DNA of 64,000 bases from Arcanobacterium bovis (GTDB taxonomy: Bacteria; Actinomycetota; Actinomycetes; Actinomycetales; Actinomycetaceae), in the NCBI RefSeq assembly GCF_004331995.1, contig NZ_SJDT01000002.1, positions 62,001 through 126,000 on the forward strand, given 5' to 3'. Both the position numbers and the translations under genes were made by a program. Under the pieces are notes generated by a model. It was not told the origin of the DNA. It saw only the letters and a list, made by a program, of their open reading frames with translations, and did not search any database. Shown here piece by piece: positions 1-64,000 of the stretch; positions within the stretch are counted from its first letter, which is position 1; every line of letters starts with the position of its first letter.

Positions 1-219
1 CAACTAGCGGTTCTAGCTCAACAGGTTGAAGAGACTGTGAGGCAAAACGGGGTTTCCCAAATAGAAGCACACGATATTGGGCTTGCTATTTTGGAGCCAC
101 TACGTGAGCTTGATCAAATTGCCTACCTGCGATTTGCTTCCGTCTACTCTAGTTTCGACACACTTGAAGATTTTGAGCGAGCAATTGGTGAATTGCGCCA
201 AGAATCGGCTTCAAAATAG
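1..219 (+). CDS. nrdR: Transcriptional repressor NrdR, C-terminal part (5' end outside window)
   Basis: The reading frame is open from base 1 and ends in TAG at 219, giving the last 72 residues of NrdR. NrdR is the ATP-cone repressor of ribonucleotide reductase genes. The segment [18 protein letters not shown] followed by [10 protein letters not shown] is the hallmark end of the ATP-cone domain. The N-terminal zinc ribbon lies outside the window. A start inside the window would truncate the ATP-cone, so I treat the gene as partial. It converges on the acyl-CoA ligase gene, whose stop is 29 bases away. Confidence 0.9.
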
Positions 220-248
220 CTAAGATTTTATCTTCTCGTGCTCAATAT

Positions 249-2363
249 CTACTTAGCGTCTTTCGCGTCGTTGATAGGATGCTCTTTCTCTGCCTTTGTG
301 CTTTGCGTTGCATTGGACGTTGTAGCTTCAGCAGCGGGTTCATTTCCGTCTTCGGCAACAGGCTTATCGTCACCGCTCTCAGTTTCTTGATCTTCTGAAG
401 GCTTGGACGTAGTGAGCTGAGCGATCCACGTCTTGAAATTCTCAACCGTAATCCCATTGCTCTCAGCAAATGATCGCATCTCCTCGGTAGTGGGAGTATG
501 CTCATTTACCCATGTCTTTAAGCGGTCGAGCTGAGCGCTATTGGCTTCACTCCAAGCCTTAAGTTGTTCTTGAGTAGCTCCGCTTAGTGAGTGTATCGAC
601 TGAAGATATGAATCGAAGCGCGCGCTTGCTGCAGACGATGCGTCTGAGAGTTTTTGGCGCCACTGGCCAGAAGAAAGCTCAAAATGTTGGAGTTGCTCTT
701 TTACATTTTTTCGCATGACCTTGCCAAGCTGGGAGCGGGGCAGATCATCAAAGATAGCGATTGATTTTGGCATAGCGTAGTGTGACAGCTTGCCTTCGGT
801 CCAACGTCGCACTGCTTCTAGATCAACCTTAGCTCCTGGTTCTAGCACCAAAGCGGCAACTACCGATTCTCCAAATGAATCAGCTGGCATGCCTACTACC
901 GCCACATCAACAACGCCAGGCATATCGCGAACTGCAGATTCAACTTCTGAGGGGTAAACATTGAAACCACCGTTGATAATCAGCTCTTTCTTTCGATCCG
1001 CCATAACTAGGAAGCCATCATCCCAGCGTGCAAGGTCGCCGGTGCGAAGCCAGCCATTCCACATGACGTTGGCGGTTTCTTCCGGATTATTGTGGTACCC
1101 AGCAAATACCTGTGGTCCGCGCACGAGGATTTCTCCAACTTCACCGTCTGCTACCTGTTTATCAGGGTCTTCAGGATCAACGATCATCACCTCTGTGGAT
1201 GGGAATGGAAGCCCCAAGGTTGATGGACGGCGTTGCTCAGAATACGGCGATCCGGCAATAACTGGGCTGGCTTCACTCATGCCGTAACCTTCGATCATGA
1301 ATCCACCAGTAGTATCTTCCCAGCGTTTAGCAAGCTCAGGGGCTAGTGGCATCGCACCGCTTACCGAAAATCGAATCGACCGCAAATCAACTTCTGGTCG
1401 CTTTTCGATAGCCTTGAGGATTTTGTCGAACATTGGGGGCACGCCACCAAAGAATGTGATCGGATGCCTCGAATGAGCTGCCAAGAGGATATCAACGTCA
1501 AAACTTGGTGTCATGACCTGCGTAGCTGCCATGCTTACGCACACTGACAGTGACAATTGCAGACCAAAAGCATGGAAGAATGGCAGTACAGCGGCTACGG
1601 TTTCTTCACCGCGCTTGAAATCGGTGAGCCAGTACTCGACTTGGCGGGCATTCGACACTATATTCCGGTGGCTCAGCTGCACCGCTTTAGGGCTTCCAGT
1701 GGTGCCTCCGGTCTGAATCAGCACAGCTATATCGTCTAATTCAGGACCTTTCAAAGATCCCAGATTCATCGGTGCTGCATGAGAAACCTGGTTGTCCCAC
1801 GAATGGACACCAGGCGGGACTTTACCGCGCAATTTTGCTCGCTGCGTCTTGGCTGCTTTGAGTGGAAGCTTGAGAAGGAACTGGGATTTACGAGGCAAAG
1901 CTCTGGTAATGTCAACGGCCAAATAGGTAAACCCGTGAAGAGACGTGTTCTCAGTCAGTTTTTCAATTGTTTGTTCCCACGCGATCACGATTCGTGCGCC
2001 GTTAGATTTGAGCTGTTCAAGCAGTTGTGCTGGGGGAGCGAGTGGATTGTGCTCAGAAACAGTAGCGCCTAGGTACGTGGCTGCATAAAAGGCGATGTAA
2101 TGCTGTGGGCAATTTGGCAAGATGAGGGAGACGACGTCGCCGCGTCTTACACCGCACATTGTGAGCACTGTGGCAGCTCGTTTTACCTGCTCAAGAATAT
2201 CAACATAGGTAAATTCGCGACCAAGAAAGTCAATAGCTACCCGGTGTGGGAAATCCGCTACAGCAGCATCAAGTGCTTTCTCAAGAGTGTCGTTGACAGG
2301 GACGATATTTCGTTTCACGCCGTCGCTGTAATGCGAAAAAGCTTGTTCTTGAGCTGAGTTCAC
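249..2363 (-). CDS. Long-chain fatty-acid-CoA ligase (AMP-binding enzyme) with C-terminal tail
   Basis: This 704-residue adenylate-forming enzyme activates a fatty acid to acyl-AMP and then acyl-CoA. Visible motifs are the P-loop-like IQTGGTTGSPK near residues 216-226, GYGMSEASPV, and LRTGDLARWDDGF followed by DRKKELIINGGFNVYP. The usual catalytic lysine region PRSQLGKVMRK lies near 545-555. About 140 further residues form an unusual tail. It has three short (L/F)K(A/T)W helical units, then a Glu/Lys/Ala-rich low-complexity end. The start is GTG, with GGAG eight bases upstream. FadD is the family name; the substrate is not known, so I give no symbol. Confidence 0.88.
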   Translation of the reverse strand: MNSAQEQAFSHYSDGVKRNIVPVNDTLEKALDAAVADFPHRVAIDFLGREFTYVDILEQVKRAATVLTMCGVRRGDVVSLILPNCPQHYIAFYAATYLGATVSEHNPLAPPAQLLEQLKSNGARIVIAWEQTIEKLTENTSLHGFTYLAVDITRALPRKSQFLLKLPLKAAKTQRAKLRGKVPPGVHSWDNQVSHAAPMNLGSLKGPELDDIAVLIQTGGTTGSPKAVQLSHRNIVSNARQVEYWLTDFKRGEETVAAVLPFFHAFGLQLSLSVCVSMAATQVMTPSFDVDILLAAHSRHPITFFGGVPPMFDKILKAIEKRPEVDLRSIRFSVSGAMPLAPELAKRWEDTTGGFMIEGYGMSEASPVIAGSPYSEQRRPSTLGLPFPSTEVMIVDPEDPDKQVADGEVGEILVRGPQVFAGYHNNPEETANVMWNGWLRTGDLARWDDGFLVMADRKKELIINGGFNVYPSEVESAVRDMPGVVDVAVVGMPADSFGESVVAALVLEPGAKVDLEAVRRWTEGKLSHYAMPKSIAIFDDLPRSQLGKVMRKNVKEQLQHFELSSGQWRQKLSDASSAASARFDSYLQSIHSLSGATQEQLKAWSEANSAQLDRLKTWVNEHTPTTEEMRSFAESNGITVENFKTWIAQLTTSKPSEDQETESGDDKPVAEDGNEPAAEATTSNATQSTKAEKEHPINDAKDAK

Positions 2364-2474
2364 GATGGTATCTCCGTACTGATAAAACGAGAAGGTCCGT
2401 TATTGTATTCAAATATTATAGAGCCTCCACCGCATGTGTACAGCGAGGAGTGATCCCTTAGTTGGGACTAAACT

Positions 2475-3683
2475 TTAGCCCTTTCGTAACACTCGAAGGC
2501 GAACATGCATAGGTGATTGCTGAAGCTCTGCTAAGACTAATTCAGGAACGTCAGTTGCTGAGTCAGTAACCATATAACCATATTCTCCCTTTGTTGCGAG
2601 AGATTGATACGTGATATTCGCACCTGCGTCCGCGAATAGCTGATTTACGCGTGCCAGTGCACCCGGCGTGTTGCGGTGTACCCACGCGACGCGGTAAAGA
2701 GAGTCGTCTGACGGAGAAGAAGCCAAATTGGGCAGATTGACAGACATGTCCGTTTCGCCCTTGCGAATATAGCTCATCAATTTCGTGGAGACGAATTGTC
2801 CGATTGACTCCTGAGCTTCCAAGGTAGAACCACCGATATGTGGCGTGAGGATTACATTAGGGAATTGCGCCAAGCATGATTCGAAATGTTCGCCATTTGC
2901 GTTCGGCTCTTCTGGGAAGACGTCGATGCCGGCGCCCGCAATCGTACCGTCAAGGAGCTTTTCCCGCAAAGCTTCTAAGTCCACAATGTGCCCACGCGAA
3001 AGATTGATAAATACGGCACCGCGCTTCATTTTGTCGAACATCGCCCGCGAAAAAAAGTTGGTATTCGAGGCGCGACCGTCGATATGGAGGCTCACCACAT
3101 CCGACTCTGCTAGCAGCGCATCTAGTGTTGGCGAACGTCGTGCGTTTCCGAGTGCGAGCTTTTCAGCAATGTCATAGAAGACGACGTTCATGCCAATCGC
3201 TTCTGCAACCACCGATAGCTGCGAACCGATTGAACCATATCCGATAATGCCCAGCGTTTTGCCGCGGACCTCATGCGAGCCAGCAGCAGATTTCTCCCAT
3301 ACGCCACGATGCAGGGCATTATTCTTCTGCGGAATTTGCCGAGTCAATGCGATGAGCTCACCGATAACCATCTCAACTACTGAACGAGTATTGGAATATG
3401 GTGCATTAAAAACCCCTATTCCACGTTCGCTTGCTGCGCGAAGATCAATTTGATTCGTGCCGATACAAAATGCGCCAATCGCCGTCAGCGACGGCGCAGC
3501 GTCAAGAACTCGCTTCGTAACAAAGGTTTTGGAACGCAAGCCAAGCACATCCACGCCGTCAAGCGCAGCAATGAGCTCATCTTCGTCAAGCGCACCTGAT
3601 ATTCTGCGAATCTCGCAGCCATGCTTGTGGAAGATTTCGTCGGCGGAGGTGTGTGGGTTCTCGAGTAGCAGTATTCTAGTCAC
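2475..3683 (-). CDS. serA: D-3-phosphoglycerate dehydrogenase
   Basis: First enzyme of serine biosynthesis: oxidises 3-phosphoglycerate to 3-phosphohydroxypyruvate with NAD. At 402 residues it matches the short SerA type (catalytic and NAD domains plus one ACT domain) and lacks the long intervening domain of mycobacterial SerA. The nucleotide-binding motif GIIGYGSIG sits near residues 145-153, and the catalytic-His segment LTPHIGGSTLEAQ near 278-290. An ACT-type domain (VAWVHRNTPGALARVNQLF) ends the protein, so serine feedback is plausible. The start is GTG, immediately preceded by AGAAGG with no spacer, so translation initiation is not clear-cut. Confidence 0.9.
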   Translation of the reverse strand: MTRILLLENPHTSADEIFHKHGCEIRRISGALDEDELIAALDGVDVLGLRSKTFVTKRVLDAAPSLTAIGAFCIGTNQIDLRAASERGIGVFNAPYSNTRSVVEMVIGELIALTRQIPQKNNALHRGVWEKSAAGSHEVRGKTLGIIGYGSIGSQLSVVAEAIGMNVVFYDIAEKLALGNARRSPTLDALLAESDVVSLHIDGRASNTNFFSRAMFDKMKRGAVFINLSRGHIVDLEALREKLLDGTIAGAGIDVFPEEPNANGEHFESCLAQFPNVILTPHIGGSTLEAQESIGQFVSTKLMSYIRKGETDMSVNLPNLASSPSDDSLYRVAWVHRNTPGALARVNQLFADAGANITYQSLATKGEYGYMVTDSATDVPELVLAELQQSPMHVRLRVLRKG

Positions 3684-3874
3684 CCTTCTACTGTGTGGTG
3701 TAAAAGGTCATTTTTCAAATACATACCATGATACGGAACAACATCGGCACAAATATTCCGATTGCCAAAAACCAATGTGTATCTGAGAATATTAATCCAG
3801 CTTATTCTGCACGCGCGATTGCATACACAAATAAAATGCACTCTCGAAACTGCCGCTGCGGCTGATAGAGCAAA

Positions 3875-6139
3875 CTACTCTTCGGCGTCGTTCTCCGTTG
3901 AAAGGCAGAACAGGGCGGAGGTAGCGCGGGTCATTGCAACGTATAAGTCGCCTGGTCCATCAGCCAAAATCTCTTTCGGCTCAACGAGTATCACCACATC
4001 GTATTCCAGACCTTTTGCAATGCGTGCATCCACGATTTGAATGCGACGGTTCTGCCCAGCAGCATCAATATCAATCATTTCAGGTGGAATCTTCCCTGAT
4101 TTGAGCAGAATCTCGCCCACATCCGCGCGCCGAGCGAGTGGAGTAATGACCGCAATCGTTCCTAAACCAGTGCCGAATTTTTCATCGAGCTTTCGAGATT
4201 CTTCTGCGATTGTGGAAACCAAAACAGATGAAAACTCCCGCTCTGGCGCTGAAATTTCAATATAAGAATTGGGAAGATCACGGGCTGCTCTGACCTGCCG
4301 AACCGGATGCCCTGCCGCCGCCATAGCTTTCGTGGCTTGATTCAAAATGGTAGCTGGCGTGCGGTAACTGATCGTCAGCATAGCGACCCGGTGGTTCTCT
4401 GCAAGTTTTCCAAGAGCAGCGGGCCAACCGCCGTCGGGAGCTCCTGCCGGACGCTGGTCGAGATCTCCCACGATAGTCATAGATCGGCTGGGGTTGCGGC
4501 GAGCAAGCATACGCCACTGCATGGGCGACAACTCTTGAGCTTCGTCCACCACGATATGTCCAAACGTCCAGGAGCGGTCGCGCGCAGCGCGCTCTGCGAG
4601 CGTGCCGAACGTGTCCGACGTACCCCAGCGCTGTGCCATATGCTCGGCATTTACAATGCCAGAGCCCAGATCTAGCGTAGACATCGTATGCTCAACATAT
4701 TGGGAGAGATTGCGGTCTTGCAATTGGGCATCGTCGCGCTTTCTGCGCTGTTCGTCGGTTAAAAATTCGCCGAGATGTTCCGCAAATTCATCCAGAATCG
4801 GGATATCTGCAGGTGTAAAACCAGAGCCTGGCAGACGGCGTAGCAGCCCACGTTCACGCGTCGTAAGCTCGGGAGCGAGCTGTTCAAGGAGCTGTGGCCA
4901 CTTGAGAATGTGTTCCAAGATCCACTGTGGAGACGCTGGCAGCCAGTGCAGATTGATTATGCGGCGCGCATCAGGATCAGAGGCGACGTCGGTCACGAGC
5001 CAGTCGCTGTCGGTCACCGTGGTGTGTTGTGCCGCGGCAAGTTGCTCGGCAAGTGTATTGACAAGATATTTAGCGTAGATATCGCGAGCTTCATTATGCG
5101 GTTTTCCGCTTCGATGAGCTTTTTGCTGGGCGGTGTGTACGTCCTTGGGCGTGATCTGGAGTTTCTTGCCCGAAATGACAACAGTTGTGGGGCGTTCCAA
5201 TGGGCGTTGTAGAATCTGACGCACTGCGCGCTCAACAATTTTCGCCCAGATGAGCCGCCCTTTTATCTCCGCAATGTCTTCAGTTTCCTCCTCAGTTGCC
5301 CGCACGAATGGAAGGAGATCTTCAATGGTTGTGGACACGACGTCGGATTCGCCTAGGGATGGCAACACCTGATCGATATACCGCAAGAAGGAGTGCGAGG
5401 GCCCTACAATGAGCACACCCGAATGGCTCAAGCGCTCACGGTGGGTGTAAAGCAGGTATGCTGCGCGATGGAGCGCCACCGCCGTCTTTCCGGTACCTGG
5501 ACCTCCCTGCACCACGAGCACACCTTTGGCCGAAGAACGGATGATCTGGTCTTGCTCGGCTTGGATGGTTGCCACAATATCGCCCATTTTGCCGTCGCGC
5601 GCTTTACTCATTGCGGCAAAAAGGGCACCTTCGCCGGTGAGATTAAGATCAGAATCGTGCGAAGAATCTGCGGATAAGAGTTCGTCTTCGACGTTCGTAA
5701 CGTCTCGGAATCGCAACTGAATATGGCGACGCCGCACGACGTCGCCCGGTTGTGCAGCAGTGGCCTGATAGAACGGTTCGGACTGCGGAGCGCGCCAATC
5801 AGTGAGGATAATCTGCTGGTTTTCGTCGCGTAAGGTGAGGCGTCCGATATGAGTTACTTTTTCGGGCTTTGAATCGAGTCGGCCGAGCACGAGTCGATTC
5901 TCGACGTTGCGCAGTTTAGTGAGATTTTCTTCGTAATGTGCGGCGAAGGAATCGCGTTCACTGCGCGCGCCAGGGGTGCCAGTGCCTCCTTGGGAACGCA
6001 CCTTTTTTAGCTGAGCAGTGTAGTATTCACGCTGCTCATCGAGAGCAATAAAGGCACGATCAACGAATCTTTGCTCCTCTGAAATTGCGCGGGTGAGCGC
6101 GCTATTTTCTGTACTATCAGAGTGTGATTCGTGTGTCAT
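3875..6139 (-). CDS. helD: HelD-type superfamily 1 helicase-like ATPase
   Basis: This 754-residue protein is of the UvrD/Rep-like HelD group. HelD proteins bind RNA polymerase and release stalled or inactive complexes. The N-terminal ~100 residues look like the antiparallel coiled-coil arm, followed by the family segment ILTDWRAP. Walker A (GGPGTGKT) is at 212-219. VDEAQELSP (motif II), GDLDQRPAG (motif III), KGLEYDVVILVEP and VAMTRAT (motifs V and VI) follow in order. The start ATG is backed by AAGGAG at good distance. The gene is divergent from the PAC2 gene across 200 bases. DNA helicase IV would be the older name. Confidence 0.87.
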   Translation of the reverse strand: MTHESHSDSTENSALTRAISEEQRFVDRAFIALDEQREYYTAQLKKVRSQGGTGTPGARSERDSFAAHYEENLTKLRNVENRLVLGRLDSKPEKVTHIGRLTLRDENQQIILTDWRAPQSEPFYQATAAQPGDVVRRRHIQLRFRDVTNVEDELLSADSSHDSDLNLTGEGALFAAMSKARDGKMGDIVATIQAEQDQIIRSSAKGVLVVQGGPGTGKTAVALHRAAYLLYTHRERLSHSGVLIVGPSHSFLRYIDQVLPSLGESDVVSTTIEDLLPFVRATEEETEDIAEIKGRLIWAKIVERAVRQILQRPLERPTTVVISGKKLQITPKDVHTAQQKAHRSGKPHNEARDIYAKYLVNTLAEQLAAAQHTTVTDSDWLVTDVASDPDARRIINLHWLPASPQWILEHILKWPQLLEQLAPELTTRERGLLRRLPGSGFTPADIPILDEFAEHLGEFLTDEQRRKRDDAQLQDRNLSQYVEHTMSTLDLGSGIVNAEHMAQRWGTSDTFGTLAERAARDRSWTFGHIVVDEAQELSPMQWRMLARRNPSRSMTIVGDLDQRPAGAPDGGWPAALGKLAENHRVAMLTISYRTPATILNQATKAMAAAGHPVRQVRAARDLPNSYIEISAPEREFSSVLVSTIAEESRKLDEKFGTGLGTIAVITPLARRADVGEILLKSGKIPPEMIDIDAAGQNRRIQIVDARIAKGLEYDVVILVEPKEILADGPGDLYVAMTRATSALFCLSTENDAEE

Positions 6140-6342
6140 GCGTACTCCTTACACGAATTGCACGAAAAATGTAGCCAAACAATTATCCACCATTTAGATA
6201 AGTAATGCCATTTGGGGTGAAGCTTTTAATATGGTGTAGGTGAAATAAAGATAAACTTGCGATGGTTGGCTATGCTTTATTGGTATCGTGCTATTGGTGC
6301 GGTGTTTCGTTTGTGATTCTGAATGGGGGCGTGAGGAAGTAG

Positions 6343-7416
6343 ATGTCGGATCTTATTGACTACAAGCAGACTCTTTCCAATCTTTCCACTCAGCGCGTGC
6401 CCTATTTGGTTATGAACTTGATTGACCCACTTGTTGATGCTGGAGATATTTCACAAGCTATCGATGCTACGATTGCTGACCTTGACGCAGTGAATATCGC
6501 TACCTTCAATTCTGATCTGCTCTACGATTATCGAGCTCAGCGCCCAATCGTGAGCTACCTTGATGGGAAACTCAATGAGCTTGCATATCCGCAGATGCGA
6601 TTAAATCTGGTCACGGATATTGCTGGAAAGAATTTCCTCTACTTGTGCGGCCAAGAACCCGATTTTAGGTGGCAAACGCTCACCCAAGATATTCTCGATA
6701 TCGTCAAGAAATATGGCGTCGAACAAGTCATTACCTATGCTTCGATGCCAGCTACGGTTCCGCATACCCGTCCAGCTGATATGCTCATTCGGACGACGAA
6801 GCCGGCGCAGGATGCGAAATATGTGCAGGGGCGAGCCGAACATTTCAGTGCGCTCGCGGATTTCTTCGAGTACTTCGCAGGAAAATCCGATATTAGTGTT
6901 ACTAATCTGCGGGTGCGCGTTCCGTTCTACCTAGCACGTGGTCTGCATCCTTTCGTGCAGGGAGCTCTCGCTGCTGTGAAAATGACGGCAACTCTAGGCG
7001 GACCGAAATTGCCCCTTGGAGATCTTGAGCAGCTTGAGGACCAACAAAAGGAAGAAATCGCGAGTATCCAAGTTGAAGGTGCGGAATTTGAAGAGCTTTT
7101 GCAAAAGCTTGAGCTCGAATACGATGCAACTTCTGGCGAGGCAGGTTTCGTCAAGACCGATGAAGCATTACCAGAGATCCCCAGCTCTGAAGAGATTGGA
7201 AAAGCGGCCGAAGAATTTTTGGCTACTCAGAGTGCGCACTTGCGCCGAGCTGCGGGTGCGGGTCGTGATCGCGGTCCATCAAAGTCGAAGTCTGGTTCGA
7301 GCTCAGAGCAAGGTGTGGATCAAACCGGAAAGTCCTGGTGGGCATGGCGGCGCTGGGGACGCAATAATTCTCAAGGTAACACTCAAAGTGAGGGCTCACC
7401 GGACGATCGGGGATGA
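6343..7416 (+). CDS. PAC2 family protein (proteasome-assembly-chaperone-like fold)
   Basis: This 357-residue protein of the actinobacterial PAC2/DUF75 family has its N-terminal ~260 residues in the PAC2 domain. Conserved stretches include FNSDLLYDYRAQRP, YLCGQEPDFRW and TYASMPATVPHTRP. The bacterial members have no firmly known function. The last ~60 residues are rich in Arg, Gly and Ser and look disordered. GAGGAAG precedes the ATG. Its 3' end overlaps the convergent spermidine-synthase-like gene by 21 bases. Confidence 0.85.
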   Translation: MSDLIDYKQTLSNLSTQRVPYLVMNLIDPLVDAGDISQAIDATIADLDAVNIATFNSDLLYDYRAQRPIVSYLDGKLNELAYPQMRLNLVTDIAGKNFLYLCGQEPDFRWQTLTQDILDIVKKYGVEQVITYASMPATVPHTRPADMLIRTTKPAQDAKYVQGRAEHFSALADFFEYFAGKSDISVTNLRVRVPFYLARGLHPFVQGALAAVKMTATLGGPKLPLGDLEQLEDQQKEEIASIQVEGAEFEELLQKLELEYDATSGEAGFVKTDEALPEIPSSEEIGKAAEEFLATQSAHLRRAAGAGRDRGPSKSKSGSSSEQGVDQTGKSWWAWRRWGRNNSQGNTQSEGSPDDRG

Positions 7417-8244
7417 CGTCGACGTCCAGCCTATCTCTGTATCGGAAAGTGCTTTGACGCTCTGTGCGCCACGTTCAAGGCTTGCTTTTGAGATCACCGA
7501 GGTTGGTAACGGTAGCCTGCGCACTTGGCGCGAGATTTCCTCAACGTCAATCTCTTGATTGCTTGCCACCAAGATGATGTTGCCAAATCTGCGATTTTTG
7601 AGTATTGCAGGATCAGAAATTGCGCACAGGTACGTGAAGCTCTCCTCAAGCGCACGGATTTCTTCGAAAAGCTGGGATAAACCCGCGCGCCCGGCAATAT
7701 TCAAGCAGTACACGCCGTCGTCGCTGAGAAGCGAACGCGCCTTGCGGTGCGCTTCCACAGTGCGGAGTTGATCAGGAACCAGACCACAACGGAAGGCATC
7801 GCGGATGATGACGTCCCACTTGCCTTGATTGGTGTCGAGTGTGACTCGAGCATCTTGGCTTCTAATACGCAAGCCCGGAGAGCGGGGAAGATCGAACCAG
7901 TCTCGCGCAAATGTTGCGAGCTGTGGGTCGATTTCTATGGCGAGCTGACGCGATTGGGGTCGGTCAGCATCCAAAGCTCGGGCGAGCGCACAACCACCAG
8001 CACCAAGATGAAGAACTTTGAGTGGCTGCGCAGGTGCAAATCGAGAATTGATAGCAACTCGGATGTGCTCCATATACTCAAATTCGAGATAATGTGGATC
8101 GGAGAGTTTGATAGCAGAGGACTCAACGCCGTCTATCCACAGTGTAATGAGATCTGGCGTGCTGGGATGCGCTCGAAGCTCGAGTAGTGACATTTCGGTT
8201 TGAACTGATTGCGGAAAAACTAGTTTTTGGTGCTTAGGCGGCAT
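7396..8244 (-). CDS. Spermidine-synthase-like methyltransferase-fold protein
   Basis: This 282-residue protein has a Rossmann fold of the SpeE/PABMT class: VLHLGAGGCALARAL is the glycine-rich SAM or dcSAM loop, AIEIDPQLATFARDWF the acidic loop, and KWDVIIRDAF the following strand. The polyamine-binding signature of true SpeE is not obvious, so substrate and reaction are unknown. There is no ribosome binding site. Instead TAGAAT ends six bases before the ATG, suggesting a leaderless transcript. Confidence 0.7.
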   Translation of the reverse strand: MPPKHQKLVFPQSVQTEMSLLELRAHPSTPDLITLWIDGVESSAIKLSDPHYLEFEYMEHIRVAINSRFAPAQPLKVLHLGAGGCALARALDADRPQSRQLAIEIDPQLATFARDWFDLPRSPGLRIRSQDARVTLDTNQGKWDVIIRDAFRCGLVPDQLRTVEAHRKARSLLSDDGVYCLNIAGRAGLSQLFEEIRALEESFTYLCAISDPAILKNRRFGNIILVASNQEIDVEEISRQVRRLPLPTSVISKASLERGAQSVKALSDTEIGWTSTSSPIVR

Positions 8245-8256
8245 AACAAAATTCTA
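8245..8256 (-). promoter_or_regulatory. -10-like element of a probable leaderless promoter (spermidine-synthase-like gene)
   Basis: On the minus strand TAGAAT is followed by six bases (TTTGTT) and then the ATG at 8244. No purine-rich ribosome binding site lies in the gap. This spacing would put the transcript start at or next to the start codon. Confidence 0.55.
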
Positions 8257-8346
8257 GCCGACGTTCTGGGTACACTAAATATATATGAGGTTATGTAGGC
8301 GTAGTTGCTTTACTGAGCTCAGGATTTTGCCATAGGGGAGGTGATG

Positions 8347-9582
8347 ATGTCTCGGGCACCACGAAATGCTTCGTTACGCCGCGATTGGGGCGACGACGAT
8401 TCCCAAACGCCAATTTTGCATGTTGATATGGATGCATTTTTCGTGGCTGTGGAGTTACTTGATAAGCCGCAGCTGCGTGGTAAGCCGATTGCAGTGGGCG
8501 GTCGTGACCGAGGAGTTATTTCTGCTGCTTCCTATGAGGCGCGGCAGTTTGGCGTTAATTCTGCAATGCCGGTAGCGATGGCAAAGCGACGGTGTCCGGA
8601 GCTGATTATTCTTCCAGTAAATATGGAGCATTACCGGCGCGTATCTGCTGATATTATGCGGATTTTGAATGATATAACTCCACACGTTGAACAAATTTCG
8701 GTTGATGAAGCCTTCCTCGATGTACGTGGCGCACGAAGGCTTTTTGGTAGTCCGCGAGAGATAGGCGAATTAATTAGGCGGCGGATACACGGCGAAGTTG
8801 GTGTTGCTGCCTCAGTTGGAATCGCCTCTACCAAGCATCTGGCGAAGATCGCTTCCGCGCATGCCAAACCTGATGGTTTGCTCTTGATTCCGCACCATCG
8901 CTCCCTTGAGTTTTTACATTCATTACCAGTGGGAGCACTATGGGGAGTAGGCGAGAAAACGCGGGCAAAACTGGAGAGTCGCGGCGTTGAGAAAGTGATC
9001 GACGTCGTTCGCTTGGGCGAAAAGCGTATGGTCAACATGCTGGGGCAGGCAGCGGGAACACGTCTATATGCGCTCGCAATGAATAAGGACGCGCGCGAAG
9101 TGTCCGGTGAATCGGTAGATAAATCCATTAGCAAAGAACAGACCTTTTTTGAACAGTTGCACGATCAACATGAGGTTTTGCGCGTTATGCTTGAGCAATC
9201 CTATTCGGTGGCGCGCCGGCTACGCGCTCACCACCTGTTGGCACGCACGATTTCAATCAAAGTGCGTTCAGGGGATTTTGTTACGCTCAATCGCTCCCAC
9301 AAGTTGGGCACTGCCACCGACGTTGGCGCTGAGATTTTTGATATCGCGAAGATGCTTTTCACAAAGTTGGATATGCCGGTATCCGGAGTGCGATTGGTTG
9401 GCGTGCGCGCTGAGCAATTCGTTCTGGCTAACGAGGGGATTCAGATTGCGTTGGACGACGACGGTAGGCGTGCGCAAGCCGAGGATGCAATGGACGCTGT
9501 ACACGAAAAGTATGGCGACGCCGTGCTCGTTCCGGCTTCGTTGATCGATAATTTGCGCAGAAAAAACACAGAATCTTCGTGA
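8347..9582 (+). CDS. dinB: DNA polymerase IV (Y family)
   Basis: Error-prone translesion polymerase. The catalytic motifs HVDMDAFF near the N-terminus and QISVDEAFLDV supply the metal-binding acidic residues. VGVAASVGIASTKHLAKIAS and the helix-hairpin-helix region LPVGALWGVG also fit, and the little-finger domain follows. The length of about 411 residues is normal. GTG ATG ATG occurs in frame at 8341-8349. The Shine-Dalgarno GGGAGG overlaps the GTG, so the ATG at 8347 (or 8344) is the more likely start. Confidence 0.92.
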   Translation: MSRAPRNASLRRDWGDDDSQTPILHVDMDAFFVAVELLDKPQLRGKPIAVGGRDRGVISAASYEARQFGVNSAMPVAMAKRRCPELIILPVNMEHYRRVSADIMRILNDITPHVEQISVDEAFLDVRGARRLFGSPREIGELIRRRIHGEVGVAASVGIASTKHLAKIASAHAKPDGLLLIPHHRSLEFLHSLPVGALWGVGEKTRAKLESRGVEKVIDVVRLGEKRMVNMLGQAAGTRLYALAMNKDAREVSGESVDKSISKEQTFFEQLHDQHEVLRVMLEQSYSVARRLRAHHLLARTISIKVRSGDFVTLNRSHKLGTATDVGAEIFDIAKMLFTKLDMPVSGVRLVGVRAEQFVLANEGIQIALDDDGRRAQAEDAMDAVHEKYGDAVLVPASLIDNLRRKNTESS

Positions 9583-9658
9583 GTTTTTGCATGACTACCC
9601 TTCGCGGGTTCATTCCGATAGGCTATGAGACAGGACGATCAACTGCTAGGAGAGTATA

Positions 9659-10054
9659 ATGGCGCTTTCTGATTATGAACGGCGAATGTTGGAGGAGCTG
9701 GAAAATCAGCTCAGTGGGGACGACCCAAAATTCGCACAAACTTTGGCATCAGATGAGGGTAGTGTAAAGCGGCTGTCTGTTTCGCCAAAGAATTTGGTTG
9801 GCGGCTTGATTATTGCTGTACTCGGTCTATGTGTTGTTCTGCTCGGTGTGTCGATGGAGAACGTTGCTATCGGTGTTTTGGGTGTGGCGGTTGTATTTGG
9901 TGGGCTGTGGTATCTGTCGAACGGCTTCGCACAAAAGCAAGTGAGGGTTTCCTCCACTTCGCTCCACGGTTCAGATTCAAAACGCAGTGCTGCTAATTTC
10001 ATGGAGAAACAAGCACAAGAATGGCTGCGCAGGCGCAATGGGGATCAACAGTAG
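9659..10054 (+). CDS. DUF3040 membrane protein
   Basis: This 131-residue actinobacterial protein begins MALSDYERRMLEELE, the characteristic DUF3040 N-terminus. Two adjacent hydrophobic segments near residues 44-62 and 66-84 form a hairpin in the membrane, followed by a charged C-terminus. Function is unknown. The family is often found just upstream of mraZ, as here. AGGAG lies 6 bases before the ATG. A strong terminator follows. Confidence 0.85.
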   Translation: MALSDYERRMLEELENQLSGDDPKFAQTLASDEGSVKRLSVSPKNLVGGLIIAVLGLCVVLLGVSMENVAIGVLGVAVVFGGLWYLSNGFAQKQVRVSSTSLHGSDSKRSAANFMEKQAQEWLRRRNGDQQ

Positions 10055-10092
10055 ATTTCTTATGTTATAGCAGCTCAATAGTGTTATTTTGA

Positions 10093-10126
10093 GTTGAGGC
10101 GACGCTAAGCGTCGCCTCAACTTTTT
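10093..10126 (+). terminator. Rho-independent terminator after DUF3040 gene
   Basis: A perfect 13-bp stem (GTTGAGGCGACGC and its complement) with a 3-base loop, followed by five T residues. It separates the DUF3040 gene from the mraZ control region. Confidence 0.9.
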
Positions 10127-10143
10127 GTATCCAGAATGGATTC

Positions 10144-10207
10144 TTGGGGCGTTTGGCGCAACTTCTGCATATATATCGAGAAGTTGCACCAAACGCCCCA
10201 AATTTTT
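10144..10207 (+). terminator. Long 23-bp inverted repeat followed by T-run
   Basis: The arms at 10144-10166 and 10179-10201 match at 22 of 23 positions. They enclose a 12-base AT-rich loop and are followed by ATTTTT. The element could be a second terminator in tandem with the one at 10093-10126. No gene lies between the two, so it may instead end a small transcript or act as a structured element in front of mraZ. Confidence 0.7.
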
Positions 10208-10326
10208 CCCGCTGTGGTGAAATATTGCTCGCTCCGGTGAGCTCAATCTCGAAAATTCCCTCCACCATATTTTTCGTTGATATCTCGAGAAAAAACTTTC
10301 ACGAAATATCGAAATTGACTTGAATG

Positions 10327-10351
10327 TGGTTCGAAATGGAGTAAAGTGGAG
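10327..10351 (+). promoter_or_regulatory. MraZ operator: three TGG-N-N repeats with 10-base period
   Basis: TGGTT, TGGAG and TGGAG begin at 10327, 10337 and 10347, exactly ten bases apart. MraZ is known in other bacteria to bind tandem TGGGN-type boxes spaced by five bases in its own promoter. A TTGACT at 10315-10320 could be the -35 element, so the boxes would overlap the core promoter as expected for autorepression. Confidence 0.8.
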
Positions 10352-10379
10352 TCGTGAACCTATAGAAGGGAGGTGCATG

Positions 10380-10811
10380 GTGTTTCTCGGTACGTACGAA
10401 CCGCGTTTGGACGACAAGGGACGCCTGATCCTCCCTGCTAAATTTCGTGACCAGCTCGCTGGGGGTCTCGTCATAACCCGCGGTCAGGAACACTGTCTCT
10501 ACGTGTTCCCGATGGCAAATTTTGAAGAGCACCTCGAAAAACTCCAGCAAGCACCGATCACCTCGAAAGAAGCACGAACCTATACACGCGTATTTCTTTC
10601 GGGCGCGAATGATCAGATTCCAGACAAACAGGGGCGTATTAATATCCCCGTCAATCTGCGTGAATATGCCAGCTTGAATCGCGAGCTTGCAGTGATTGGC
10701 TCTGGTAGCCACGTAGAAATTTGGGATCTTGAAGCGTGGAACTCCTATTTGGAGGGAAGCGAATCTGAATTCGCAGATCGGGAAGACGAACTAATTCCCG
10801 GAGTGTTCTGA
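10380..10811 (+). CDS. mraZ: Transcriptional regulator MraZ
   Basis: DNA-binding autorepressor at the head of the dcw cluster. Starting at GTG 10380 the protein begins [15 protein letters not shown] and has 143 residues, the usual family length. Two SpoVT/AbrB-like repeats are visible: [16 protein letters not shown] in the first half and [16 protein letters not shown] in the second. GGAGG is 6 bases before the GTG; an in-frame ATG at 10377 would be closer to it. Three MraZ-type boxes sit just upstream. Confidence 0.93.
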
Positions 10812-10845
10812 GGTCACTCGGCTTCCTACCGCAGTCTTGAGGTAA

Positions 10846-10874
10846 TTCCCCAACTTCAAGCCGGCGGTGGGGAA
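10846..10874 (+). other. Small hairpin between mraZ and rsmH
   Basis: TTCCCCA and TGGGGAA form a 7-bp stem around a 15-base loop in the 125-base mraZ-rsmH gap. It has no T-run, so it is not a standard terminator. It may be an mRNA structure. Confidence 0.35.
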
Positions 10875-10936
10875 CCAAGTGAACTCAGCTCACACTAAAT
10901 AAATATTGCTCGAACAGGATAAGGAAAGGAGTCGGA

Positions 10937-12004
10937 GTGAATATGCCTGCGTCGCTGCCAAATTCATCATGCGAAATGGCATCTCATACACGCGAATTGC
11001 GTGCAGACGATAATGCGCTTCATCTTCCGGTTCTTTTGCGTACCTGTTTAGATCTAATGGCGCCTGCTATCAGAAATGATGGCAGCGTTGTTATTGACTG
11101 CACGCTGGGAATGGGTGGCCATACTGAAGGCATCCTTTCAGAGTTTCCGCACGTTACAGTAGTGGGAATAGATCGTGATCCCCAAGCAATTGAGCTTGCT
11201 TCTCAGCGTTTGCAAAGATTTGGCGAGCGCTTTCACGCTGTTCACACCACGTACGACGACGTCGACCGAGTTGCTGCCAAGTACGGGCAGGGCGGGAAAG
11301 TCGATGCGATTCTCATGGATCTTGGAGTGTCCTCCCTGCAACTTGATGCAGTTGAACGAGGGTTTTCCTACGCACACGAAGCTCCGCTCGATATGCGTAT
11401 GAACCCGAGCCAAGGCATGAGCGCGAAAGAGCTACTCAATTCCGCAGATTCGAAAGAAATCGCGCGGATTTTGCGCGTCTATGGCGAAGAAAAATTCGCT
11501 GCCAAGATTGCGCAAGAGATCGTTCGGCGTCGAGAAATTGAAGCCTTGGAAACCACAACTCAACTGGTAGACATCGTGCGCGACTCGTTGCCAGCAGCTG
11601 CGAAACGCACCGGTGGAAATCCGGCAAAGCGTACCTTCCAAGCGATCCGTATTGCCGTGAACTCAGAGCTTTCAGTGCTCGAAGCGGCCGTTCCGCGGGC
11701 TATCGAATCCTTACGGGTTGGGGGTCGCCTTGTGGTGGAGTCCTATCAATCACTTGAAGATCGTATTGTCAAGGATGCCTTTAAGCAGGGGCTACAAGCC
11801 ACAACGCCTCCAGGTCTACCGATGGAACTCGAAGACCACAAACCCTATCTCAAAGCTGTGGTGCGTGGGGCGTTGAAAGCGGACGACGACGAACTCGCTC
11901 GCAATTCGCGCGCTGCATCAGTTCGGCTCCGGGCTGTTGAGCGACTGCGAGCCACACCAAGTCATGTATTTAACAAAGAACACTATCGAGGGGACTCCTT
12001 ATGA
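10937..12004 (+). CDS. rsmH: 16S rRNA (cytosine(1402)-N4)-methyltransferase
   Basis: SAM-dependent methyltransferase (MraW) that modifies C1402 in the ribosomal P site. Motifs seen: VIDCTLGMGGHTEGIL (SAM loop), GIDRDPQAIELA, ILMDLGVSSLQLD, RGFSY..APLDMRM, FQAIRIAVNSEL and SYQSLEDRIVK near the end. It has 355 residues from the GTG at 10937, which has AGGAG five bases before it. An ATG at 10943 is the alternative. The stop overlaps the ftsL start by four bases (ATGA). Confidence 0.95.
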   Translation: MNMPASLPNSSCEMASHTRELRADDNALHLPVLLRTCLDLMAPAIRNDGSVVIDCTLGMGGHTEGILSEFPHVTVVGIDRDPQAIELASQRLQRFGERFHAVHTTYDDVDRVAAKYGQGGKVDAILMDLGVSSLQLDAVERGFSYAHEAPLDMRMNPSQGMSAKELLNSADSKEIARILRVYGEEKFAAKIAQEIVRRREIEALETTTQLVDIVRDSLPAAAKRTGGNPAKRTFQAIRIAVNSELSVLEAAVPRAIESLRVGGRLVVESYQSLEDRIVKDAFKQGLQATTPPGLPMELEDHKPYLKAVVRGALKADDDELARNSRAASVRLRAVERLRATPSHVFNKEHYRGDSL

Positions 12005-12396
12005 GCGCTGCTAACTACGCGGTATCTCGCCGCGCTGTATCGCCACAATCTCGTCCAGTAATCGCAGCTCCTGGGCTTAAAGTAGTCCCTAGTCCGGCTC
12101 CGGCGCGCGGAATGTTCACCACCGTTATCGCCTGCCTGCTGATCTTTGTTGCTTCAATCACGCTCGCTTTTTACCTCAACACGCGCATGGTTCAAGGCGC
12201 ATACGAACTAAAGACGATTAAAGTTGAACTAAGTAAAGTTGAAGCGCGTATGGACACCCTGCAAGGGGATGTGGTTGGGCTTTCTACTCCGGATCGTTTG
12301 CGGGAAAACGCAGCGAAGCTGGGGATGGTGCCAGCAACAGACTTACGCCATATAGACGTTGCTTCGGGAGCAATCACGGGTAACAACAAAAAGTAG
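12001..12396 (+). CDS. ftsL: Cell division protein FtsL-like
   Basis: This 131-residue bitopic membrane protein has a short cytoplasmic N-terminus, one hydrophobic segment near residues 38-60, then a periplasmic coiled-coil-like stretch (LSKVEARMDTLQGDVVGLS). The sequence is poorly conserved, and the call rests on topology and position between rsmH and ftsI. FtsL works with FtsQ and FtsB to activate the FtsWI septal synthase. It is translationally coupled to rsmH by an ATGA overlap. Confidence 0.8.
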   Translation: MSAANYAVSRRAVSPQSRPVIAAPGLKVVPSPAPARGMFTTVIACLLIFVASITLAFYLNTRMVQGAYELKTIKVELSKVEARMDTLQGDVVGLSTPDRLRENAAKLGMVPATDLRHIDVASGAITGNNKK

Positions 12397-12404
12397 GGAA
12401 TGGT

Positions 12405-14297
12405 ATGACGGAACGTGAGAATCTTCGTTCGCGCCTCTCACACTCCGGCGTAAAATCTCGGCAGAGCAATGGCTCTGCGGCAGCTGAACGTGATTCCATG
12501 CGCTTTGCGCGCACTACAACGAACCGGCGTTTGCGTGCCATCATCGCCATTATCTTGGCGATGGCAGTTTTGCTTGTGGGGCGTCTTGTTGTATTGCAAG
12601 TAATCCAAGCAGATCAGCTATCCTCCCTTGCCCGTGATTTTCGTAGTCGTTCGTACACCCAAGAAGCGCTGCGCGGCGATATCCTCGATTCCAATGGTGA
12701 CGTACTTGCTACGTCGGTGCCACGGTATAACGTGCGTGTAGATCAAGTCGCGATCAAGGATTACAAGCGTTATAACGAGAACGGCGATGTGATCGGCACT
12801 GGAGCCACCGCGGCTGCCGCTGAACTTGCGCCCGTTCTTAAAGAGGACCAAGCTACGCTCGGCGGTCGGCTCTTGGGTGGGGACAAGAAAACCCATTGGG
12901 GACTTATCAAATCTGGACTCACACCCGATGAATGGCGCAAAATTAGCGAACTTAATATCCATGGGATATTTCCGGAACGTTATATGCAACGGGTTTACCC
13001 AAACGGCAGTGTAGCGGGCTCGGTGCTCGGCTACGTTGGGCAAACCAAAGAAGATCCTCATTCGCAAGGTCGGGCAGGAATTGAACAGTCGCTAAACGAC
13101 GTGCTTAAAGGCACTGATGGAAAGCTCACCGTTGAAGTGGGTCCCGACGGAACAATCTTCCCACAAGGAGAGATTGTTGATACCCCTGCAAAAGATGGTC
13201 GCGACGTCAAGCTAACAATCAATCGTGACCTGCAAAAAGTTGCTCAAGATGCGGTGGATAAATCGGTCTCACGCTTCGGGGCTAAATGGGGCAGCGCCGT
13301 CGTCGTAGAAATCGGTACCGGGCGCGTGCTGGCACTGGCGGACAGCGCCAGCCCAAATCCCGGAAAATTGAACGAAACTGATCCAAAGAACTGGGGTTCT
13401 CGTGCTGTGAGCAGTATTGTTGAACCAGGTTCGACTGGAAAAATCATCACCTATTCTGCGGCAATCAATGAGGGGAAGATTTCACCGCTGAGCGTGTTTA
13501 CGGTGCCAGCTGCGTACAAAACCTCTACCGGTGAAGTGATTAACGACGTCGAAAATCACGCCACTGCCCGCATGACCGCTGCGGGAATTATCGCGCTTTC
13601 CTACAACACAGGCTTGGTACAGATCGGCCAGCTTGTGGACGATAAGAAGCGCTTTGAGTACATGAAAGCCTTTGGCATTGGCGAAAAGACAGGAATCGAA
13701 TTGCCGGCCGAAGAGGCAGGACTCTTCGATGACTACACCAAATGGGATAGGCGATCACGCTTCACTACGATGTTCGGTCAGGCGTATGCAGTCACACCTG
13801 TTCAGCTTGTGCAAATTGCCGCCATTGTGGGCAGTAAAGGCGTGAAGAATCCAATCCACATCGTTGATGGAACATTTGACGAAAATGGAACTTACCAGCC
13901 AACAGTGGTTAAAGAAGCCCAGCGAGTAATTTCTGAACAGACATCAGACACCATCTTGAAAATGATGCAAGGCGTGACGCAAAAGGGATCAACGGGTCAG
14001 CTTGCCGCTGTTGCAGGTTATAACGTGGCTGGTAAAACTGGTACTGCCCAGGTCATTAACGGTGCTGGAAAGACCACCGCGCTCGTGGGTACGTTTACTG
14101 GTCTCATTCCGGCTGAAAACCCGAAGATTGCGGTGGCTGTGGTAATTTATACAGGTCACGAACCAGGATTCGGTGGCGTTATTGCTGCTCCAGTATTCGC
14201 TGATATCGGTGAGTTTGCGATGAGACAGATGAAGGTTCCACCATCAACAGTGCCGTTATACAAGTATCCTTGGTATGAATCCGAGATGGGAAAGTGA
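12405..14297 (+). CDS. ftsI: Septal peptidoglycan transpeptidase FtsI (class B PBP)
   Basis: This 630-residue division transpeptidase has a basic cytoplasmic tail, a transmembrane helix near residues 43-66, a pedestal domain and a penicillin-binding domain. The active-site serine is in EPGSTGK near residue 342, SYN is near 398 and KTGTAQ near 543, so all three catalytic motifs are intact. It partners FtsW, encoded further down the same unit. It starts 8 bases after ftsL. The last bases (TGATG) overlap the start of murE. Confidence 0.94.
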   Translation: MTERENLRSRLSHSGVKSRQSNGSAAAERDSMRFARTTTNRRLRAIIAIILAMAVLLVGRLVVLQVIQADQLSSLARDFRSRSYTQEALRGDILDSNGDVLATSVPRYNVRVDQVAIKDYKRYNENGDVIGTGATAAAAELAPVLKEDQATLGGRLLGGDKKTHWGLIKSGLTPDEWRKISELNIHGIFPERYMQRVYPNGSVAGSVLGYVGQTKEDPHSQGRAGIEQSLNDVLKGTDGKLTVEVGPDGTIFPQGEIVDTPAKDGRDVKLTINRDLQKVAQDAVDKSVSRFGAKWGSAVVVEIGTGRVLALADSASPNPGKLNETDPKNWGSRAVSSIVEPGSTGKIITYSAAINEGKISPLSVFTVPAAYKTSTGEVINDVENHATARMTAAGIIALSYNTGLVQIGQLVDDKKRFEYMKAFGIGEKTGIELPAEEAGLFDDYTKWDRRSRFTTMFGQAYAVTPVQLVQIAAIVGSKGVKNPIHIVDGTFDENGTYQPTVVKEAQRVISEQTSDTILKMMQGVTQKGSTGQLAAVAGYNVAGKTGTAQVINGAGKTTALVGTFTGLIPAENPKIAVAVVIYTGHEPGFGGVIAAPVFADIGEFAMRQMKVPPSTVPLYKYPWYESEMGK

Positions 14298-15964
14298 TGA
14301 TACGGCCAACGGTAAATCCGCAGCACACACTCACCAGTGTGGTCGATTTTCTGCTCACACATGATGCTCTTGCAGCTCTGATCGTGGGAAATCGCTCGTG
14401 TGACCTGCGAAAGTGGCGTGATGAACACGACGATCTAGCTGCGCAATTCGAACGAATTGGCGTTACAGGTGCGGCGATTGGTAGCCGTGAGATAGAAGCT
14501 GGCGATATCTTTATCGCAGTGCCTGGCGAGCGGGTTCATGGTGCAAAATTTGCTAGTGCTGCCCAGAGTGCGGGCGCAGTGGCCATTCTTACCGATCGCG
14601 CCGGATACGAGATTATTAGTAGCGATCAGCCGCTTGAGGTGCCAGTCCTTATCGCCAACGATATCGCAGGATGCCAAGGCGCCGTGGCCACTTTCGTGTA
14701 TAACACCCCTTGTGACGGCGTTAGCTCGTTTGGAATCACCGGCACGAACGGCAAAACCACCACCAGCTATATTCTCGATTTCCTCCTCAGCGCGCTTGGG
14801 CGCACGGTAGGTCTCGTGGGAACTGTCGTTGTGCGAGTAGGGAACGAAGAAATTCCCGCGATGATGACGACGCCGCAGGCAGTTGAATTGCAGGCGATGC
14901 TGGCAAATATGCGTGAGCACGGCATGGATACTTTGGTGATGGAGGTTTCTTCGCATGCTTTGGCGCAAAAACGCACCAAACCAATCTGCTTTGACGTGGC
15001 TGGTTTCACGAATTTAACCCAAGATCATCTCGATTTTCACAAGACATTTGACGAGTATTACGCGGCCAAAAAGGAGCTTTTTTCACCTGATAACTCGCGC
15101 TTTTGTGTGATTTCGGTAGACGATGATTTTGGGCGTCGGCTCTATGAGGAAACGGTGCAGGCACGCCCTGATTCTTGCCTCGCTTTGGCCGTGAAGTCTG
15201 AGCTCGGTAGCGCAACTGGTTGGCAGGTGCGCAATATTGCTACGAATCTAGCTGGATCAACTTTTGATTTGCACTCCCCAGCAGGAGAAAGGATTTCCGT
15301 AAATCTCGGCTTGCCGGGCGAATTTAACGTGCAAAACGCGGCTTTAGCCATCGCGATGCTCGTGCAAGCGGGAGTTGGAATCCAAGAAATCTCGCAGGTG
15401 TTGGCGATGCATGGGGGACTTTTCCCTGAGGTTCCGGGGCGAATGGAGCTTATTGCCGACGAGCCGCGTGTGATTGTTGATTTTGCGCACAATCCTGATG
15501 CTCTTGCAAAAGCGATTGAGGCTTTGCGCCCAACAACCGCGGGAAAACTAGTTGTTCTTACTGGCTCAGCGGGTGACCGAGATCGTGCCAAGCGGCCGTT
15601 GATGGGGGAGATCGTTTCGTCGCTTGCCGATTTTACAATCATCACCGACGACGATCCTCATTCAGAAGATCCTGCGCAGATTCGGCAGGAGATCATTGCT
15701 GGGATTGGTACAGGCGCTGATTTTGTTGAGATCGCAGATCGCGCAGAAGCGATTTCCACCGCAATCGCTCAAGCTGCGCTTCAAGATACAATTTTTATTG
15801 CTGGTCGTGGACATGAACTGTGGCAAGATTGCGACGGTGTGCTGGTTGAGCTCGACGACAGAGCCATCGCGCGTACTGCGCTCGCTAAGCGCAACGTCGT
15901 CGTCACCGATAATTCGTCCGAAACTGAAGCTAGCTCCGAGAAGGATTGGGCAAAGGAAAACTGA
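14297..15964 (+). CDS. murE: UDP-MurNAc-tripeptide synthetase MurE (probably L-lysine or ornithine type)
   Basis: Mur ligase adding the third amino acid to UDP-MurNAc-L-Ala-D-Glu. The ATP loop is GITGTNGKTTT near residues 148-158. The substrate-selecting motif, DNPR in diaminopimelate enzymes, reads DDPH near residues 453-456, followed by SED. The arginine that binds the second carboxylate of diaminopimelate is absent, pointing to L-Lys or L-Orn as substrate. The N-terminus is longer than usual (about 55 residues before the first domain). The start is ATG at 14297 overlapping the ftsI stop, or GTG at 14294. Confidence 0.92.
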   Translation: MIRPTVNPQHTLTSVVDFLLTHDALAALIVGNRSCDLRKWRDEHDDLAAQFERIGVTGAAIGSREIEAGDIFIAVPGERVHGAKFASAAQSAGAVAILTDRAGYEIISSDQPLEVPVLIANDIAGCQGAVATFVYNTPCDGVSSFGITGTNGKTTTSYILDFLLSALGRTVGLVGTVVVRVGNEEIPAMMTTPQAVELQAMLANMREHGMDTLVMEVSSHALAQKRTKPICFDVAGFTNLTQDHLDFHKTFDEYYAAKKELFSPDNSRFCVISVDDDFGRRLYEETVQARPDSCLALAVKSELGSATGWQVRNIATNLAGSTFDLHSPAGERISVNLGLPGEFNVQNAALAIAMLVQAGVGIQEISQVLAMHGGLFPEVPGRMELIADEPRVIVDFAHNPDALAKAIEALRPTTAGKLVVLTGSAGDRDRAKRPLMGEIVSSLADFTIITDDDPHSEDPAQIRQEIIAGIGTGADFVEIADRAEAISTAIAQAALQDTIFIAGRGHELWQDCDGVLVELDDRAIARTALAKRNVVVTDNSSETEASSEKDWAKEN

Positions 15965-15967
15965 CAC

Positions 15968-17401
15968 ATGTTTGATGCTACGTTTGCAAAGGTTGTACAC
16001 GCCTGTGCCGGTAAGTTGCTCGTAGATGAGCTCGATCCGCAGATTGCCCAAACCGCGATTTCAGCGGTCGTGACCGATAACCGCGCGGTGTCGGGCGGAG
16101 AACTATTTGTTGCCATCAAAGGTGAGCGTTCGAATGGAAATGACTATGGCGCAGACGCGCTTGCACGCGGAGCGGTGGCGATTCTTACGGACGATCCACA
16201 CCAAGCTCTTGCGGCGGCAGTTGCTCCTGAGCGCTTGATTTGTGTGGATGACGTCGTCTGCGCACTGGGAATGCTCGCACGCGAATCTTTGCGAGAATTG
16301 CGAAACACCGGCAATAATGCTCTGAAAGTTGTTGGAATCACTGGTTCAGTGGGCAAGACCACCACCAAGGATCTGCTGGCGCAAATATTGGCTTATCGGG
16401 GTGCCATTGTGGCCCCGCCTAATTCTTTCAATAACGAAATTGGAGTGCCGCTTACCGTGCTCCGGGCAGACGCCCAAACGGCAACGCTCGTATTGGAAAT
16501 GGGGGCTGATCATGTGGGGAATATTGAGTACTTGACCTCTATTGCTCCACCTGATGTGTCGGTTGTGCTGGCTGTTGCTCGTGCGCATCTGGGGGAGTTC
16601 GGCGGTATCGAGAATGTTGCGCGAGCTAAGTCCGAATTGGTGCAAGGTACGCAAGAAAATGGGCACGTGGTATTGAATGCCGACGACGTTCGCGTAGCAG
16701 CGATGCAAGGGTTAAGTGCCGTTCCGGTTACCTTATTTACGGCGCATGAGTCGGCAGCTGAGCTACATCACGTGAGTGCATCGGATATCGTCAATAGTTC
16801 AGGGCATGCGCAATTCACGTTGCACATTGGTAGCGAAGAGCGGCGGGTGCGGCTTGCCCTTGCTGGTATGCACCATATTTATAACGCGCTCGCTGCCAGC
16901 GCAGTTGCTGACGTACTCGATATTCCCATCAACCATATCGCCGAAGTATTGGAGCGTTCACGAGCCGCGAGCCCGCATCGCATGGATGTGCGTACAGTGG
17001 CAGGTGCCACGGTTATCGACGATTCGTACAATGCCAATCCAGATTCGATGCGGGCGGGGTTGCGCGCATTAGCAGATTTAGGTGAAGAAAAACGAAAGAT
17101 TGCCGTGCTCGGAACGATGCTCGAATTAGGTGGGGAATCTGACGTTGAGCATCAACAAATCGGTATATACCTTGCGGATTTGGGAATTGACGTAGCGATT
17201 TGCGTTGGCGAGGGCACTGAACAACTCGCTCAATCGGCACGGTCAGGTGGAGTCAATGTACACCAATTCAGTACTGTTGAATCTGCACAAGAGTTTCTTC
17301 GCTCAGAAATGGGCTATGGTGACGTAGTCTTGTTGAAGGGCTCGAATGGTTCGGGGATTTGGAAGATTGCCGATGAACTCGTAAAAGAAGAAGGGGAGTA
17401 A
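15968..17401 (+). CDS. murF: UDP-MurNAc-tripeptide-D-alanyl-D-alanine ligase
   Basis: Adds the D-Ala-D-Ala dipeptide to complete the pentapeptide precursor in the cytoplasm. The ATP loop GITGSVGKTTTKDLLA lies near residues 121-136, then NSFNNEIGVPLTVL, a typical MurF substrate stretch, and VIDDSYNANPDSM in the C-terminal domain. At 477 residues the length is usual. It begins three bases after the murE stop and ends immediately before the mraY ATG, so it is clearly within one transcription unit. Confidence 0.95.
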   Translation: MFDATFAKVVHACAGKLLVDELDPQIAQTAISAVVTDNRAVSGGELFVAIKGERSNGNDYGADALARGAVAILTDDPHQALAAAVAPERLICVDDVVCALGMLARESLRELRNTGNNALKVVGITGSVGKTTTKDLLAQILAYRGAIVAPPNSFNNEIGVPLTVLRADAQTATLVLEMGADHVGNIEYLTSIAPPDVSVVLAVARAHLGEFGGIENVARAKSELVQGTQENGHVVLNADDVRVAAMQGLSAVPVTLFTAHESAAELHHVSASDIVNSSGHAQFTLHIGSEERRVRLALAGMHHIYNALAASAVADVLDIPINHIAEVLERSRAASPHRMDVRTVAGATVIDDSYNANPDSMRAGLRALADLGEEKRKIAVLGTMLELGGESDVEHQQIGIYLADLGIDVAICVGEGTEQLAQSARSGGVNVHQFSTVESAQEFLRSEMGYGDVVLLKGSNGSGIWKIADELVKEEGE

Positions 17402-18487
17402 ATGCTTTCGATTTTGGTCGCGGGTGCGGTAGCGCTTGCTATTTCCCTGTTTTGCACTCCTTTTCTTATCAAAGTGCTTGAGAAGCGTTCCTATGGTCAG
17501 TTCATTCGTGAAGATGGCCCCACGACGCACCTGACCAAACGTGGTACTCCTACGATGGGTGGCTTGATCATTATTCTGGCTACGGTGCTGGGATATTTGA
17601 TCAGTAACTTAGTCACCTCACGTGTTCCCAATGTCTCTGGAGTGCTGCTCGTCTTTCTCATGGTAGGGCTCGGCTTCATCGGCTTTATGGACGATTTCAT
17701 CAAGGTACGCAAAGAGCGATCCTTGGGTTTGACGCCGATGGCGAAGATCATTGGACAAGGCGCTGTAGGTATTATTTTTTCTGTTCTTGCGCTGCAATTT
17801 CGTAATGATCTCAACAGGACGCCAGGTTCAACCCATATTTCGATAGTTCGGGACACCAAACTGGATTTAGCCTTTGGTGGCATCGTGCTTGGAACGATTC
17901 TGTTCGTGCTTTGGGCGAATTTTCTGATTACGGCATGGTCTAACGCAGTGAATCTCACCGACGGTCTGGACGGCTTGGCCGCAGGTGCATCTGCCGTGGG
18001 ATTTGGTGCTTACGTAGTAGTTACGCTGTGGCAGTCGTATCAACCGTGCTTGTCGGTGGTGAATCCTGAACAAGGTTGCTACGACGTTCGTGATCCACGC
18101 GATCTAGCGATGATTGCAGCTGCAATTGTGGGAGCCTGCTTGGGCTTCTTGTGGCACAATACCTCACCAGCACGGATCTTCATGGGAGACACCGGTTCAC
18201 TTGCACTTGGTGGAGCATTCGCGGGAATTTCCATTCTCACTCAGACCGAATTTTTGGCACTCTTCTTGGGCGGTCTCTTCCTCATCATTATTATTTCGGA
18301 CATTATCCAGATTGGTTTCTTCAAAGCCACTGGTAAACGCGTATTTAGAATGGCACCGCTTCATCACCATTTTGAGCTGAAAGGTTGGAAGGAAGTAACA
18401 ATCGTCGTGCGCTTCTGGCTCATCCAATTCCTGCTCGCAGCCGTGGGCATCGGTCTATTTTATGCGGAATGGTTATCCCAGCAATGA
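17402..18487 (+). CDS. mraY: Phospho-N-acetylmuramoyl-pentapeptide transferase
   Basis: Integral membrane enzyme that transfers phospho-MurNAc-pentapeptide to undecaprenyl phosphate, making lipid I. It has 361 residues and about ten hydrophobic helices. Diagnostic motifs are GPTTHLTKRGTPTMGG, the catalytic acidic loop NAVNLTDGLDGLA, FMGDTGSLALGG, and the HHHFELKGW loop. The ATG directly follows the murF stop codon. The end overlaps the murD start (ATGA). Confidence 0.96.
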   Translation: MLSILVAGAVALAISLFCTPFLIKVLEKRSYGQFIREDGPTTHLTKRGTPTMGGLIIILATVLGYLISNLVTSRVPNVSGVLLVFLMVGLGFIGFMDDFIKVRKERSLGLTPMAKIIGQGAVGIIFSVLALQFRNDLNRTPGSTHISIVRDTKLDLAFGGIVLGTILFVLWANFLITAWSNAVNLTDGLDGLAAGASAVGFGAYVVVTLWQSYQPCLSVVNPEQGCYDVRDPRDLAMIAAAIVGACLGFLWHNTSPARIFMGDTGSLALGGAFAGISILTQTEFLALFLGGLFLIIIISDIIQIGFFKATGKRVFRMAPLHHHFELKGWKEVTIVVRFWLIQFLLAAVGIGLFYAEWLSQQ

Positions 18488-19983
18488 ATTATTCGATCCC
18501 TACTCTCAAGGACTTCATCGCTCGGAGAATTGCGATACTTGGATTAGGTATATCTGGTCGCGCTTGCGTTGACGTTCTTGTGTCCAAAACCGAAGCAATT
18601 GTTGGGGTTTGGGATTCTCAAACTCAGGCAGTTGAAGCATACCGAGACGACAGCCGAGTTTCCTATGCATATAGCGATACCGATCCAGAACGATTGTTGC
18701 ATTCGCTCGTAACGTGGCAGCCCGACGTCGTCGTTATTTCGCCTGGCTTCCCAGAAACTGGTTTCGAGTGGGCAACGCTTCGTAAGCACAAGATTCCGGT
18801 GTGGTCTGAAATCGAACTGGCGTGGCGTTTGCGTGCCTGTGATGACGACGGCGTATTCGCGCCGTGGTTGTGCGTGACGGGTACCAACGGGAAAACGACG
18901 ACGGTTTCCATGCTCGCCTCGATTTTGCAGAGCTCTCCATACGCTGGCGTTGCGGTGGGCAATATCGGCACGCCAGCTGTGCAAGAGGTAAGTCGTACTG
19001 ACGACGCCGCCCCGCGGGCATTTGCGGTTGAACTTTCGTCGTTTCAGCTGGCAGCAACTCATTCGATGGAGCCGACGGCAGCGCTGTGTTTGAATATCGA
19101 CGACGATCACCTCGAGTGGCATGGGAGTCGGCAAGCCTATTGGCAGGCGAAAGCTTCCATTTATGAGCGCACACAGATCGCCTGTGTCTATCCTGTAGGC
19201 GATACAGACGTACAAAGTATGGTTGATGAGGCCGATGTGTGTGAAGGAGCGCGCGCTATTGGCATATCGCTGGGAATTCCTGCTTTGGGTCAGCTTGGCA
19301 TGGTGGAAGATATAGCAATTGATCGGGCGTTTGGTGATAAATACCGCCGTGAAGCTAGCGAACTTTTTGAGCTTGCTGATGTGAAAGCCTTAGGTGATCA
19401 GGGTATTATTCCTGCGCATCTTGTGAAAGACGCTTTGGCTGCTGCAGCTCTTGCTAGGTCCATTGGTATTGAGCCTGCGCAGGTACGAGCAGGTCTTGCG
19501 GCTTTTCGGCAGGGTGCTCACCGAATCGAGACTGTGGCGTGCGTCGACGGCGTCGAATGGATAGATGATTCCAAAGCGACGAATGCGCATGCTGCTAGAG
19601 CCTCATTGCTGGGGCGCGCAGAAAAATCGGTAGTGTGGATCGTCGGTGGCTTGGCGAAGGGCGCACGCTTCGAACAATTAGTGCGAGATGTTGAGCATGT
19701 GCTCGGCGCGGTGATTGTTATTGGCCGTGATCAGGAACCGTGGCGCGAGGCTTTGAAAGCGCTTACCGTGCCTGTTTATTACGTTGATGTGAATGCAGAG
19801 AGCCCGATGGACACAGCAGTGGAAGCAGCACAACGGCATATTTGCGAAAACATTAGCAGTGTTGTACTTGCGCCGGCGTGTGCCTCGATGGATCAGTTCG
19901 CATCGTATGCGCAGCGAGGTGATGCCTTTGCGGCGGCGGTGCATACTCGTGTTGCTGAATCTAAGGACGGTGTTCAACAGTGA
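18484..19983 (+). CDS. murD: UDP-N-acetylmuramoyl-L-alanine-D-glutamate ligase
   Basis: Adds D-glutamate to UDP-MurNAc-L-Ala. The first domain has the Rossmann-like IAILGLGISGRACVDVL, the ATP loop is VTGTNGKTTTVSMLA, then ELSSFQLA and WIDDSKATNAHAA in the C-terminal domain. An open frame extends upstream into mraY, but the ATG at 18484 overlapping the mraY stop gives a normal MurD N-terminus and 499 residues. Its end overlaps the ftsW GTG. Confidence 0.94.
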   Translation: MNYSIPTLKDFIARRIAILGLGISGRACVDVLVSKTEAIVGVWDSQTQAVEAYRDDSRVSYAYSDTDPERLLHSLVTWQPDVVVISPGFPETGFEWATLRKHKIPVWSEIELAWRLRACDDDGVFAPWLCVTGTNGKTTTVSMLASILQSSPYAGVAVGNIGTPAVQEVSRTDDAAPRAFAVELSSFQLAATHSMEPTAALCLNIDDDHLEWHGSRQAYWQAKASIYERTQIACVYPVGDTDVQSMVDEADVCEGARAIGISLGIPALGQLGMVEDIAIDRAFGDKYRREASELFELADVKALGDQGIIPAHLVKDALAAAALARSIGIEPAQVRAGLAAFRQGAHRIETVACVDGVEWIDDSKATNAHAARASLLGRAEKSVVWIVGGLAKGARFEQLVRDVEHVLGAVIVIGRDQEPWREALKALTVPVYYVDVNAESPMDTAVEAAQRHICENISSVVLAPACASMDQFASYAQRGDAFAAAVHTRVAESKDGVQQ

Positions 19984-21281
19984 ATACGCTCAGGTCTGAT
20001 GCCGCTGCGGTTCCGACTTTGAAACTGATTGCTGAACCGATTGATCCGCAGGTGGACGAGCACCGCGAATTGACCGAGAATGAGCGAAAGCGGCGCGATG
20101 CAGTGCAGAAATCTGTGATAACTGTGATTGTAACGTCGCTAATTTTGCTCGTGATTGGCATTCTCATGGTGTTTTCAGCAACATCGGCATCGTCGATTCG
20201 GGCAATTGATCGTTATGGCAACGATATTGTGCTCTTTTCGGTAGCTATCAAGCAGGTAATTTGGGCTGTAGCTGGCGTTGGGGGAGCTGTTTTGCTTGCA
20301 TTCCTTCCGTATCGGTTCATTGAGCGCTTGTGCCATGTGATATTTGCTGGTGCGTGCGTATTGCAGCTTGCGGTGATTTTTTTCGGAAAAGAAGTGGCTG
20401 GTAACACCAACTGGCTGCGAATTGGTGGATTCCAGTTGCAGCCATCGGAATTTTTGAAGCTGGCAGTGATTGTGTGGCTGGCTCATATGGTTGGTCGCCT
20501 GCGTGTTCCACAGATGGAAGACTTACACGCGCTGGCGTGGCCCGCCGGAGGAATCGGCATTGCTACTGGTTTGGTGCTTTTGCCAGGCGATATGGGCACA
20601 TCAATTATTTACGTACTGATCGGATTAGGCATACTGTGGCTGGGCGGTTTGCCGGTGAAATATCTTGGCATGGTGTTCGGAGCTGGTGTCATTGGCGCAG
20701 CGGGATTGATTGCGATACAGCCTTCGCGCCTCAGCCGAGTTTCGGATTACTTTAATAATTTGTTTTCTATGCCCGATATTTCTAACCCAACTCAGGTTGA
20801 GTTTGCGCAGTTCGCTTTTGGCACTGGGGGCTGGTCTGGTTTAGGAATTGGCGCTGGCAAAGAAAAATGGCGTGATCTGAAAGAAGCACATACCGACTTC
20901 ATTTTCGCTGTTATTGGTGAAGAGCTCGGCTTGTTCGGATCTATCATTATTGTGGTGCTTTTCTTGATGCTGGCTTGGGCATTTTTGCGATTGATCGTCA
21001 ACCATCCATTTAGATACGGACAACTTGTATGCGCAGGAGCCGGTTTGTGGATCTGTGGTCAGGCACTTCTTAATATGTGTGTGGTTACTGGCTTGCTGCC
21101 GGTATTCGGCGTTCCTTTGCCGTTCTTGTCACAGGGTGGCTCGGCATTGATGGCGACTTTGTTTATGATTGGTGTAGTAATTTCGTGCGCGTTGGGTGTG
21201 CCTGGCGTAAAAGAGAGTTTGCGGGTACGCCCTGTATTGGTGCATCGTGCGCGCGCTGTGTTGAGGAGGAAAGATGCGTGA
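19980..21281 (+). CDS. ftsW: Septal peptidoglycan glycosyltransferase FtsW (SEDS family)
   Basis: This 433-residue polytopic protein polymerises septal glycan from lipid II together with FtsI. The N-terminal ~40 residues are cytoplasmic and charged, followed by about ten helices. GGFQLQPSEFLKLAVI and the late segment GLLPVFGVPLPFLSQGGSA are classic SEDS signatures. The start is GTG overlapping the murD stop (GTGA). Its 3' end overlaps murG by eight bases. Confidence 0.94.
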   Translation: MNTLRSDAAAVPTLKLIAEPIDPQVDEHRELTENERKRRDAVQKSVITVIVTSLILLVIGILMVFSATSASSIRAIDRYGNDIVLFSVAIKQVIWAVAGVGGAVLLAFLPYRFIERLCHVIFAGACVLQLAVIFFGKEVAGNTNWLRIGGFQLQPSEFLKLAVIVWLAHMVGRLRVPQMEDLHALAWPAGGIGIATGLVLLPGDMGTSIIYVLIGLGILWLGGLPVKYLGMVFGAGVIGAAGLIAIQPSRLSRVSDYFNNLFSMPDISNPTQVEFAQFAFGTGGWSGLGIGAGKEKWRDLKEAHTDFIFAVIGEELGLFGSIIIVVLFLMLAWAFLRLIVNHPFRYGQLVCAGAGLWICGQALLNMCVVTGLLPVFGVPLPFLSQGGSALMATLFMIGVVISCALGVPGVKESLRVRPVLVHRARAVLRRKDA

Positions 21282-22398
21282 TCGTCAAATATCGGTGGTA
21301 CTGGCCGGTGGAGGAACTGCTGGACACGTCAATCCTTTGCTCTCAACAGCCGATGCGCTCAAAGAAATCAATCCACAGGTAGAAATCACAGTAGTTGGGA
21401 CCGATCAAGGACTCGAAGCAGAACTTGTTCCGGCCGCTGGATATCGGCTCGCCACCATTGATCGGGTGCCGTTTCCACGTCGTCTCAATAAAAATGCGAT
21501 CACTTTCTTGCCGCGTTTTAGAAAATCTATCGAGGTAGCTAAGCAGATTCTTCGCCAAGCGAATGCCAATGTTGTTGTTGGTTTTGGAGGTTATGTTTCT
21601 ACGCCAGTGTATCTGGCGGCGAAAGCGCTCAGTATTCCAGTGATTGTGCATGAAGGCAATGCCCGTCCCGGTATGGCCAATAAGCTCGGTGCGCGTTTTG
21701 CTTCTCTTGTTGCGCTCACTTTTGCCTCCACTGATTTGAAAGCGCGCAAGGGCTACACGCAAACGATAGGATTGCCTATGCGCGCAAGCATTTCAAATCT
21801 GGCGAACGATGAAAAATTGCGCCAAGATTTGCGATCTCAGATGCTCGCTTCTTACGGTTTCGATGCAAATAAGCCGGTGATTGTAGTAACTGGTGGTTCT
21901 TTGGGCGCTGTGCACCTCAACGATGTTATTACCCAGTGCGCTCACGACATTATCGACGCCGGTATCCAAGTTCTCCATATCACTGGCAAAGGAAAAGACG
22001 ACGACGTGCGCGAACGTACGCAGGAATTGCGTAGTCGCGGCTACCAAGTGATTGATTACTTGCTCGGAATGGAAAAGGCTTACGCCCTTGCTGATTTGGT
22101 GATCACTCGCGCTGGCGCTGGAATGGTTGCCGAAGTGTCTGGTTTGGGGATTCCGGCGATTTTTGTGCCTCTGCCGATCGGAAACGGTGAACAGGCACTC
22201 AATGCCACAGATGTTGTTAATGCCGGTGGTGCGCTGATGGTGCCGGATAGTGATTTCACCCCGCAGTGGTTGTGTACGAACGTGTTGCCATTGTTCAAAG
22301 AAGACCGCTTGAACGAGATGGCGAAAAACGCCCGCGCAGCGTCTGCGCTTGATGGTGCACACGTATTGGCGCAGAAAACACTGGAGATTGCCTCGTGA
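21274..22398 (+). CDS. murG: UDP-GlcNAc:lipid I N-acetylglucosaminyltransferase
   Basis: Peripheral membrane GT28 enzyme that converts lipid I to lipid II. VVLAGGGTAGHVNPLL (G-loop 1), the second glycine loop VGFGGYVSTPVYLAA, VTGGSLGAVHLN (G-loop 3) and the UDP-GlcNAc pocket region ITRAGAGMVAEV are all present. It has 374 residues. AGGAGGAAAG just before the ATG, inside ftsW, gives a strong ribosome binding site. Confidence 0.95.
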   Translation: MRDRQISVVLAGGGTAGHVNPLLSTADALKEINPQVEITVVGTDQGLEAELVPAAGYRLATIDRVPFPRRLNKNAITFLPRFRKSIEVAKQILRQANANVVVGFGGYVSTPVYLAAKALSIPVIVHEGNARPGMANKLGARFASLVALTFASTDLKARKGYTQTIGLPMRASISNLANDEKLRQDLRSQMLASYGFDANKPVIVVTGGSLGAVHLNDVITQCAHDIIDAGIQVLHITGKGKDDDVRERTQELRSRGYQVIDYLLGMEKAYALADLVITRAGAGMVAEVSGLGIPAIFVPLPIGNGEQALNATDVVNAGGALMVPDSDFTPQWLCTNVLPLFKEDRLNEMAKNARAASALDGAHVLAQKTLEIAS

Positions 22399-23762
22399 AA
22401 TTTCATCTTATTGGAATCGGCGGTGCCGGCATGTCTGTGGTTGCAGATTTGCTTATGGCACAAGGCCATGAAGTGCATGGATCAGACCGTGAGGACTCGC
22501 AAAACGTGCAACGGTTACGGCAAGCGGGCGCCGTCGTCGCCGTGGGACACGCAGCGAAAAATGTTGATGCCGATGCTATCGTGGTGACCTCTTCTGCTAT
22601 CAAGCCTGAAAATCCCGAATTGACTATCGCGCGCGAACGAGGGCAGCACATTATGCATCGTTCGCAAGCACTGGCGCTGGCCGCGCAAAACAAGGAGTTT
22701 ATTGCGGTTGCTGGTGCCCACGGGAAAACATCTACCACTGGAATGCTGGCAGTCGCCTTGGGGGAGCTGGGACTTGATCCTTCCCGTGCCATAGGCGGTT
22801 CCTTGGCCGGTGGTGCATCCGGTGGTTATTTGGGCAGCGGCAATATTATCGTTGCTGAGGCTGATGAATCGGATCAATCGTTCTTGAACTATGAACCACG
22901 CATCGCTCTCGTGCTCAATGTTGAGGCCGATCACCTTGATCACTATGGTTCACTGGAAAAATTCGAGCAGGCATTTGTTGATTTCGCAGCTCGTATCGTG
23001 CCAGGTGGATTGCTGATTTGCTGTACCGATAATGACGGATCGCGCAAACTAGCGCAGTCAGCTGTGCAGGCGGGAGTGCGCGTATGGACTTACGGTCGAA
23101 CTGAGTGCAATATTGGCGAGCAACATGCTAAGCTTTGCGAGGATAAGAGCGATTCGACGGCAACATCTAGCGCCAAGATTATTTTTGGTGGCGTTAGCTA
23201 CGATGTCGATATGTCGGTGCCCGGCGATCACATGATGCTCAATGCGGTGGGTGCTTGGCTGGTTGGAATTGAGCTGGGTATTTCTGGCACCGACATGGCA
23301 CGAGCGCTGCAGGCTTTCCAAGGAACTGGTAGACGTTTCGAACGGCGCGGTGAGTGTGGCGGCGTCGTCGTTATTGACGACTATGCGCACCACCCAACCG
23401 AGGTTGAAGTGACCTTGCGGACCGCGCGTTCGTTGTTCACTGGCAACGTGCGTGTGCTTTTTCAGCCGCATTTGTATTCGCGTACGAAGAATTTCGCGCA
23501 GCGTTTCGCCCAGGCGCTATCGCTTGCCGACGACGTCGTCGTCACCAGTGTATACGCAGCGCGCGAGGTGCCGTCCGACGGTGTTGAGGGTGATGCAATC
23601 ACGGCATTTATGCCACAATCGCGCTATGTCGCCGACCGTTGGCAAGCCGCGCGCGAGATCGCACGCTATGCTCAACCTAGCGACGTCATTCTGACCGTTG
23701 GCGCAGGTGACGTTACAGAATTGGCCGATGTGATCGTGGAGGAACTGGAGAAGAATTCATGA
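22395..23762 (+). CDS. murC: UDP-N-acetylmuramate-L-alanine ligase
   Basis: First Mur ligase of the cytoplasmic pathway, joining L-Ala to UDP-MurNAc. FHLIGIGGAGMSVVADLL is the N-terminal nucleotide fold, VAGAHGKTSTTGMLA the ATP loop, EADESDQSF the metal-carbamate region and VVIDDYAHHPTEVE the C-terminal domain. It has 455 residues, a GTG start overlapping murG by four bases, and an ATGA overlap with ftsQ. Confidence 0.95.
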   Translation: MKFHLIGIGGAGMSVVADLLMAQGHEVHGSDREDSQNVQRLRQAGAVVAVGHAAKNVDADAIVVTSSAIKPENPELTIARERGQHIMHRSQALALAAQNKEFIAVAGAHGKTSTTGMLAVALGELGLDPSRAIGGSLAGGASGGYLGSGNIIVAEADESDQSFLNYEPRIALVLNVEADHLDHYGSLEKFEQAFVDFAARIVPGGLLICCTDNDGSRKLAQSAVQAGVRVWTYGRTECNIGEQHAKLCEDKSDSTATSSAKIIFGGVSYDVDMSVPGDHMMLNAVGAWLVGIELGISGTDMARALQAFQGTGRRFERRGECGGVVVIDDYAHHPTEVEVTLRTARSLFTGNVRVLFQPHLYSRTKNFAQRFAQALSLADDVVVTSVYAAREVPSDGVEGDAITAFMPQSRYVADRWQAAREIARYAQPSDVILTVGAGDVTELADVIVEELEKNS

Positions 23763-24964
23763 GAGCACCTCGCCAGCCTCGTAAACCGCGTAGTATTACG
23801 CCGGCTGATAACGCGCAAATAAAGCCAGAAAAATTCTCGAATCGAGAATTAGAAGACTCACAGGGGAAGCCAACAACAGCTGATTTTGTTGAAACTGCTG
23901 CCTATGCGCATAGTGCTCCTGCCGCTGAAACCGCTCCCATTGCTGCGTATGAGCACCAAGATTTTATTGACGACGATCAGTGGACAAGCGGTGACGATAG
24001 CTCGCCAAGTAGCAATGCCGGTTCTCGTCAAGGCGGCTTGGCAGCCAAACTCTCGCGGGTGAAAGGGCGTTTTGCCAATAGGTCAAACGGTGACGATAGG
24101 GAAGCCGAACTCGAACAACATTCGGAGTACCAAGAATGGCGAAGGAAGCTAGCTGCCGCTATGCCCACCAAGCCAGTAGCTGAAAAAGCAGGTAACTCAG
24201 AGGGTACGAAAACTAAAAAGAAAAACGCTTCGGTGCTGTCGTTAACTGATCGTCTCACTGAGCAGCGCCACGAAGTGCGTAAGGCGCGTATAAAAAGGCT
24301 CGCTGGTGTGCTCGCACTTGCGGGGGTCTTTGCGTTCATGACCTGGCTATTGCTGTTTTCTCCACTATTGCGTATTAGTGAATCGAATACCACGGTGAGC
24401 TATGACGGACCGAGTAATGCAACGAGTGAAGCACAGGTTAATGCGGTGCTCAAGCAATACGAAGGCGACCAATTATTACGTATAGATCGAAGCGCTCTGG
24501 AAAGTGATCTTGAGGCTATCCCTGAAGTCGCATCGGCAACTGTAAGTGCTTCACCTTTTTCTGGGCTCTCGGTGGAGATAAAGCCGCAATATCCCGTAGT
24601 GTGCATCTATAAAAATAATGTTTGCGCTCCATTCTCAGCCAAAGGGGACGAATTGAAACTCCCTGCGGAGATGACCCAACACCTGCCGGTATTGGAAACA
24701 ATTCCAGATGGAATTGACGCCAAACGTGCTTTGAAAGACATCAATCAGCTGTTCGGATATCTCAATACTGATTTGACTGCGCAGGTTGCAAAACTAAAAG
24801 TTTCTTCTGGATACCAATTAGCTTTTACGTTCAAGGACGGGCGTGAAGTGTTCTGGGGAATTTCGAAAGACGGCGATGCGAAAGCTCGCGTTTTGCGTTC
24901 GATTTTGGCTGAGCCAAAGTCGAAGATTGACGTTTCTGTGCCGAGTGCTGCGGTGGCAAAATAG
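23759..24964 (+). CDS. ftsQ: Cell division protein FtsQ
   Basis: This 401-residue bitopic protein has an unusually long cytoplasmic N-terminus of about 180 residues, rich in charged and small residues and probably disordered. One transmembrane helix (LAGVLALAGVFAFMTWLLLF) follows near 181-200. A POTRA domain (LLRIDRSALESDLEAIPEVA) and the FtsQ/DivIB C-terminal domain end the protein. FtsQ scaffolds FtsL and FtsB at the septum. It is the last gene of the tightly overlapped run; 139 bases separate it from ftsZ. Confidence 0.9.
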   Translation: MRAPRQPRKPRSITPADNAQIKPEKFSNRELEDSQGKPTTADFVETAAYAHSAPAAETAPIAAYEHQDFIDDDQWTSGDDSSPSSNAGSRQGGLAAKLSRVKGRFANRSNGDDREAELEQHSEYQEWRRKLAAAMPTKPVAEKAGNSEGTKTKKKNASVLSLTDRLTEQRHEVRKARIKRLAGVLALAGVFAFMTWLLLFSPLLRISESNTTVSYDGPSNATSEAQVNAVLKQYEGDQLLRIDRSALESDLEAIPEVASATVSASPFSGLSVEIKPQYPVVCIYKNNVCAPFSAKGDELKLPAEMTQHLPVLETIPDGIDAKRALKDINQLFGYLNTDLTAQVAKLKVSSGYQLAFTFKDGREVFWGISKDGDAKARVLRSILAEPKSKIDVSVPSAAVAK

Positions 24965-25052
24965 GGGATTTGTGAAACCGTGAGGGCAATTGCGCAACAC
25001 GCCTGTTATGTCGTTGCTTAATTGATTCATTGACATTATTTTTTCCGCGAGG

Positions 25053-25085
25053 TTGAAGTCGTAAAACTTCAAGTAATACTTGAGG
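25053..25085 (+). promoter_or_regulatory. Candidate ftsZ promoter with nested inverted repeats
   Basis: TTGAAG (25053-25058) and AATACT (25075-25080) with 16 bases between could be -35 and -10 elements. The same bases form overlapping inverted repeats built from CTTGAAGT-like half-sites: TTGAAGT/ACTTCAA, and CTTCAAGTA/TACTTGAGG at 25067-25085. A regulator could bind here, or an internal ftsZ promoter may simply be palindromic. Confidence 0.45.
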
Positions 25086-25103
25086 TTTCGGAAGGAATAG
25101 GCA

Positions 25104-26357
25104 ATGTTATCAATGAATAATGCAGCCGACATCAAGGTTGTTGGTGTTGGTGGCGGTGGCGTAAACGCTATTGACCGAATGATTCAAGACGGACTAGCGG
25201 GCGTCGATTTTATCGCTGTTAATACGGACGCGCAGTCCTTGGCAAAATCAGAAGCAGAAACCAAGCTCGATATCGGCATGAATGTTTCCCAAGGACTCGG
25301 CGCTGGCGCTGATCCTACTGTAGGAAAGCGTGCAGCTGAAGAGAATATCGAGACGGTTCGCAATGCTCTCGAAGGTGCAGACATGGTCTTCGTTACCGCC
25401 GGTGAAGGCGGCGGTACTGGAACAGGAGCAGCTCCGATCGTCGCTTCAGTTGCTCGTGAACTTGGAGCTCTCACCGTTGGTGTAGTTACGCGTCCATTTG
25501 GTTTCGAGGGGCAACAGCGCACTCGCAATGCTAATGCTGGTATTGCAGCGCTCCGCGAAGCTGTAGATACACTCATCGTGATTCCTAATGATCGCCTTCT
25601 CGAAATCTCTGAAAAGAATGTGGGGATTATCGAGGCCTTCCGCATGGCTGATGAAGTGCTCAACTCGGGAGTCAAAGGTATTTCCGATCTCATCACCAAG
25701 GCAGGCGAGATCAACCTCGACTTTGCTGATGTGAAAGCTATTATGAAGGACGCCGGTACTGCTCTGATGGGTATTGGTAGTGCTTCTGGTGCAGATCGTG
25801 CGTTGCGAGCAACAGAAAATGCTATCTCTTCGCCACTTCTCGAAGCTCGTATCGATGGCGCGCATGGTGTGCTCTTGGCATTTACTGCTTCCACCGATTT
25901 GGGCTTGACCGAATACTCGGAGGCTTCGAACCTGGTTAAGGAAGCTGTTGATCCAAATGCAAATATTATTATCGGTCTGATGATTGATGAGTCGCTCGGT
26001 GACGAACTGCGCGTAACTGTTATTGCTGCTGGCTTCGACGAAACTGAGGATTACCTTGCACCTGTTGAAGCAAATCTTGCGCAGCCTGCAATTCCTGCAG
26101 CGCCTGTTGCAGCAGAGCAGGGAGCAAAGCACCGCGAAATCCCAACCTCCAACGAGCGCGTGGCACAGCGTCCAGCTGTTAGCGGCAATATTGCTTCTCC
26201 TGCAGCTCCGCACGCGAACCAGGATGCGGAGCTTCCGCCACTTGCAACGCAAGCTCCGGCACCGACGTCACTTGACGTGCCGCCAATCCTCGACGACGAA
26301 TCGACTCGCCGTCGTCCTGATCTTGACATCCCACCTTTCCTCTTTGGCGAAGAGTAG
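25104..26357 (+). CDS. ftsZ: Cell division protein FtsZ
   Basis: Tubulin-like GTPase that forms the Z ring. [16 protein letters not shown] starts the GTPase domain, [15 protein letters not shown] is the tubulin signature, and the synergy loop [21 protein letters not shown] supplies catalytic acids. A Pro/Ala-rich linker of about 90 residues leads to the C-terminal peptide DLDIPPFL, which in actinobacteria binds SepF. It has 417 residues. GGAAGGA precedes the ATG at 25104; an ATG at 25113 is possible. Confidence 0.97.
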
Positions 26358-26386
26358 GATCTCGATCAACTAACGCGACTTCAACC

Positions 26387-26428
26387 TTGCGGCCTTTGGT
26401 GATTGCCTATCAAAGGCCGCAATTTCTT
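26387..26428 (+). terminator. Terminator after ftsZ
   Basis: A 12-bp perfect stem (TTGCGGCCTTTG and its complement at 26411-26422) with a 12-base loop, followed by TTTCTT. It closes the mraZ-ftsZ unit, so sepF probably has its own promoter in the next 100 bases. Confidence 0.85.
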
Positions 26429-26537
26429 CATTAGCGCGAGATTCATCGGGGCAGTTTTCAGACACGCCCGTCGAGGTCTTCCTTTTCATAACCATCTTTA
26501 ATAGTTTTATATCAGCATGCTTTATAAAGGAGAGAAC

Positions 26538-26957
26538 ATGGGTTTTCTAGATCGGATCAACCAAAAAGCCGCCGTGGGTGATGATGAATTCGCCTACGAA
26601 GAAGGCGATTTCGTTGACTACGCAGACGAAGAATACTACGAGTCTGAGGACGCGCAGGTAACGCCTATCCGTTCTGTTTCGAACGTCGACATTGCGCGAA
26701 TTGTTACGGTTTGGGTTTCCTCATACAAAGACATCAAGGATTTCGCTGTGGAGTTCCGCAACGGTTTGCCTGTGATCTTGAATCTCAGCGAAGCTGCAGA
26801 TAGCGAGCGTGCCCGAATTGTGGATTTTGCGCTCGGTTTGTGCTTTGGTCTCGAAGGTGCATTCTCACGTATTTCCGACGACGTTTTCCTGCTCACCCCA
26901 CATTCGGTCAGTATCGATTCGCGTGGTTCCGAGGCAGAGCACGACTTCTCTCATTGA
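26538..26957 (+). CDS. sepF: Cell division protein SepF
   Basis: Membrane-binding FtsZ anchor that is essential in actinobacteria lacking FtsA. From the ATG at 26538 it begins MGFLDRINQKAAVG, the amphipathic membrane helix, then an acidic linker (DEEYYESED) and the SepF core (DIKDFAVEFRNGLPVILNLSEA, ARIVDFALGLCFGLEG). It has 139 residues. AAAGGAGAG is well placed before this ATG; an in-frame ATG 21 bases upstream is less likely. The ylmD/ylmE-type genes that usually sit between ftsZ and sepF are absent. Confidence 0.93.
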   Translation: MGFLDRINQKAAVGDDEFAYEEGDFVDYADEEYYESEDAQVTPIRSVSNVDIARIVTVWVSSYKDIKDFAVEFRNGLPVILNLSEAADSERARIVDFALGLCFGLEGAFSRISDDVFLLTPHSVSIDSRGSEAEHDFSH

Positions 26958-26969
26958 GGATAGTGACCA

Positions 26970-27272
26970 TTGATTATCACAATCTTCAATTTTCTATACT
27001 GGGCGTGTGAACTCTACATTCTGATTTTAATCGGGCGTGTGATTTTCGATTTCGCACAGATTTTTGCACGTGATTGGCAGCCGCGCGGCGCTGTGCTTGT
27101 GGCCGCAAACTGGATCTATCGACTCACAGATCCACCTCTACGACTGATTGGACGTTATATCCAACCGGTGCGATTTGGTGCAGTTGCGATAGATATTGGG
27201 TTCATCGTTCTCTATTTCTCAATCAAATTTCTTATGTTTCTTATCACGAGGATCGCAGTTCTTTTGATCTGA
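26970..27272 (+). CDS. YggT family membrane protein
   Basis: This 100-residue protein has two hydrophobic segments flanking the conserved loop IYRLTDPPLRLIGRYIQP, the YggT signature. Members of the family sit beside sepF and divIVA in many Gram-positive bacteria; the exact role is unknown, though division or membrane homeostasis is suspected from context. The start appears to be TTG at 26970, with GAGGA about nine bases before it; no ATG or GTG fits the conserved N-terminus. Confidence 0.88.
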   Translation: MIITIFNFLYWACELYILILIGRVIFDFAQIFARDWQPRGAVLVAANWIYRLTDPPLRLIGRYIQPVRFGAVAIDIGFIVLYFSIKFLMFLITRIAVLLI

Positions 27273-27453
27273 GAAATGGCGCAAATTCAACTGTTTGTGC
27301 CATATGTGGTGATTTAGGATTAAATCAATATGCTGTTTTATGGCGGCGAACTGTTGGAATGTGATAAAAAATACCTGTAACTTGAAAGAGAGCAATTAAT
27401 TGTTTCGGGCGATTTTTCGCATTCGTGAAATTGTCGAGATAAAATATTTGCTA

Positions 27454-27474
27454 TTAGACACATAACTTAGACAC
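27454..27474 (+). repeat. Direct repeat TTAGACAC upstream of divIVA
   Basis: TTAGACAC occurs at 27454-27461 and again at 27467-27474, 13 bases apart, directly before the divIVA ribosome binding site. It may be an operator or a chance repeat near the promoter. The rest of the 213-base yggT-divIVA gap shows only AT-rich sequence. Confidence 0.4.
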
Positions 27475-27485
27475 GAGGTACAAAC

Positions 27486-28082
27486 ATGGCAATGCTGACG
27501 GAAAACGATGTCGTCAACATGCGCTTCAAAGCACCAAAGAGCGTTGAGGACGGCTACGATCAGGACGAAGTCGATTTTTTCCTAGACGAAGTCGCTGAGA
27601 CCATTGCTCAGCTGACCAAAGAAAAGGCTGAACTTGAAGCACAATTGAAGTCGGCACAGGCTCGTGTTACCGAGCTTGAAAATGCTGCTGGTGTAGCAAC
27701 GCCACAACAGGTTGAATCACAGCCAACTCAAGCAGATTCCACAGCTTCATTCGCACAGCCTGTTACCGACGAGGCTGCTTCGGCAACTGGCGTTCTCTCG
27801 CTGGCTCAGCGTCTCCACGACGAGTATGTAGCCAATGGAAAAGCCGAATCTGAGCGTATCATCACCGAGGCAGAAGCTGAGCGCACCCGCATCATCGCCG
27901 ACGCTGAGGACAACTACAACCGCACACTCACCAAGCTCGAAGAGGAGCGTTCCTTACTCGAACGTAAGATTTCTGAATTGCGTGAGTTTGAGCGCGATTA
28001 CCGCACACGTCTCAAGAGCTACCTCGAGTCCTTGCTTAGCAATGTAGAAAGCAATGGACAAGGTCAGACTGGTCAAATCTGA
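27486..28082 (+). CDS. divIVA: Polar growth and septum protein DivIVA (Wag31)
   Basis: Coiled-coil scaffold that marks curved membranes at poles and septa and recruits cell-wall synthesis. The N-terminal lipid-binding domain reads NMRFKAPKSVEDGYDQDEVDFFLDEVAE. A first coiled coil (residues ~38-62) is followed by a Gln/Ala/Thr-rich linker, then a second long coiled coil (~115-190). At 198 residues it is shorter than many mycobacterial homologues. A strong terminator lies 17 bases after the stop. Confidence 0.94.
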   Translation: MAMLTENDVVNMRFKAPKSVEDGYDQDEVDFFLDEVAETIAQLTKEKAELEAQLKSAQARVTELENAAGVATPQQVESQPTQADSTASFAQPVTDEAASATGVLSLAQRLHDEYVANGKAESERIITEAEAERTRIIADAEDNYNRTLTKLEEERSLLERKISELREFERDYRTRLKSYLESLLSNVESNGQGQTGQI

Positions 28083-28099
28083 CGAAACTTAAAAAGGAG

Positions 28100-28128
28100 G
28101 AGGGCATCGTGAGATGCCCTCCTTTTTG
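28100..28128 (+). terminator. Terminator after divIVA
   Basis: A 10-bp perfect stem GGAGGGCATC/GATGCCCTCC with a GTGA loop, followed by five T residues, with an A-run upstream that also pairs in the opposite orientation. It ends 16 bases before the lspA start. Confidence 0.92.
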
Positions 28129-28133
28129 TTGAT

Positions 28134-28144
28134 AGGCTAAGAGC
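28134..28144 (+). promoter_or_regulatory. -10-like element, possible leaderless start of lspA
   Basis: TAGGCT ends five bases before the lspA GTG. The space between the divIVA terminator and the GTG is too short for a leader and contains no clear ribosome binding site. Confidence 0.4.
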
Positions 28145-28729
28145 GTGAAGAAACGTATAAGTTTTTGGGTACTACCGTTGCTCGTATTTGCGGTTATCGT
28201 TTTGATCGACCAAGTCTCGAAGATTTGGGCGGTCGAACAGCTTGCTGACGGGCATGATGTTGAGATTTTGGGATCGTGGCTCTCATTGAAGCTCACGTAT
28301 AACTCTGGTGCGGCGTTTTCGCTAGGAAATAGCGCTACCTGGATCTTTACGGTGTTTTCTGCCTTGGTGGCAATTGCCATGCCGTTCATCCTGCTGAAAT
28401 TTCCACGGCGTAGCCAAGTAATTATCTTGAGTGCCATTTGGGCAGGTGCGGTGGGGAATCTTATTGATCGCCTCACCCGCGAACCAGGTTTTGGTCGTGG
28501 ACACGTTGTGGATTTCATCAACTACAACAATTGGTTCATTGGAAATATTGCTGATATCGCGCTGGTGATCGGCGTGATCGCTTTTGTGGCAATTGAAGCA
28601 CTTGATCCAACGCAAGCTCCTGTAGAACCAGCTGACGGACACCTATCTGCTGAACAAGCGCCCATAGAACCAGCAGCTGCCGACAACGAAGAAAACCCAA
28701 CCGTAGAAGCGACCTCGGAACGAAACTGA
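28145..28729 (+). CDS. lspA: Lipoprotein signal peptidase (SPase II)
   Basis: Membrane aspartyl protease that cleaves prolipoproteins before the lipidated cysteine. Four hydrophobic segments are visible. VLIDQVSKIW, NSGAAFSLG, GNLIDRL (first catalytic Asp) and VVDFINYNNWFIGNIADIAL (second catalytic Asp) are all present. An extra ~40-residue Glu/Pro/Ala-rich C-terminal tail is not part of the enzyme core. The start is GTG, without a clear ribosome binding site. Confidence 0.93.
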   Translation: MKKRISFWVLPLLVFAVIVLIDQVSKIWAVEQLADGHDVEILGSWLSLKLTYNSGAAFSLGNSATWIFTVFSALVAIAMPFILLKFPRRSQVIILSAIWAGAVGNLIDRLTREPGFGRGHVVDFINYNNWFIGNIADIALVIGVIAFVAIEALDPTQAPVEPADGHLSAEQAPIEPAAADNEENPTVEATSERN

Positions 28730-28760
28730 ATCCGGCGTCATCGCAATATGAGGAAATGTA

Positions 28761-29690
28761 GTGAGCCTAAGTACTTACCCAGTATTCCCCGAATTTAGTG
28801 GAGAGCGTCTCGATGCGGCACTTTCGCGCTTCACGGGAATTTCACGAGCTAAATGTCTCGATCTGATTCTTGACGGAAAAGTGTGGGTTGATGGGATACC
28901 TGCCAGCAAAGGTTCATTCAAGATAGCTGAAGGCATGGTGATCGAGGTCGATATTCCAGCTCCGCCTTCGCTTGAGCCAGTGCCCACGCCGGTGCCGGGG
29001 ATGAATATTTTGTTTGAAGACGACGATATCATCGTGGTCGATAAGCCCGTTGGGGTAGCGGCACACGCGTCGTTGAATTTCGAAGGTCCAGACGTACTTG
29101 GCGCTCTGCTGGCGATGGGTGTGCGTTTAACGACGTCGGGTCCGCCTGAGCGCAAGGGAATCGTACACCGCCTCGATGTCGGCACGACTGGTGCGATGGT
29201 GGTGGCGAAGTCAGAGATTGCTTATACCCTGCTGAAACGTGCATTTCGTGACCGCACGGTAACGAAGATCTACCATGCTTTGGTACAAGGACACCCCGAA
29301 CCGACAGTGGGTACGATTGAAGCGCCCATCGGTCGCGATTTCAGGCATCAGTGGAAGATGGGAGTACGCGACGACGGAAAATTCGCAGTAACCCATTACG
29401 ACACGCTTGAGGCGATGTCTGGTGGTACTTTGCTCGAAGTACACCTGGAAACGGGACGTACCCACCAAATACGCGTGCATATGGCGGCAACGCGCCACCC
29501 GTGCGTCGGCGATGAAATGTACGGTGCAGATCCGGTGCTATCGGCGAAACTCGGGCTGGAGCGCCAATGGTTGCACGCCGTCACACTTGGATTTGATCAC
29601 CCACGCACTAATGAATACGTGGAGTTCAGCTCGCCCTATCCTGCTGACTTACACCATGCTTTGGAGCTTATGCGTCAGGGCGTGATGTGA
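28761..29690 (+). CDS. rluD: RluD-type 23S rRNA pseudouridine synthase
   Basis: This 309-residue RluA-family enzyme has an N-terminal S4 domain (ERLDAALSRFTGISRAKCLDLIL) followed by the catalytic domain. GIVHRLDVGTTGAM contains the catalytic aspartate, and GRTHQIRVHMA and VGDEMYG follow. It sits directly after lspA, the common order in Gram-positive bacteria. The start is GTG with AGGAAA upstream. The stop overlaps the GNAT gene start. The exact target uridines are not known from sequence alone. Confidence 0.9.
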   Translation: MSLSTYPVFPEFSGERLDAALSRFTGISRAKCLDLILDGKVWVDGIPASKGSFKIAEGMVIEVDIPAPPSLEPVPTPVPGMNILFEDDDIIVVDKPVGVAAHASLNFEGPDVLGALLAMGVRLTTSGPPERKGIVHRLDVGTTGAMVVAKSEIAYTLLKRAFRDRTVTKIYHALVQGHPEPTVGTIEAPIGRDFRHQWKMGVRDDGKFAVTHYDTLEAMSGGTLLEVHLETGRTHQIRVHMAATRHPCVGDEMYGADPVLSAKLGLERQWLHAVTLGFDHPRTNEYVEFSSPYPADLHHALELMRQGVM

Positions 29691-30169
29691 TGATTGAGGT
29701 GCATGAAGTTCATGCCGAAGAAGAGCTACAACGTTGCTTTACAATTCGCAAAGAGGTGTTTGTCCAGGAGCAAAAAGTTCCATTGGCTGAGGAAATTGAT
29801 GCATTAGATCGTGATCCGAACACTGTGCACGTGCTGTTGCGTGATGGCGATGCAGATCTGGGCACTGCGCGGATTTTGCCAGATGGGGCAGGGGAGGTAC
29901 ATATCGGACGGGTAGCAGTTCGCGCTAATGCTCGCGGCTATGGATACGGAAGAGCTCTTATGGAAGCAGCTCACCGCATCGCGGCGCAGAAGTTTTCTGA
30001 GGACGACGGCCGCCTGCGTTGTGTGTTGTCGGCGCAGTTGCAAGCAGTCCCATTTTATGAAAGCCTCGGATATCGTAGCATTGACGAGCGCATCTATCTC
30101 GACGCACAAATCGAACACCGCGATATGGCTTGTGAAATCAATTTGTGCAACCGTGACGTAATTCATTGA
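29690..30169 (+). CDS. GNAT family N-acetyltransferase
   Basis: About 159 residues of the ElaA/YjcF-like acetyltransferase type. RIGRVAV-like IGRVAVRANARGYGYGRALM is the acetyl-CoA pyrophosphate loop (Q/RxxGxG/A region), and VPFYESLGYRSIDERIYLD is the usual C-terminal strand. The substrate is unknown. It overlaps the rluD stop by one base (TGATG), suggesting coupled translation. Confidence 0.85.
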   Translation: MIEVHEVHAEEELQRCFTIRKEVFVQEQKVPLAEEIDALDRDPNTVHVLLRDGDADLGTARILPDGAGEVHIGRVAVRANARGYGYGRALMEAAHRIAAQKFSEDDGRLRCVLSAQLQAVPFYESLGYRSIDERIYLDAQIEHRDMACEINLCNRDVIH

Positions 30170-30233
30170 GGAAGTTTTTCGCGTGAATTGGTGTTTGCGC
30201 TGATTTGAACGCCCGCAAGTGGCACTCGCTCTG

Positions 30234-30245
30234 TAAACTAGTAAC
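30234..30245 (+). promoter_or_regulatory. -10 element of probable leaderless dnaE promoter
   Basis: TAAACT is followed by six bases (AGTAAC) and the dnaE ATG. No ribosome binding site precedes the ATG. TTGAAC at 30205-30210 is 23 bases further up, too far for a normal -35 element. Confidence 0.55.
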
Positions 30246-33200
30246 ATGGCTCAACAGGATTTCGCTCATCTGCACGTTCATACCGATTACTCGATGCTTG
30301 ACGGTGCTGCCAAAATCAGCAAATTGGTTGCTGAGGTGGCTGAGCAAGGGCAGTCTGCAGTTGCGATCACCGATCACGGATACCTGTTTGGGGCCTTTGA
30401 ATTTTGGAAAACTGCCACACAAGCTGGTGTGAAGCCGATTATCGGTATCGAGGCGTATATGACGCCGGGTACCTCGCGATTCGATAATACGCGTGTGAAG
30501 TGGGGTACTCCTGCGCAATCTGCCGACGACGTCTCGGCGCGTGGCGCTTATACCCACATGACGCTGCTATCGGAAAATAACACCGGTATGCACAATCTTT
30601 TTCGGATGGGATCGTTAGCCTCACTGGAAGGGCAGATGGGCAAGTGGCCGCGCATGGATCGTGAGCTACTGGAGACCTACCATGAAGGGCTGATTGGCAC
30701 CGCCGGCTGCCCATCTGGGGAAGTTCAGACCCGATTGCGTCTTGGACAGTACGACGAAGCAGTGCGTGCGGCTGGGGAGCTCCAAGATATTTTCGGCAAA
30801 GATAATTTCTTTGTTGAAGTTATGGATCACGGCATTGAAATTGAGCGAAAAGTACAAAAAGAGCTGCTTGCGCTAGCGCGTGAAATTGATGCACCAATTA
30901 TTGCCACGAACGATTCACACTATGTGAAAAAATCTGATGCCAAGATTCAAGATGCGATGTTGTGTATCAACTCGGGTTCAACTCTGATGGATCCAGACCG
31001 TTTCCGTTTCGACGGCGAAGGCTACTATTTGCGTTCAACCCGCGAAATGCAGGAGCTATTTAGCGATATTCCTGAGGCCTGTTCCAATACTTTGCTCATT
31101 GCGGAACGTTGTGACGTCAAATTTCAAACTACCGCTGATGGCGCCAACTATATGCCACAGTTTCCCGTTCCACCGGGCGAGGACGAAACCTCGTGGTTTA
31201 TTCGTGAAGTTGAAAATGGCCTGCATGAGCGCTTTGGCGAAAAGATCCCTGATCACGTTCGCCAACGTGCCAATTACGAAGTAGAAGTAATCGTCAATAT
31301 GGGCTTCCCGGGCTACTTCTTGGTGGTTTCGGACTATATTAAATGGGCGCGCAATGAAGGAATCCGAGTTGGGCCTGGACGTGGCTCTGGAGCTGGCTCG
31401 ATGGTTGCATATGCGCTCGGTATCACTCAGCTTGATCCGATTCGCCACGATCTGCTCTTTGAGAGATTCTTGAATCCAGAGCGCGTTTCGATGCCCGACC
31501 TTGATATTGACTTCGACGACCGTCGTCGTGGGGAAGTTATCGAATACGTTGAAAAGAAATATGGTAAAGATAAAGTCTCTCAAGTAGTTACCTTCGGCAC
31601 GATTAAATCCAAGCAAGCGCTCAAGGACTCTGCGCGTGTACTTGGCTATCCCTTTGAAATGGGCGACAGGCTCACCAAAGCGATGCCGCCGTCGGTCATG
31701 GGCAAAGACATTCCAGTGAATCAGATATACAACAAGGCGCATCCGCGCTTTGCGGAAGCGAGTGAGTTCCGCGCCACTGTTGATAATGATCCCGATGCGA
31801 AAAAAGTATTTGACTTGGCTTTGGGGCTTGAAGGCTTGGTGCGCCAAACGGGCATGCATGCCTGTGCGGTGATTATGTCGTCTGCACCGCTCACCGATGT
31901 TATCCCAATCATGAAGAACGCGAAAGACGGCGCTATTCTCACTCAGTTCGAATATCCGCAATGCGAGGAACTGGGCCTGATCAAGATGGATTTCTTGGGT
32001 CTGTCGAACCTCACCGTCATCAACGACGCATTGCGAAACGCGGCGGAAAACAGTAAAAATCCACCCAATATTGATGAAATTGGCCTCGACGATAAGAAGA
32101 CGTACGAGCTACTGGCACGAGCGGAAACGCTCGGAATTTTCCAGCTTGATGGTGGCGGTATGCGCAGCCTTCTCAAGCAGATGAAAATGGACAATTTTGC
32201 CGATATTTCTGCTGTTTCTGCACTGTATCGACCAGGTCCAATGGGTGCTAATTCCCATATCAACTACGCACTGCGAAAAAACGGCCTGCAAGAAAAAACT
32301 CCTATTCACCCTGAGCTTGAAGAATCGCTTGAGGAAATCCTTGGACAAACTCATGGCTTGATCGTTTACCAAGAGCAAGTTATGCGTATTGCCCAGAAAC
32401 TTGCGGGCTTTACACTTGGGCAAGCAGATATTTTGCGCAAAGCAATGGGTAAGAAGAAAGCTGAGGTGCTTCAACAACAGTTTGAAGGATTCTCTGCAGG
32501 TATGCGGGCGAATGGTTATTCGCAGAACTCTATTGATACGCTGTGGGAGATTCTCGTTCCATTCTCGTCCTACGCTTTCAATAAATCGCATTCGGAAGCA
32601 TACGCATTAGTTTCCTATCAAACTGCTTTCTTAAAGGCTCATTTCCCAGCAGAGTTTATGGCTGCTCTGCTCACGTCAAATACCGGCAAAAAAGACAAAG
32701 TTGCTACGTATTTGGCTGAGTGTCGGAGAATGGGAATTGCGGTATTGGTTCCTGATGTGAATGAATCACGAGCTGATTACTGGGCTGTTGGCGAGGAAAT
32801 TCGCGTGGGACTTTCAGCTGTGCGAAACGTGGGCTCGAACGTCGTCGATGGCATTATCAATGCGCGAGAGGAAAAAGGGGTATTTACATCCTTCCAAGAC
32901 TTCCTTGACAAAGTGCCACTTCAAGTTTGCAATAAGCGGGCGCTCGAATGTCTCATCAAGGCGGGTGCTTTCGATAGTATGGGTTATTCGCGGCGTTCGC
33001 TGCTAGGGATTGTTGAAGAAGCAGTCGATTCGGTTGTCTCGCTCAAACGTAATGAGGCTGCGGGACAGTTTGATTTATTTGGCGATTTAGGTGGGGACAC
33101 ATCGGGAGGATTTGAAGTTTCAGTTCCTGATATCCCGGAGTGGGACAAGAAACAAAAACTCAATTTTGAGCGCGATATGCTTGGTCTTTACGTTTCGGAT

Positions 33201-33785
33201 CATCCACTCTCTGGCCTAGAACCATTCCTGAACCGAAATTCAGATACGACCATCGTTGAACTGCTCGATAATGAATCCCTCAGCGATGGCGCATCTGTGG
33301 TGGTAGCGGGCATTATTAGCTCGGTTCAGACCCGTATTTCCAAGAAGAATGGCAAGGCGTGGGCAACGGCAATTGTTGAGGATCTGACTGGATCTGTGGA
33401 AGTCAATTTCTTCCCGGCAACCTACCAAACAGTGTCGTCGATGCTCTTGCAAGATTCGGTGGTCTCGGTTACTGCTCGTGTGTCGATTCGCGACGGTGCT
33501 GTGTCCCTCAACGCCCGTGAGATGAGTATGCCGCCAACCGATATTGATGCCGATTTACCGATTGATATTCATATCGCTGAGCGCATGTGCACCTCGGAAC
33601 TCATGGAGCGTTTCAAGCAGCTATTGAGTCAGTATCCAGGCACAGCACCAGTGCGAATGCATATTAAGCAGGCGAAGAAGACGACGGTGGTGCAGCTTGA
33701 TACGCGCTTTAGCGTTACGGCAAGCCCGAGTCTGTATGGCGATCTAAAAGTCTTGCTTGGGCGCGATTGTATATTGGGGCATTGA
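30246..33785 (+). CDS. dnaE: DNA polymerase III subunit alpha
   Basis: Replicative polymerase of the DnaE1 type, 1179 residues. The N-terminal PHP domain starts with LHVHTDYSMLDG and keeps its metal-ligand motifs. GPGRGSGAGSMVAYALGIT precedes the catalytic palm motif PDLDIDFDD near residues 417-425. A clamp-binding motif QFDLFG lies near 940. An OB-fold segment (VVVAGIISSVQTRI) near 1010 ends the recognisable domains. It is monocistronic by position: 76 bases follow the GNAT gene, and a hairpin terminator lies downstream. Confidence 0.96.
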   Translation: MAQQDFAHLHVHTDYSMLDGAAKISKLVAEVAEQGQSAVAITDHGYLFGAFEFWKTATQAGVKPIIGIEAYMTPGTSRFDNTRVKWGTPAQSADDVSARGAYTHMTLLSENNTGMHNLFRMGSLASLEGQMGKWPRMDRELLETYHEGLIGTAGCPSGEVQTRLRLGQYDEAVRAAGELQDIFGKDNFFVEVMDHGIEIERKVQKELLALAREIDAPIIATNDSHYVKKSDAKIQDAMLCINSGSTLMDPDRFRFDGEGYYLRSTREMQELFSDIPEACSNTLLIAERCDVKFQTTADGANYMPQFPVPPGEDETSWFIREVENGLHERFGEKIPDHVRQRANYEVEVIVNMGFPGYFLVVSDYIKWARNEGIRVGPGRGSGAGSMVAYALGITQLDPIRHDLLFERFLNPERVSMPDLDIDFDDRRRGEVIEYVEKKYGKDKVSQVVTFGTIKSKQALKDSARVLGYPFEMGDRLTKAMPPSVMGKDIPVNQIYNKAHPRFAEASEFRATVDNDPDAKKVFDLALGLEGLVRQTGMHACAVIMSSAPLTDVIPIMKNAKDGAILTQFEYPQCEELGLIKMDFLGLSNLTVINDALRNAAENSKNPPNIDEIGLDDKKTYELLARAETLGIFQLDGGGMRSLLKQMKMDNFADISAVSALYRPGPMGANSHINYALRKNGLQEKTPIHPELEESLEEILGQTHGLIVYQEQVMRIAQKLAGFTLGQADILRKAMGKKKAEVLQQQFEGFSAGMRANGYSQNSIDTLWEILVPFSSYAFNKSHSEAYALVSYQTAFLKAHFPAEFMAALLTSNTGKKDKVATYLAECRRMGIAVLVPDVNESRADYWAVGEEIRVGLSAVRNVGSNVVDGIINAREEKGVFTSFQDFLDKVPLQVCNKRALECLIKAGAFDSMGYSRRSLLGIVEEAVDSVVSLKRNEAAGQFDLFGDLGGDTSGGFEVSVPDIPEWDKKQKLNFERDMLGLYVSDHPLSGLEPFLNRNSDTTIVELLDNESLSDGASVVVAGIISSVQTRISKKNGKAWATAIVEDLTGSVEVNFFPATYQTVSSMLLQDSVVSVTARVSIRDGAVSLNAREMSMPPTDIDADLPIDIHIAERMCTSELMERFKQLLSQYPGTAPVRMHIKQAKKTTVVQLDTRFSVTASPSLYGDLKVLLGRDCILGH

Positions 33786-33876
33786 GGGTCGTAGAACACG
33801 TCTACTAGTAGTGAGTGGGAGTGCTTGTGCGGCTTCAGGCTTTAACAGTGCTTAAAGAGGCTTAAAGAACAAAAGA

Positions 33877-33905
33877 GTGTGGGAAGCATTAAATGCTTCC
33901 CACAC
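33877..33905. terminator. Bidirectional hairpin between dnaE and the S4-domain gene
   Basis: A perfect 13-bp stem (GTGTGGGAAGCAT and complement) with a 3-base loop. On the minus strand it is followed by TCTTTTGTTCTTT, so it mainly terminates the zinc-region transcript. It may also stop dnaE transcription. Confidence 0.8.
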
Positions 33906-33941
33906 CAGTATCATGCCCAGCTTTACGCTTGACGGCTAATG

Positions 33942-34169
33942 CTACTCGCTCACCACTTTGAGGCTCACGCTATTGCCATAACCGTCGTCAACGCGAACTT
34001 CGTCGCCGTCCGAGAGCTGATGTGTGCGGCGAAGTTCCAACTCACCGTTTACGTAAACGTACCCCTCAGTAATCAAACTACGAGCATCTGCGCCGTTTTC
34101 GGCAAGAGACGCTAGTTTGAGTAGCTGCCCTAATTTAATGGGGAGACGTACCGGAAATTCTTCCATCAC
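33942..34169 (-). CDS. Small S4 RNA-binding domain protein
   Basis: This 75-residue protein is made almost wholly of an S4 domain (IKLGQLLKLASLAENGADARSLI..GYVYVNGELELRR), of the YbcJ/YaaA type. Such proteins bind structured RNA or ribosomal subunits. The start is GTG at 34169 or ATG at 34166, behind AAGGTG. It lies downstream of zur on the same strand with a 17-base gap, so it is probably cotranscribed. Confidence 0.85.
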   Translation of the reverse strand: MMEEFPVRLPIKLGQLLKLASLAENGADARSLITEGYVYVNGELELRRTHQLSDGDEVRVDDGYGNSVSLKVVSE

Positions 34170-34186
34170 ACATTCACCTTATGAAT

Positions 34187-34582
34187 CTACTTTTGCTTTT
34201 TATCGCAGGACGTGCACTGACCATACAGCTCGACAGAATGCGTCACATCGCTAAAATCGTGCTCGTTGGCAATGGCTGCAGCCCATTTTTCAACTGCGTC
34301 GCCTTGGATGTCAACCGTTTTTCCGCAGCTACGGCACACGAGATGATGATGGTGCGTGTCTTCTGCACAGTAGCGGAAAAGCTGGACATCGGATCCTTCT
34401 TGACGCACAACATCAACGGAACGAATTTGTGCAAGCGCTTGCAGATTGCGGTACACGGTGGCAAGTCCGATATTCTGACCATTCTGTCGCAACAAATCAT
34501 GAAGATCTTGTGCCGACAAAAAATTATTTTGCGAACGCAATAGCTGCATAATCGCAGCACGCTGCTTTGTCATTCTCTGCAT
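34187..34582 (-). CDS. zur: Zinc uptake regulator (Fur family)
   Basis: This 131-residue Fur-family repressor has a winged-helix N-terminus (TKQRAAIMQLLRSQNNFLSAQDLHDLL, ATVYRNLQALA). THHHHLVCRSCGKTVDI supplies the metal-sensing histidines and the first cysteine pair, and CTSCD the second pair, giving the structural zinc site. Position beside znuBCA makes Zur the best assignment within Fur/Zur/PerR. AGGAGG five bases upstream fixes the ATG at 34582. In M. tuberculosis the zur gene (furB) is likewise near glyS. Confidence 0.9.
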   Translation of the reverse strand: MQRMTKQRAAIMQLLRSQNNFLSAQDLHDLLRQNGQNIGLATVYRNLQALAQIRSVDVVRQEGSDVQLFRYCAEDTHHHHLVCRSCGKTVDIQGDAVEKWAAAIANEHDFSDVTHSVELYGQCTSCDKKQK

Positions 34583-34651
34583 ATTATCCTCCTATGAAGA
34601 ACTGATAACGCCTAATGTTCTTCAATAAGAAGGATATTAGCGCAAAATTGT

Positions 34652-35608
34652 TCAACAGTGGTTAGTATTTCCGCTTTTGTACTCATCGGAGGAGTACTCG
34701 CCGTGTTTTTGGGCGATGACGACGTCGGAATCGAGAAGCTGGTGAGGCTCGACGAAATTGTTCCGATGGAATACAGCAATGATTGTAGGCCTGATAATAG
34801 CCACTATCAAGTATAATCCGACGGCGATAAGTACAATGGTTGCACCGGGGGACCATGGCTTCACATAAGTGATTGTGAGTCCACTCACGCTGACCGTAAT
34901 TCCTAACGCCATCGCGATAAACATTGTTGCGCGGAACGAACGCGTGACCATTTGTGAGATCGCTACTGGAACGATCATCAGCGCCGATACCAACAACGCG
35001 CCCACCACACGCATTGCCACAGAAACAGTCAAAGCCGCCGTTACCGAAATCAGTACGGATAACAGTCCAACAGGAAGTCCTGACGCACGCGCGTACTCGG
35101 CGTCGTGACATAAGGTAAAAAGCGCTGGTTTTAAGCCAATTCCAACTGCCAAAATAAAAATAGTCAGTCCTACAGTGAGCCACATATCGGTTTGAGTCAC
35201 GGTAGAAATTGAGCCGAATAGGTAACCGTTCAGGTTTGTGGTCGTGCCTCCGGCAATGCCGATGAGTAGCACGCCACCTGCAATTCCGCCGTAAAATAGT
35301 AGCGCCAGTGCCACGTCGCCAGACGAATGTGCGCGGTTGCGCATCCATTCAATGGCAAGGGCGCCGATGACAGAAGCGATGATGGCTCCCGGTACGGCCC
35401 AAGCATCGCGATTAGTCGCTTGAGCTGCGCCCGCGCCGATCCAGCCGAGGGCGACGCCGGTGAGTGCTACGTGGCCGATACCGTCACCGAGTAGTGTGAG
35501 CTTGCGCTGCACCAAATAAGTTCCGACCACTGGTGCCGCAAGTCCAACGAGGACGGCGACGACGAGTGCGCGTTGCATCAGTGTTGATGAAAGCATATCG
35601 ATAATCAT
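34652..35608 (-). CDS. znuB: Zinc ABC transporter permease
   Basis: This 318-residue ABC-3 family permease has about eight hydrophobic helices. The N-terminal LMQRALVVAVLVGLAAPVVGTYLVQRKLTLLGDGIGHVA segment is typical of ZnuB/TroC/MntB proteins. Zinc is favoured over manganese because zur and a His-rich binding protein are adjacent. The start overlaps the znuC stop by four bases (ATGA). A charged C-terminal tail of ~30 residues is poorly conserved. Confidence 0.9.
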   Translation of the reverse strand: MIIDMLSSTLMQRALVVAVLVGLAAPVVGTYLVQRKLTLLGDGIGHVALTGVALGWIGAGAAQATNRDAWAVPGAIIASVIGALAIEWMRNRAHSSGDVALALLFYGGIAGGVLLIGIAGGTTTNLNGYLFGSISTVTQTDMWLTVGLTIFILAVGIGLKPALFTLCHDAEYARASGLPVGLLSVLISVTAALTVSVAMRVVGALLVSALMIVPVAISQMVTRSFRATMFIAMALGITVSVSGLTITYVKPWSPGATIVLIAVGLYLIVAIIRPTIIAVFHRNNFVEPHQLLDSDVVIAQKHGEYSSDEYKSGNTNHC

Positions 35609-36390
35609 GGCAATTGCCCTCCTAATTCGGGAGCGCGGAAGGATGGGGTAGTAGATTGATGAGGATGCTGATGGTCGTGGTGGGGATGCGCGTGTTCAGC
35701 GCGTCCAACAAAAGAACTAGGGGAGCCGGTGGCAACAATCCGTCCGTGTTCAAGCATGATGGATTCGTCGATCAGCTCTTCGAGTCCATAGAGCTCATGG
35801 AGAACGAGGACGAGTGTAACTCCATCGGCTTTGAGCTGGTGAAGCGTCGAAATGATGCTATTGCGTGATTCTTTGTCAATTCCGGCAAAAGGCTCATCAA
35901 GAAAGAGAATCTTGGGCTTCTTCACCAAAGCTCGCGCGATAAGCACTCGTTGTTGTTGGCCACCGGAAAAAGTTTGCACCGATTCCTTCGCGCGTTCAGC
36001 AAGGCCGACGAGCTCAAGTGCCGCGATTGCACGTGCTTTAGAATCTTTTGGCAGACGAAGCGAGCCGCCGTAGACTAATCCGCTCTCAACTGTTTCGAGT
36101 GCGGTAGCAGGGACGCCGGCGCTGGCGGTGATGCGCTGTGGTGCGTAGCCAATATCTTTCCATGCCACTTTGTGCGTGTGGTTCAGATCCTCACCGAGGA
36201 GTTTGATATAGCCGTCAGAATGAGGAATCGCATTAACAAGTGCACGAACGAGCGTTGATTTTCCAGAGCCGTTTGGTCCAAGGATAGCGAGTGTGGTGCC
36301 TGCACAAATGTCGAGGTCTATTCCACGCAGAATATGGGCTGCTCCTAGGGTGACGTGCAATCCTTGCACCTCAATGATTGAGTTCGTCAT
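35605..36390 (-). CDS. znuC: Zinc ABC transporter ATP-binding protein
   Basis: ATPase of the zinc importer. Walker A is GPNGSGKST, the signature FSGGQQQRVLIARAL, Walker B KILFLDEPFAGID, and LVLHEL carries the switch histidine. The C-terminal ~25 residues are His-rich (HAHPHHDHQHPHQS), plausibly a zinc-buffering tail. An open frame extends 60 bases upstream, but AAGGAG lies four bases before the ATG at 36390, which also gives a normal N-terminus (MTNSIIEVQGL). Confidence 0.92.
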   Translation of the reverse strand: MTNSIIEVQGLHVTLGAAHILRGIDLDICAGTTLAILGPNGSGKSTLVRALVNAIPHSDGYIKLLGEDLNHTHKVAWKDIGYAPQRITASAGVPATALETVESGLVYGGSLRLPKDSKARAIAALELVGLAERAKESVQTFSGGQQQRVLIARALVKKPKILFLDEPFAGIDKESRNSIISTLHQLKADGVTLVLVLHELYGLEELIDESIMLEHGRIVATGSPSSFVGRAEHAHPHHDHQHPHQSTTPSFRAPELGGQLP

Positions 36391-36515
36391 GAATCTCCTT
36401 AGACTTGCTGTTCGCGCTATACCGGCGAGGCAATGCTGTAAGCGTCCCAACGCTTGATACCTGAGAACGGCGAGTGTGTTCGGCTGTACTGGTATCTCAG
36501 TTTCGCTATATCAGT

Positions 36516-36558
36516 GATGCGCTGGTTACTGATAAATCGTATCAGTAACCAGCGCATC
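36516..36558. repeat. Perfect 19-bp inverted repeat between znuA and znuC
   Basis: The arms at 36516-36534 and 36540-36558 are perfectly complementary around a 5-base loop. There is no T-run on either side. It lies in the 195-base znuA-znuC gap and would form a very stable mRNA hairpin just after the znuA stop. It may partly terminate transcription or protect the znuA message. Confidence 0.85.
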
Positions 36559-36585
36559 TCAATCAGTCGTGATTGATTATGAACT

Positions 36586-37716
36586 TTACTTGCAGTTCAT
36601 GGAGTCAGCGAGCATCTTGAAATTCTCTTTCATGACGTCCATATAGTCTTTGCTCTTGTCGCGCTTGGTGGCGGCAGGATCAAGAACCTGAACTTTTGCA
36701 CCTGTTTCATTTGCAACCGAGTTCGCAACCTTCATCTCCTGATCGGAAGTGGTGAAGATGGTGTTGACGTGATCGCGAGAAACGATTTCTTTGATCTGTG
36801 CGATGCGAGCTGGTGATGGCTCAAGGTCTGGATCAAAGGAAGCAATGCCAATTTGCTTGAGGTTGTTCTCTTTTGCCAAGTAACCGTAAGCGAGGTGAGT
36901 TACTACGAAGGAGTGCGTCGTACACTGTTCTTTCGATAGCGTAGCTTTGAAGTCGCTGGCGAGCTTAGTGAGGTCATCGGCAATCTTCTTGGCGTTCTCC
37001 TTGAACTTCTCAGCGTTCTTCGAGTCGAGTTTTGCAAGTTCATCAGCGATCACCGGAGCAGCTTTTGCAAGGCGGTTCGGATCGGTCCAGAAGTGAGGAT
37101 CGTTTACACCGTGATTGTGGCCGTGCTCGTCATGGCCTTCGCCTTCGTGGTCATGACCTTCAGCTTCATGATCGTGCCCCTCAGCCTTGTGATCGTCGTC
37201 GTGCTCGTCGTGACCTTTGGTGTCGTCTTTGTGGTCATCTTTGTGCTCGGCATCGTGGTCATCGTGACCCTTAGCCTCATCTTTGTGATCGTCTGCCTTG
37301 GCCTTAGGATCAACGTTTGGAAGTTCTTCAGAAACCGCAGCAATTTCGGTGCGCGGAAGAAGCGAAACCGACTGCCCGATCTCTAATGACTTCTTGATTT
37401 TTGCTGTTTTGATTGCTTCGTCAATTGATGGAGCCATCGTGGCAAGGTAGATAACGAGGTCAGACTTCTCCATCTTTGCGATCTCTGCAGGTGAGAGCTC
37501 TGCGCCGTGTGCATCAGAGCCAGGGGGTGTGAGGTCATTGACGGCAACGGCGTCACCACCGATCTTCTCAACGAGATAGGTGATCGGGTAGAACGACGTG
37601 CTCACATTGAGCTTGGATGAATCTTTGGAGCTGTCGTTTGATCCAGAGCATCCTGCTAGGGCAAGAGCCGCGGCACCAACGAGCGCCGCGAATTTCAGTG
37701 ATAGTTTTTCCTTCAT
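36586..37716 (-). CDS. znuA: Zinc-binding lipoprotein of the ABC importer
   Basis: Cluster A-I metal-binding protein, 376 residues from the ATG at 37716. The signal peptide ends in the lipobox LAGC, so it is membrane anchored. FYPITYLVEKIGG begins the mature fold. A Zn ligand His lies in GSDAHGAELSP, and others in NDPHFWTDP and VVTHLAYGY. Residues ~143-212 form an exceptionally long loop of His, Asp, Glu and Lys, typical of zinc (not manganese) binders but longer than usual. An ATG at 37731 is possible, but promoter spacing favours 37716. Confidence 0.92.
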   Translation of the reverse strand: MKEKLSLKFAALVGAAALALAGCSGSNDSSKDSSKLNVSTSFYPITYLVEKIGGDAVAVNDLTPPGSDAHGAELSPAEIAKMEKSDLVIYLATMAPSIDEAIKTAKIKKSLEIGQSVSLLPRTEIAAVSEELPNVDPKAKADDHKDEAKGHDDHDAEHKDDHKDDTKGHDEHDDDHKAEGHDHEAEGHDHEGEGHDEHGHNHGVNDPHFWTDPNRLAKAAPVIADELAKLDSKNAEKFKENAKKIADDLTKLASDFKATLSKEQCTTHSFVVTHLAYGYLAKENNLKQIGIASFDPDLEPSPARIAQIKEIVSRDHVNTIFTTSDQEMKVANSVANETGAKVQVLDPAATKRDKSKDYMDVMKENFKMLADSMNCK

Positions 37717-37752
37717 GCAAACTATTCTCATTAGTTTTCATTAAGGAGTCAA
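37717..37752 (-). promoter_or_regulatory. znuA promoter with probable Zur operator
   Basis: On the minus strand TTGACT (37752-37747), a 17-base spacer and GAGAAT (37729-37724) form a promoter. Seven bases separate the -10 from the ATG at 37716, so the transcript may be leaderless. A stretch beginning TAATGAGAAT and ending at the start codon matches about 15 of 21 positions of a Fur/Zur-type palindrome (by eye), consistent with repression by the adjacent Zur. Confidence 0.55.
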
Positions 37753-37946
37753 GTGTAGAGTGTGTGATATTGCACTATTCTTTGGGAAATGTGTGAGCGC
37801 GTTTCGTAGCCGCAACAATACTTACGTACAATCAAACGCAGGAGCGCACGATCGTTGAAGCGATAATTTGGCGATTTAACTGCGTTAATACGTTCAGCTG
37901 CCGGATTCGGTGCTTGGACACTGCCACAGCCAGTGGTAGAAAATCA

Positions 37947-37965
37947 CCACATCATCCAGATGTGG
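37947..37965 (+). other. Hairpin in glyS leader
   Basis: CCACATC and GATGTGG form a 7-bp stem with a 5-base loop six bases before the glyS ribosome binding site. A second small stem (CACTG/CAGTG) lies just upstream. No T-box consensus is visible. The remaining 37753-37946 region shows nothing else recognisable. Confidence 0.35.
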
Positions 37966-37986
37966 ACTCAACAAGGAGTGTATTTC

Positions 37987-39381
37987 ATGGCAAAACCAGC
38001 GCCATCACGGTTGGATAACGTAATTTCGCTTGCAAAGCGTCGTGGCTTCGTATTTCCTGCGGGCGAGATTTACGGCGGAACTCGATCCGCATGGGACTAT
38101 GGCCCACTCGGCGTCGAACTCAAAGAAAACATTAAGCGCCAATGGTGGAAAGCAAACGTTACTGCTCGCGAGGACGTCGTCGGCCTCGATTCCTCGATCA
38201 TTTTACCGCGTGAGGTATGGGTTGCTTCTGGCCACGTGGCCACATTCTCAGATCCTTTGGTTGAATGTACCAGTTGCCACAAGCGCTTGCGTGAAGATCA
38301 GTTGATCGAAGAATACGCAGCAAAGAAGGGCATTTCGGAAGAAGAAGTGTCGATGGCGGACGTCCCATGCCCAAACTGTGGCAATCGCGGAACGTGGACT
38401 GAGTCTAAGCCATTCTCCGGCTTGCTCAAGACCTTCCTCGGCCCGGTAGACGACGAGTCTGGCCTGCATTACCTGCGTCCAGAAACGGCACAGGGTATTT
38501 TCGTCAACTTCAATAACGTGCTTACCACCGCCCGTCGTAAGCCACCATTTGGCATTGGTCAGGTTGGAAAGTCCTTCCGTAACGAGATCACGCCCGGAAA
38601 CTTCATCTTCCGTACCCGCGAATTTGAGCAGATGGAGCTGGAGTTCTTCGTCAAGCCAGGGGAGGATGAGCAGTGGCATCAGTCTTGGATCGACGCTCGT
38701 CTTGACTGGTACAAGGACTTGGGTGTGAATCCAGACAATCTGCGCCTTTACGAGCACCCACAGGCAAAGCTCTCCCATTACTCGAAGCGCACGGTAGATA
38801 TCGAGTACCGCTTCGGTTTCCAGGGTAGTGAGTGGGGAGAACTCGAGGGCATCGCCAACCGCACCGATTTTGATCTTTCCTCCCACTCTGAGGCTTCCGG
38901 TAAGAAGCTCGAATACTTCGATCAAGCCACGGGCGAGCGTTACACTCCGTATGTGATTGAGCCGTCGGCAGGTTTGACCCGCTCAATGATGGCGTTCTTG
39001 GTCGAGGCTTACACCGAAGATGAGGCACCAAATACCAAGGGTGGCGTGGACAAGCGCATCGTATTGAAGCTGGATCCACGTTTGGCACCGGTTAAGGCTG
39101 CCGTCTTGCCACTCTCGCGTTCGGAACAGCTCTCACCGTTGGCACGTGAAATTGCAGCTAAGTTGCGTCGTAACTGGAATATCGATTTCGACGACGCCGG
39201 TGCGGTTGGCCGCCGTTACCGCCGTCAGGACGAAATCGGAACTCCGTACTGCATTACGGTTGATTTCGACTCGCTTGAGGACGACGCCGTTACCGTGCGT
39301 GATCGCGATACGATGGCACAGATTCGTATTCCGATTGCCGAAGTTGAGCAGTTCCTCGCAGGAAAGCTTATCGGCGCCTAA
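37987..39381 (+). CDS. glyS: Glycyl-tRNA synthetase (single-chain type)
   Basis: Class II synthetase charging tRNA-Gly; the 464-residue length fits the homodimeric form. Motifs: [20 protein letters not shown] near the N-terminus, the zinc-like CTSCHKR...[10 protein letters not shown] insertion, [33 protein letters not shown] (motif 2) and [11 protein letters not shown] (motif 3). AAGGAG nine bases before the ATG at 37987 fixes the start; the frame is open upstream but without a binding site. Confidence 0.95.
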
Positions 39382-39395
39382 GGCAAGGATAATTT

Positions 39396-40751
39396 GTGAA
39401 GTTCTTCAAGAATGCGGAGGGTGCGGACGGCAACGAACGCGCCCTCCCGCGCTCTGTTGACCAGATTCCTTACGGAGCCGATAGTGCTCACGAGTTGCCG
39501 ATGGCAGAGCATACGCATGCCCATTCGCATTCCCATTCTCACTCGGCACCGCTTAATCTTGATCCTGAGAAGCGAAAAAAAGTTGTGCGCATCCTCAGTG
39601 TCATCATCGTGCCGCTCGCGATACTCACGGTTATCGCGATGATCATTTTGTGGCCTTCAGCTAAGGAATCTCGAGTTGGCACCCACCCGCTCAACGCGCC
39701 TGGTACATCGAAGGTCGTGGGCGAAATTTCGGTTATAGGTGCCAGTGACGTAAACGGTCAAACACCGGTGAAAATGAAAGTTGATGGGGTAGAAGTGCCT
39801 ATCAGCGTGCCATTTGAAATCGTCAAGAACGGATTGCGAGTGGGGGATGAAGTCGAAGCACTTTTTACTCCTCAGTCGATCGACACCGGCATCGCTTATA
39901 TTTTCGTAGACTTCCATCGCAGCACTCCTTTGTTGCTTATTGCCGTTGTATATGTGCTGGTAGTAGCACTTGTTGCGCGTGGCAAGGGTCTTGCTGCTCT
40001 CGTCGGTTTGGCCGCCTCCCTCGCTGTGGTGGTTTTGTTTTTGCTACCCGCCCTTATGGCTGGCAAGCCAGCATTTTTGGTGGTGGCGGTGGGTTCAGCT
40101 GCAATGATGTTTGCGTCGATATATTTCGCACATGGTATTTCGATTAGAACGACGACGGCGGTGCTGGGCACTTTTGCTGGCCTTATGATCACGGCCTTTG
40201 CTGCGGTGCTTTCAATTGGCACAACGAAACTGACTGGCACATACAGTGACGCAGCTATTTCGCTAACTGGCTACCTGCCAGATGTTTCTATGCAGCAGAT
40301 ATTGTTGGCAGGAATGGTGCTTGCCGGTTTGGGTGCTCTGAACGACGTTACAATCACCCAGGTATCTACGGTGTGGGAGTTGCACGCCGCCAATCCGACG
40401 GCGAGCCGCCAACAGTTAGTGCGGCAAGGGATGATCGTCGGCCGTGACCATATCGCCTCAACGGTATATACCTTGGCATTTGCCTATGTTGGTACTGCGT
40501 TGCCATTGCTCATGGCTGCTGCATTGATTGATCGCGGATTTCTTGACTTCTTCGTGATTGGTGAGGTGGCAGAAGAAATCATTCGCACGCTCGTCGCCTC
40601 AATTGGACTCGTTCTCGCCATTCCAATGACCACCGCGATTGCGGCGGTGCTCGCTCCCGTGTCGCCAAGTAAGGAAAAACATTCGTCTGTTACTGCGAAG
40701 GCAACGGGCAAGTCCAAAGGTAAACATGTGTCCACAAAGGAAGGCTCCTAG
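39396..40751 (+). CDS. YibE/F-like membrane protein with His-rich N-terminus
   Basis: This 451-residue polytopic protein has a cytoplasmic N-terminus of about 60 residues carrying a HTHAHSHSHSHS metal-binding-like run. Next comes one transmembrane helix, an extracytoplasmic region of ~120 residues, and about seven more helices including DVSMQQILLAGMVLAGLGALNDVTI, the conserved YibE/F stretch. Function is unknown. The His run and proximity to the zinc module suggest, but do not prove, a metal link. The start is GTG after AAGGA. Confidence 0.82.
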   Translation: MKFFKNAEGADGNERALPRSVDQIPYGADSAHELPMAEHTHAHSHSHSHSAPLNLDPEKRKKVVRILSVIIVPLAILTVIAMIILWPSAKESRVGTHPLNAPGTSKVVGEISVIGASDVNGQTPVKMKVDGVEVPISVPFEIVKNGLRVGDEVEALFTPQSIDTGIAYIFVDFHRSTPLLLIAVVYVLVVALVARGKGLAALVGLAASLAVVVLFLLPALMAGKPAFLVVAVGSAAMMFASIYFAHGISIRTTTAVLGTFAGLMITAFAAVLSIGTTKLTGTYSDAAISLTGYLPDVSMQQILLAGMVLAGLGALNDVTITQVSTVWELHAANPTASRQQLVRQGMIVGRDHIASTVYTLAFAYVGTALPLLMAAALIDRGFLDFFVIGEVAEEIIRTLVASIGLVLAIPMTTAIAAVLAPVSPSKEKHSSVTAKATGKSKGKHVSTKEGS

Positions 40752-41962
40752 TGATAAATATTGGAGCAGTCTCGCTCGGAACCCCCATGATGCTTTCGCC
40801 GATGGCAGGAGTTACTAATCCGCCTTTTCGCCAGATCTGCCGTGAATTTGGGCAGCAGGGCGCCGAAATTGCTGGTTATGAAGCCCGCAGTGGCCGAACC
40901 GTTGGAAACCTTGCCCCTGCTGGGCTCTATATATGCGAGATGATCACCACTCGCGCATTGGTAGAACGAATCCCTGAAACGCTCAATATGGTCAAGCCTG
41001 ATGAGGGGGATCCAGTTCGCTCCGTGCAACTTTATGGAGTTCAACCAGCAACGACTGCCGCAGCTGTCAAGATACTGGTTGAAGAAGAACTTGCCGATCA
41101 TATTGACCTCAATTTCGGTTGCCCCGTTCCGAAAGTGACTCGCAAGGGTGGCGGATCAGCCTTGCCGTGGAAACACGACCTCTATGAAGACGTGGTGAAA
41201 TCAGCTGTGCGAGCTGCACAAACGGCATCGCGTGGACGAACGCATGAGGTTCCAGTAACGGCTAAATTCCGTATCGGTATCGACGCCGATCACGAGACTT
41301 TCCGTGATGTGGCGCGTATTTCGCGCAGCGCGGGAATTAGTGGGCTTACCTTGCATGCGAGAACCACAGAGCAGCATTATGCGGGGCAAGCTGATTGGGA
41401 GAAAATTGCAATTCTCAAAGAGATTTCCGATTTGCCGGTTTTTGGCAACGGTGATGTTTTTGAAGCAGAGGACGCAAACCGGATGATGGCACAAACGGGT
41501 TGCGACGGCGTCGTCATCGGGCGTGGGTGTCAGGGCAGGCCGTGGATTTTCTACGATCTTGCTGCCCATTTGCACGGCAGTGAGGCGCGATACCGACCCA
41601 CTTTGCGTGAAGTCGCCCAAGTTATCCTGCGTCATGCCCAGTTATCAGTCGAGCATTTTAACGATGAACACCGCGCTTTGCGCGAGATGCGAAAGCATAT
41701 GAGCTGGTACATGCGAGGCTTCGCAGTGGGCGGGGAAATACGCCATCAGCTCGGCCTTGTATCTACGCTTGCTGAGTTGGAAGAACGGCTCAATTCCTTG
41801 GATCTTGATCAGGAGTATCCACAGGCAGCGAGCGGGCAACGGGGGCGTGCTGGCAATCCAAAGCGGCCGCATTTGCCCGAGTTTTGGCTCGAAAGCCACC
41901 TGCTTAATAGTGCCCAGCAAGCCAAGATTCATGAAGCCGAAATTGGGATTTCTGGCGGTTAA
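40751..41962 (+). CDS. dusB: tRNA-dihydrouridine synthase
   Basis: FMN enzyme reducing uridines in the tRNA D-loop, 403 residues. MMLSPMAGVTNPPFR opens the TIM barrel, HIDLNFGCPVPKVTRKGGGSAL contains the catalytic cysteine, LTLHARTTEQHYAG and VIGRGCQGRPWIF complete the signature. An insertion of about 20 residues after FRQICREFG is also seen in other actinobacterial DusB proteins. GTG start, overlapping the previous stop by one base. Confidence 0.92.
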   Translation: MINIGAVSLGTPMMLSPMAGVTNPPFRQICREFGQQGAEIAGYEARSGRTVGNLAPAGLYICEMITTRALVERIPETLNMVKPDEGDPVRSVQLYGVQPATTAAAVKILVEEELADHIDLNFGCPVPKVTRKGGGSALPWKHDLYEDVVKSAVRAAQTASRGRTHEVPVTAKFRIGIDADHETFRDVARISRSAGISGLTLHARTTEQHYAGQADWEKIAILKEISDLPVFGNGDVFEAEDANRMMAQTGCDGVVIGRGCQGRPWIFYDLAAHLHGSEARYRPTLREVAQVILRHAQLSVEHFNDEHRALREMRKHMSWYMRGFAVGGEIRHQLGLVSTLAELEERLNSLDLDQEYPQAASGQRGRAGNPKRPHLPEFWLESHLLNSAQQAKIHEAEIGISGG

Positions 41963-42040
41963 TACAGCTCCAAAACTGTGACTTTGGCGCATTCTTCGTA
42001 TATGTATGTGCGTTGAGTGCCACTTCGAGCACAAAATCGC

Positions 42041-42053
42041 TATCGTTGATACT
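42041..42053 (+). promoter_or_regulatory. -10-like element before the likely dgt start
   Basis: TATCGT is followed by seven bases and the GTG at 42054. There is no ribosome binding site before either candidate start of dgt. Confidence 0.35.
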
Positions 42054-43322
42054 GTGCAGACGCAGTATGAATCCCAAGATATTGAGCGGTGGGTACCTGA
42101 GCCACCCAAGAACAATACCCGTACCGATTTCGAACGGGATCGGGCGCGCGTCTTGCACTCCTCTGCTTTGCGGCGTCTCGGCGCAAAAACCCAGGTGCTA
42201 GGGCCAGAGTCAGATGATTTTATCCGCACTCGACTCACACATTCGCTCGAAGTCGCACAAGTAGGCCGTTCGCTGGCGAAGATTCTCGGCTGCGATCCAG
42301 ATATTGTGGAAACCGCTTGCCTGTGCCACGATATCGGACACCCACCATTTGGTCACAACGGAGAACGCGCACTCAACGAGCTGCTATCAGATATTGGCGG
42401 ATTCGAAGGCAACGCCCAAACGCTACGGGTACTTAGCCGTCTCGAGCCGAAACGTTTTCATTCTGACGGGCGCTCAGCTGGTCTTAACCTCACCCGCGCT
42501 ACTGTGGACGCTACAATCAAATACCCATGGGCGCAAGGTGAGGGACCGGCGTCGAAAGCGAATAAATTCGGCGCGTACGACGACGATCTCGATGTCTTCC
42601 ATTGGGCGCACGGCGAACACGGTTGGGAGCGTTGCGTAGAAGCACAGATCATGGATCTCTCGGACGATATCGCCTATTCCGTACACGATCTGGAAGACGC
42701 CGTTGTACACAGTACCGCCAATACCTCGCGTTTTGTGCGTCGTCCTTTGGCAATGGCAAATATGATGGCAGAACGCGAAGCAATCTTCGAATCGACTATG
42801 GAATGGTATCGTCCCAGCTTGTCGGTTGATGATTTGGCACAAGCATTTGAGCGAATTACAAAAATGGACTCGTGGCCGCGCGAGTTCTGTGGTTCTTTGC
42901 GCGATTTGGCAATGCTCAAGGATCTTACGTCTGATTTGATCGGGCGGTTTGTGCGCGATGTTGCTCAAGCCACCTTGGCTGAGCACGGTACCGAGCCGCT
43001 TCTTCGCTATAACGCACACGTGGTTGTTCCTGAAGAGACCAAGGCTGAGATTTTGCTGCTCAAAGGCATTGCGGTGTACTACGTGATGCAACCGCGCGAG
43101 CATGAGCCGGTTTATTATGAGCAGCGCACTGTGCTCTTTGACCTTATGGACGCGATTAGCGAATCTCCTCGCGAGCGGCTCGAATCGGTATTTTTAGGAT
43201 TTTGGGATTCTGCCTCCACCGACGCTGAACGTCGGCGCGTTATCGCAGATCAGATCGCTTCATTGACCGATCAATCGGCCCGCCAATGGCATGCGCAATT
43301 ATGTGGAATGCTGCGCAATTAA
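42054..43322 (+). CDS. dgt: Deoxyguanosinetriphosphate triphosphohydrolase-like protein
   Basis: HD-domain dNTPase of about 422 residues. RVLHSSALRRLGAKTQV and TRLTHSLEVAQVG supply the first His, CLCHDIGHPPFGHNGE the HD pair, and IMDLSDDIAYSVHDLED the distal Asp, so the metal site is complete. It releases triphosphate from dNTPs. The start is uncertain: ATG 42006 gives 16 extra residues unlike the family, while GTG 42054 starts near the conserved ERWVPEPP. Gene order dgt-dnaG is conserved in actinobacteria. Confidence 0.9.
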   Translation: MQTQYESQDIERWVPEPPKNNTRTDFERDRARVLHSSALRRLGAKTQVLGPESDDFIRTRLTHSLEVAQVGRSLAKILGCDPDIVETACLCHDIGHPPFGHNGERALNELLSDIGGFEGNAQTLRVLSRLEPKRFHSDGRSAGLNLTRATVDATIKYPWAQGEGPASKANKFGAYDDDLDVFHWAHGEHGWERCVEAQIMDLSDDIAYSVHDLEDAVVHSTANTSRFVRRPLAMANMMAEREAIFESTMEWYRPSLSVDDLAQAFERITKMDSWPREFCGSLRDLAMLKDLTSDLIGRFVRDVAQATLAEHGTEPLLRYNAHVVVPEETKAEILLLKGIAVYYVMQPREHEPVYYEQRTVLFDLMDAISESPRERLESVFLGFWDSASTDAERRRVIADQIASLTDQSARQWHAQLCGMLRN

Positions 43323-43337
43323 GCGGAGCGGTTTCGG

Positions 43338-43349
43338 TAGAATACAGCT
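43338..43349 (+). promoter_or_regulatory. -10 element of probable leaderless dnaG promoter
   Basis: TAGAAT is followed by six bases (ACAGCT) and the dnaG ATG. No ribosome binding site lies within the usual distance. Confidence 0.55.
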
Positions 43350-45350
43350 ATGGCAGGACTCATTAAGCGCGAGATCATCGACGAAGTGCGCGAACGCACG
43401 CGCATTGAAGATGTGATTTCAGAGTACATCACGCTCAAATCTGCTGGTACTGGTTCGCTTAAAGGTCTGTGCCCTTTTCATGATGAAAAGACTCCATCGT
43501 TCAATGTGCGCCCGCATGTGGGGCGTTGGCATTGCTTCGGCTGCGGTGAAGGCGGCGATGCCATTTCTTTTGTTGAGAAGATAGAGCATATCTCCTTCGT
43601 TGAATCGGTGGAAATGCTCGCGCGTAAGGCTGGAATCCACGTTGAGTATGAAGAGGACTCTTCGCAGCGAGATCGCCATCGTGGTGAGCCAACGCGCTCG
43701 CGATTAGTAGACGCGCATCGAGTAGCGCAGGAGTTTTATTCGCGTCAGCTGTTGACGCCGGAGGGCAAGGCAGCGAAAGAAATGCTCTACGAGCGTGGTT
43801 TCGACGACGCCGTAATTGCGTCCTATCGCATTGGCTATTCTCCCAATAGCTGGGATTCGCTGTTGAAAGAGCTGCGCAAGCGCGGCTTCACTGAGAAGGA
43901 GATTCTCGCTTCTGGCCTTGCCACCCAAGGTACACGCGGCGTTTATGATCGTTTTCGTGGCAGAGTGATGTGGCCGATTCACTCAATTACTGGTGATCCG
44001 ATCGGTTTCGGAGCTCGCAAAATGAATAATGACGACGACGGTCCTAAGTACCTGAACACGCCTGAGACGAGCATTTACAAGAAATCGCAGGTGCTTTATG
44101 GCCTTGATCGCGCGAAAAAGGCGATTTCTACCGATCGAAAAATTGTGGTGGTTGAGGGGTACACCGATGTGATGGCAGCGCATCTGGCTGGTATTCCGCA
44201 TGCCGTGGCGACGTGCGGTACTGCGTTCGGACATGAACATGTGAAGATCGCGCGGCGTTTGTTACGCGATACTCAAGGCCCGAGTGCTGGAGTAATGCTC
44301 CATACTGGGCAAAGTTATGGCGGCGAAGTTATCTTCACGTTTGACGGTGATGCGGCGGGACAAAAAGCTGCTATTCGCGCATTTCAAGAAGATCAAAACT
44401 TTGGCGCACAGACTTTCGTGGCGATTTCTCCAGGTGGCTTAGACCCATGTGATGTACGGATGAAATATGGCGATGCGGCTGTGCGTGAAATCGTGGCATC
44501 GCGCGAGCCACTGTTCGCATTTGTGATTCGTTCCTTGCTTAAGGATATTTCCTTGCATACTGCCGAAGGACGCGCCGCGGGATTGCGCAGTGCTGCGCCA
44601 ATTGTGGCATCGATCAAAGACCGCGTATTGCGTAGTGAATACACTCGTGAGCTAGCTGGCTGGCTAGGCATGGACGAAAACTCCGTTCGCTTGTCGGTTG
44701 ACGAAGCACAAAAGCTTCTTCGGGGTGTAACGCCTGCGATTTCCCAGTTTGCTTCTTCTGATGTACGAGATGTGCAAGAAACTTCACCAGATTCCGAAAA
44801 GAATACGCCGATATTGAAAGATAAAGAGCTTATCAAAGATCCGGTAGAAAAAGTCGAACGCGCTGCTCTCGAAATCGCTGTACAGCTACCGCGGATGGCA
44901 ATGGAAGCAAATATTCAAAGTTTGCCGAGTCAGTCGTTTGTTTTTCCGTTGCACCGAGCTATTTTTGAACGCATTAGTGAAATTGGTGGCGTGCAGCGGT
45001 ATCACGATTATGTTGAGCAACTGCTGGCGCAAGGAATCGGGCAAGTTGATGCAGAAGCCCGCGGATGCGCGTGGTATGTGAATACACTTATGGACGGTGC
45101 TGATCCCCAAGTATATCGGGCAATAGCGCAACTTTCCGTTGAGCCTATCGCTGAAGAACGTGCATCGGATATGTGGCGCTATGTGCGCGGCGTGATGATG
45201 TCGCTGGTGCGGCACGGTTTCATGCGCCAAATTGCAGACGTACGTAGCGAGATGCAGCGATGTGATGATTCCACCCAGCAGGCTGCATTATTTCAACGCC
45301 TCATTGAACTCGAGAATCAGCGCCGTCTTTTCGACGAAACCGATACCTGA
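43350..45350 (+). CDS. dnaG: DNA primase
   Basis: Makes RNA primers for the replisome, 666 residues. The N-terminal zinc ribbon is CPFHDEKTPSF...WHCFGCGEGGD. The RNA polymerase core and TOPRIM domain show VVEGYTDVMAA and FTFDGDAAGQKA. The C-terminal third, ending FQRLIELENQRRLF, should bind the DnaB helicase. It follows dgt by 27 bases but seems to have its own promoter. It converges on the DUF6457 gene with only three bases between the stop codons. Confidence 0.95.
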   Translation: MAGLIKREIIDEVRERTRIEDVISEYITLKSAGTGSLKGLCPFHDEKTPSFNVRPHVGRWHCFGCGEGGDAISFVEKIEHISFVESVEMLARKAGIHVEYEEDSSQRDRHRGEPTRSRLVDAHRVAQEFYSRQLLTPEGKAAKEMLYERGFDDAVIASYRIGYSPNSWDSLLKELRKRGFTEKEILASGLATQGTRGVYDRFRGRVMWPIHSITGDPIGFGARKMNNDDDGPKYLNTPETSIYKKSQVLYGLDRAKKAISTDRKIVVVEGYTDVMAAHLAGIPHAVATCGTAFGHEHVKIARRLLRDTQGPSAGVMLHTGQSYGGEVIFTFDGDAAGQKAAIRAFQEDQNFGAQTFVAISPGGLDPCDVRMKYGDAAVREIVASREPLFAFVIRSLLKDISLHTAEGRAAGLRSAAPIVASIKDRVLRSEYTRELAGWLGMDENSVRLSVDEAQKLLRGVTPAISQFASSDVRDVQETSPDSEKNTPILKDKELIKDPVEKVERAALEIAVQLPRMAMEANIQSLPSQSFVFPLHRAIFERISEIGGVQRYHDYVEQLLAQGIGQVDAEARGCAWYVNTLMDGADPQVYRAIAQLSVEPIAEERASDMWRYVRGVMMSLVRHGFMRQIADVRSEMQRCDDSTQQAALFQRLIELENQRRLFDETDT

Positions 45351-45353
45351 GAT

Positions 45354-45623
45354 TTATTGGCTCTCGTATTTTTCAGCTAGCTTCTGAATCGACTCGATAA
45401 TATCGAGCGGATCTTTGCTTGGCTGCGATCCTGCCAAGTAACCCAGCAAATATGCTGTGAGCGGTGCGCCTGGGCGGGATGGGCCGTGAGCCACAGTGGA
45501 GATTAGCTTGAGCAGATCTTTCTGAACTGGGGCAAGGGTACCTTTAAGTCCAAGTTCATTTTCAACTTCGGCAATCCAGAGGCGAAGTTTTTCCATCTTT
45601 TGCGGATCGTCATGATGTGCCAT
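45354..45623 (-). CDS. DUF6457-like small protein
   Basis: This 89-residue protein has the pattern MEKLRLWIAEVENELGL...KLISTVAHGPSRPGAPLTAYLLGYLAG, matching DUF6457 domains that also occur fused to molybdenum-cofactor guanylyltransferases. Function is unknown. It is the last gene of the tat operon and overlaps tatC by 14 bases. A molybdoenzyme/Tat connection is possible because many Tat substrates carry molybdenum cofactor. ATG 45623 is preferred over an upstream start at 45683 inside tatC. Confidence 0.7.
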   Translation of the reverse strand: MAHHDDPQKMEKLRLWIAEVENELGLKGTLAPVQKDLLKLISTVAHGPSRPGAPLTAYLLGYLAGSQPSKDPLDIIESIQKLAEKYESQ

Positions 45624-46410
45624 GAGAGCGTGTCCTTTCAATAGTTTGATTAGTTGCGCTACGTTTAGCAATACTACGTTCATGCAGAGCCGAGATACCG
45701 ATGGCGAGAAGATAAAGCACGATCAGCACAGCCGCTTGAATGGTCATTGGCCACGGCGAGGGGAGTGGATTAGCAATCGCAGCGAAAGTAAAAGCAATCA
45801 CCACTGCCCACCGCCATGCTTTGAGCATATTTCGCGAGCTGAGCAGCCCAAGGAAGTTGAGAACCACGAGAATCTCTGGAATGAGGAATGAGAGTCCAAA
45901 GGCGAGCACAAGCCGAGTATAGAAGGAGATATATGAATCTGCACGTAGCAGTGTTAAGGCCTCGGGTGGGGTAAAAGATGCAAGTATTTCCACTGCTCGT
46001 GGAATCATTAAGATTGCACTTGCGGCGCCCGCCGCAAACAAAATCACTCCAATAAAACCAAAGGCGAGTAGATTACGGCGTTCTTTTTTACGCAGACCAG
46101 GTGAGATAAACGCAAACATTTGGTACACCCACCACGGGCTGGCCAAAATTGTGCCGATCCAAAACGACATCCGCAGTTTGAGGTCGAAAGCTGCACCGAT
46201 CGTCTGGAAATTGAGGCGAGCGCTTTCGGCGTCGATCTCCTTTAGCGGAGCTTGGATCCACACTAAAACTGGATCATACAAATACCACCCTGCGATTGCT
46301 GCGAGACAAATCCCAGCGATAGAAAGCAGGAGGCGTTTGCGTAACTCCTGAAAATGTTCGCGAATTGGCATAACACCTTCAGGATTTGAACGTTTGCGCA
46401 CGGTCACCAT
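45610..46410 (-). CDS. tatC: Sec-independent protein translocase TatC
   Basis: This 266-residue integral membrane receptor recognises twin-arginine signal peptides. It has six hydrophobic helices. Conserved parts are MPIREHFQELRKRLLLS at the N-terminus, FWIGTILASPWWVYQMFAFISPGL, and FGLSFLIPEILVVLNFLGLLS. It follows tatA by 20 bases. Confidence 0.93.
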   Translation of the reverse strand: MVTVRKRSNPEGVMPIREHFQELRKRLLLSIAGICLAAIAGWYLYDPVLVWIQAPLKEIDAESARLNFQTIGAAFDLKLRMSFWIGTILASPWWVYQMFAFISPGLRKKERRNLLAFGFIGVILFAAGAASAILMIPRAVEILASFTPPEALTLLRADSYISFYTRLVLAFGLSFLIPEILVVLNFLGLLSSRNMLKAWRWAVVIAFTFAAIANPLPSPWPMTIQAAVLIVLYLLAIGISALHERSIAKRSATNQTIERTRSHGTS

Positions 46411-46430
46411 AGAAAACGCGCTGAACGAAC

Positions 46431-46616
46431 CTAGTTGTTGTTCTCGGTCGAGTTCTGGCTAGGTGGGTTTGGCTTATCGTCCTCGGTGAGTTCTTTCATC
46501 TCTTTTTTGAGGATCTTCGCCGATTGCCCAATTGAGCGGGCAATATCAGGTAGCTTAGCTGCGCCGAAGACAACGATAATCACGACGAGCAAGATAATAA
46601 TGTGTGCAGGCTTCAT
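46431..46616 (-). CDS. tatA: Tat translocase subunit TatA
   Basis: This 61-residue protein has one N-terminal hydrophobic helix (IIILLVVIIVVF), the hinge and amphipathic helix GAAKLPDIARSIGQSAKILKKEM, then an acidic, Asn/Ser-rich tail. It is shorter than most actinobacterial TatA proteins but complete. It forms the protein-conducting assembly with TatC. Confidence 0.9.
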   Translation of the reverse strand: MKPAHIIILLVVIIVVFGAAKLPDIARSIGQSAKILKKEMKELTEDDKPNPPSQNSTENNN

Positions 46617-46682
46617 TTCTTTATCCTTTGGATAGTGGTAGGGAATGGACTTTGAAAATCTTTAGCTTGAGGCTTGGTCGGG

Positions 46683-47069
46683 TTAGTTGGCTTTCCAGGG
46701 TGGAGTAATTGCGCGGTCGGCGTTACCAGCTGGTGGTGTGGTGCGCGAACTTGATTGCGAACCCGACTGAGAACTCTGTTGATTCATTGTATTTGATTGC
46801 TTCATCCACGCCCGCATTTCTTCTTGAACAGCATCGCGAATGATTTGCCGTGGATCAAGACCACGCATATCAAACTCCGATAAATCAATCGATGGAACAT
46901 AATTCTCCGCCCGTGATTCTTCGCGCAGACGAGCAGAAAACTGTTTCGCTTTGGTTACTCCATTTTTGAAAACATGGAGAAATTGAGCGATAGACTTCGG
47001 CCCAAGTACAAGCAGTGCCACAAGTAGGATCACCACAAATTCTGTGCCTGATATGCCGAAAAACTCCAT
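46683..47069 (-). CDS. tatB: Tat translocase subunit TatB
   Basis: This 128-residue protein starts MEFFGISGTEFVVILLVALLVLGPKSIAQF; the helix followed by L-G-P-K is typical of TatB rather than TatA. A longer amphipathic and charged region follows, then a Ser/Gln-rich tail. Having tatB directly before tatA and tatC is unusual for actinobacteria, where tatB commonly lies elsewhere. A TAGAAT hexamer lies six bases before the ATG. Confidence 0.88.
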   Translation of the reverse strand: MEFFGISGTEFVVILLVALLVLGPKSIAQFLHVFKNGVTKAKQFSARLREESRAENYVPSIDLSEFDMRGLDPRQIIRDAVQEEMRAWMKQSNTMNQQSSQSGSQSSSRTTPPAGNADRAITPPWKAN

Positions 47070-47081
47070 AATTCGATTCTA
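47070..47081 (-). promoter_or_regulatory. -10 element of probable leaderless tatB promoter
   Basis: On the minus strand TAGAAT is followed by CGAATT and the tatB ATG. No ribosome binding site is present. Confidence 0.55.
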
Positions 47082-47196
47082 GCCTAGGTGCCAGTTGTTG
47101 AGTAAAACTGGGGACATTTATGTGACGTTTATGTTCGCATTTGAGCAACGTGGACTCTAGGATACATACTCAGAATACGGCACTTCTTGAATAAAT

Positions 47197-48105
47197 ATGA
47201 TTGGTGCCGTTCGAGTGATAATGCACGTGAGAGTCGGGAGCTTAGTGAGCGATTCAGATCAGATTCGCCCTCTGTTGAGGTGGTTATTTGCGCATGACCT
47301 GCCAAAAGCTGTGGTGATTACGTGTGCACATTCAGAACTTAAACGTAGCCCACGAGGTGTGCAGATTATTTCCTGGAGTGACTGTCTTTCCACAGCTCCG
47401 ATAGGTTTACCAGCGCAGTTGCTCGCCTTGGGGATTGAGCACGTTAGCGTAGAGTCGTGTGCGCTAGAATCGGTTGATTCTACCGAAAAAATCCAACAGT
47501 GGATTGAACTCACGCCAAGCTTAGTGTCCCAATTTGAGGGGTTTGACCGTTTTCTGCGCAGTGGAGATGCTGTGCTCACATGTGGAGCGATTGCATTGCC
47601 TCGTCGAGTTTTGTTAGGGCTTTCAGTTGCGGAAAAGCCACCTTATTCTTTTGTGGGTGACGACGTCGATCGCACGGTTCGCGCCCTAGAACTGTTGCGT
47701 GAACAAGGGAGGTTGTCGGCGTCGTCGGCCCTCAACCGATCTCTAGGCGGGCACCGACTTGGCATTACTACCTGCACAGCGTGTGGAGTATGTGTGCGAG
47801 CTTGCCCACATGATGCTTTGGAAATTATCGATGCGGGAACTTCGAGCACCGTGGTTCACCACCGAGGTAGATGCAGAGGTGAGGAAAGATGCGTGAGCTT
47901 GTGTCCGGAGAAAGGCATTTGGATTCAAGGCGACATTGAACTGCGTGATTTGCTTGAGCATGAGGTTGCTGAGCTGCGAGTGGTGAACACTACCGCTTGT
48001 GAAAAATGCGGAGCGAGACATCCGGTTGATGAGGGACAATATTGTAAGGTGTGTCAATTCAAAGCGCGTTCACCTTTTGGTTCAATCACACTTGGTCATA
48101 ATTGA
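47197..48105 (+). CDS. Uncharacterised Fe-S protein with ferredoxin-like domain and zinc-ribbon tail
   Basis: 302 residues, not recognised as a named family. Residues 1-185 show no clear motif, though VVITCAHSELKR and GIEHVSVESCALE resemble a small alpha/beta domain. Residues ~192-255 carry CTACGVCVRACPHDAL (complete Cx2Cx2Cx3CP cluster) and CRGEERCVSLCPEKGI, a second cluster with altered spacing. A CEKCGARHP...YCKVCQ pair near the C-terminus looks like a zinc ribbon. It is divergent from tatB. Probably an electron-transfer or cofactor-handling protein. Start is uncertain: ATG 47197, or ATG 47221, neither with a good ribosome binding site. Confidence 0.65.
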   Translation: MIGAVRVIMHVRVGSLVSDSDQIRPLLRWLFAHDLPKAVVITCAHSELKRSPRGVQIISWSDCLSTAPIGLPAQLLALGIEHVSVESCALESVDSTEKIQQWIELTPSLVSQFEGFDRFLRSGDAVLTCGAIALPRRVLLGLSVAEKPPYSFVGDDVDRTVRALELLREQGRLSASSALNRSLGGHRLGITTCTACGVCVRACPHDALEIIDAGTSSTVVHHRGRCRGEERCVSLCPEKGIWIQGDIELRDLLEHEVAELRVVNTTACEKCGARHPVDEGQYCKVCQFKARSPFGSITLGHN

Positions 48106-48114
48106 CGTAGCCAG

Positions 48115-48143
48115 TTGGAAATCGAGATTAATTTCGATATAAC
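48115..48143 (+). promoter_or_regulatory. Promoter of tRNA-Met
   Basis: TTGGAA, 17 bases, TATAAC. The -10 ends 11 bases before the tRNA. Confidence 0.65.
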
Positions 48144-48154
48144 CTAGGGGAGAT

Positions 48155-48228
48155 GCCCCTGTAGCTCAGACGGTTAGAGCAGGGAACTCATAATTCCAGG
48201 GTCGCGGGTTCAAGTCCTGCCGGGGGCA
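48155..48228 (+). tRNA. tRNA-Met (anticodon CAT)
   Basis: Cloverleaf: acceptor GCCCCTG/CGGGGGC, D-arm GCTC...GAGC, anticodon loop CTCATAA with anticodon CAT, T-arm GCGGG-TTCAAGT-CCTGC. The first anticodon-stem pair is a G-A mismatch. It lacks initiator features (first pair is normal). It could alternatively be the CAT-anticodon tRNA-Ile that is modified to lysidine. Confidence 0.88.
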
Positions 48229-48234
48229 CACGAG

Positions 48235-48265
48235 GTCGGGCTTGCAGTTTTGCAAGTCCGACTTT
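48235..48265 (+). terminator. Hairpin terminator after tRNA-Met
   Basis: GTCGGGCTTGCA pairs with TGCAAGTCCGAC (12 bp, one G-T) around GTTT, followed by TTT. It lies seven bases after the tRNA. Confidence 0.75.
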
Positions 48266-48473
48266 GCATATCCGTGTGAGAGAAGATCACGTTGCAGATA
48301 CGCCGGTGGTGAGGCTTTGTATCGCTATAAAAGCTGGCGTTGTGCCGAATTTTAGGCTTTTAATCCATAGTTTTGACGTCTTGAACTGGTTTATAAATTC
48401 GCAAATTTATACTCATGTAAATATTAAATAAAAATAAAGAAAGTCAAATGTTGTGGTGCTAATGTTACCAATA
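48266..48473 (+). other. Gene-free, AT-rich stretch
   Basis: I see no credible gene. TATACT at 48408-48413 is a possible -10 element with no good -35, and could drive the structured element downstream. The segment 48415-48445 is very AT-rich. After that element, 48591-48732 is likewise without a gene. Confidence 0.5.
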
Positions 48474-48590
48474 ACGGAACGCATTGAAATGGGATCTTGA
48501 AACGGTGGATGACCGACCACAGTTTCTTGTTCTTTGAGTCGTGGCGAAGGAACTCAAGATTTATCCCGTCGGGATGCGTTCCGTCTTTTT
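48474..48590 (+). ncRNA. Candidate structured small RNA ending in an intrinsic terminator
   Basis: A perfect 11-bp outer stem joins 48474-48484 to 48574-48584 and is followed at once by C and five T residues. Inside it, GGGAT/ATCCC and CTTGA/TCAAG (48491-48500 with 48554-48567, 4-base bulge) form a second stem. The interior has two further hairpins: CGGT/ACCG at 48503-48515, and GTTCTTT/AAGGAAC at 48529-48553 with one G-T pair. The order of nested pairings in a gene-free region suggests a folded transcript. No known RNA family is recognised. Confidence 0.5.
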
Positions 48591-48732
48591 GTGCTCGCAT
48601 AAGTGCTGAGCGGTACGGATATCTAAGCTGAGTGATTCGGGTACCTAAAGGTTTCGCGGTTTGGCTGTGGCGTAGTCGCTTTCGAGCCACTAGGCTGTGG
48701 GTAGATTTGTTTTGACTGAAAGAGCGGTATAA

Positions 48733-49023
48733 ATGAGCGAAACGAATAATCCTTTAGAGCCTGGGATGGGGTCGCATATTGATGCGGCTGGCACCACTTC
48801 GCAGAGCCAACGTGGTGGTTTGGCTCCAGAAGACCTTGCGAAACTCAAGAAAGCCCAGCGGAGGAATATTGTTATTGCCCTGATATTGGGCCTAATACTC
48901 GCTGTCAGTGGATACTTTGCGGGTCAAAAATTGCGTGAGAGTCGATCACAGTCGTCGGCAGCAAACGTAAGTGTGGTTATTGCTGATGGTGAGGAGAGGG
49001 CAGTAAATGGTGTTCGGATTTAA
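48733..49023 (+). CDS. Small single-pass membrane protein, unknown function
   Basis: 96 residues with a polar N-terminus, one hydrophobic helix near residues 46-64 (NIVIALILGLILAVSGYFAG) and a short polar tail. Not recognised. AAAGAG lies about eight bases before the ATG. Its 3' end overlaps the next gene by 17 bases, so the two are probably coexpressed. Confidence 0.6.
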   Translation: MSETNNPLEPGMGSHIDAAGTTSQSQRGGLAPEDLAKLKKAQRRNIVIALILGLILAVSGYFAGQKLRESRSQSSAANVSVVIADGEERAVNGVRI

Positions 49024-49528
49024 TAAAAGTGTTGACCGCCAGGTGTTGGACCTGTGTAGGGAAGTGGGGGTTAAACCTACCGCAAGCAGCGAAGTAGTTT
49101 ACGACGGCGGAAAACGTTGGCTTGCGACGTCGTCCACAATGCTCGTAGTGCTTACGCAAGACGACGGTGTGCGTCCGGGGGAAACGCAACTTATTGAGTG
49201 GGCAGATTTTGCTCAAGCTGGATGGGATGAACAAGAACGGCTTTTGACATTAAAGTTTATCGATCCGGCATTGCCTGCCCTGCAGTTTGAGTTGTTCGAA
49301 GACTATAGCGAGAATTTCGTGACGGCGATTCGGGAGCGCGTCGACCGTTCGATTGTGTATCAACAGTTTGTGGAGTTGAGCTCGGGTGTGATTGCTCGCG
49401 GGCAAGTGCGGAGAAATGCCGATGAAACGCTCTTCACCCAGATTCTTGTTGATGGGGATGTTGAAGCACGAGATCGAGAAATTCTGGCAAATTTGGACAT
49501 TGAATTGCGAGAAGCTGTGGGGCTTTGA
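49007..49528 (+). CDS. Conserved-looking cytosolic protein, unknown function
   Basis: 173 residues, no signal peptide or membrane helix. A mixed alpha/beta composition with many charged residues and segments such as LATSSTMLVVLTQDDG and LIEWADFAQAGWDEQERLLTLKF suggests a folded protein, possibly a PH-like beta fold. I do not recognise a named family. It overlaps the preceding membrane-protein gene, whose product may be its partner. Confidence 0.65.
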   Translation: MVFGFNKSVDRQVLDLCREVGVKPTASSEVVYDGGKRWLATSSTMLVVLTQDDGVRPGETQLIEWADFAQAGWDEQERLLTLKFIDPALPALQFELFEDYSENFVTAIRERVDRSIVYQQFVELSSGVIARGQVRRNADETLFTQILVDGDVEARDREILANLDIELREAVGL

Positions 49529-49638
49529 GCTGTGAGTATTGTCTAGACCACAGAACATTTATGAGTGACGCCAGTCACATTGGCGAAAATAAGCCAAAAA
49601 ATGGCAGTCTTGGAATTCGCTTTCGTTCGAAAATTTGC

Positions 49639-49644
49639 TAAAGT
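49639..49644 (+). promoter_or_regulatory. -10 element of tRNA-Asn
   Basis: TAAAGT ends 14 bases before the tRNA; only a weak -35 (TTCGCT) lies 17 bases further up. Confidence 0.4.
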
Positions 49645-49658
49645 ATTTCAAGTCGCAA

Positions 49659-49730
49659 TCCCGCGTAGCTCAATGGCAGAGCATTCGACTGTTAATCGAA
49701 CGGTTGTTGGTTCGAGTCCAACCGCGGGAG
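49659..49730 (+). tRNA. tRNA-Asn (anticodon GTT)
   Basis: Acceptor TCCCGCG/CGCGGGA, D-arm GCTC...GAGC, anticodon loop CTGTTAA with GTT, T-arm GTTGG-TTCGAGT-CCAAC, discriminator G. All stems pair well. Confidence 0.95.
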
Positions 49731-49736
49731 CTCGAG

Positions 49737-49767
49737 GGCCTCTGATAGTAATATTGGAGGCCTTTGT
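49737..49767 (+). terminator. Terminator after tRNA-Asn
   Basis: GGCCTC pairs with GAGGCC around a 14-base loop, followed by TTTGTT. Confidence 0.7.
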
Positions 49768-49861
49768 TATTGCTTGTGCCGCTCAATTTTACCTGTGACA
49801 ATAGACTTGTGACAATTGAAGGTGCAAGAGACGTTTCAATCTGGTGTGAGGACTATTTGCA

Positions 49862-50353
49862 ATGACGTACCGTGATATTCGAATTGTTGGCGATCCAGTA
49901 TTGCGCACGGTATGCGCTCCGATCACCGATATAACACCCGGTATTCGCCAGCTTGTGGACGATCTGATGGAAAATGTTAATGAGCCAGGACGCGCTGGAT
50001 TAGCTGCAAATCAGATCGGGCAGTCTTTCCGGGCATTCTCGTGGAATATTGATGGCAAGCGCGGTTATATTCTCAACCCGGTGATTGTGGAACTATCTGA
50101 GGACGAGTACCAAGACGGCGACGAGGGTTGCTTGTCGGTTCCGGAACTGTGGTATCCCTGCAAACGCGCATGGTATGCAAAAGCAGAGGGCACTGATTTA
50201 GACGGCAATAAAGTTGTGGTCGAAGGTGAGGAAATTTGGGGTCGGCTCATTCAACATGAGGTAGACCATCTTGACGGTCACCTCTACATTGATCGTCTTG
50301 AACGCGCCGAGCGTAAGAAAGCACTGCGCGAAATACGCGAAAAGGGCATGTGA
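49862..50353 (+). CDS. def: Peptide deformylase
   Basis: Metallohydrolase removing the formyl group from nascent proteins, 163 residues. Motif 1 is [10 protein letters not shown] (first glycine of GxGLAA replaced by Arg), motif 2 is [10 protein letters not shown] with the metal-binding Cys, and motif 3 is QHEVDHLDG with the two His ligands and catalytic Glu. The start ATG has GAGGA about ten bases upstream. The stop overlaps the next ATG (TGATG). Confidence 0.93.
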
Positions 50354-51324
50354 TGGCAAATAGCGGTGTTCTTCTGATAGCGGGAGCCTCTGGCTTTATT
50401 GGTTCTGCGTTTCGGGAGAGCGTCCTGCCTCGGTATGCTCAGGTGCGTTGTTTGACTCGTTCCGACAACGAAGCGCGTGATGGATTGCGCGATAAGTCGC
50501 GTGATGGATCGCATAGCGGTCAGCGCGAGGTTTTCCAGTGGGATCCAGCGCGGCGGATCATTGACGATCAAGCAATTGCAGGTGCTGATGCGGTTGTGTG
50601 TCTTAATGGAGCGCCGATAAACCGAATGTGGACCAAAAAATACCGCAAAACGCTGTGGGAATCGCGTATTGGTTCAGTTCGTACTCTAGTTGATGCAATC
50701 TCACGCACTCCGCAAGACTTACGTCCGCGCGTATTATTGTCTGGTTCTGCGGTGGGATATTACGGTTATGACGCCGATCAGCCCGTTTCTGAAGACACCC
50801 CAGCAGGCAAAGGTTTCTTAGCTCAGTTATGCCGAGCATGGGAACATGAAGCTAATCGGGCCGAGCAGTATGGTGTGCGAGTAGTCAATATCCGCACTGG
50901 TCTAGTTATGCATCCAAGTGGTGGCTTGATGAAAGCAATGCTTCCTTTGTTTAGGTCCGGCTTGGGCGGTCGTATTGGTGATGGATCGGCGTGGATGCCG
51001 ATAATCTCTCGCCGAGATTACGTTAATGCTCTCCACCATTGCATTGAACATGAGGAGATCTCTGGGCGAGTAAACTTCACTGCGCCACACCCAGCTCGTA
51101 ACGCACAATGGACTCAAGACTTTGCTGAGTTTGTGCATAGGCCTGCAGTTTTTGTGGCTCCCAAGTCGGTGCTTCAATTGGTGCTTGGCAATATGGCAAA
51201 AGAGACGATTTTGGCCTCGCAACAAGTAGTTCCAGACGTTTTGCTCAAGAGTGGTTTTGTTTTTGAAGCAGCCACGTCAACGGAGATATTTTCATCGTTT
51301 CGTTCGAAACACTCCGAGGCATGA
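50353..51324 (+). CDS. TIGR01777-type NAD(P)-dependent epimerase
   Basis: About 323 residues of the extended short-chain dehydrogenase fold. LLIAGASGFIGSAF is the NAD(P) loop, VVCLNGAPI and LLSGSAVGYYGYD are family motifs, and MLPLFRSGLGGRIGDGSAWMPIISRRDYV is the conserved C-terminal stretch of YfcH/SulA-like epimerases. The substrate is unknown. Translationally coupled to def by a one-base overlap. Confidence 0.87.
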   Translation: MANSGVLLIAGASGFIGSAFRESVLPRYAQVRCLTRSDNEARDGLRDKSRDGSHSGQREVFQWDPARRIIDDQAIAGADAVVCLNGAPINRMWTKKYRKTLWESRIGSVRTLVDAISRTPQDLRPRVLLSGSAVGYYGYDADQPVSEDTPAGKGFLAQLCRAWEHEANRAEQYGVRVVNIRTGLVMHPSGGLMKAMLPLFRSGLGGRIGDGSAWMPIISRRDYVNALHHCIEHEEISGRVNFTAPHPARNAQWTQDFAEFVHRPAVFVAPKSVLQLVLGNMAKETILASQQVVPDVLLKSGFVFEAATSTEIFSSFRSKHSEA

Positions 51325-51418
51325 CAATGCATTCAACAAACAGCTAGACTATAAATAACGCACAAGATCCTCGAGGTGGGTGTCACGGGGAATTTCACCC
51401 AATATGAGGAGGATCGCG

Positions 51419-51925
51419 GTGAGTTCAAAATACACCACACGAGGTGTCATATTTATTCATTCGGTAACTCCGGCTGTTCAACCGCACGTTGAATGGGCGG
51501 TTACAAGTGTGCTTGGATATCCAGTGCATATTGAATGGACTAAGCAACCAGCTCAGCCACAGATGAACCGTGGTGAACTAGCTTGGACGGGTGAGATCGG
51601 AACTGGTGCAATGCTTGCTTCCGCGCTCGGTGGTTGGGAACATTTGCGCTTTGAAATCACTGAGGAAAATACGCCGGTATCAGAAGGCGGGCGATGGTCA
51701 TGTACTCCTGGTTTGGGTATTTTCTACGCTCAAACGGACTTGGTGGGCAACGTCGTCATTCCTGAAAACCGAATCCGGGCCGCTCTCGAGCAATCTGCCG
51801 GAGATCCCGACGAATTGCGCCGACTGATGGATGTGGCGCTCGGTCAGGCCTGGGACGACGAACTTGAGGTGTTCCGTTACGCGGGAGCAGGCGCTCCTGT
51901 GCGTTGGCTGCACCGCGTGGGCTGA
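51419..51925 (+). CDS. DUF3145 family protein
   Basis: 168 residues of an actinobacterium-specific family of unknown function. From GTG 51419 it begins VSSKYTTRGVIFIHSVTPAVQPHVEWA, close to the DUF3145 N-terminus. AGGAGG about seven bases before supports this start over an upstream GTG at 51380. It is followed closely by the convergent carrier-protein-like gene. Confidence 0.83.
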   Translation: MSSKYTTRGVIFIHSVTPAVQPHVEWAVTSVLGYPVHIEWTKQPAQPQMNRGELAWTGEIGTGAMLASALGGWEHLRFEITEENTPVSEGGRWSCTPGLGIFYAQTDLVGNVVIPENRIRAALEQSAGDPDELRRLMDVALGQAWDDELEVFRYAGAGAPVRWLHRVG

Positions 51926-52006
51926 TTTCTGGAACTGCAATTACTGCTCAATGTGAAGCTGATCAGAAACCAGCAATACACAGACTTGCCTAAGAAAAGG
52001 CTTCTA

Positions 52007-52408
52007 TTAGGCATCGAATAGAGCGCGCAGATCGGCTGCACTGGCGAGTTGGCTATCCTCCTCAAGCTGACTCGGGTGGGCGGGTTGCACTTCTGATGTC
52101 GAAGCTTTCGCCTGCTTTGCAGTATTCGCGGACGGATCTAAATCTGATGGCACGGGAGTTTTTATTGCTTCACATAGCTGTGATACATGTGTAGCTTGGC
52201 AGATGAGATCGTCGTTAAGATCCACTTTGGCTAAGCGTTCTAATTGAGTAGCAATTGCCCAGATCGACACAGTATCTAAGCCGAGTTCCTCGCGCAGAGC
52301 AGTGGGATAATTGGCCTCAGTTTCAGGAATCTCTGGAGCTATATCAGCCAAGGCAACTCTAAAGCGGGCGAGGGCGAGCTGCTGTTCGTCGTCTAAAGAA
52401 ATACCCAT
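52007..52408 (-). CDS. Acyl-carrier-protein-like protein lacking the phosphopantetheine serine
   Basis: 133 residues. Residues ~8-85 have the helical pattern of acyl carrier proteins, with EELGLDTVSIWAIATQLE aligning to the ACP helix-2 region (DLGxDSLxxVEIxxxLE). The attachment serine of the DS motif is threonine here. A ~45-residue low-complexity tail rich in Ala, Ser and Gln follows. If this alignment is right, it cannot carry phosphopantetheine in the normal way. AGGAG lies eight bases before ATG 52408; GTG 52414 is too close. Confidence 0.6.
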   Translation of the reverse strand: MGISLDDEQQLALARFRVALADIAPEIPETEANYPTALREELGLDTVSIWAIATQLERLAKVDLNDDLICQATHVSQLCEAIKTPVPSDLDPSANTAKQAKASTSEVQPAHPSQLEEDSQLASAADLRALFDA

Positions 52409-52563
52409 ATGCACTGCTCCTGCTACCTGTTTTGCACAAAGAAAATTTTACCTTGTGCCGCTACACGTCCATCTTAAAGGGTTTGCTGACCCTAACGATA
52501 GTAGGCGCAAATGAGATACTGCGAAGCTAATTGACTATAATTGGAAAAGAACAAGGAGATCTC

Positions 52564-53184
52564 ATGGCACACTACGTTGATTTACATCCAGACAATCCAC
52601 AGCAGCGTATCGTTGATCGAGTTGTGGAACGGTTACGCCAAGGTGATATTGCTGCAATTCCCACCGATTCGGGCTATGCGATTGTTTGCCGCTTGGGCAA
52701 TAAAGAAGGTTTAGAGCGGATCCGGACTATTCGCCGCGTGGATTCCAAGCATCATTTCACCTTGCTGTGCCATGATTTTGGGCAATTAGGCAAGCTCGTC
52801 ATTATTGACAACGCCAATTTTCGGTTGATTAAGAGCAAGACGCCCGGTCCATTTACGTTCATATTGAAAGCCACCAAAGACGTTCCACGGATGATGCTTA
52901 ACCCGAAAAAATCTACGGTGGGCGTGCGCATTCCCGATCACAAGATTACGCAAGCGATTCTTGAGAATATGGGTGAACCTCTCTTATGCTCAACACTGAT
53001 TCTACCAGGGGAGTCTGAGCCGCAGCGAGAGGGGTGGATGATTAACGATGAACTCGGTCATGTGCTCGATATCGTGGTGGAAGGCCCGATTGGGAGCGAA
53101 GGGCCCACAACCGTCGTCGATCTTTCTTCCGGGGATATCGAGGTGCTGCGTGAGGGCGCAGGCGATCTTGGCACTTTGGTCTGA
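52564..53184 (+). CDS. YciO/Sua5/YrdC-like protein
   Basis: 206 residues with the YrdC-type RNA/nucleotide-binding fold: GDIAAIPTDSGYAIVCRLGN, the KHHFTLLCHDFGQLGKL segment and GPFTFILKATKDVPR. The SUA5 family makes threonylcarbamoyl-AMP for tRNA t6A, but this protein resembles the YciO branch, whose role is less certain. AAGGAGAT is well placed before ATG 52564, preferred to the upstream frame start at 52531. Confidence 0.83.
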   Translation: MAHYVDLHPDNPQQRIVDRVVERLRQGDIAAIPTDSGYAIVCRLGNKEGLERIRTIRRVDSKHHFTLLCHDFGQLGKLVIIDNANFRLIKSKTPGPFTFILKATKDVPRMMLNPKKSTVGVRIPDHKITQAILENMGEPLLCSTLILPGESEPQREGWMINDELGHVLDIVVEGPIGSEGPTTVVDLSSGDIEVLREGAGDLGTLV

Positions 53185-53298
53185 TGCCAGTTTGCCCGCA
53201 ACACCGCACAAAGCTTCGCATCACAGTCACACACCATCGCGCAAAATTCAATTATTGAGCCATATTCACTAACACAACAAAAGGTAAGTTCGAACTCC

Positions 53299-54015
53299 AT
53301 GACTAATCTCAAAGCAGTACTCTTTGATCTTGACGGCACTCTCACCGATTCGGCTCCACTGATCTGCAATGCCTTGCACGCGACAATGCTTGAGAAAGCG
53401 GGATTGGATATGCCGCCTCAGTCGTTTATGCCCTGTGTAGGGCCGCCATTGCATCAGTCATTTGCGCGTATGGGAGTGGCTGAAGAACAGATTGAGGATT
53501 ACATCGGCGATTACCGCACTCGCTACTTGCAGGTGATGGATCAGACGCCGCTATTTGCCGGCATTGATCGAACGCTTAAAGTGTTAAAGGAAAAGCTGGA
53601 TGTGCCCTTGCTTGTAGCTACTTCGAAGCTGACGCATCTGGCACAAGAAGTGTGCGATAACTTAGGAATTTCGCCGATTTTTGACCGTGTGTGCGGCGCA
53701 AATACCGACACGATGCACAGCTCGAAGGCTCTCGTTGTGGCTGATGCTTTGCAATATTTGTACGACGCCGGTGTGCTCGCGCAAGCTCCGAACGCTCACG
53801 CAACCCCACAAGCGCCCGATAAAGAAGCCGATTTCCGCGATGACGTGGTGATGGTGGGTGATCGCATTTTCGACATCGAAGGCGCGGGCGCACACAATAT
53901 TCGCACTGTTTTAGTTCAATGGGGTGGCGCGCCAAAGAGTGAACACGACTTGGCCTGGGCAACTGTAGCTTCACAAGAAGAACTAGTTGGGGTGCTTTGT
54001 TCTCTCAAGGGATGA
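53299..54015 (+). CDS. HAD-superfamily phosphatase, phosphoglycolate-phosphatase-like
   Basis: 238 residues. LFDLDGTLTDSAPL gives the catalytic aspartates, LLVATSKLTHLAQEV motif 2, and DVVMVGDRIFDIEGAGAHN motif 4. The cap is the helical Gph type. An insertion of ~25 residues (Ala/Pro/His-rich) before motif 4 is unusual. The substrate cannot be set from sequence. The last codons form the left arm of a perfect 19-bp hairpin. Confidence 0.87.
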   Translation: MTNLKAVLFDLDGTLTDSAPLICNALHATMLEKAGLDMPPQSFMPCVGPPLHQSFARMGVAEEQIEDYIGDYRTRYLQVMDQTPLFAGIDRTLKVLKEKLDVPLLVATSKLTHLAQEVCDNLGISPIFDRVCGANTDTMHSSKALVVADALQYLYDAGVLAQAPNAHATPQAPDKEADFRDDVVMVGDRIFDIEGAGAHNIRTVLVQWGGAPKSEHDLAWATVASQEELVGVLCSLKG

Positions 54016-54032
54016 GAGAACAAAGCACCCCA
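53988..54032. terminator. Perfect 19-bp inverted repeat overlapping the HAD stop codon
   Basis: The arms at 53988-54006 and 54014-54032 are exactly complementary around a 7-base loop. The left arm encodes the last residues of the phosphatase. It lies between two convergent genes and probably terminates both, although no T-run follows on either side. Confidence 0.7.
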
Positions 54033-54062
54033 CGCTAACCATTACAGATTTAACAGTATTGC

Positions 54063-55856
54063 TCAGTCGGATGTGTTGAACTGTGACTGGTAGAGATCGT
54101 AATAGTACCCACGCCGATCCATGAGAGATTGATGGGTTCCTTGCTCTACCACATCACCTTCAACCATCACAATAATAACGTCCGCTTCTCTAATCGTGGA
54201 GAGTCGATGAGCGATGACGAACGAGGTTCTTCCGGTCCGCAAATGGTTCATTGCTCGCTGTACCAGCATTTCGGTACGGGTATCGACTGATGAAGTGGCT
54301 TCGTCGAGAATCAAGATTTCCGGATCGGAAATGTACGCACGTGCGATAGTGATGAGCTGTTTCTCGCCAACCGATAGACCGCCGTCTTCGTCGTCTACCG
54401 CAGTATCGTACCCCTCGGGAAGTTGCCGGATAAGTCTATCAACGCCAGTGGCCTTAGCAGCTTCGACTATCTCTTCTCGAGTAGCACCCGCGCGACCATA
54501 GCCGATATTTTCGGCAATTGTGCCTTCAAATAACCAAGTGTCTTGCAAAACCATTCCGATTTTCGAACGCAGGGAATCTTTGGAGAAATTGGTGATGGGC
54601 ACGCCGTCAATCTTGATACTTCCAGAGCTCACGTCATAGAAGCGCATGAGTAGATTGACGAGAGTTGTCTTTCCCGCTCCAGTTGGACCCACAATTGCCA
54701 CTTGCTGCCCGCGTTGAACCTCGAGGTTGAGATGAGTGATAACTGTTCGATCAGGAGTGTACCCAAACGACACATTTTCAAAGCTCAATGTACCTGCGCT
54801 ACCTTCGGCACTAGGCGGAATCTCGGCAGTGGTATCCGGAGCCATCTCCTCAGAATCGAGAAAATCGAATACTCGCTCTGCGCTCGCAGCACCAGATTGA
54901 ATGAGATTTGCCGTGGAGGCCAGTGTGCCGATCGGATGATTGAGTTGGCGCGAATATTGAATAAATGCCTGAATTGCCCCAATGGTCAATGCGCCGCTCA
55001 GTACTTGGAGAGCGCCAGCAACCGCCACAACCACGAAAGAAATATTGGCAACAAACGACATGATCGGTTGCATCATTTGCGAATAGAACTGCCCTTTGAA
55101 ACCTGCTGTGAAAAGCTCTTGATTTGCGCGATCAAAAGAACTTGTGCGCATGGCTTGCATATTGTACAAAGCAACAATTTCGTGGCCAGTAAATGACTCC
55201 TCGACGATTGACGATACCTCACCCGTCTTTTGCCACTGTGCTTTGAACTGCGGTTTCGAGGCTTTAAGTACCTTGACCATTGCCAGCATGCCGAAGGGGA
55301 ATGCCAGCACCGACAGTAGCGCGAGCCACCACGAAATCCACACCATCATGCCAACGATCCCAATAACCATGTAAAGGGAAGAAATAACTTGGCTGAAAGT
55401 CTGCATCAAGGTCTGGTTGATATTGTCGATGTCATTGGTAACGCGCGAGAGAAGATCGCCACGCTGATGCTGATCCACATACGACAATGGGAGCTTGTCG
55501 ATCTTTTGTTGAGCTGTTTTACGCAGGTTAAAGCCCAAATCTTGCACGACGATCCGGATGATAAATCCGGCTACGAACGAGGCGAGGGCATAGATAACAT
55601 ACAAGGCGACGACGAAGAGTAACACCCGTGCTAAATGCCTAAAATCGACGCCGGAGCTCGCCATACCTTCGACGATAACGTTGGTGGCATCACCAAGGAA
55701 CTTTGGCGCTGCTACCGAAGCGGCCGTGGCGAGGAGCGTCAAAAGCATGATAAGTACGATCTGCCCGCGAGCAGGTTTCAAAAGACGAGCAAGCCGCTTC
55801 AATGAGCCTTTAGTATCGCGAGAAGTAGCAGTGGGATCTACACCTGGACCGTTCAT
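54063..55856 (-). CDS. Heterodimeric ABC exporter, subunit with catalytic Walker B
   Basis: 597 residues: six transmembrane helices then an ATPase domain. Walker A GPTGAGKT is near 389-396, Walker B ILILDEATSSVD keeps the catalytic Glu, and VIAHRLSTI keeps the switch His. Its signature is degenerate (LSVGEKQ instead of LSGGQ). It pairs with the next gene, so the composite site using this Walker B and the partner's FSGGQ is the active one. Substrate unknown (drug or lipid exporter class). It overlaps the upstream gene by four bases. Confidence 0.88.
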   Translation of the reverse strand: MNGPGVDPTATSRDTKGSLKRLARLLKPARGQIVLIMLLTLLATAASVAAPKFLGDATNVIVEGMASSGVDFRHLARVLLFVVALYVIYALASFVAGFIIRIVVQDLGFNLRKTAQQKIDKLPLSYVDQHQRGDLLSRVTNDIDNINQTLMQTFSQVISSLYMVIGIVGMMVWISWWLALLSVLAFPFGMLAMVKVLKASKPQFKAQWQKTGEVSSIVEESFTGHEIVALYNMQAMRTSSFDRANQELFTAGFKGQFYSQMMQPIMSFVANISFVVVAVAGALQVLSGALTIGAIQAFIQYSRQLNHPIGTLASTANLIQSGAASAERVFDFLDSEEMAPDTTAEIPPSAEGSAGTLSFENVSFGYTPDRTVITHLNLEVQRGQQVAIVGPTGAGKTTLVNLLMRFYDVSSGSIKIDGVPITNFSKDSLRSKIGMVLQDTWLFEGTIAENIGYGRAGATREEIVEAAKATGVDRLIRQLPEGYDTAVDDEDGGLSVGEKQLITIARAYISDPEILILDEATSSVDTRTEMLVQRAMNHLRTGRTSFVIAHRLSTIREADVIIVMVEGDVVEQGTHQSLMDRRGYYYDLYQSQFNTSD

Positions 55857-57625
55857 TTTGCCTCCTCGTCTGTGAGCTGTGATTGGACAATTTCTTGGTA
55901 TGTTGCGCAGTGTTCTAAAAGCTCGGCATGAGTGCCACGGCCAACGATTTTTCCATTATCGAGAACGCAAATTTCATCGGCATTGCGAATAGTGGCAACA
56001 CGCTGAGCCACAATCAAAACTGCCACATCTGTTAATGTGTGCCGCAGCGCCGCACGCAAGCGGGCATCAGTAGCGTAATCTAGCGCCGAGAAAGAATCGT
56101 CGAAAATCAACAAATCGGCGTCGTGATGCCCAGCAGAATCAGGCAAACACCGATACAGCGCTCGGGCAATTGTGAGGCGTTGGCGTTGCCCACCCGAAAA
56201 ATTCTTTCCGCCAGATTCGACCTTTGCCTCGATCTGACCATCGAGATCTGATACGAATTCCCAAGCTTGGGCGAGCTCCAAGGCTCGCTGAACGCGGTCG
56301 ACGTCGTACGAAACCTCACTTCCCACGGTACCTGCAACGTTTTCTCCCACGGTGCCAGAAAAAAGAAAAGCTCGTTGGGCCACAATAGCGATCTTCGAGC
56401 GAAGACTGTGTAAGTCGACCTCGCTCACTGGCACACCACTGGCCGTAACGCTTCCGGTGCTCACGTCGATCAAACGAGGGAATAGGCGAATCAAAGACGT
56501 CTTACCAGAGCCAGTGGAACCGATCAAAGCTACGGTTTTGCCCTGCTCTAGCGTCATATTGATACCGCTGAGCACCGGCTCTTCGGCACCAGGGAAGCGC
56601 AATGAGGCATCATTTAGCTCGAATACTAGGGGAGAAGCCGGAAGCTCGCGGGGATTGTCTGGATTGACGATAGTTGATTTTTGCGTGCGGACTTGCGCGA
56701 TACGCTTCGCAGAGATTTCTCCACGCGGATAGAACATTGCCATCATGCCCGACATCATCACCGACATTAGAATCATCATGAGATAGTTGATGTAAGCCGT
56801 GAGCGCACCGATATTGAGATCGCCTACGCTCACGCGCTGCCCGCCGAACCAGATCACGGCGCATGAGGATAGGCCAACGATTAAGAATGCTGTTGGGAGC
56901 ATAAAAGCCCAGAGCCAGCCGATTTGGAGCCAGACGGCCCGCAATTCTTCGTTCGCGACGTCGAACTTCTCAGCTTCAGTTTTTTGACGCACAAAAGCGC
57001 GGATAACGCGTACGCCTGCCAATTGCTCACGTAGGAGCGTGTTGATGCGGTCCACTCGTGTCTGTTGCGTTTGGTATCGCGGTGTGAGCAGAGCCATCGT
57101 TACCCCAATGAGTAGGGCGAGTGTGGGCACAATAATGAGGAGCAGTTTGGACAAACCGGCGTCTTGCTCCAGTGCCATGATGATGCCGCCGATTCCCATA
57201 ATTGGAGCCGTGATCATGATGGTGAAAGTCAAAAGCACCACCATTTGCATCTGAGTGATGTCGTTGGTAACGCGCGTGATGAGTGTGGGCGCACCGAACT
57301 TATGCTGGTCTACTGCCGAAAAATTTTGTACGTGTCGGAAGGTAGTGGCGCGCAGATCTCGTCCAAACTCCATTGCTAGCTTCGAGCCGAAGTAGATCGC
57401 CAGAACCATAAAAGATATTTGTACAAGGGAGATGCCGAGCATCAACAATCCACGCGAGTAAATAATATTGCGATCGTTGGCCAAAATGCCATGATCAATG
57501 ATTTGCGCGTTGAGGGAGGGGAGCCACAACGAGAGGATCACTTGACCCAGCTGAAATACGATCAGAGCAAGAATGTAGAGCTTCTTTGAGCGTAAAAACT
57601 CCCATGCAGTTCGAAATAGTTCCAT
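55853..57625 (-). CDS. Heterodimeric ABC exporter, subunit with degenerate catalytic site
   Basis: 590 residues, six transmembrane helices plus ATPase domain. Walker A GSTGSGKT (~369-376) and signature FSGGQRQRLTIARAL are intact. Walker B reads LLIFDDSFSALD, with Asp replacing the catalytic Glu, and the switch histidine is Gln (IVAQRVATI). A short insertion (DSAGHHDAD) precedes Walker B. These are the marks of the non-catalytic half of exporters such as TmrAB or TM287/288. GAGG precedes the ATG. Confidence 0.88.
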   Translation of the reverse strand: MELFRTAWEFLRSKKLYILALIVFQLGQVILSLWLPSLNAQIIDHGILANDRNIIYSRGLLMLGISLVQISFMVLAIYFGSKLAMEFGRDLRATTFRHVQNFSAVDQHKFGAPTLITRVTNDITQMQMVVLLTFTIMITAPIMGIGGIIMALEQDAGLSKLLLIIVPTLALLIGVTMALLTPRYQTQQTRVDRINTLLREQLAGVRVIRAFVRQKTEAEKFDVANEELRAVWLQIGWLWAFMLPTAFLIVGLSSCAVIWFGGQRVSVGDLNIGALTAYINYLMMILMSVMMSGMMAMFYPRGEISAKRIAQVRTQKSTIVNPDNPRELPASPLVFELNDASLRFPGAEEPVLSGINMTLEQGKTVALIGSTGSGKTSLIRLFPRLIDVSTGSVTASGVPVSEVDLHSLRSKIAIVAQRAFLFSGTVGENVAGTVGSEVSYDVDRVQRALELAQAWEFVSDLDGQIEAKVESGGKNFSGGQRQRLTIARALYRCLPDSAGHHDADLLIFDDSFSALDYATDARLRAALRHTLTDVAVLIVAQRVATIRNADEICVLDNGKIVGRGTHAELLEHCATYQEIVQSQLTDEEAK

Positions 57626-57748
57626 ATTGCCTCAGATTTTCTCACGGTAGTTCATTACTTAATTAACTAATAACTAATGACTCAGCCTACGCCAGTTCTC
57701 GATAAGCCATATTTGCCAGCTCTACTTTGTAATAAAGACAATAGAAAA

Positions 57749-57789
57749 CTGGTGTGGGGTGGGATTCTCATTATCCCAACCCACACCAG
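57749..57789 (-). terminator. Terminator after aceE
   Basis: A 17-bp stem with one G-T pair and 7-base loop; on the minus strand it is followed by TTTTCTATTGTC. It lies about 60 bases beyond the aceE stop. The remaining 57626-57748 holds nothing recognisable. Confidence 0.85.
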
Positions 57790-57846
57790 TTCAGTATGAG
57801 CATCATGTGTGCAGTATGTTTCTGCACCCAGATCTAATCACGAAGC

Positions 57847-60600
57847 TTAGGCAACTTCGTTCGGATCAGATACGCCAGATTCGCCAGCGTTCGGATTGAA
57901 CAGATCATACTTGTCGATTGCTTGCTTCACGAGCGAGCGGTCAATCTTGCCTTGATCTGCCAATGCTTGCAAAGCACGAACAACCATCGAAGCTGCATCA
58001 ATCTTGAAGTGCCGGCGTGCCGCTGCGCGGGTATCCGAAACGCCGAAGCCATTGGCGCCAAGCACGTAGTAATCGCCTGGAATCCATGGACGGATTGCGT
58101 CTTGGTTCTGCTTTTCGAAATCAGAGGTCGCGATGAATGGTCCCTCTTCATTCTTCAAACGGCTGGTGAGCCATGCTTCGCGTGGCTCTTCCTCTGGATG
58201 CAAGAAGTTGTGCTCATCGGTAGCAAGACCCTCTTTACGAAGCTCGTACCACGAAGTAACCGACCATACTGCTGCCGAGATACCCCAGTCGTTGCGGAGC
58301 ATATCGCGAGCTTCGCGAGCCCATGGAACGCCCACACCTGAAGCGAGCAGTTGAACCTTGTGTCCGTCGCCTTCAGCGGCATCAACCTGGTAAATACCCT
58401 TGATGATGCCCTCAACGTCGACGTTCTCTGGCTCGGCCGGCTGCTGGATTGGCTCGTTGTAAACGGTCAGGTAGTACATAACGTCCTGATCGCGGCCATC
58501 CGACCCATCTCCGTACATGCGCACGATGCCATCGCGCACAATGTGGCGGATTTCGTATGCGTAAGCGGGATCGTATTGCACGATGGCTGGGTTCGTTGAG
58601 GCGAGCACGTGGGAGTGTCCGTCGAGGTGCTGTAAGCCTTCGCCCGTAAGGGTGGTGCGGCCAGCGGTTGCACCCATAATGAATCCGCGTGCCATTTGAT
58701 CGGCTGCGTGCCAGAACTGATCACCCGTGCGCTGGAAACCGAACATCGAATAGAAGATGTAAATTGGCACCATTGGCACGCCGTGTGTGGCATAAGAGGT
58801 TCCCACTGCGGTGAAGGCGGCATTGGAGCCAGCTTCGGTAATACCGGTGTGGAGAATCTGACCCTTTTCCGATTCCTTGTACGAAAGCAAGAGATCCGAA
58901 TCAACAGCCGTGTAATGCTGACCGTGCACATTGAAGATCTTCGCGGTAGGGAAGAGTGCGTCCAAACCGAAGGTACGTGCTTCGTCTGGGATGATCGGCA
59001 CGATACGGTGACCAAATTCCTTGTCACGGATGAGATCCTTCATCAAGCGCACAAAGCCCATCGTGGAAGCGACCTTCTGCTTGCCTGATCCGCCCTTGAG
59101 TACGTCGTAGACTTTGTCGTTTGGAAGTGCGATGCCCTGTTCGACGACGCGGCGCTCTGGCAAGTATCCGCCGAGCTCACGACGACGATCGAGCATGTAC
59201 TCAAGCGCGGGCGCGTTTGGCTCAGGCTTGTAGTACGGCGCGCTGTAAGGATCTTCGAGCTGCTCATCGGTGAAATCAAGATGAAGCGTATCGCGCAACA
59301 GCTTGAGATCGTCAGAGTTTAGCTTCTTCATCTGGTGGGTGGAGTTACGGCCTGCGAAATTAGATCCGAGCGAGTAACCCTTCACCGTATGAGCCAAGAT
59401 CACCGTTGGCTGATCCTTGTGATCAACAGCCGCCTTGTAAGCAGCGTAGACCTTGCGGTAATCGTGACCTCCGCGCTTCATTGCGAAGATCTTCTCATCG
59501 GACCAATCAGCCACCATAGCCTTGGTGCGTGGATCGCGGCCGAAGAAGTGCTCGCGGATGTAACCGCCGTCGTTGGCCTTGAACGTCTGGTAATCGCCGT
59601 CCAAGGTGTTGTTCATAATATTGACGAGCGCACGGTCTTTGTCAGCGTGTAGGAGTTCGTCCCATTCACGACCCCAGATGACCTTGATAACGTTCCAGCC
59701 GGCGCCGCGGAAGGAGGCTTCAAGCTCCTGAATGATCTGGCCATTGCCGCGTACCGGACCGTCAAGGCGCTGGAGGTTACAGTTAATGACGAAGGTTAGG
59801 TTGTCAAGATTTTGTCCTGCCGCAAGATGGAGAAGGCCGCGCGACTCGACTTCGTCCATTTCGCCGTCGCCCATAAACGCCCAGACATGCTGCTGGGAGG
59901 TGTCCTTCAAACCGCGATCGTGGAGGTAGCGGTTGTACCATGCCTGATAGATTGCCGAGATTGGACCCAGACCGAGCGATACGGTTGGGAACTCCCAGAA
60001 ATCAGGAAGTTGGCGTGGATGCGGATAAGAAGGCAGACCTTTGCCACCAGATTTACGTGACACCTGCTGGCGGAAAGAATCAAGATCAGCTTCGGTGAGA
60101 CGACCTTCAAGGAATGCGCGGGCGTAGTTTCCCGGCGAGGAATGACCTTGGAAGAATACTTGGTCGCCACCGCCAGGGGAGTTCTTGCCACGGAAGAACC
60201 AGTTGTGTCCTACTTCGTACAGGGTCGCTTGTGCAGCGAACGAGGAAATATGCCCACCTACGGCAATTCCTGAGCGCTGTGCGCGGGTCACTTGAACTGC
60301 GGCATTCCAACGAACCCAGCGGCGGAATTCGCGTTCGAGTTTTTCGTCGCCTGGATAGAACGGCTCATCATCGATGCCAATGGTGTTCACGTATGGCGTT
60401 ACGAGGTTACCTGGCAATCGAACGCCCCGTTCGCGGGCGCGTCGTTCCATTGCCATCAACAAGTAACGAGCACGAGCGTCTCCCTGAGCGTCAATAAGTC
60501 CGTCGATGGACTCAAGCCACTCTTGCGTTTCTTCTCGATCGACGTCCGGAACCTGACTGAGCAGACCATTGATCAACGGACGAATAGGAACTTGACTCAC
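57847..60600 (-). CDS. aceE: Pyruvate dehydrogenase E1 component (homodimeric type)
   Basis: Thiamine-diphosphate enzyme that decarboxylates pyruvate and acetylates lipoyl-E2. The 917-residue length and start ([16 protein letters not shown]) match the alpha2 AceE form used by actinobacteria. The ThDP/Mg site is [12 protein letters not shown]...[11 protein letters not shown] near 240-275, the catalytic-His region is FFGRDPR, and the C-terminal third is the transketolase-like pyrimidine-binding and regulatory part. E2 and E3 genes are not in the window. GTG start with GGGAG five bases upstream. Confidence 0.96.
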
Positions 60601-60680
60601 GTTGTCTCCCTTAAAATTGCTAATTATTGGGAGGTTGATGGAAGTCCCAGTGTATTTGTAGGCACGTCCTAACCTCTCCT

Positions 60681-60709
60681 TGTATATAAATGTACCGGAT
60701 TTGGGTCAA
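60681..60709 (-). promoter_or_regulatory. Promoter of aceE
   Basis: On the minus strand TTGACC, a 17-base spacer and TATACA. This predicts an untranslated leader of about 75 bases before the aceE GTG. Confidence 0.65.
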
Positions 60710-60775
60710 AAGCCCTACATTCTTTGGGTATTTTTCAATGGGAGACGACTCACGTTTTTATAGCCGAGAAATTTC

Positions 60776-60838
60776 CTCTTATAAAGTGCTGTGAAAACAA
60801 CGAGACTTTACAATATTTCGTGATGTAACTTATAAGAG
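60776..60838. promoter_or_regulatory. Divergent control region with inverted TTATAAGAG copies
   Basis: CTCTTATAA at 60776-60784 and TTATAAGAG at 60830-60838 are inverted copies 45 bases apart. The right copy contains the -10 (TTATAA, 60830-60835) of a promoter for the DUF3052 gene, with TTTACA (60807-60812) 17 bases upstream. The left copy could be a -10 facing aceE. Confidence 0.5.
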
Positions 60839-60870
60839 TTGCATAGAGCGTCTTGAAAGGACGGTTACGA

Positions 60871-61281
60871 GTGTCCGGCACAACTACCGGTGAAAAATTA
60901 GGTTTTAAGTTAGGCGACGTTGTACAGGAATTTGGTTACGACGACGACGTCGATTTCGATTTGCGCGAATCTATCGAAACTATGACCGGACAACAGCTTG
61001 AAGATGAGGACTATCGCGGAGCCGCTGACGCGGTTGTTGCATGGTGGCGTTCTGATGATGGGAATGTTGATGATCTCACCGACTACCTTGTGGATTGTGC
61101 GGCGTCGCTCGACTCTGGTTCGGGAGCGATTTGGTGTCTTGTTCCGGTAGTATCCTCTGCGTTTCATGTGGCGACGGCGGACGTGGCAGAAGCTGCTAAG
61201 ACGGCGGGTTTGTCTGTGCCAAGCTCTGTAGCCCTCGGTGGAGACTGGACGGCGTATCGAATCGTTTCGCGCGGTCACTGA
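60871..61281 (+). CDS. DUF3052 family protein
   Basis: 136 residues, actinobacterial family of unknown function, often adjacent to aceE. GFKLGDVVQEFGYDDDVDFDLRESIE near the N-terminus and DDLTDYLVDCAASLDSGSGAIWCLVPV are recognisable. No catalytic motif is evident. AAAGGA about nine bases before the GTG at 60871 supports this start over a TTG at 60853. Confidence 0.87.
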   Translation: MSGTTTGEKLGFKLGDVVQEFGYDDDVDFDLRESIETMTGQQLEDEDYRGAADAVVAWWRSDDGNVDDLTDYLVDCAASLDSGSGAIWCLVPVVSSAFHVATADVAEAAKTAGLSVPSSVALGGDWTAYRIVSRGH

Positions 61282-61367
61282 GTCTTATATTTATTCCGCT
61301 ATTTGGCGCTGCGGCGTGTTTCGGCTGGTTGTCGAAATGCGCCGCTCGTCACGTTTTGGGAATGAAT

Positions 61368-61397
61368 TTGGAATCTGACGCGATTTCTGGATATGCT
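61368..61397 (+). promoter_or_regulatory. Promoter of tRNA-Val
   Basis: TTGGAA, 18 bases, TATGCT; the -10 ends six bases before the tRNA. The -35 hexamer is the same as for tRNA-Met. Confidence 0.6.
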
Positions 61398-61403
61398 TCT
61401 AAC

Positions 61404-61476
61404 GGACTCTTAGCTCAGTTGGTAGAGCACCTGGTTTACACCCAGGTTGTCATCGGTTCGAGTCCGGTAGGGTCCA
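61404..61476 (+). tRNA. tRNA-Val (anticodon TAC)
   Basis: Acceptor GGACTCT/AGGGTCC (one G-T), D-arm GCTC...GAGC, anticodon stem CCTGG/CCAGG with loop TTTACAC (TAC), T-arm ATCGG-TTCGAGT-CCGGT, discriminator A. Confidence 0.95.
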
Positions 61477-61482
61477 CCGGGA

Positions 61483-61529
61483 AAGATTCCCTCTCGAAAG
61501 AATATAATTCGAGAGGGAATCTTCGTTTT
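61483..61529 (+). terminator. Terminator after tRNA-Val
   Basis: A perfect 16-bp stem (61483-61498 with 61508-61523) around a 9-base loop, followed by CGTTTT. Confidence 0.85.
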
Positions 61530-61680
61530 ATTCCCACATTCGGTCGGGTCTTGGTTCCGAGACGTAAAAGATTTTTGCCAAACCTTACTTTTTCTTTGTA
61601 AAATCTTTGAGGAGTCACAAAACATCTCAGGTGAATTACTTAAATTTTGAAGATCTGAGATATGTCGATGGGAAATATTT

Positions 61681-63120
61681 ATGGCTGACGCAATTGCTGC
61701 GTATTTTGGTTCGATTTCGGACTTTCTATACACGTACATCATTATTGCTTTGCTTCTGTGCGCAGGCGTCTACTTCACAGTTCGAACCCGCGCTGTGCAA
61801 TTCAGTAATTTTGGAAAGATGGTCAAAACCATCTTTTCTTCGCGTGAATCGCGTGATGGCGGTATTTCCTCTTTCCAGGCCTTCGCGATTGGTCTAGCAT
61901 CTCGCGTTGGAACTGGAAATATTGCTGGTGTTGCAATTGCGCTTGTACTGGGAGGTCCAGGTGCAGTTTTCTGGATGTGGGTTGTGGCGCTACTTGGCAT
62001 GGCGACTGCTTTCGTCGAGGCCACGATGGCGCAACTTTTCAAAGTACGCTGGCATGATGGAACCTTCCGTGGAGGACCGGCATTCTATATTCAGCGCGGC
62101 CTTGGATCTCGTAAATGGGGCGTACTCTTCGCCGTCTTCCTCGTTTTTTCCTTCGGTATTTCTTATGAAATGGTGCAGGCTAATACAATTGCTGCAACCC
62201 TCAAAGATCATTACAGTGTGAGCCCTTGGATCACCGCTATCGTATTGCTGGTGCTCACCGGAGCAGTGGTATTTGGCGGACTCAAGCGAGTGGCAAAAGT
62301 TACTGAGTGGATGGCACCTATTATGGCAATTGTCTACATCGCTATCGCACTGGCAGTTATTGTGATGAACCTCGAGAATATTGTTCCGATTATGAAGTTG
62401 ATCTTTGCCTCAGCTTTTGGCCTCGAGCAAGGTTTGGCAGGAACTGCCGGCGGTGTGGTGGCAGCGATGCTCAATGGTACACGCCGCGGTCTGTTCTCGA
62501 ATGAAGCAGGTGAAGGCTCTGCTCCAAACGCTGCATCAACCGCGCAAGTGTCCCATCCGGTAAAACAGGGCTTCATCCAAGCAATGGGTGTTTTTGTTGA
62601 CACGATTTTGGTGTGTTCTGCCACGGCATTCATCATTCTCAACTCCCTGGGAACGGTGTACAAACCAGGTGAAGAAACCTCACTTGATGGAGCGTCGCTG
62701 ACTATTGCGGCAGCCACGTATGAGCTGGGCGAGTGGATCGTACCGATTATGGTGGTACTCATCCTCGTGTTCTGCTATTCCTCGATTATCGGTAACTTTG
62801 CCTATGCAGAAATCAATATTGATTTCATGACGAATGGCAAGGCTTGGGGATCGAAAGTGCTCGGCGGCGTCGTCGTACTTTCAGTGGCGATTGGTTCGCT
62901 TTCCTCGCTCAACGCTGTATGGAACTTTGCCGATATCACAATGGCAGGAATGGCGGTCATCAACTTGGTGGCGATTGTGCTTCTTGGTAAATGGGTATTT
63001 GGAGCTTTGCGCGATTTCCAAGCCGACCCTGAGAAACCCTTTGTGGCGACGAACAATCCACATATGCCTGGCGAACTGCCGTCGGATATTTGGGTTGAGC
63101 GTGAGAATGCCCAAGCATAG
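61681..63120 (+). CDS. Sodium:amino-acid (alanine/glycine) symporter, AGCS family
   Basis: 479 residues with about eleven hydrophobic helices. ASRVGTGNIAGVAIALVLGGPGAVFWMW is the family signature near residues 80-107, and LFSNEAGEGSAPNAAS is the other highly conserved loop. It should import alanine or glycine with Na+. The 5' region has no clear ribosome binding site (GGGAAATATTT only). Transcription probably ends at a hairpin lying inside the convergent crcB gene. Confidence 0.92.
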   Translation: MADAIAAYFGSISDFLYTYIIIALLLCAGVYFTVRTRAVQFSNFGKMVKTIFSSRESRDGGISSFQAFAIGLASRVGTGNIAGVAIALVLGGPGAVFWMWVVALLGMATAFVEATMAQLFKVRWHDGTFRGGPAFYIQRGLGSRKWGVLFAVFLVFSFGISYEMVQANTIAATLKDHYSVSPWITAIVLLVLTGAVVFGGLKRVAKVTEWMAPIMAIVYIAIALAVIVMNLENIVPIMKLIFASAFGLEQGLAGTAGGVVAAMLNGTRRGLFSNEAGEGSAPNAASTAQVSHPVKQGFIQAMGVFVDTILVCSATAFIILNSLGTVYKPGEETSLDGASLTIAAATYELGEWIVPIMVVLILVFCYSSIIGNFAYAEINIDFMTNGKAWGSKVLGGVVVLSVAIGSLSSLNAVWNFADITMAGMAVINLVAIVLLGKWVFGALRDFQADPEKPFVATNNPHMPGELPSDIWVERENAQA

Positions 63121-63134
63121 GAGAGTTCCGGTAG

Positions 63135-63500
63135 CTATTTTGCAAGCGTAAATCCGAGCAAAAGCGATACATAAGCGATAACCAGGCAAAGTAAAAGCAT
63201 ACTTGCTGCGTACAAATATGCTTTCTTTGCCTGGTTATTTTTAAGCATTGTATAAGTTTCCAGCGACGCCGTGCTGAAGGTCGTGAAGCCGCCTGCGAAC
63301 CCAGTGCCCAAGATAAGCAAGAGCGTAGCCGATATCGCCCCGCCTAGTTGCAAACCGGTACACAAACCGAGCAACGCTGAGCCGACGAAATTCACGGTGA
63401 AAGTTCCGGTGGGGAATAGTTTTTTGGGCAGTTTTGAATCGATGAAATAGCGCAGCGCAGCGCCAAAACCGCCGGCAATTGCCATGAGGACGAGCGTCAT
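63135..63500 (-). CDS. crcB: Fluoride channel protein CrcB (second gene of pair)
   Basis: 121 residues, four transmembrane helices. The Fluc signature GFAGGFTTFSTASLE and an N-terminal GGFGAALRYFID are present. Fluc channels export F- and work as dual-topology dimers or as heterodimers of two oppositely oriented subunits. The four-base overlap with the second crcB gene suggests a heterodimer. Confidence 0.92.
   Translation of the reverse strand: MTLVLMAIAGGFGAALRYFIDSKLPKKLFPTGTFTVNFVGSALLGLCTGLQLGGAISATLLLILGTGFAGGFTTFSTASLETYTMLKNNQAKKAYLYAASMLLLCLVIAYVSLLLGFTLAK
63179..63242 (+). terminator. Terminator of the AGCS gene embedded in crcB
   Basis: Arms at 63179-63200 and 63217-63236 pair over 12 + 8 bases with a 2-base bulge, followed by ATTTTT on the plus strand. 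It lies within crcB coding sequence of the opposite strand. Confidence 0.75.
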
Positions 63501-63961
63501 TGGGCACCGCCGTCTCCCGAAACGCGATGTTTCGTAACAGGTATTTCACGACGACGCCGGGCAGAACCTTTCGCTGTTGCGCGGGCTGCGATAACTCCAA
63601 GCCCTGCGCACACAATTCCTAGCCCTACCGACGTAATCGGGTATGTGAGAGCCAGCAAAGGGTGCTTGTTTGCCAGAAGGAGATTGGTGTCGACGATTAA
63701 CGCGCTATACGTGGTAAAACCACCGAGCACGCCGGTGCCGAGAAATAGTCGAATGTGCTGCTGGGTAGCGGGATTTATCGCGCTCACTGCGAGTCTTTGG
63801 CTGAGAAATCCGAGCGTGAAACAACCGCTGAGATTTATGAAAAATATTCCGAGCGGGAATGGGGTGGAGGTGGTGTGGAGCGCTAGATTGACGCCATAAC
63901 GAGCAAGAACTCCGCACACTCCACCGCAAAATACTTCGATGAGAGATAACAGCACACTCAC
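63497..63961 (-). CDS. crcB: Fluoride channel protein CrcB (first gene of pair)
   Basis: 154 residues with four hydrophobic helices. The signature GVLGGFTTYSALIVD, an early GGVCGVLARYGVN and a basic C-terminal tail (RATAKGSARRRR) are visible. The tail is about 25 residues longer than usual. The start ATG overlap (ATGA) with the downstream crcB couples the two. Only 39 bases upstream are in the window, and no fluoride riboswitch can be recognised there. Confidence 0.92.
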   Translation of the reverse strand: MSVLLSLIEVFCGGVCGVLARYGVNLALHTTSTPFPLGIFFINLSGCFTLGFLSQRLAVSAINPATQQHIRLFLGTGVLGGFTTYSALIVDTNLLLANKHPLLALTYPITSVGLGIVCAGLGVIAARATAKGSARRRREIPVTKHRVSGDGGAQ

Positions 63962-64000
63962 ATTCTAGGACGGCGACTCGGCATCGGCTTGCTAGACTTG

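Follow-up and report, generated by a model that had tools for sequence, protein, structure and literature searches.

One question raised by the region downstream of tRNA-Met in Arcanobacterium bovis is whether it hosts a structured RNA gene and, if so, whether this RNA works on its own or belongs to the genes that follow it. We have analysed a window of 64,000 nucleotides from this genome (contig NZ_SJDT01000002.1), and all coordinates below are those of the window. The gene order at the locus is a ferredoxin-like gene, tRNA-Met, the RNA, a 96-aa putative membrane protein, a 173-aa protein, tRNA-Asn and peptide deformylase. In a protein search of named genomes the same order is found in A. ihumii. 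The genes of the 96-aa and 173-aa proteins (48733-49528) overlap by a few codons. The first encodes a single-helix membrane protein; the second is kept across much of the family, reaching into the order, and its product matched no Pfam or NCBIfam family. The tRNA-Met gene has a terminator-like hairpin of its own at 48235-48267 (GTCGGGCTTGCAGTTTTGCAAGTCCGAC, followed by TTTG), and so by default the tRNA transcript does not include the RNA.

We find that a structured small RNA of about 112-118 nucleotides is encoded at 48474-48591 on the plus strand, as an earlier, sequence-only reading of the locus had proposed. The evidence is the fold, homologues at the same site and compensatory changes between them.

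Fold and conservation of the RNA

The RNA consists of an outer stem, an internal loop and an inner stem, beyond which two hairpins arise from a junction. The outer stem pairs ACGGAACGCAT (48474-48484) with ATGCGTTCCGT (48574-48584) in 11 perfect base pairs, and C48585 and T48586-48590 follow directly, exactly as had been read from the sequence. The inner stem pairs ATGGGAT (48489-48495) with ATCCCGT (48563-48569), seven base pairs with one G-U. This stem had previously been described as 10 bp long and bulged; the stem itself stands but has no bulge of its own, and an internal loop lies between the inner and outer stems. The two interior hairpins are both present. Hairpin 1 spans 48499-48526, with its loop ATGACCGA at 48509-48516 (loop sequence AUGACCGA), and hairpin 2 spans 48534-48557, with its loop TCGTGGCGAAGGAA at 48539-48552 (loop sequence UCGUGGCGAAGGAA).

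The 118-nucleotide core folds with -44.1 kcal/mol, compared with -31.5 +/- 3.2 for dinucleotide shuffles (z -3.9), and none of the 200 shuffles is equally good. The sequence-only reading had started the RNA at 48408; this wider span (48408-48590) gives a z of only -2.3, and the start lies instead at about 48472-48474.

Three clear copies and one diverged copy of the RNA are known. A DNA search of relatives identified a homologue at the same locus in genome G009, with 79% identity over the RNA. A third copy was found by inspection of the same locus in A. ihumii, and was recovered with 115 bits by the covariance model (G008). Between the window and G009 the identity is 75-82% over 48470-48589, against 25-62% in the remaining intergenic bins. 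Folded independently, the three sequences arrive at one common architecture, with the G009 copy beating 200 of 200 dinucleotide shuffles and the G008 copy 199 of 200.

We aligned the three clear members with MAFFT, which is blind to structure, for the analysis of covariation. Standard pairs occupy 95.8% of the pair cells in this alignment, against 35-45% when the arms are slid, a large contrast despite there being just three sequences. RNAalifold recovers the same helices by itself. Compensatory changes in the four stems, which the sequence-only reading had named as possible support, do occur between these same-site homologues: 11 of the 32 pairs have changed on both sides, and all four main helices are represented (one pair in the outer stem, four in the inner stem, four in hairpin 1 and two in hairpin 2). 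The outcomes that this reading had named as refuting, a missing homologous region or stems broken without compensation, were checked in these relatives and did not arise. The observed covariation is reached by no shuffle, although three sequences do not permit a formal probability. Among the relatives the outer stem shows one two-sided change from A-U to G-C and three one-sided changes involving G-U, and the hairpin 2 stem TTGAG/CTCAA has become CCGGG/CTCGG in G008. The loops are conserved in the clear homologues while their stems vary. ACCGA in the loop of hairpin 1 is unchanged in all three, and hairpin 2 carries a conserved UGGCRAAGG.

The fourth copy, in genome G004, is more diverged. This is a 92-nucleotide RNA whose outer stem is 16 bp long; it has two hairpins, a U-rich tail and an extended -10 element, and its fold has a z of about -7. 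The hairpin loops are UACCGGA and AAAAGGGGAG. It precedes the same two genes, but its upstream neighbours differ and tRNA-Met is absent. The copy is too diverged for a genome-wide model match, and a model built from it (R2) matched G004 only; its kinship with the other three therefore rests on position, architecture and promoter.

Strand, promoter and ends

The inverted structure can be folded on both strands. Ten G-U cells on the plus strand would turn into A-C mismatches if the RNA were read from the minus strand, which fixes the plus strand as that of the RNA. The model scores the G009 copy at 134 bits on this strand and at 9 bits on the opposite one, and the U-run and a promoter-like element are also found on the plus strand.

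The promoter-like element is an extended -10, TGC-TAATGT (TGCTAATGT, 48457-48465). In the four genomes the element reads TGCTAATGT, TGATAGTCT, TGCTAACCT and TGCTATAGT, located 8, 8, 9 and 8 nucleotides before the stem. All four copies fit TGnTAnnnT, that is, TGn together with three key positions of the -10 hexamer. Given this conservation and the fixed spacing of 8-9 nucleotides, TGCTAATGT is the likely promoter, and the spacing would put the start at the first paired base or 1-3 nucleotides before it. The -35 region is weak, with no recognisable hexamer upstream of the extended -10, and a generic scan for sigma-70 promoters did not report 48457-48465. For these reasons the promoter is one that we infer, on good grounds. 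The TATACT hexamer at 48408-48413, taken earlier as a hint of a promoter, is about 60 nucleotides too far upstream to serve as the -10.

At the other end, the 3′ arm of the outer stem together with C-T5 (48574-48590) forms an intrinsic terminator, a GC-bearing stem with a U-rich tail behind it, and this arrangement recurs in 4 of 4 genomes. That the RNA is transcribed, where precisely it begins and ends and how it acts are matters that we infer from features of this kind.

Two further blocks flank the RNA. An AT-rich block (TCATGTAAATATTAAATAAAAATAA, 48410-48440) can be recognised in the window as well as in G009 and G008, and is a possible UP element or regulator site. Between the RNA terminator and the 96-aa gene lies the block TTTGGCTGTGGCRTAGT-GCTTT (48656-48680), common to the window and G009 and partly to G008. 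It may be a promoter or operator of the gene pair.

Known families and distribution

The RNA matches no known family. At the gathering cut-off of Rfam 15 it is unmatched in the window, G009, G008 and G004, and at a lax threshold (E up to 10) the window yields tRNAs and the mraW RNA only. The latter (RF01746, 10803-10897) lies upstream of the cell-wall gene cluster and scores barely over its gathering cut-off.

Some established RNAs resemble the locus RNA in part. The small bacterial SRP RNA (RF00169) is of similar size, but the locus RNA has no match to the family model. The sequence-only reading could not match the locus to SRP RNA, tmRNA, RNase P or 6C RNA; the SRP RNA of this genome is located on another contig (G000:C1:364388-364483), and no Rfam family is found at the locus. 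The 6C RNA (RF01066) is an actinobacterial sRNA, likewise small, with two hairpins; the locus RNA lacks its C-rich loops and does not match its model, and a search with that model found no copy of 6C RNA in the genome. In 6S RNA (RF00013) the 5′ and 3′ ends are paired in a closing stem, as they are here. However, 6S RNA is a single long hairpin opened by a large bubble at its centre, whereas the locus RNA has four helices, with two hairpins on a junction. There is also a resemblance to the stand-alone intergenic sRNA genes of bacteria, which have a promoter-like element, a compact fold, an intrinsic terminator and exposed conserved loops in common with the locus RNA. The locus RNA differs from these in that its terminator stem closes the entire molecule, and in having no match to a known family. 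The RNA represents a new, lineage-restricted family within an established kind and not a new kind of system. Our literature searches brought up no work on small RNAs in Arcanobacterium or Trueperella.

The pair of 96-aa and 173-aa genes is widespread in the family, yet five further members of the genus have the pair and lack the RNA at this site. When we scanned upstream of the 173-aa gene for long terminator-like stems in 30 genomes, the layout was found in the same four only. A covariance search of 200 family genomes confirmed no copy outside the genus. It returned one match outside the genus at an E-value of 0.94 (G028). Another match (26.8 bits, G196) was rejected because it is antisense to a long ORF that encloses it and its fold does not surpass those of shuffled sequences (z 0.03). 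An order-wide search of 396 genomes, a set that partly overlaps with the 200, recovered three members, all from the genus. Filters were tighter in these large searches, which may have overlooked diverged copies. An exact DNA scan of viral contigs gave no match to the RNA. In G001 the corresponding intergenic stretch (L035, 880-950) holds a direct repeat, GTGCGCAATCGCGCGGAGCG, and no RNA. On this genomic sampling, the RNA appears to be restricted to part of one actinobacterial genus.

Mode of action

How might such an RNA work? RNA polymerase would start from the extended -10, right where the 5′ arm of the outer stem begins (about 48472-48474), and would stop at the U-run 3′ of that stem, releasing a compact RNA of about 112-118 nucleotides with both ends base-paired. 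The parts left exposed and conserved would be the two hairpin loops, ACCGA and the purine-rich UGGCRAAGGA, one or both of which may pair with pyrimidine-rich segments of mRNAs, most likely independently of Hfq. Paired ends, a terminator and conserved loops on changing stems are the pattern of a stand-alone RNA that acts through its loops. We therefore consider it fairly probable that the locus is an sRNA gene that stands alone, is restricted to the genus and has a promoter and a terminator of its own, and that the loops of the RNA most likely pair with mRNA without Hfq. Hfq was not detected in the genome of the window, in searches whose controls respond. A search for exact complements of the hairpin 2 loop found no site in the mRNA of any recognisable gene: in G009 it returned the RNA gene itself only, and in the genome of the window three other matches, all antisense to larger ORFs.

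The chief rival, owing to the constant downstream neighbour, is that the RNA is a cis-acting leader, the 5′ UTR of the 96-aa/173-aa pair, with the outer stem as a conditional terminator of an attenuator or riboswitch-like device. In 4 of 4 genomes the RNA does precede this gene pair and shares its strand, the link survives in G004 despite the different upstream neighbourhood, and two conserved loops around a junction recall leaders that bind ligands or proteins. Nevertheless, the terminator is the very stem that closes the structure as a whole, and by eye we saw no conserved antiterminator: the competing hairpin of the window (ATCCCGTCGGGAT) is absent from G009. The five genomes that keep the gene pair without the RNA also speak against a leader. 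In addition, about 140 nucleotides separate the terminator from the start codon of the 96-aa gene in the window, and the conserved block in this gap could be the pair's own promoter. Taken together, we regard a leader as rather unlikely. It is improbable, too, that this is a new class of ligand- or protein-sensing RNA in Arcanobacterium, in which the loops would form the binding site and the closing stem a regulated terminator of the conserved, uncharacterised membrane-protein operon.

An RNA that sequesters a protein or is directed to the ribosome is a very unlikely reading. Here the partner of the purine-rich, Shine-Dalgarno-like hairpin 2 loop and of ACCGA would be a protein or the 16S rRNA 3′ end in place of mRNAs. 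The paired ends and compact shape would suit this, as would the loop motifs AAGGA (window and G009), AAAGG (G008) and GGGGAG (G004), the last of them kept even though the remaining hairpin 2 loop differs. Short purine motifs are frequent by chance, however, and there is no known protein partner, no 6S RNA layout and no Rfam family match.

That no functional RNA exists here, and the fold is due to chance or is a remnant element, would accord with the narrow distribution, but it is hard to believe in view of the compensatory changes, the peak of conservation and the conserved loops and promoter. Least credible of all is a gene for a small protein that begins in hairpin 2, with the fold as a secondary matter: although UGGCRAAGG can be read as a start codon (AUG/GUG) followed by Ala-Lys, the frames are 22, 57 and 9 aa long in the window, G009 and G008, are conserved beyond the first residues only between the two closest species, have no visible ribosome-binding site and, in the window, cross the terminator, while the substitutions track base pairs. 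Frames are not conserved in the antisense ORF reading either, and we rejected it together with the small ORF.

In summary, the locus provides a defined RNA gene with predicted ends, a fold, a predicted promoter and relatives, which is open to direct probing. The copies can serve as the seed of a covariance model for a family that is missing from Rfam. Arcanobacterium is an actinobacterial genus with animal and human pathogens; should the RNA act in trans, the genus would have in it a regulator that does not depend on Hfq.
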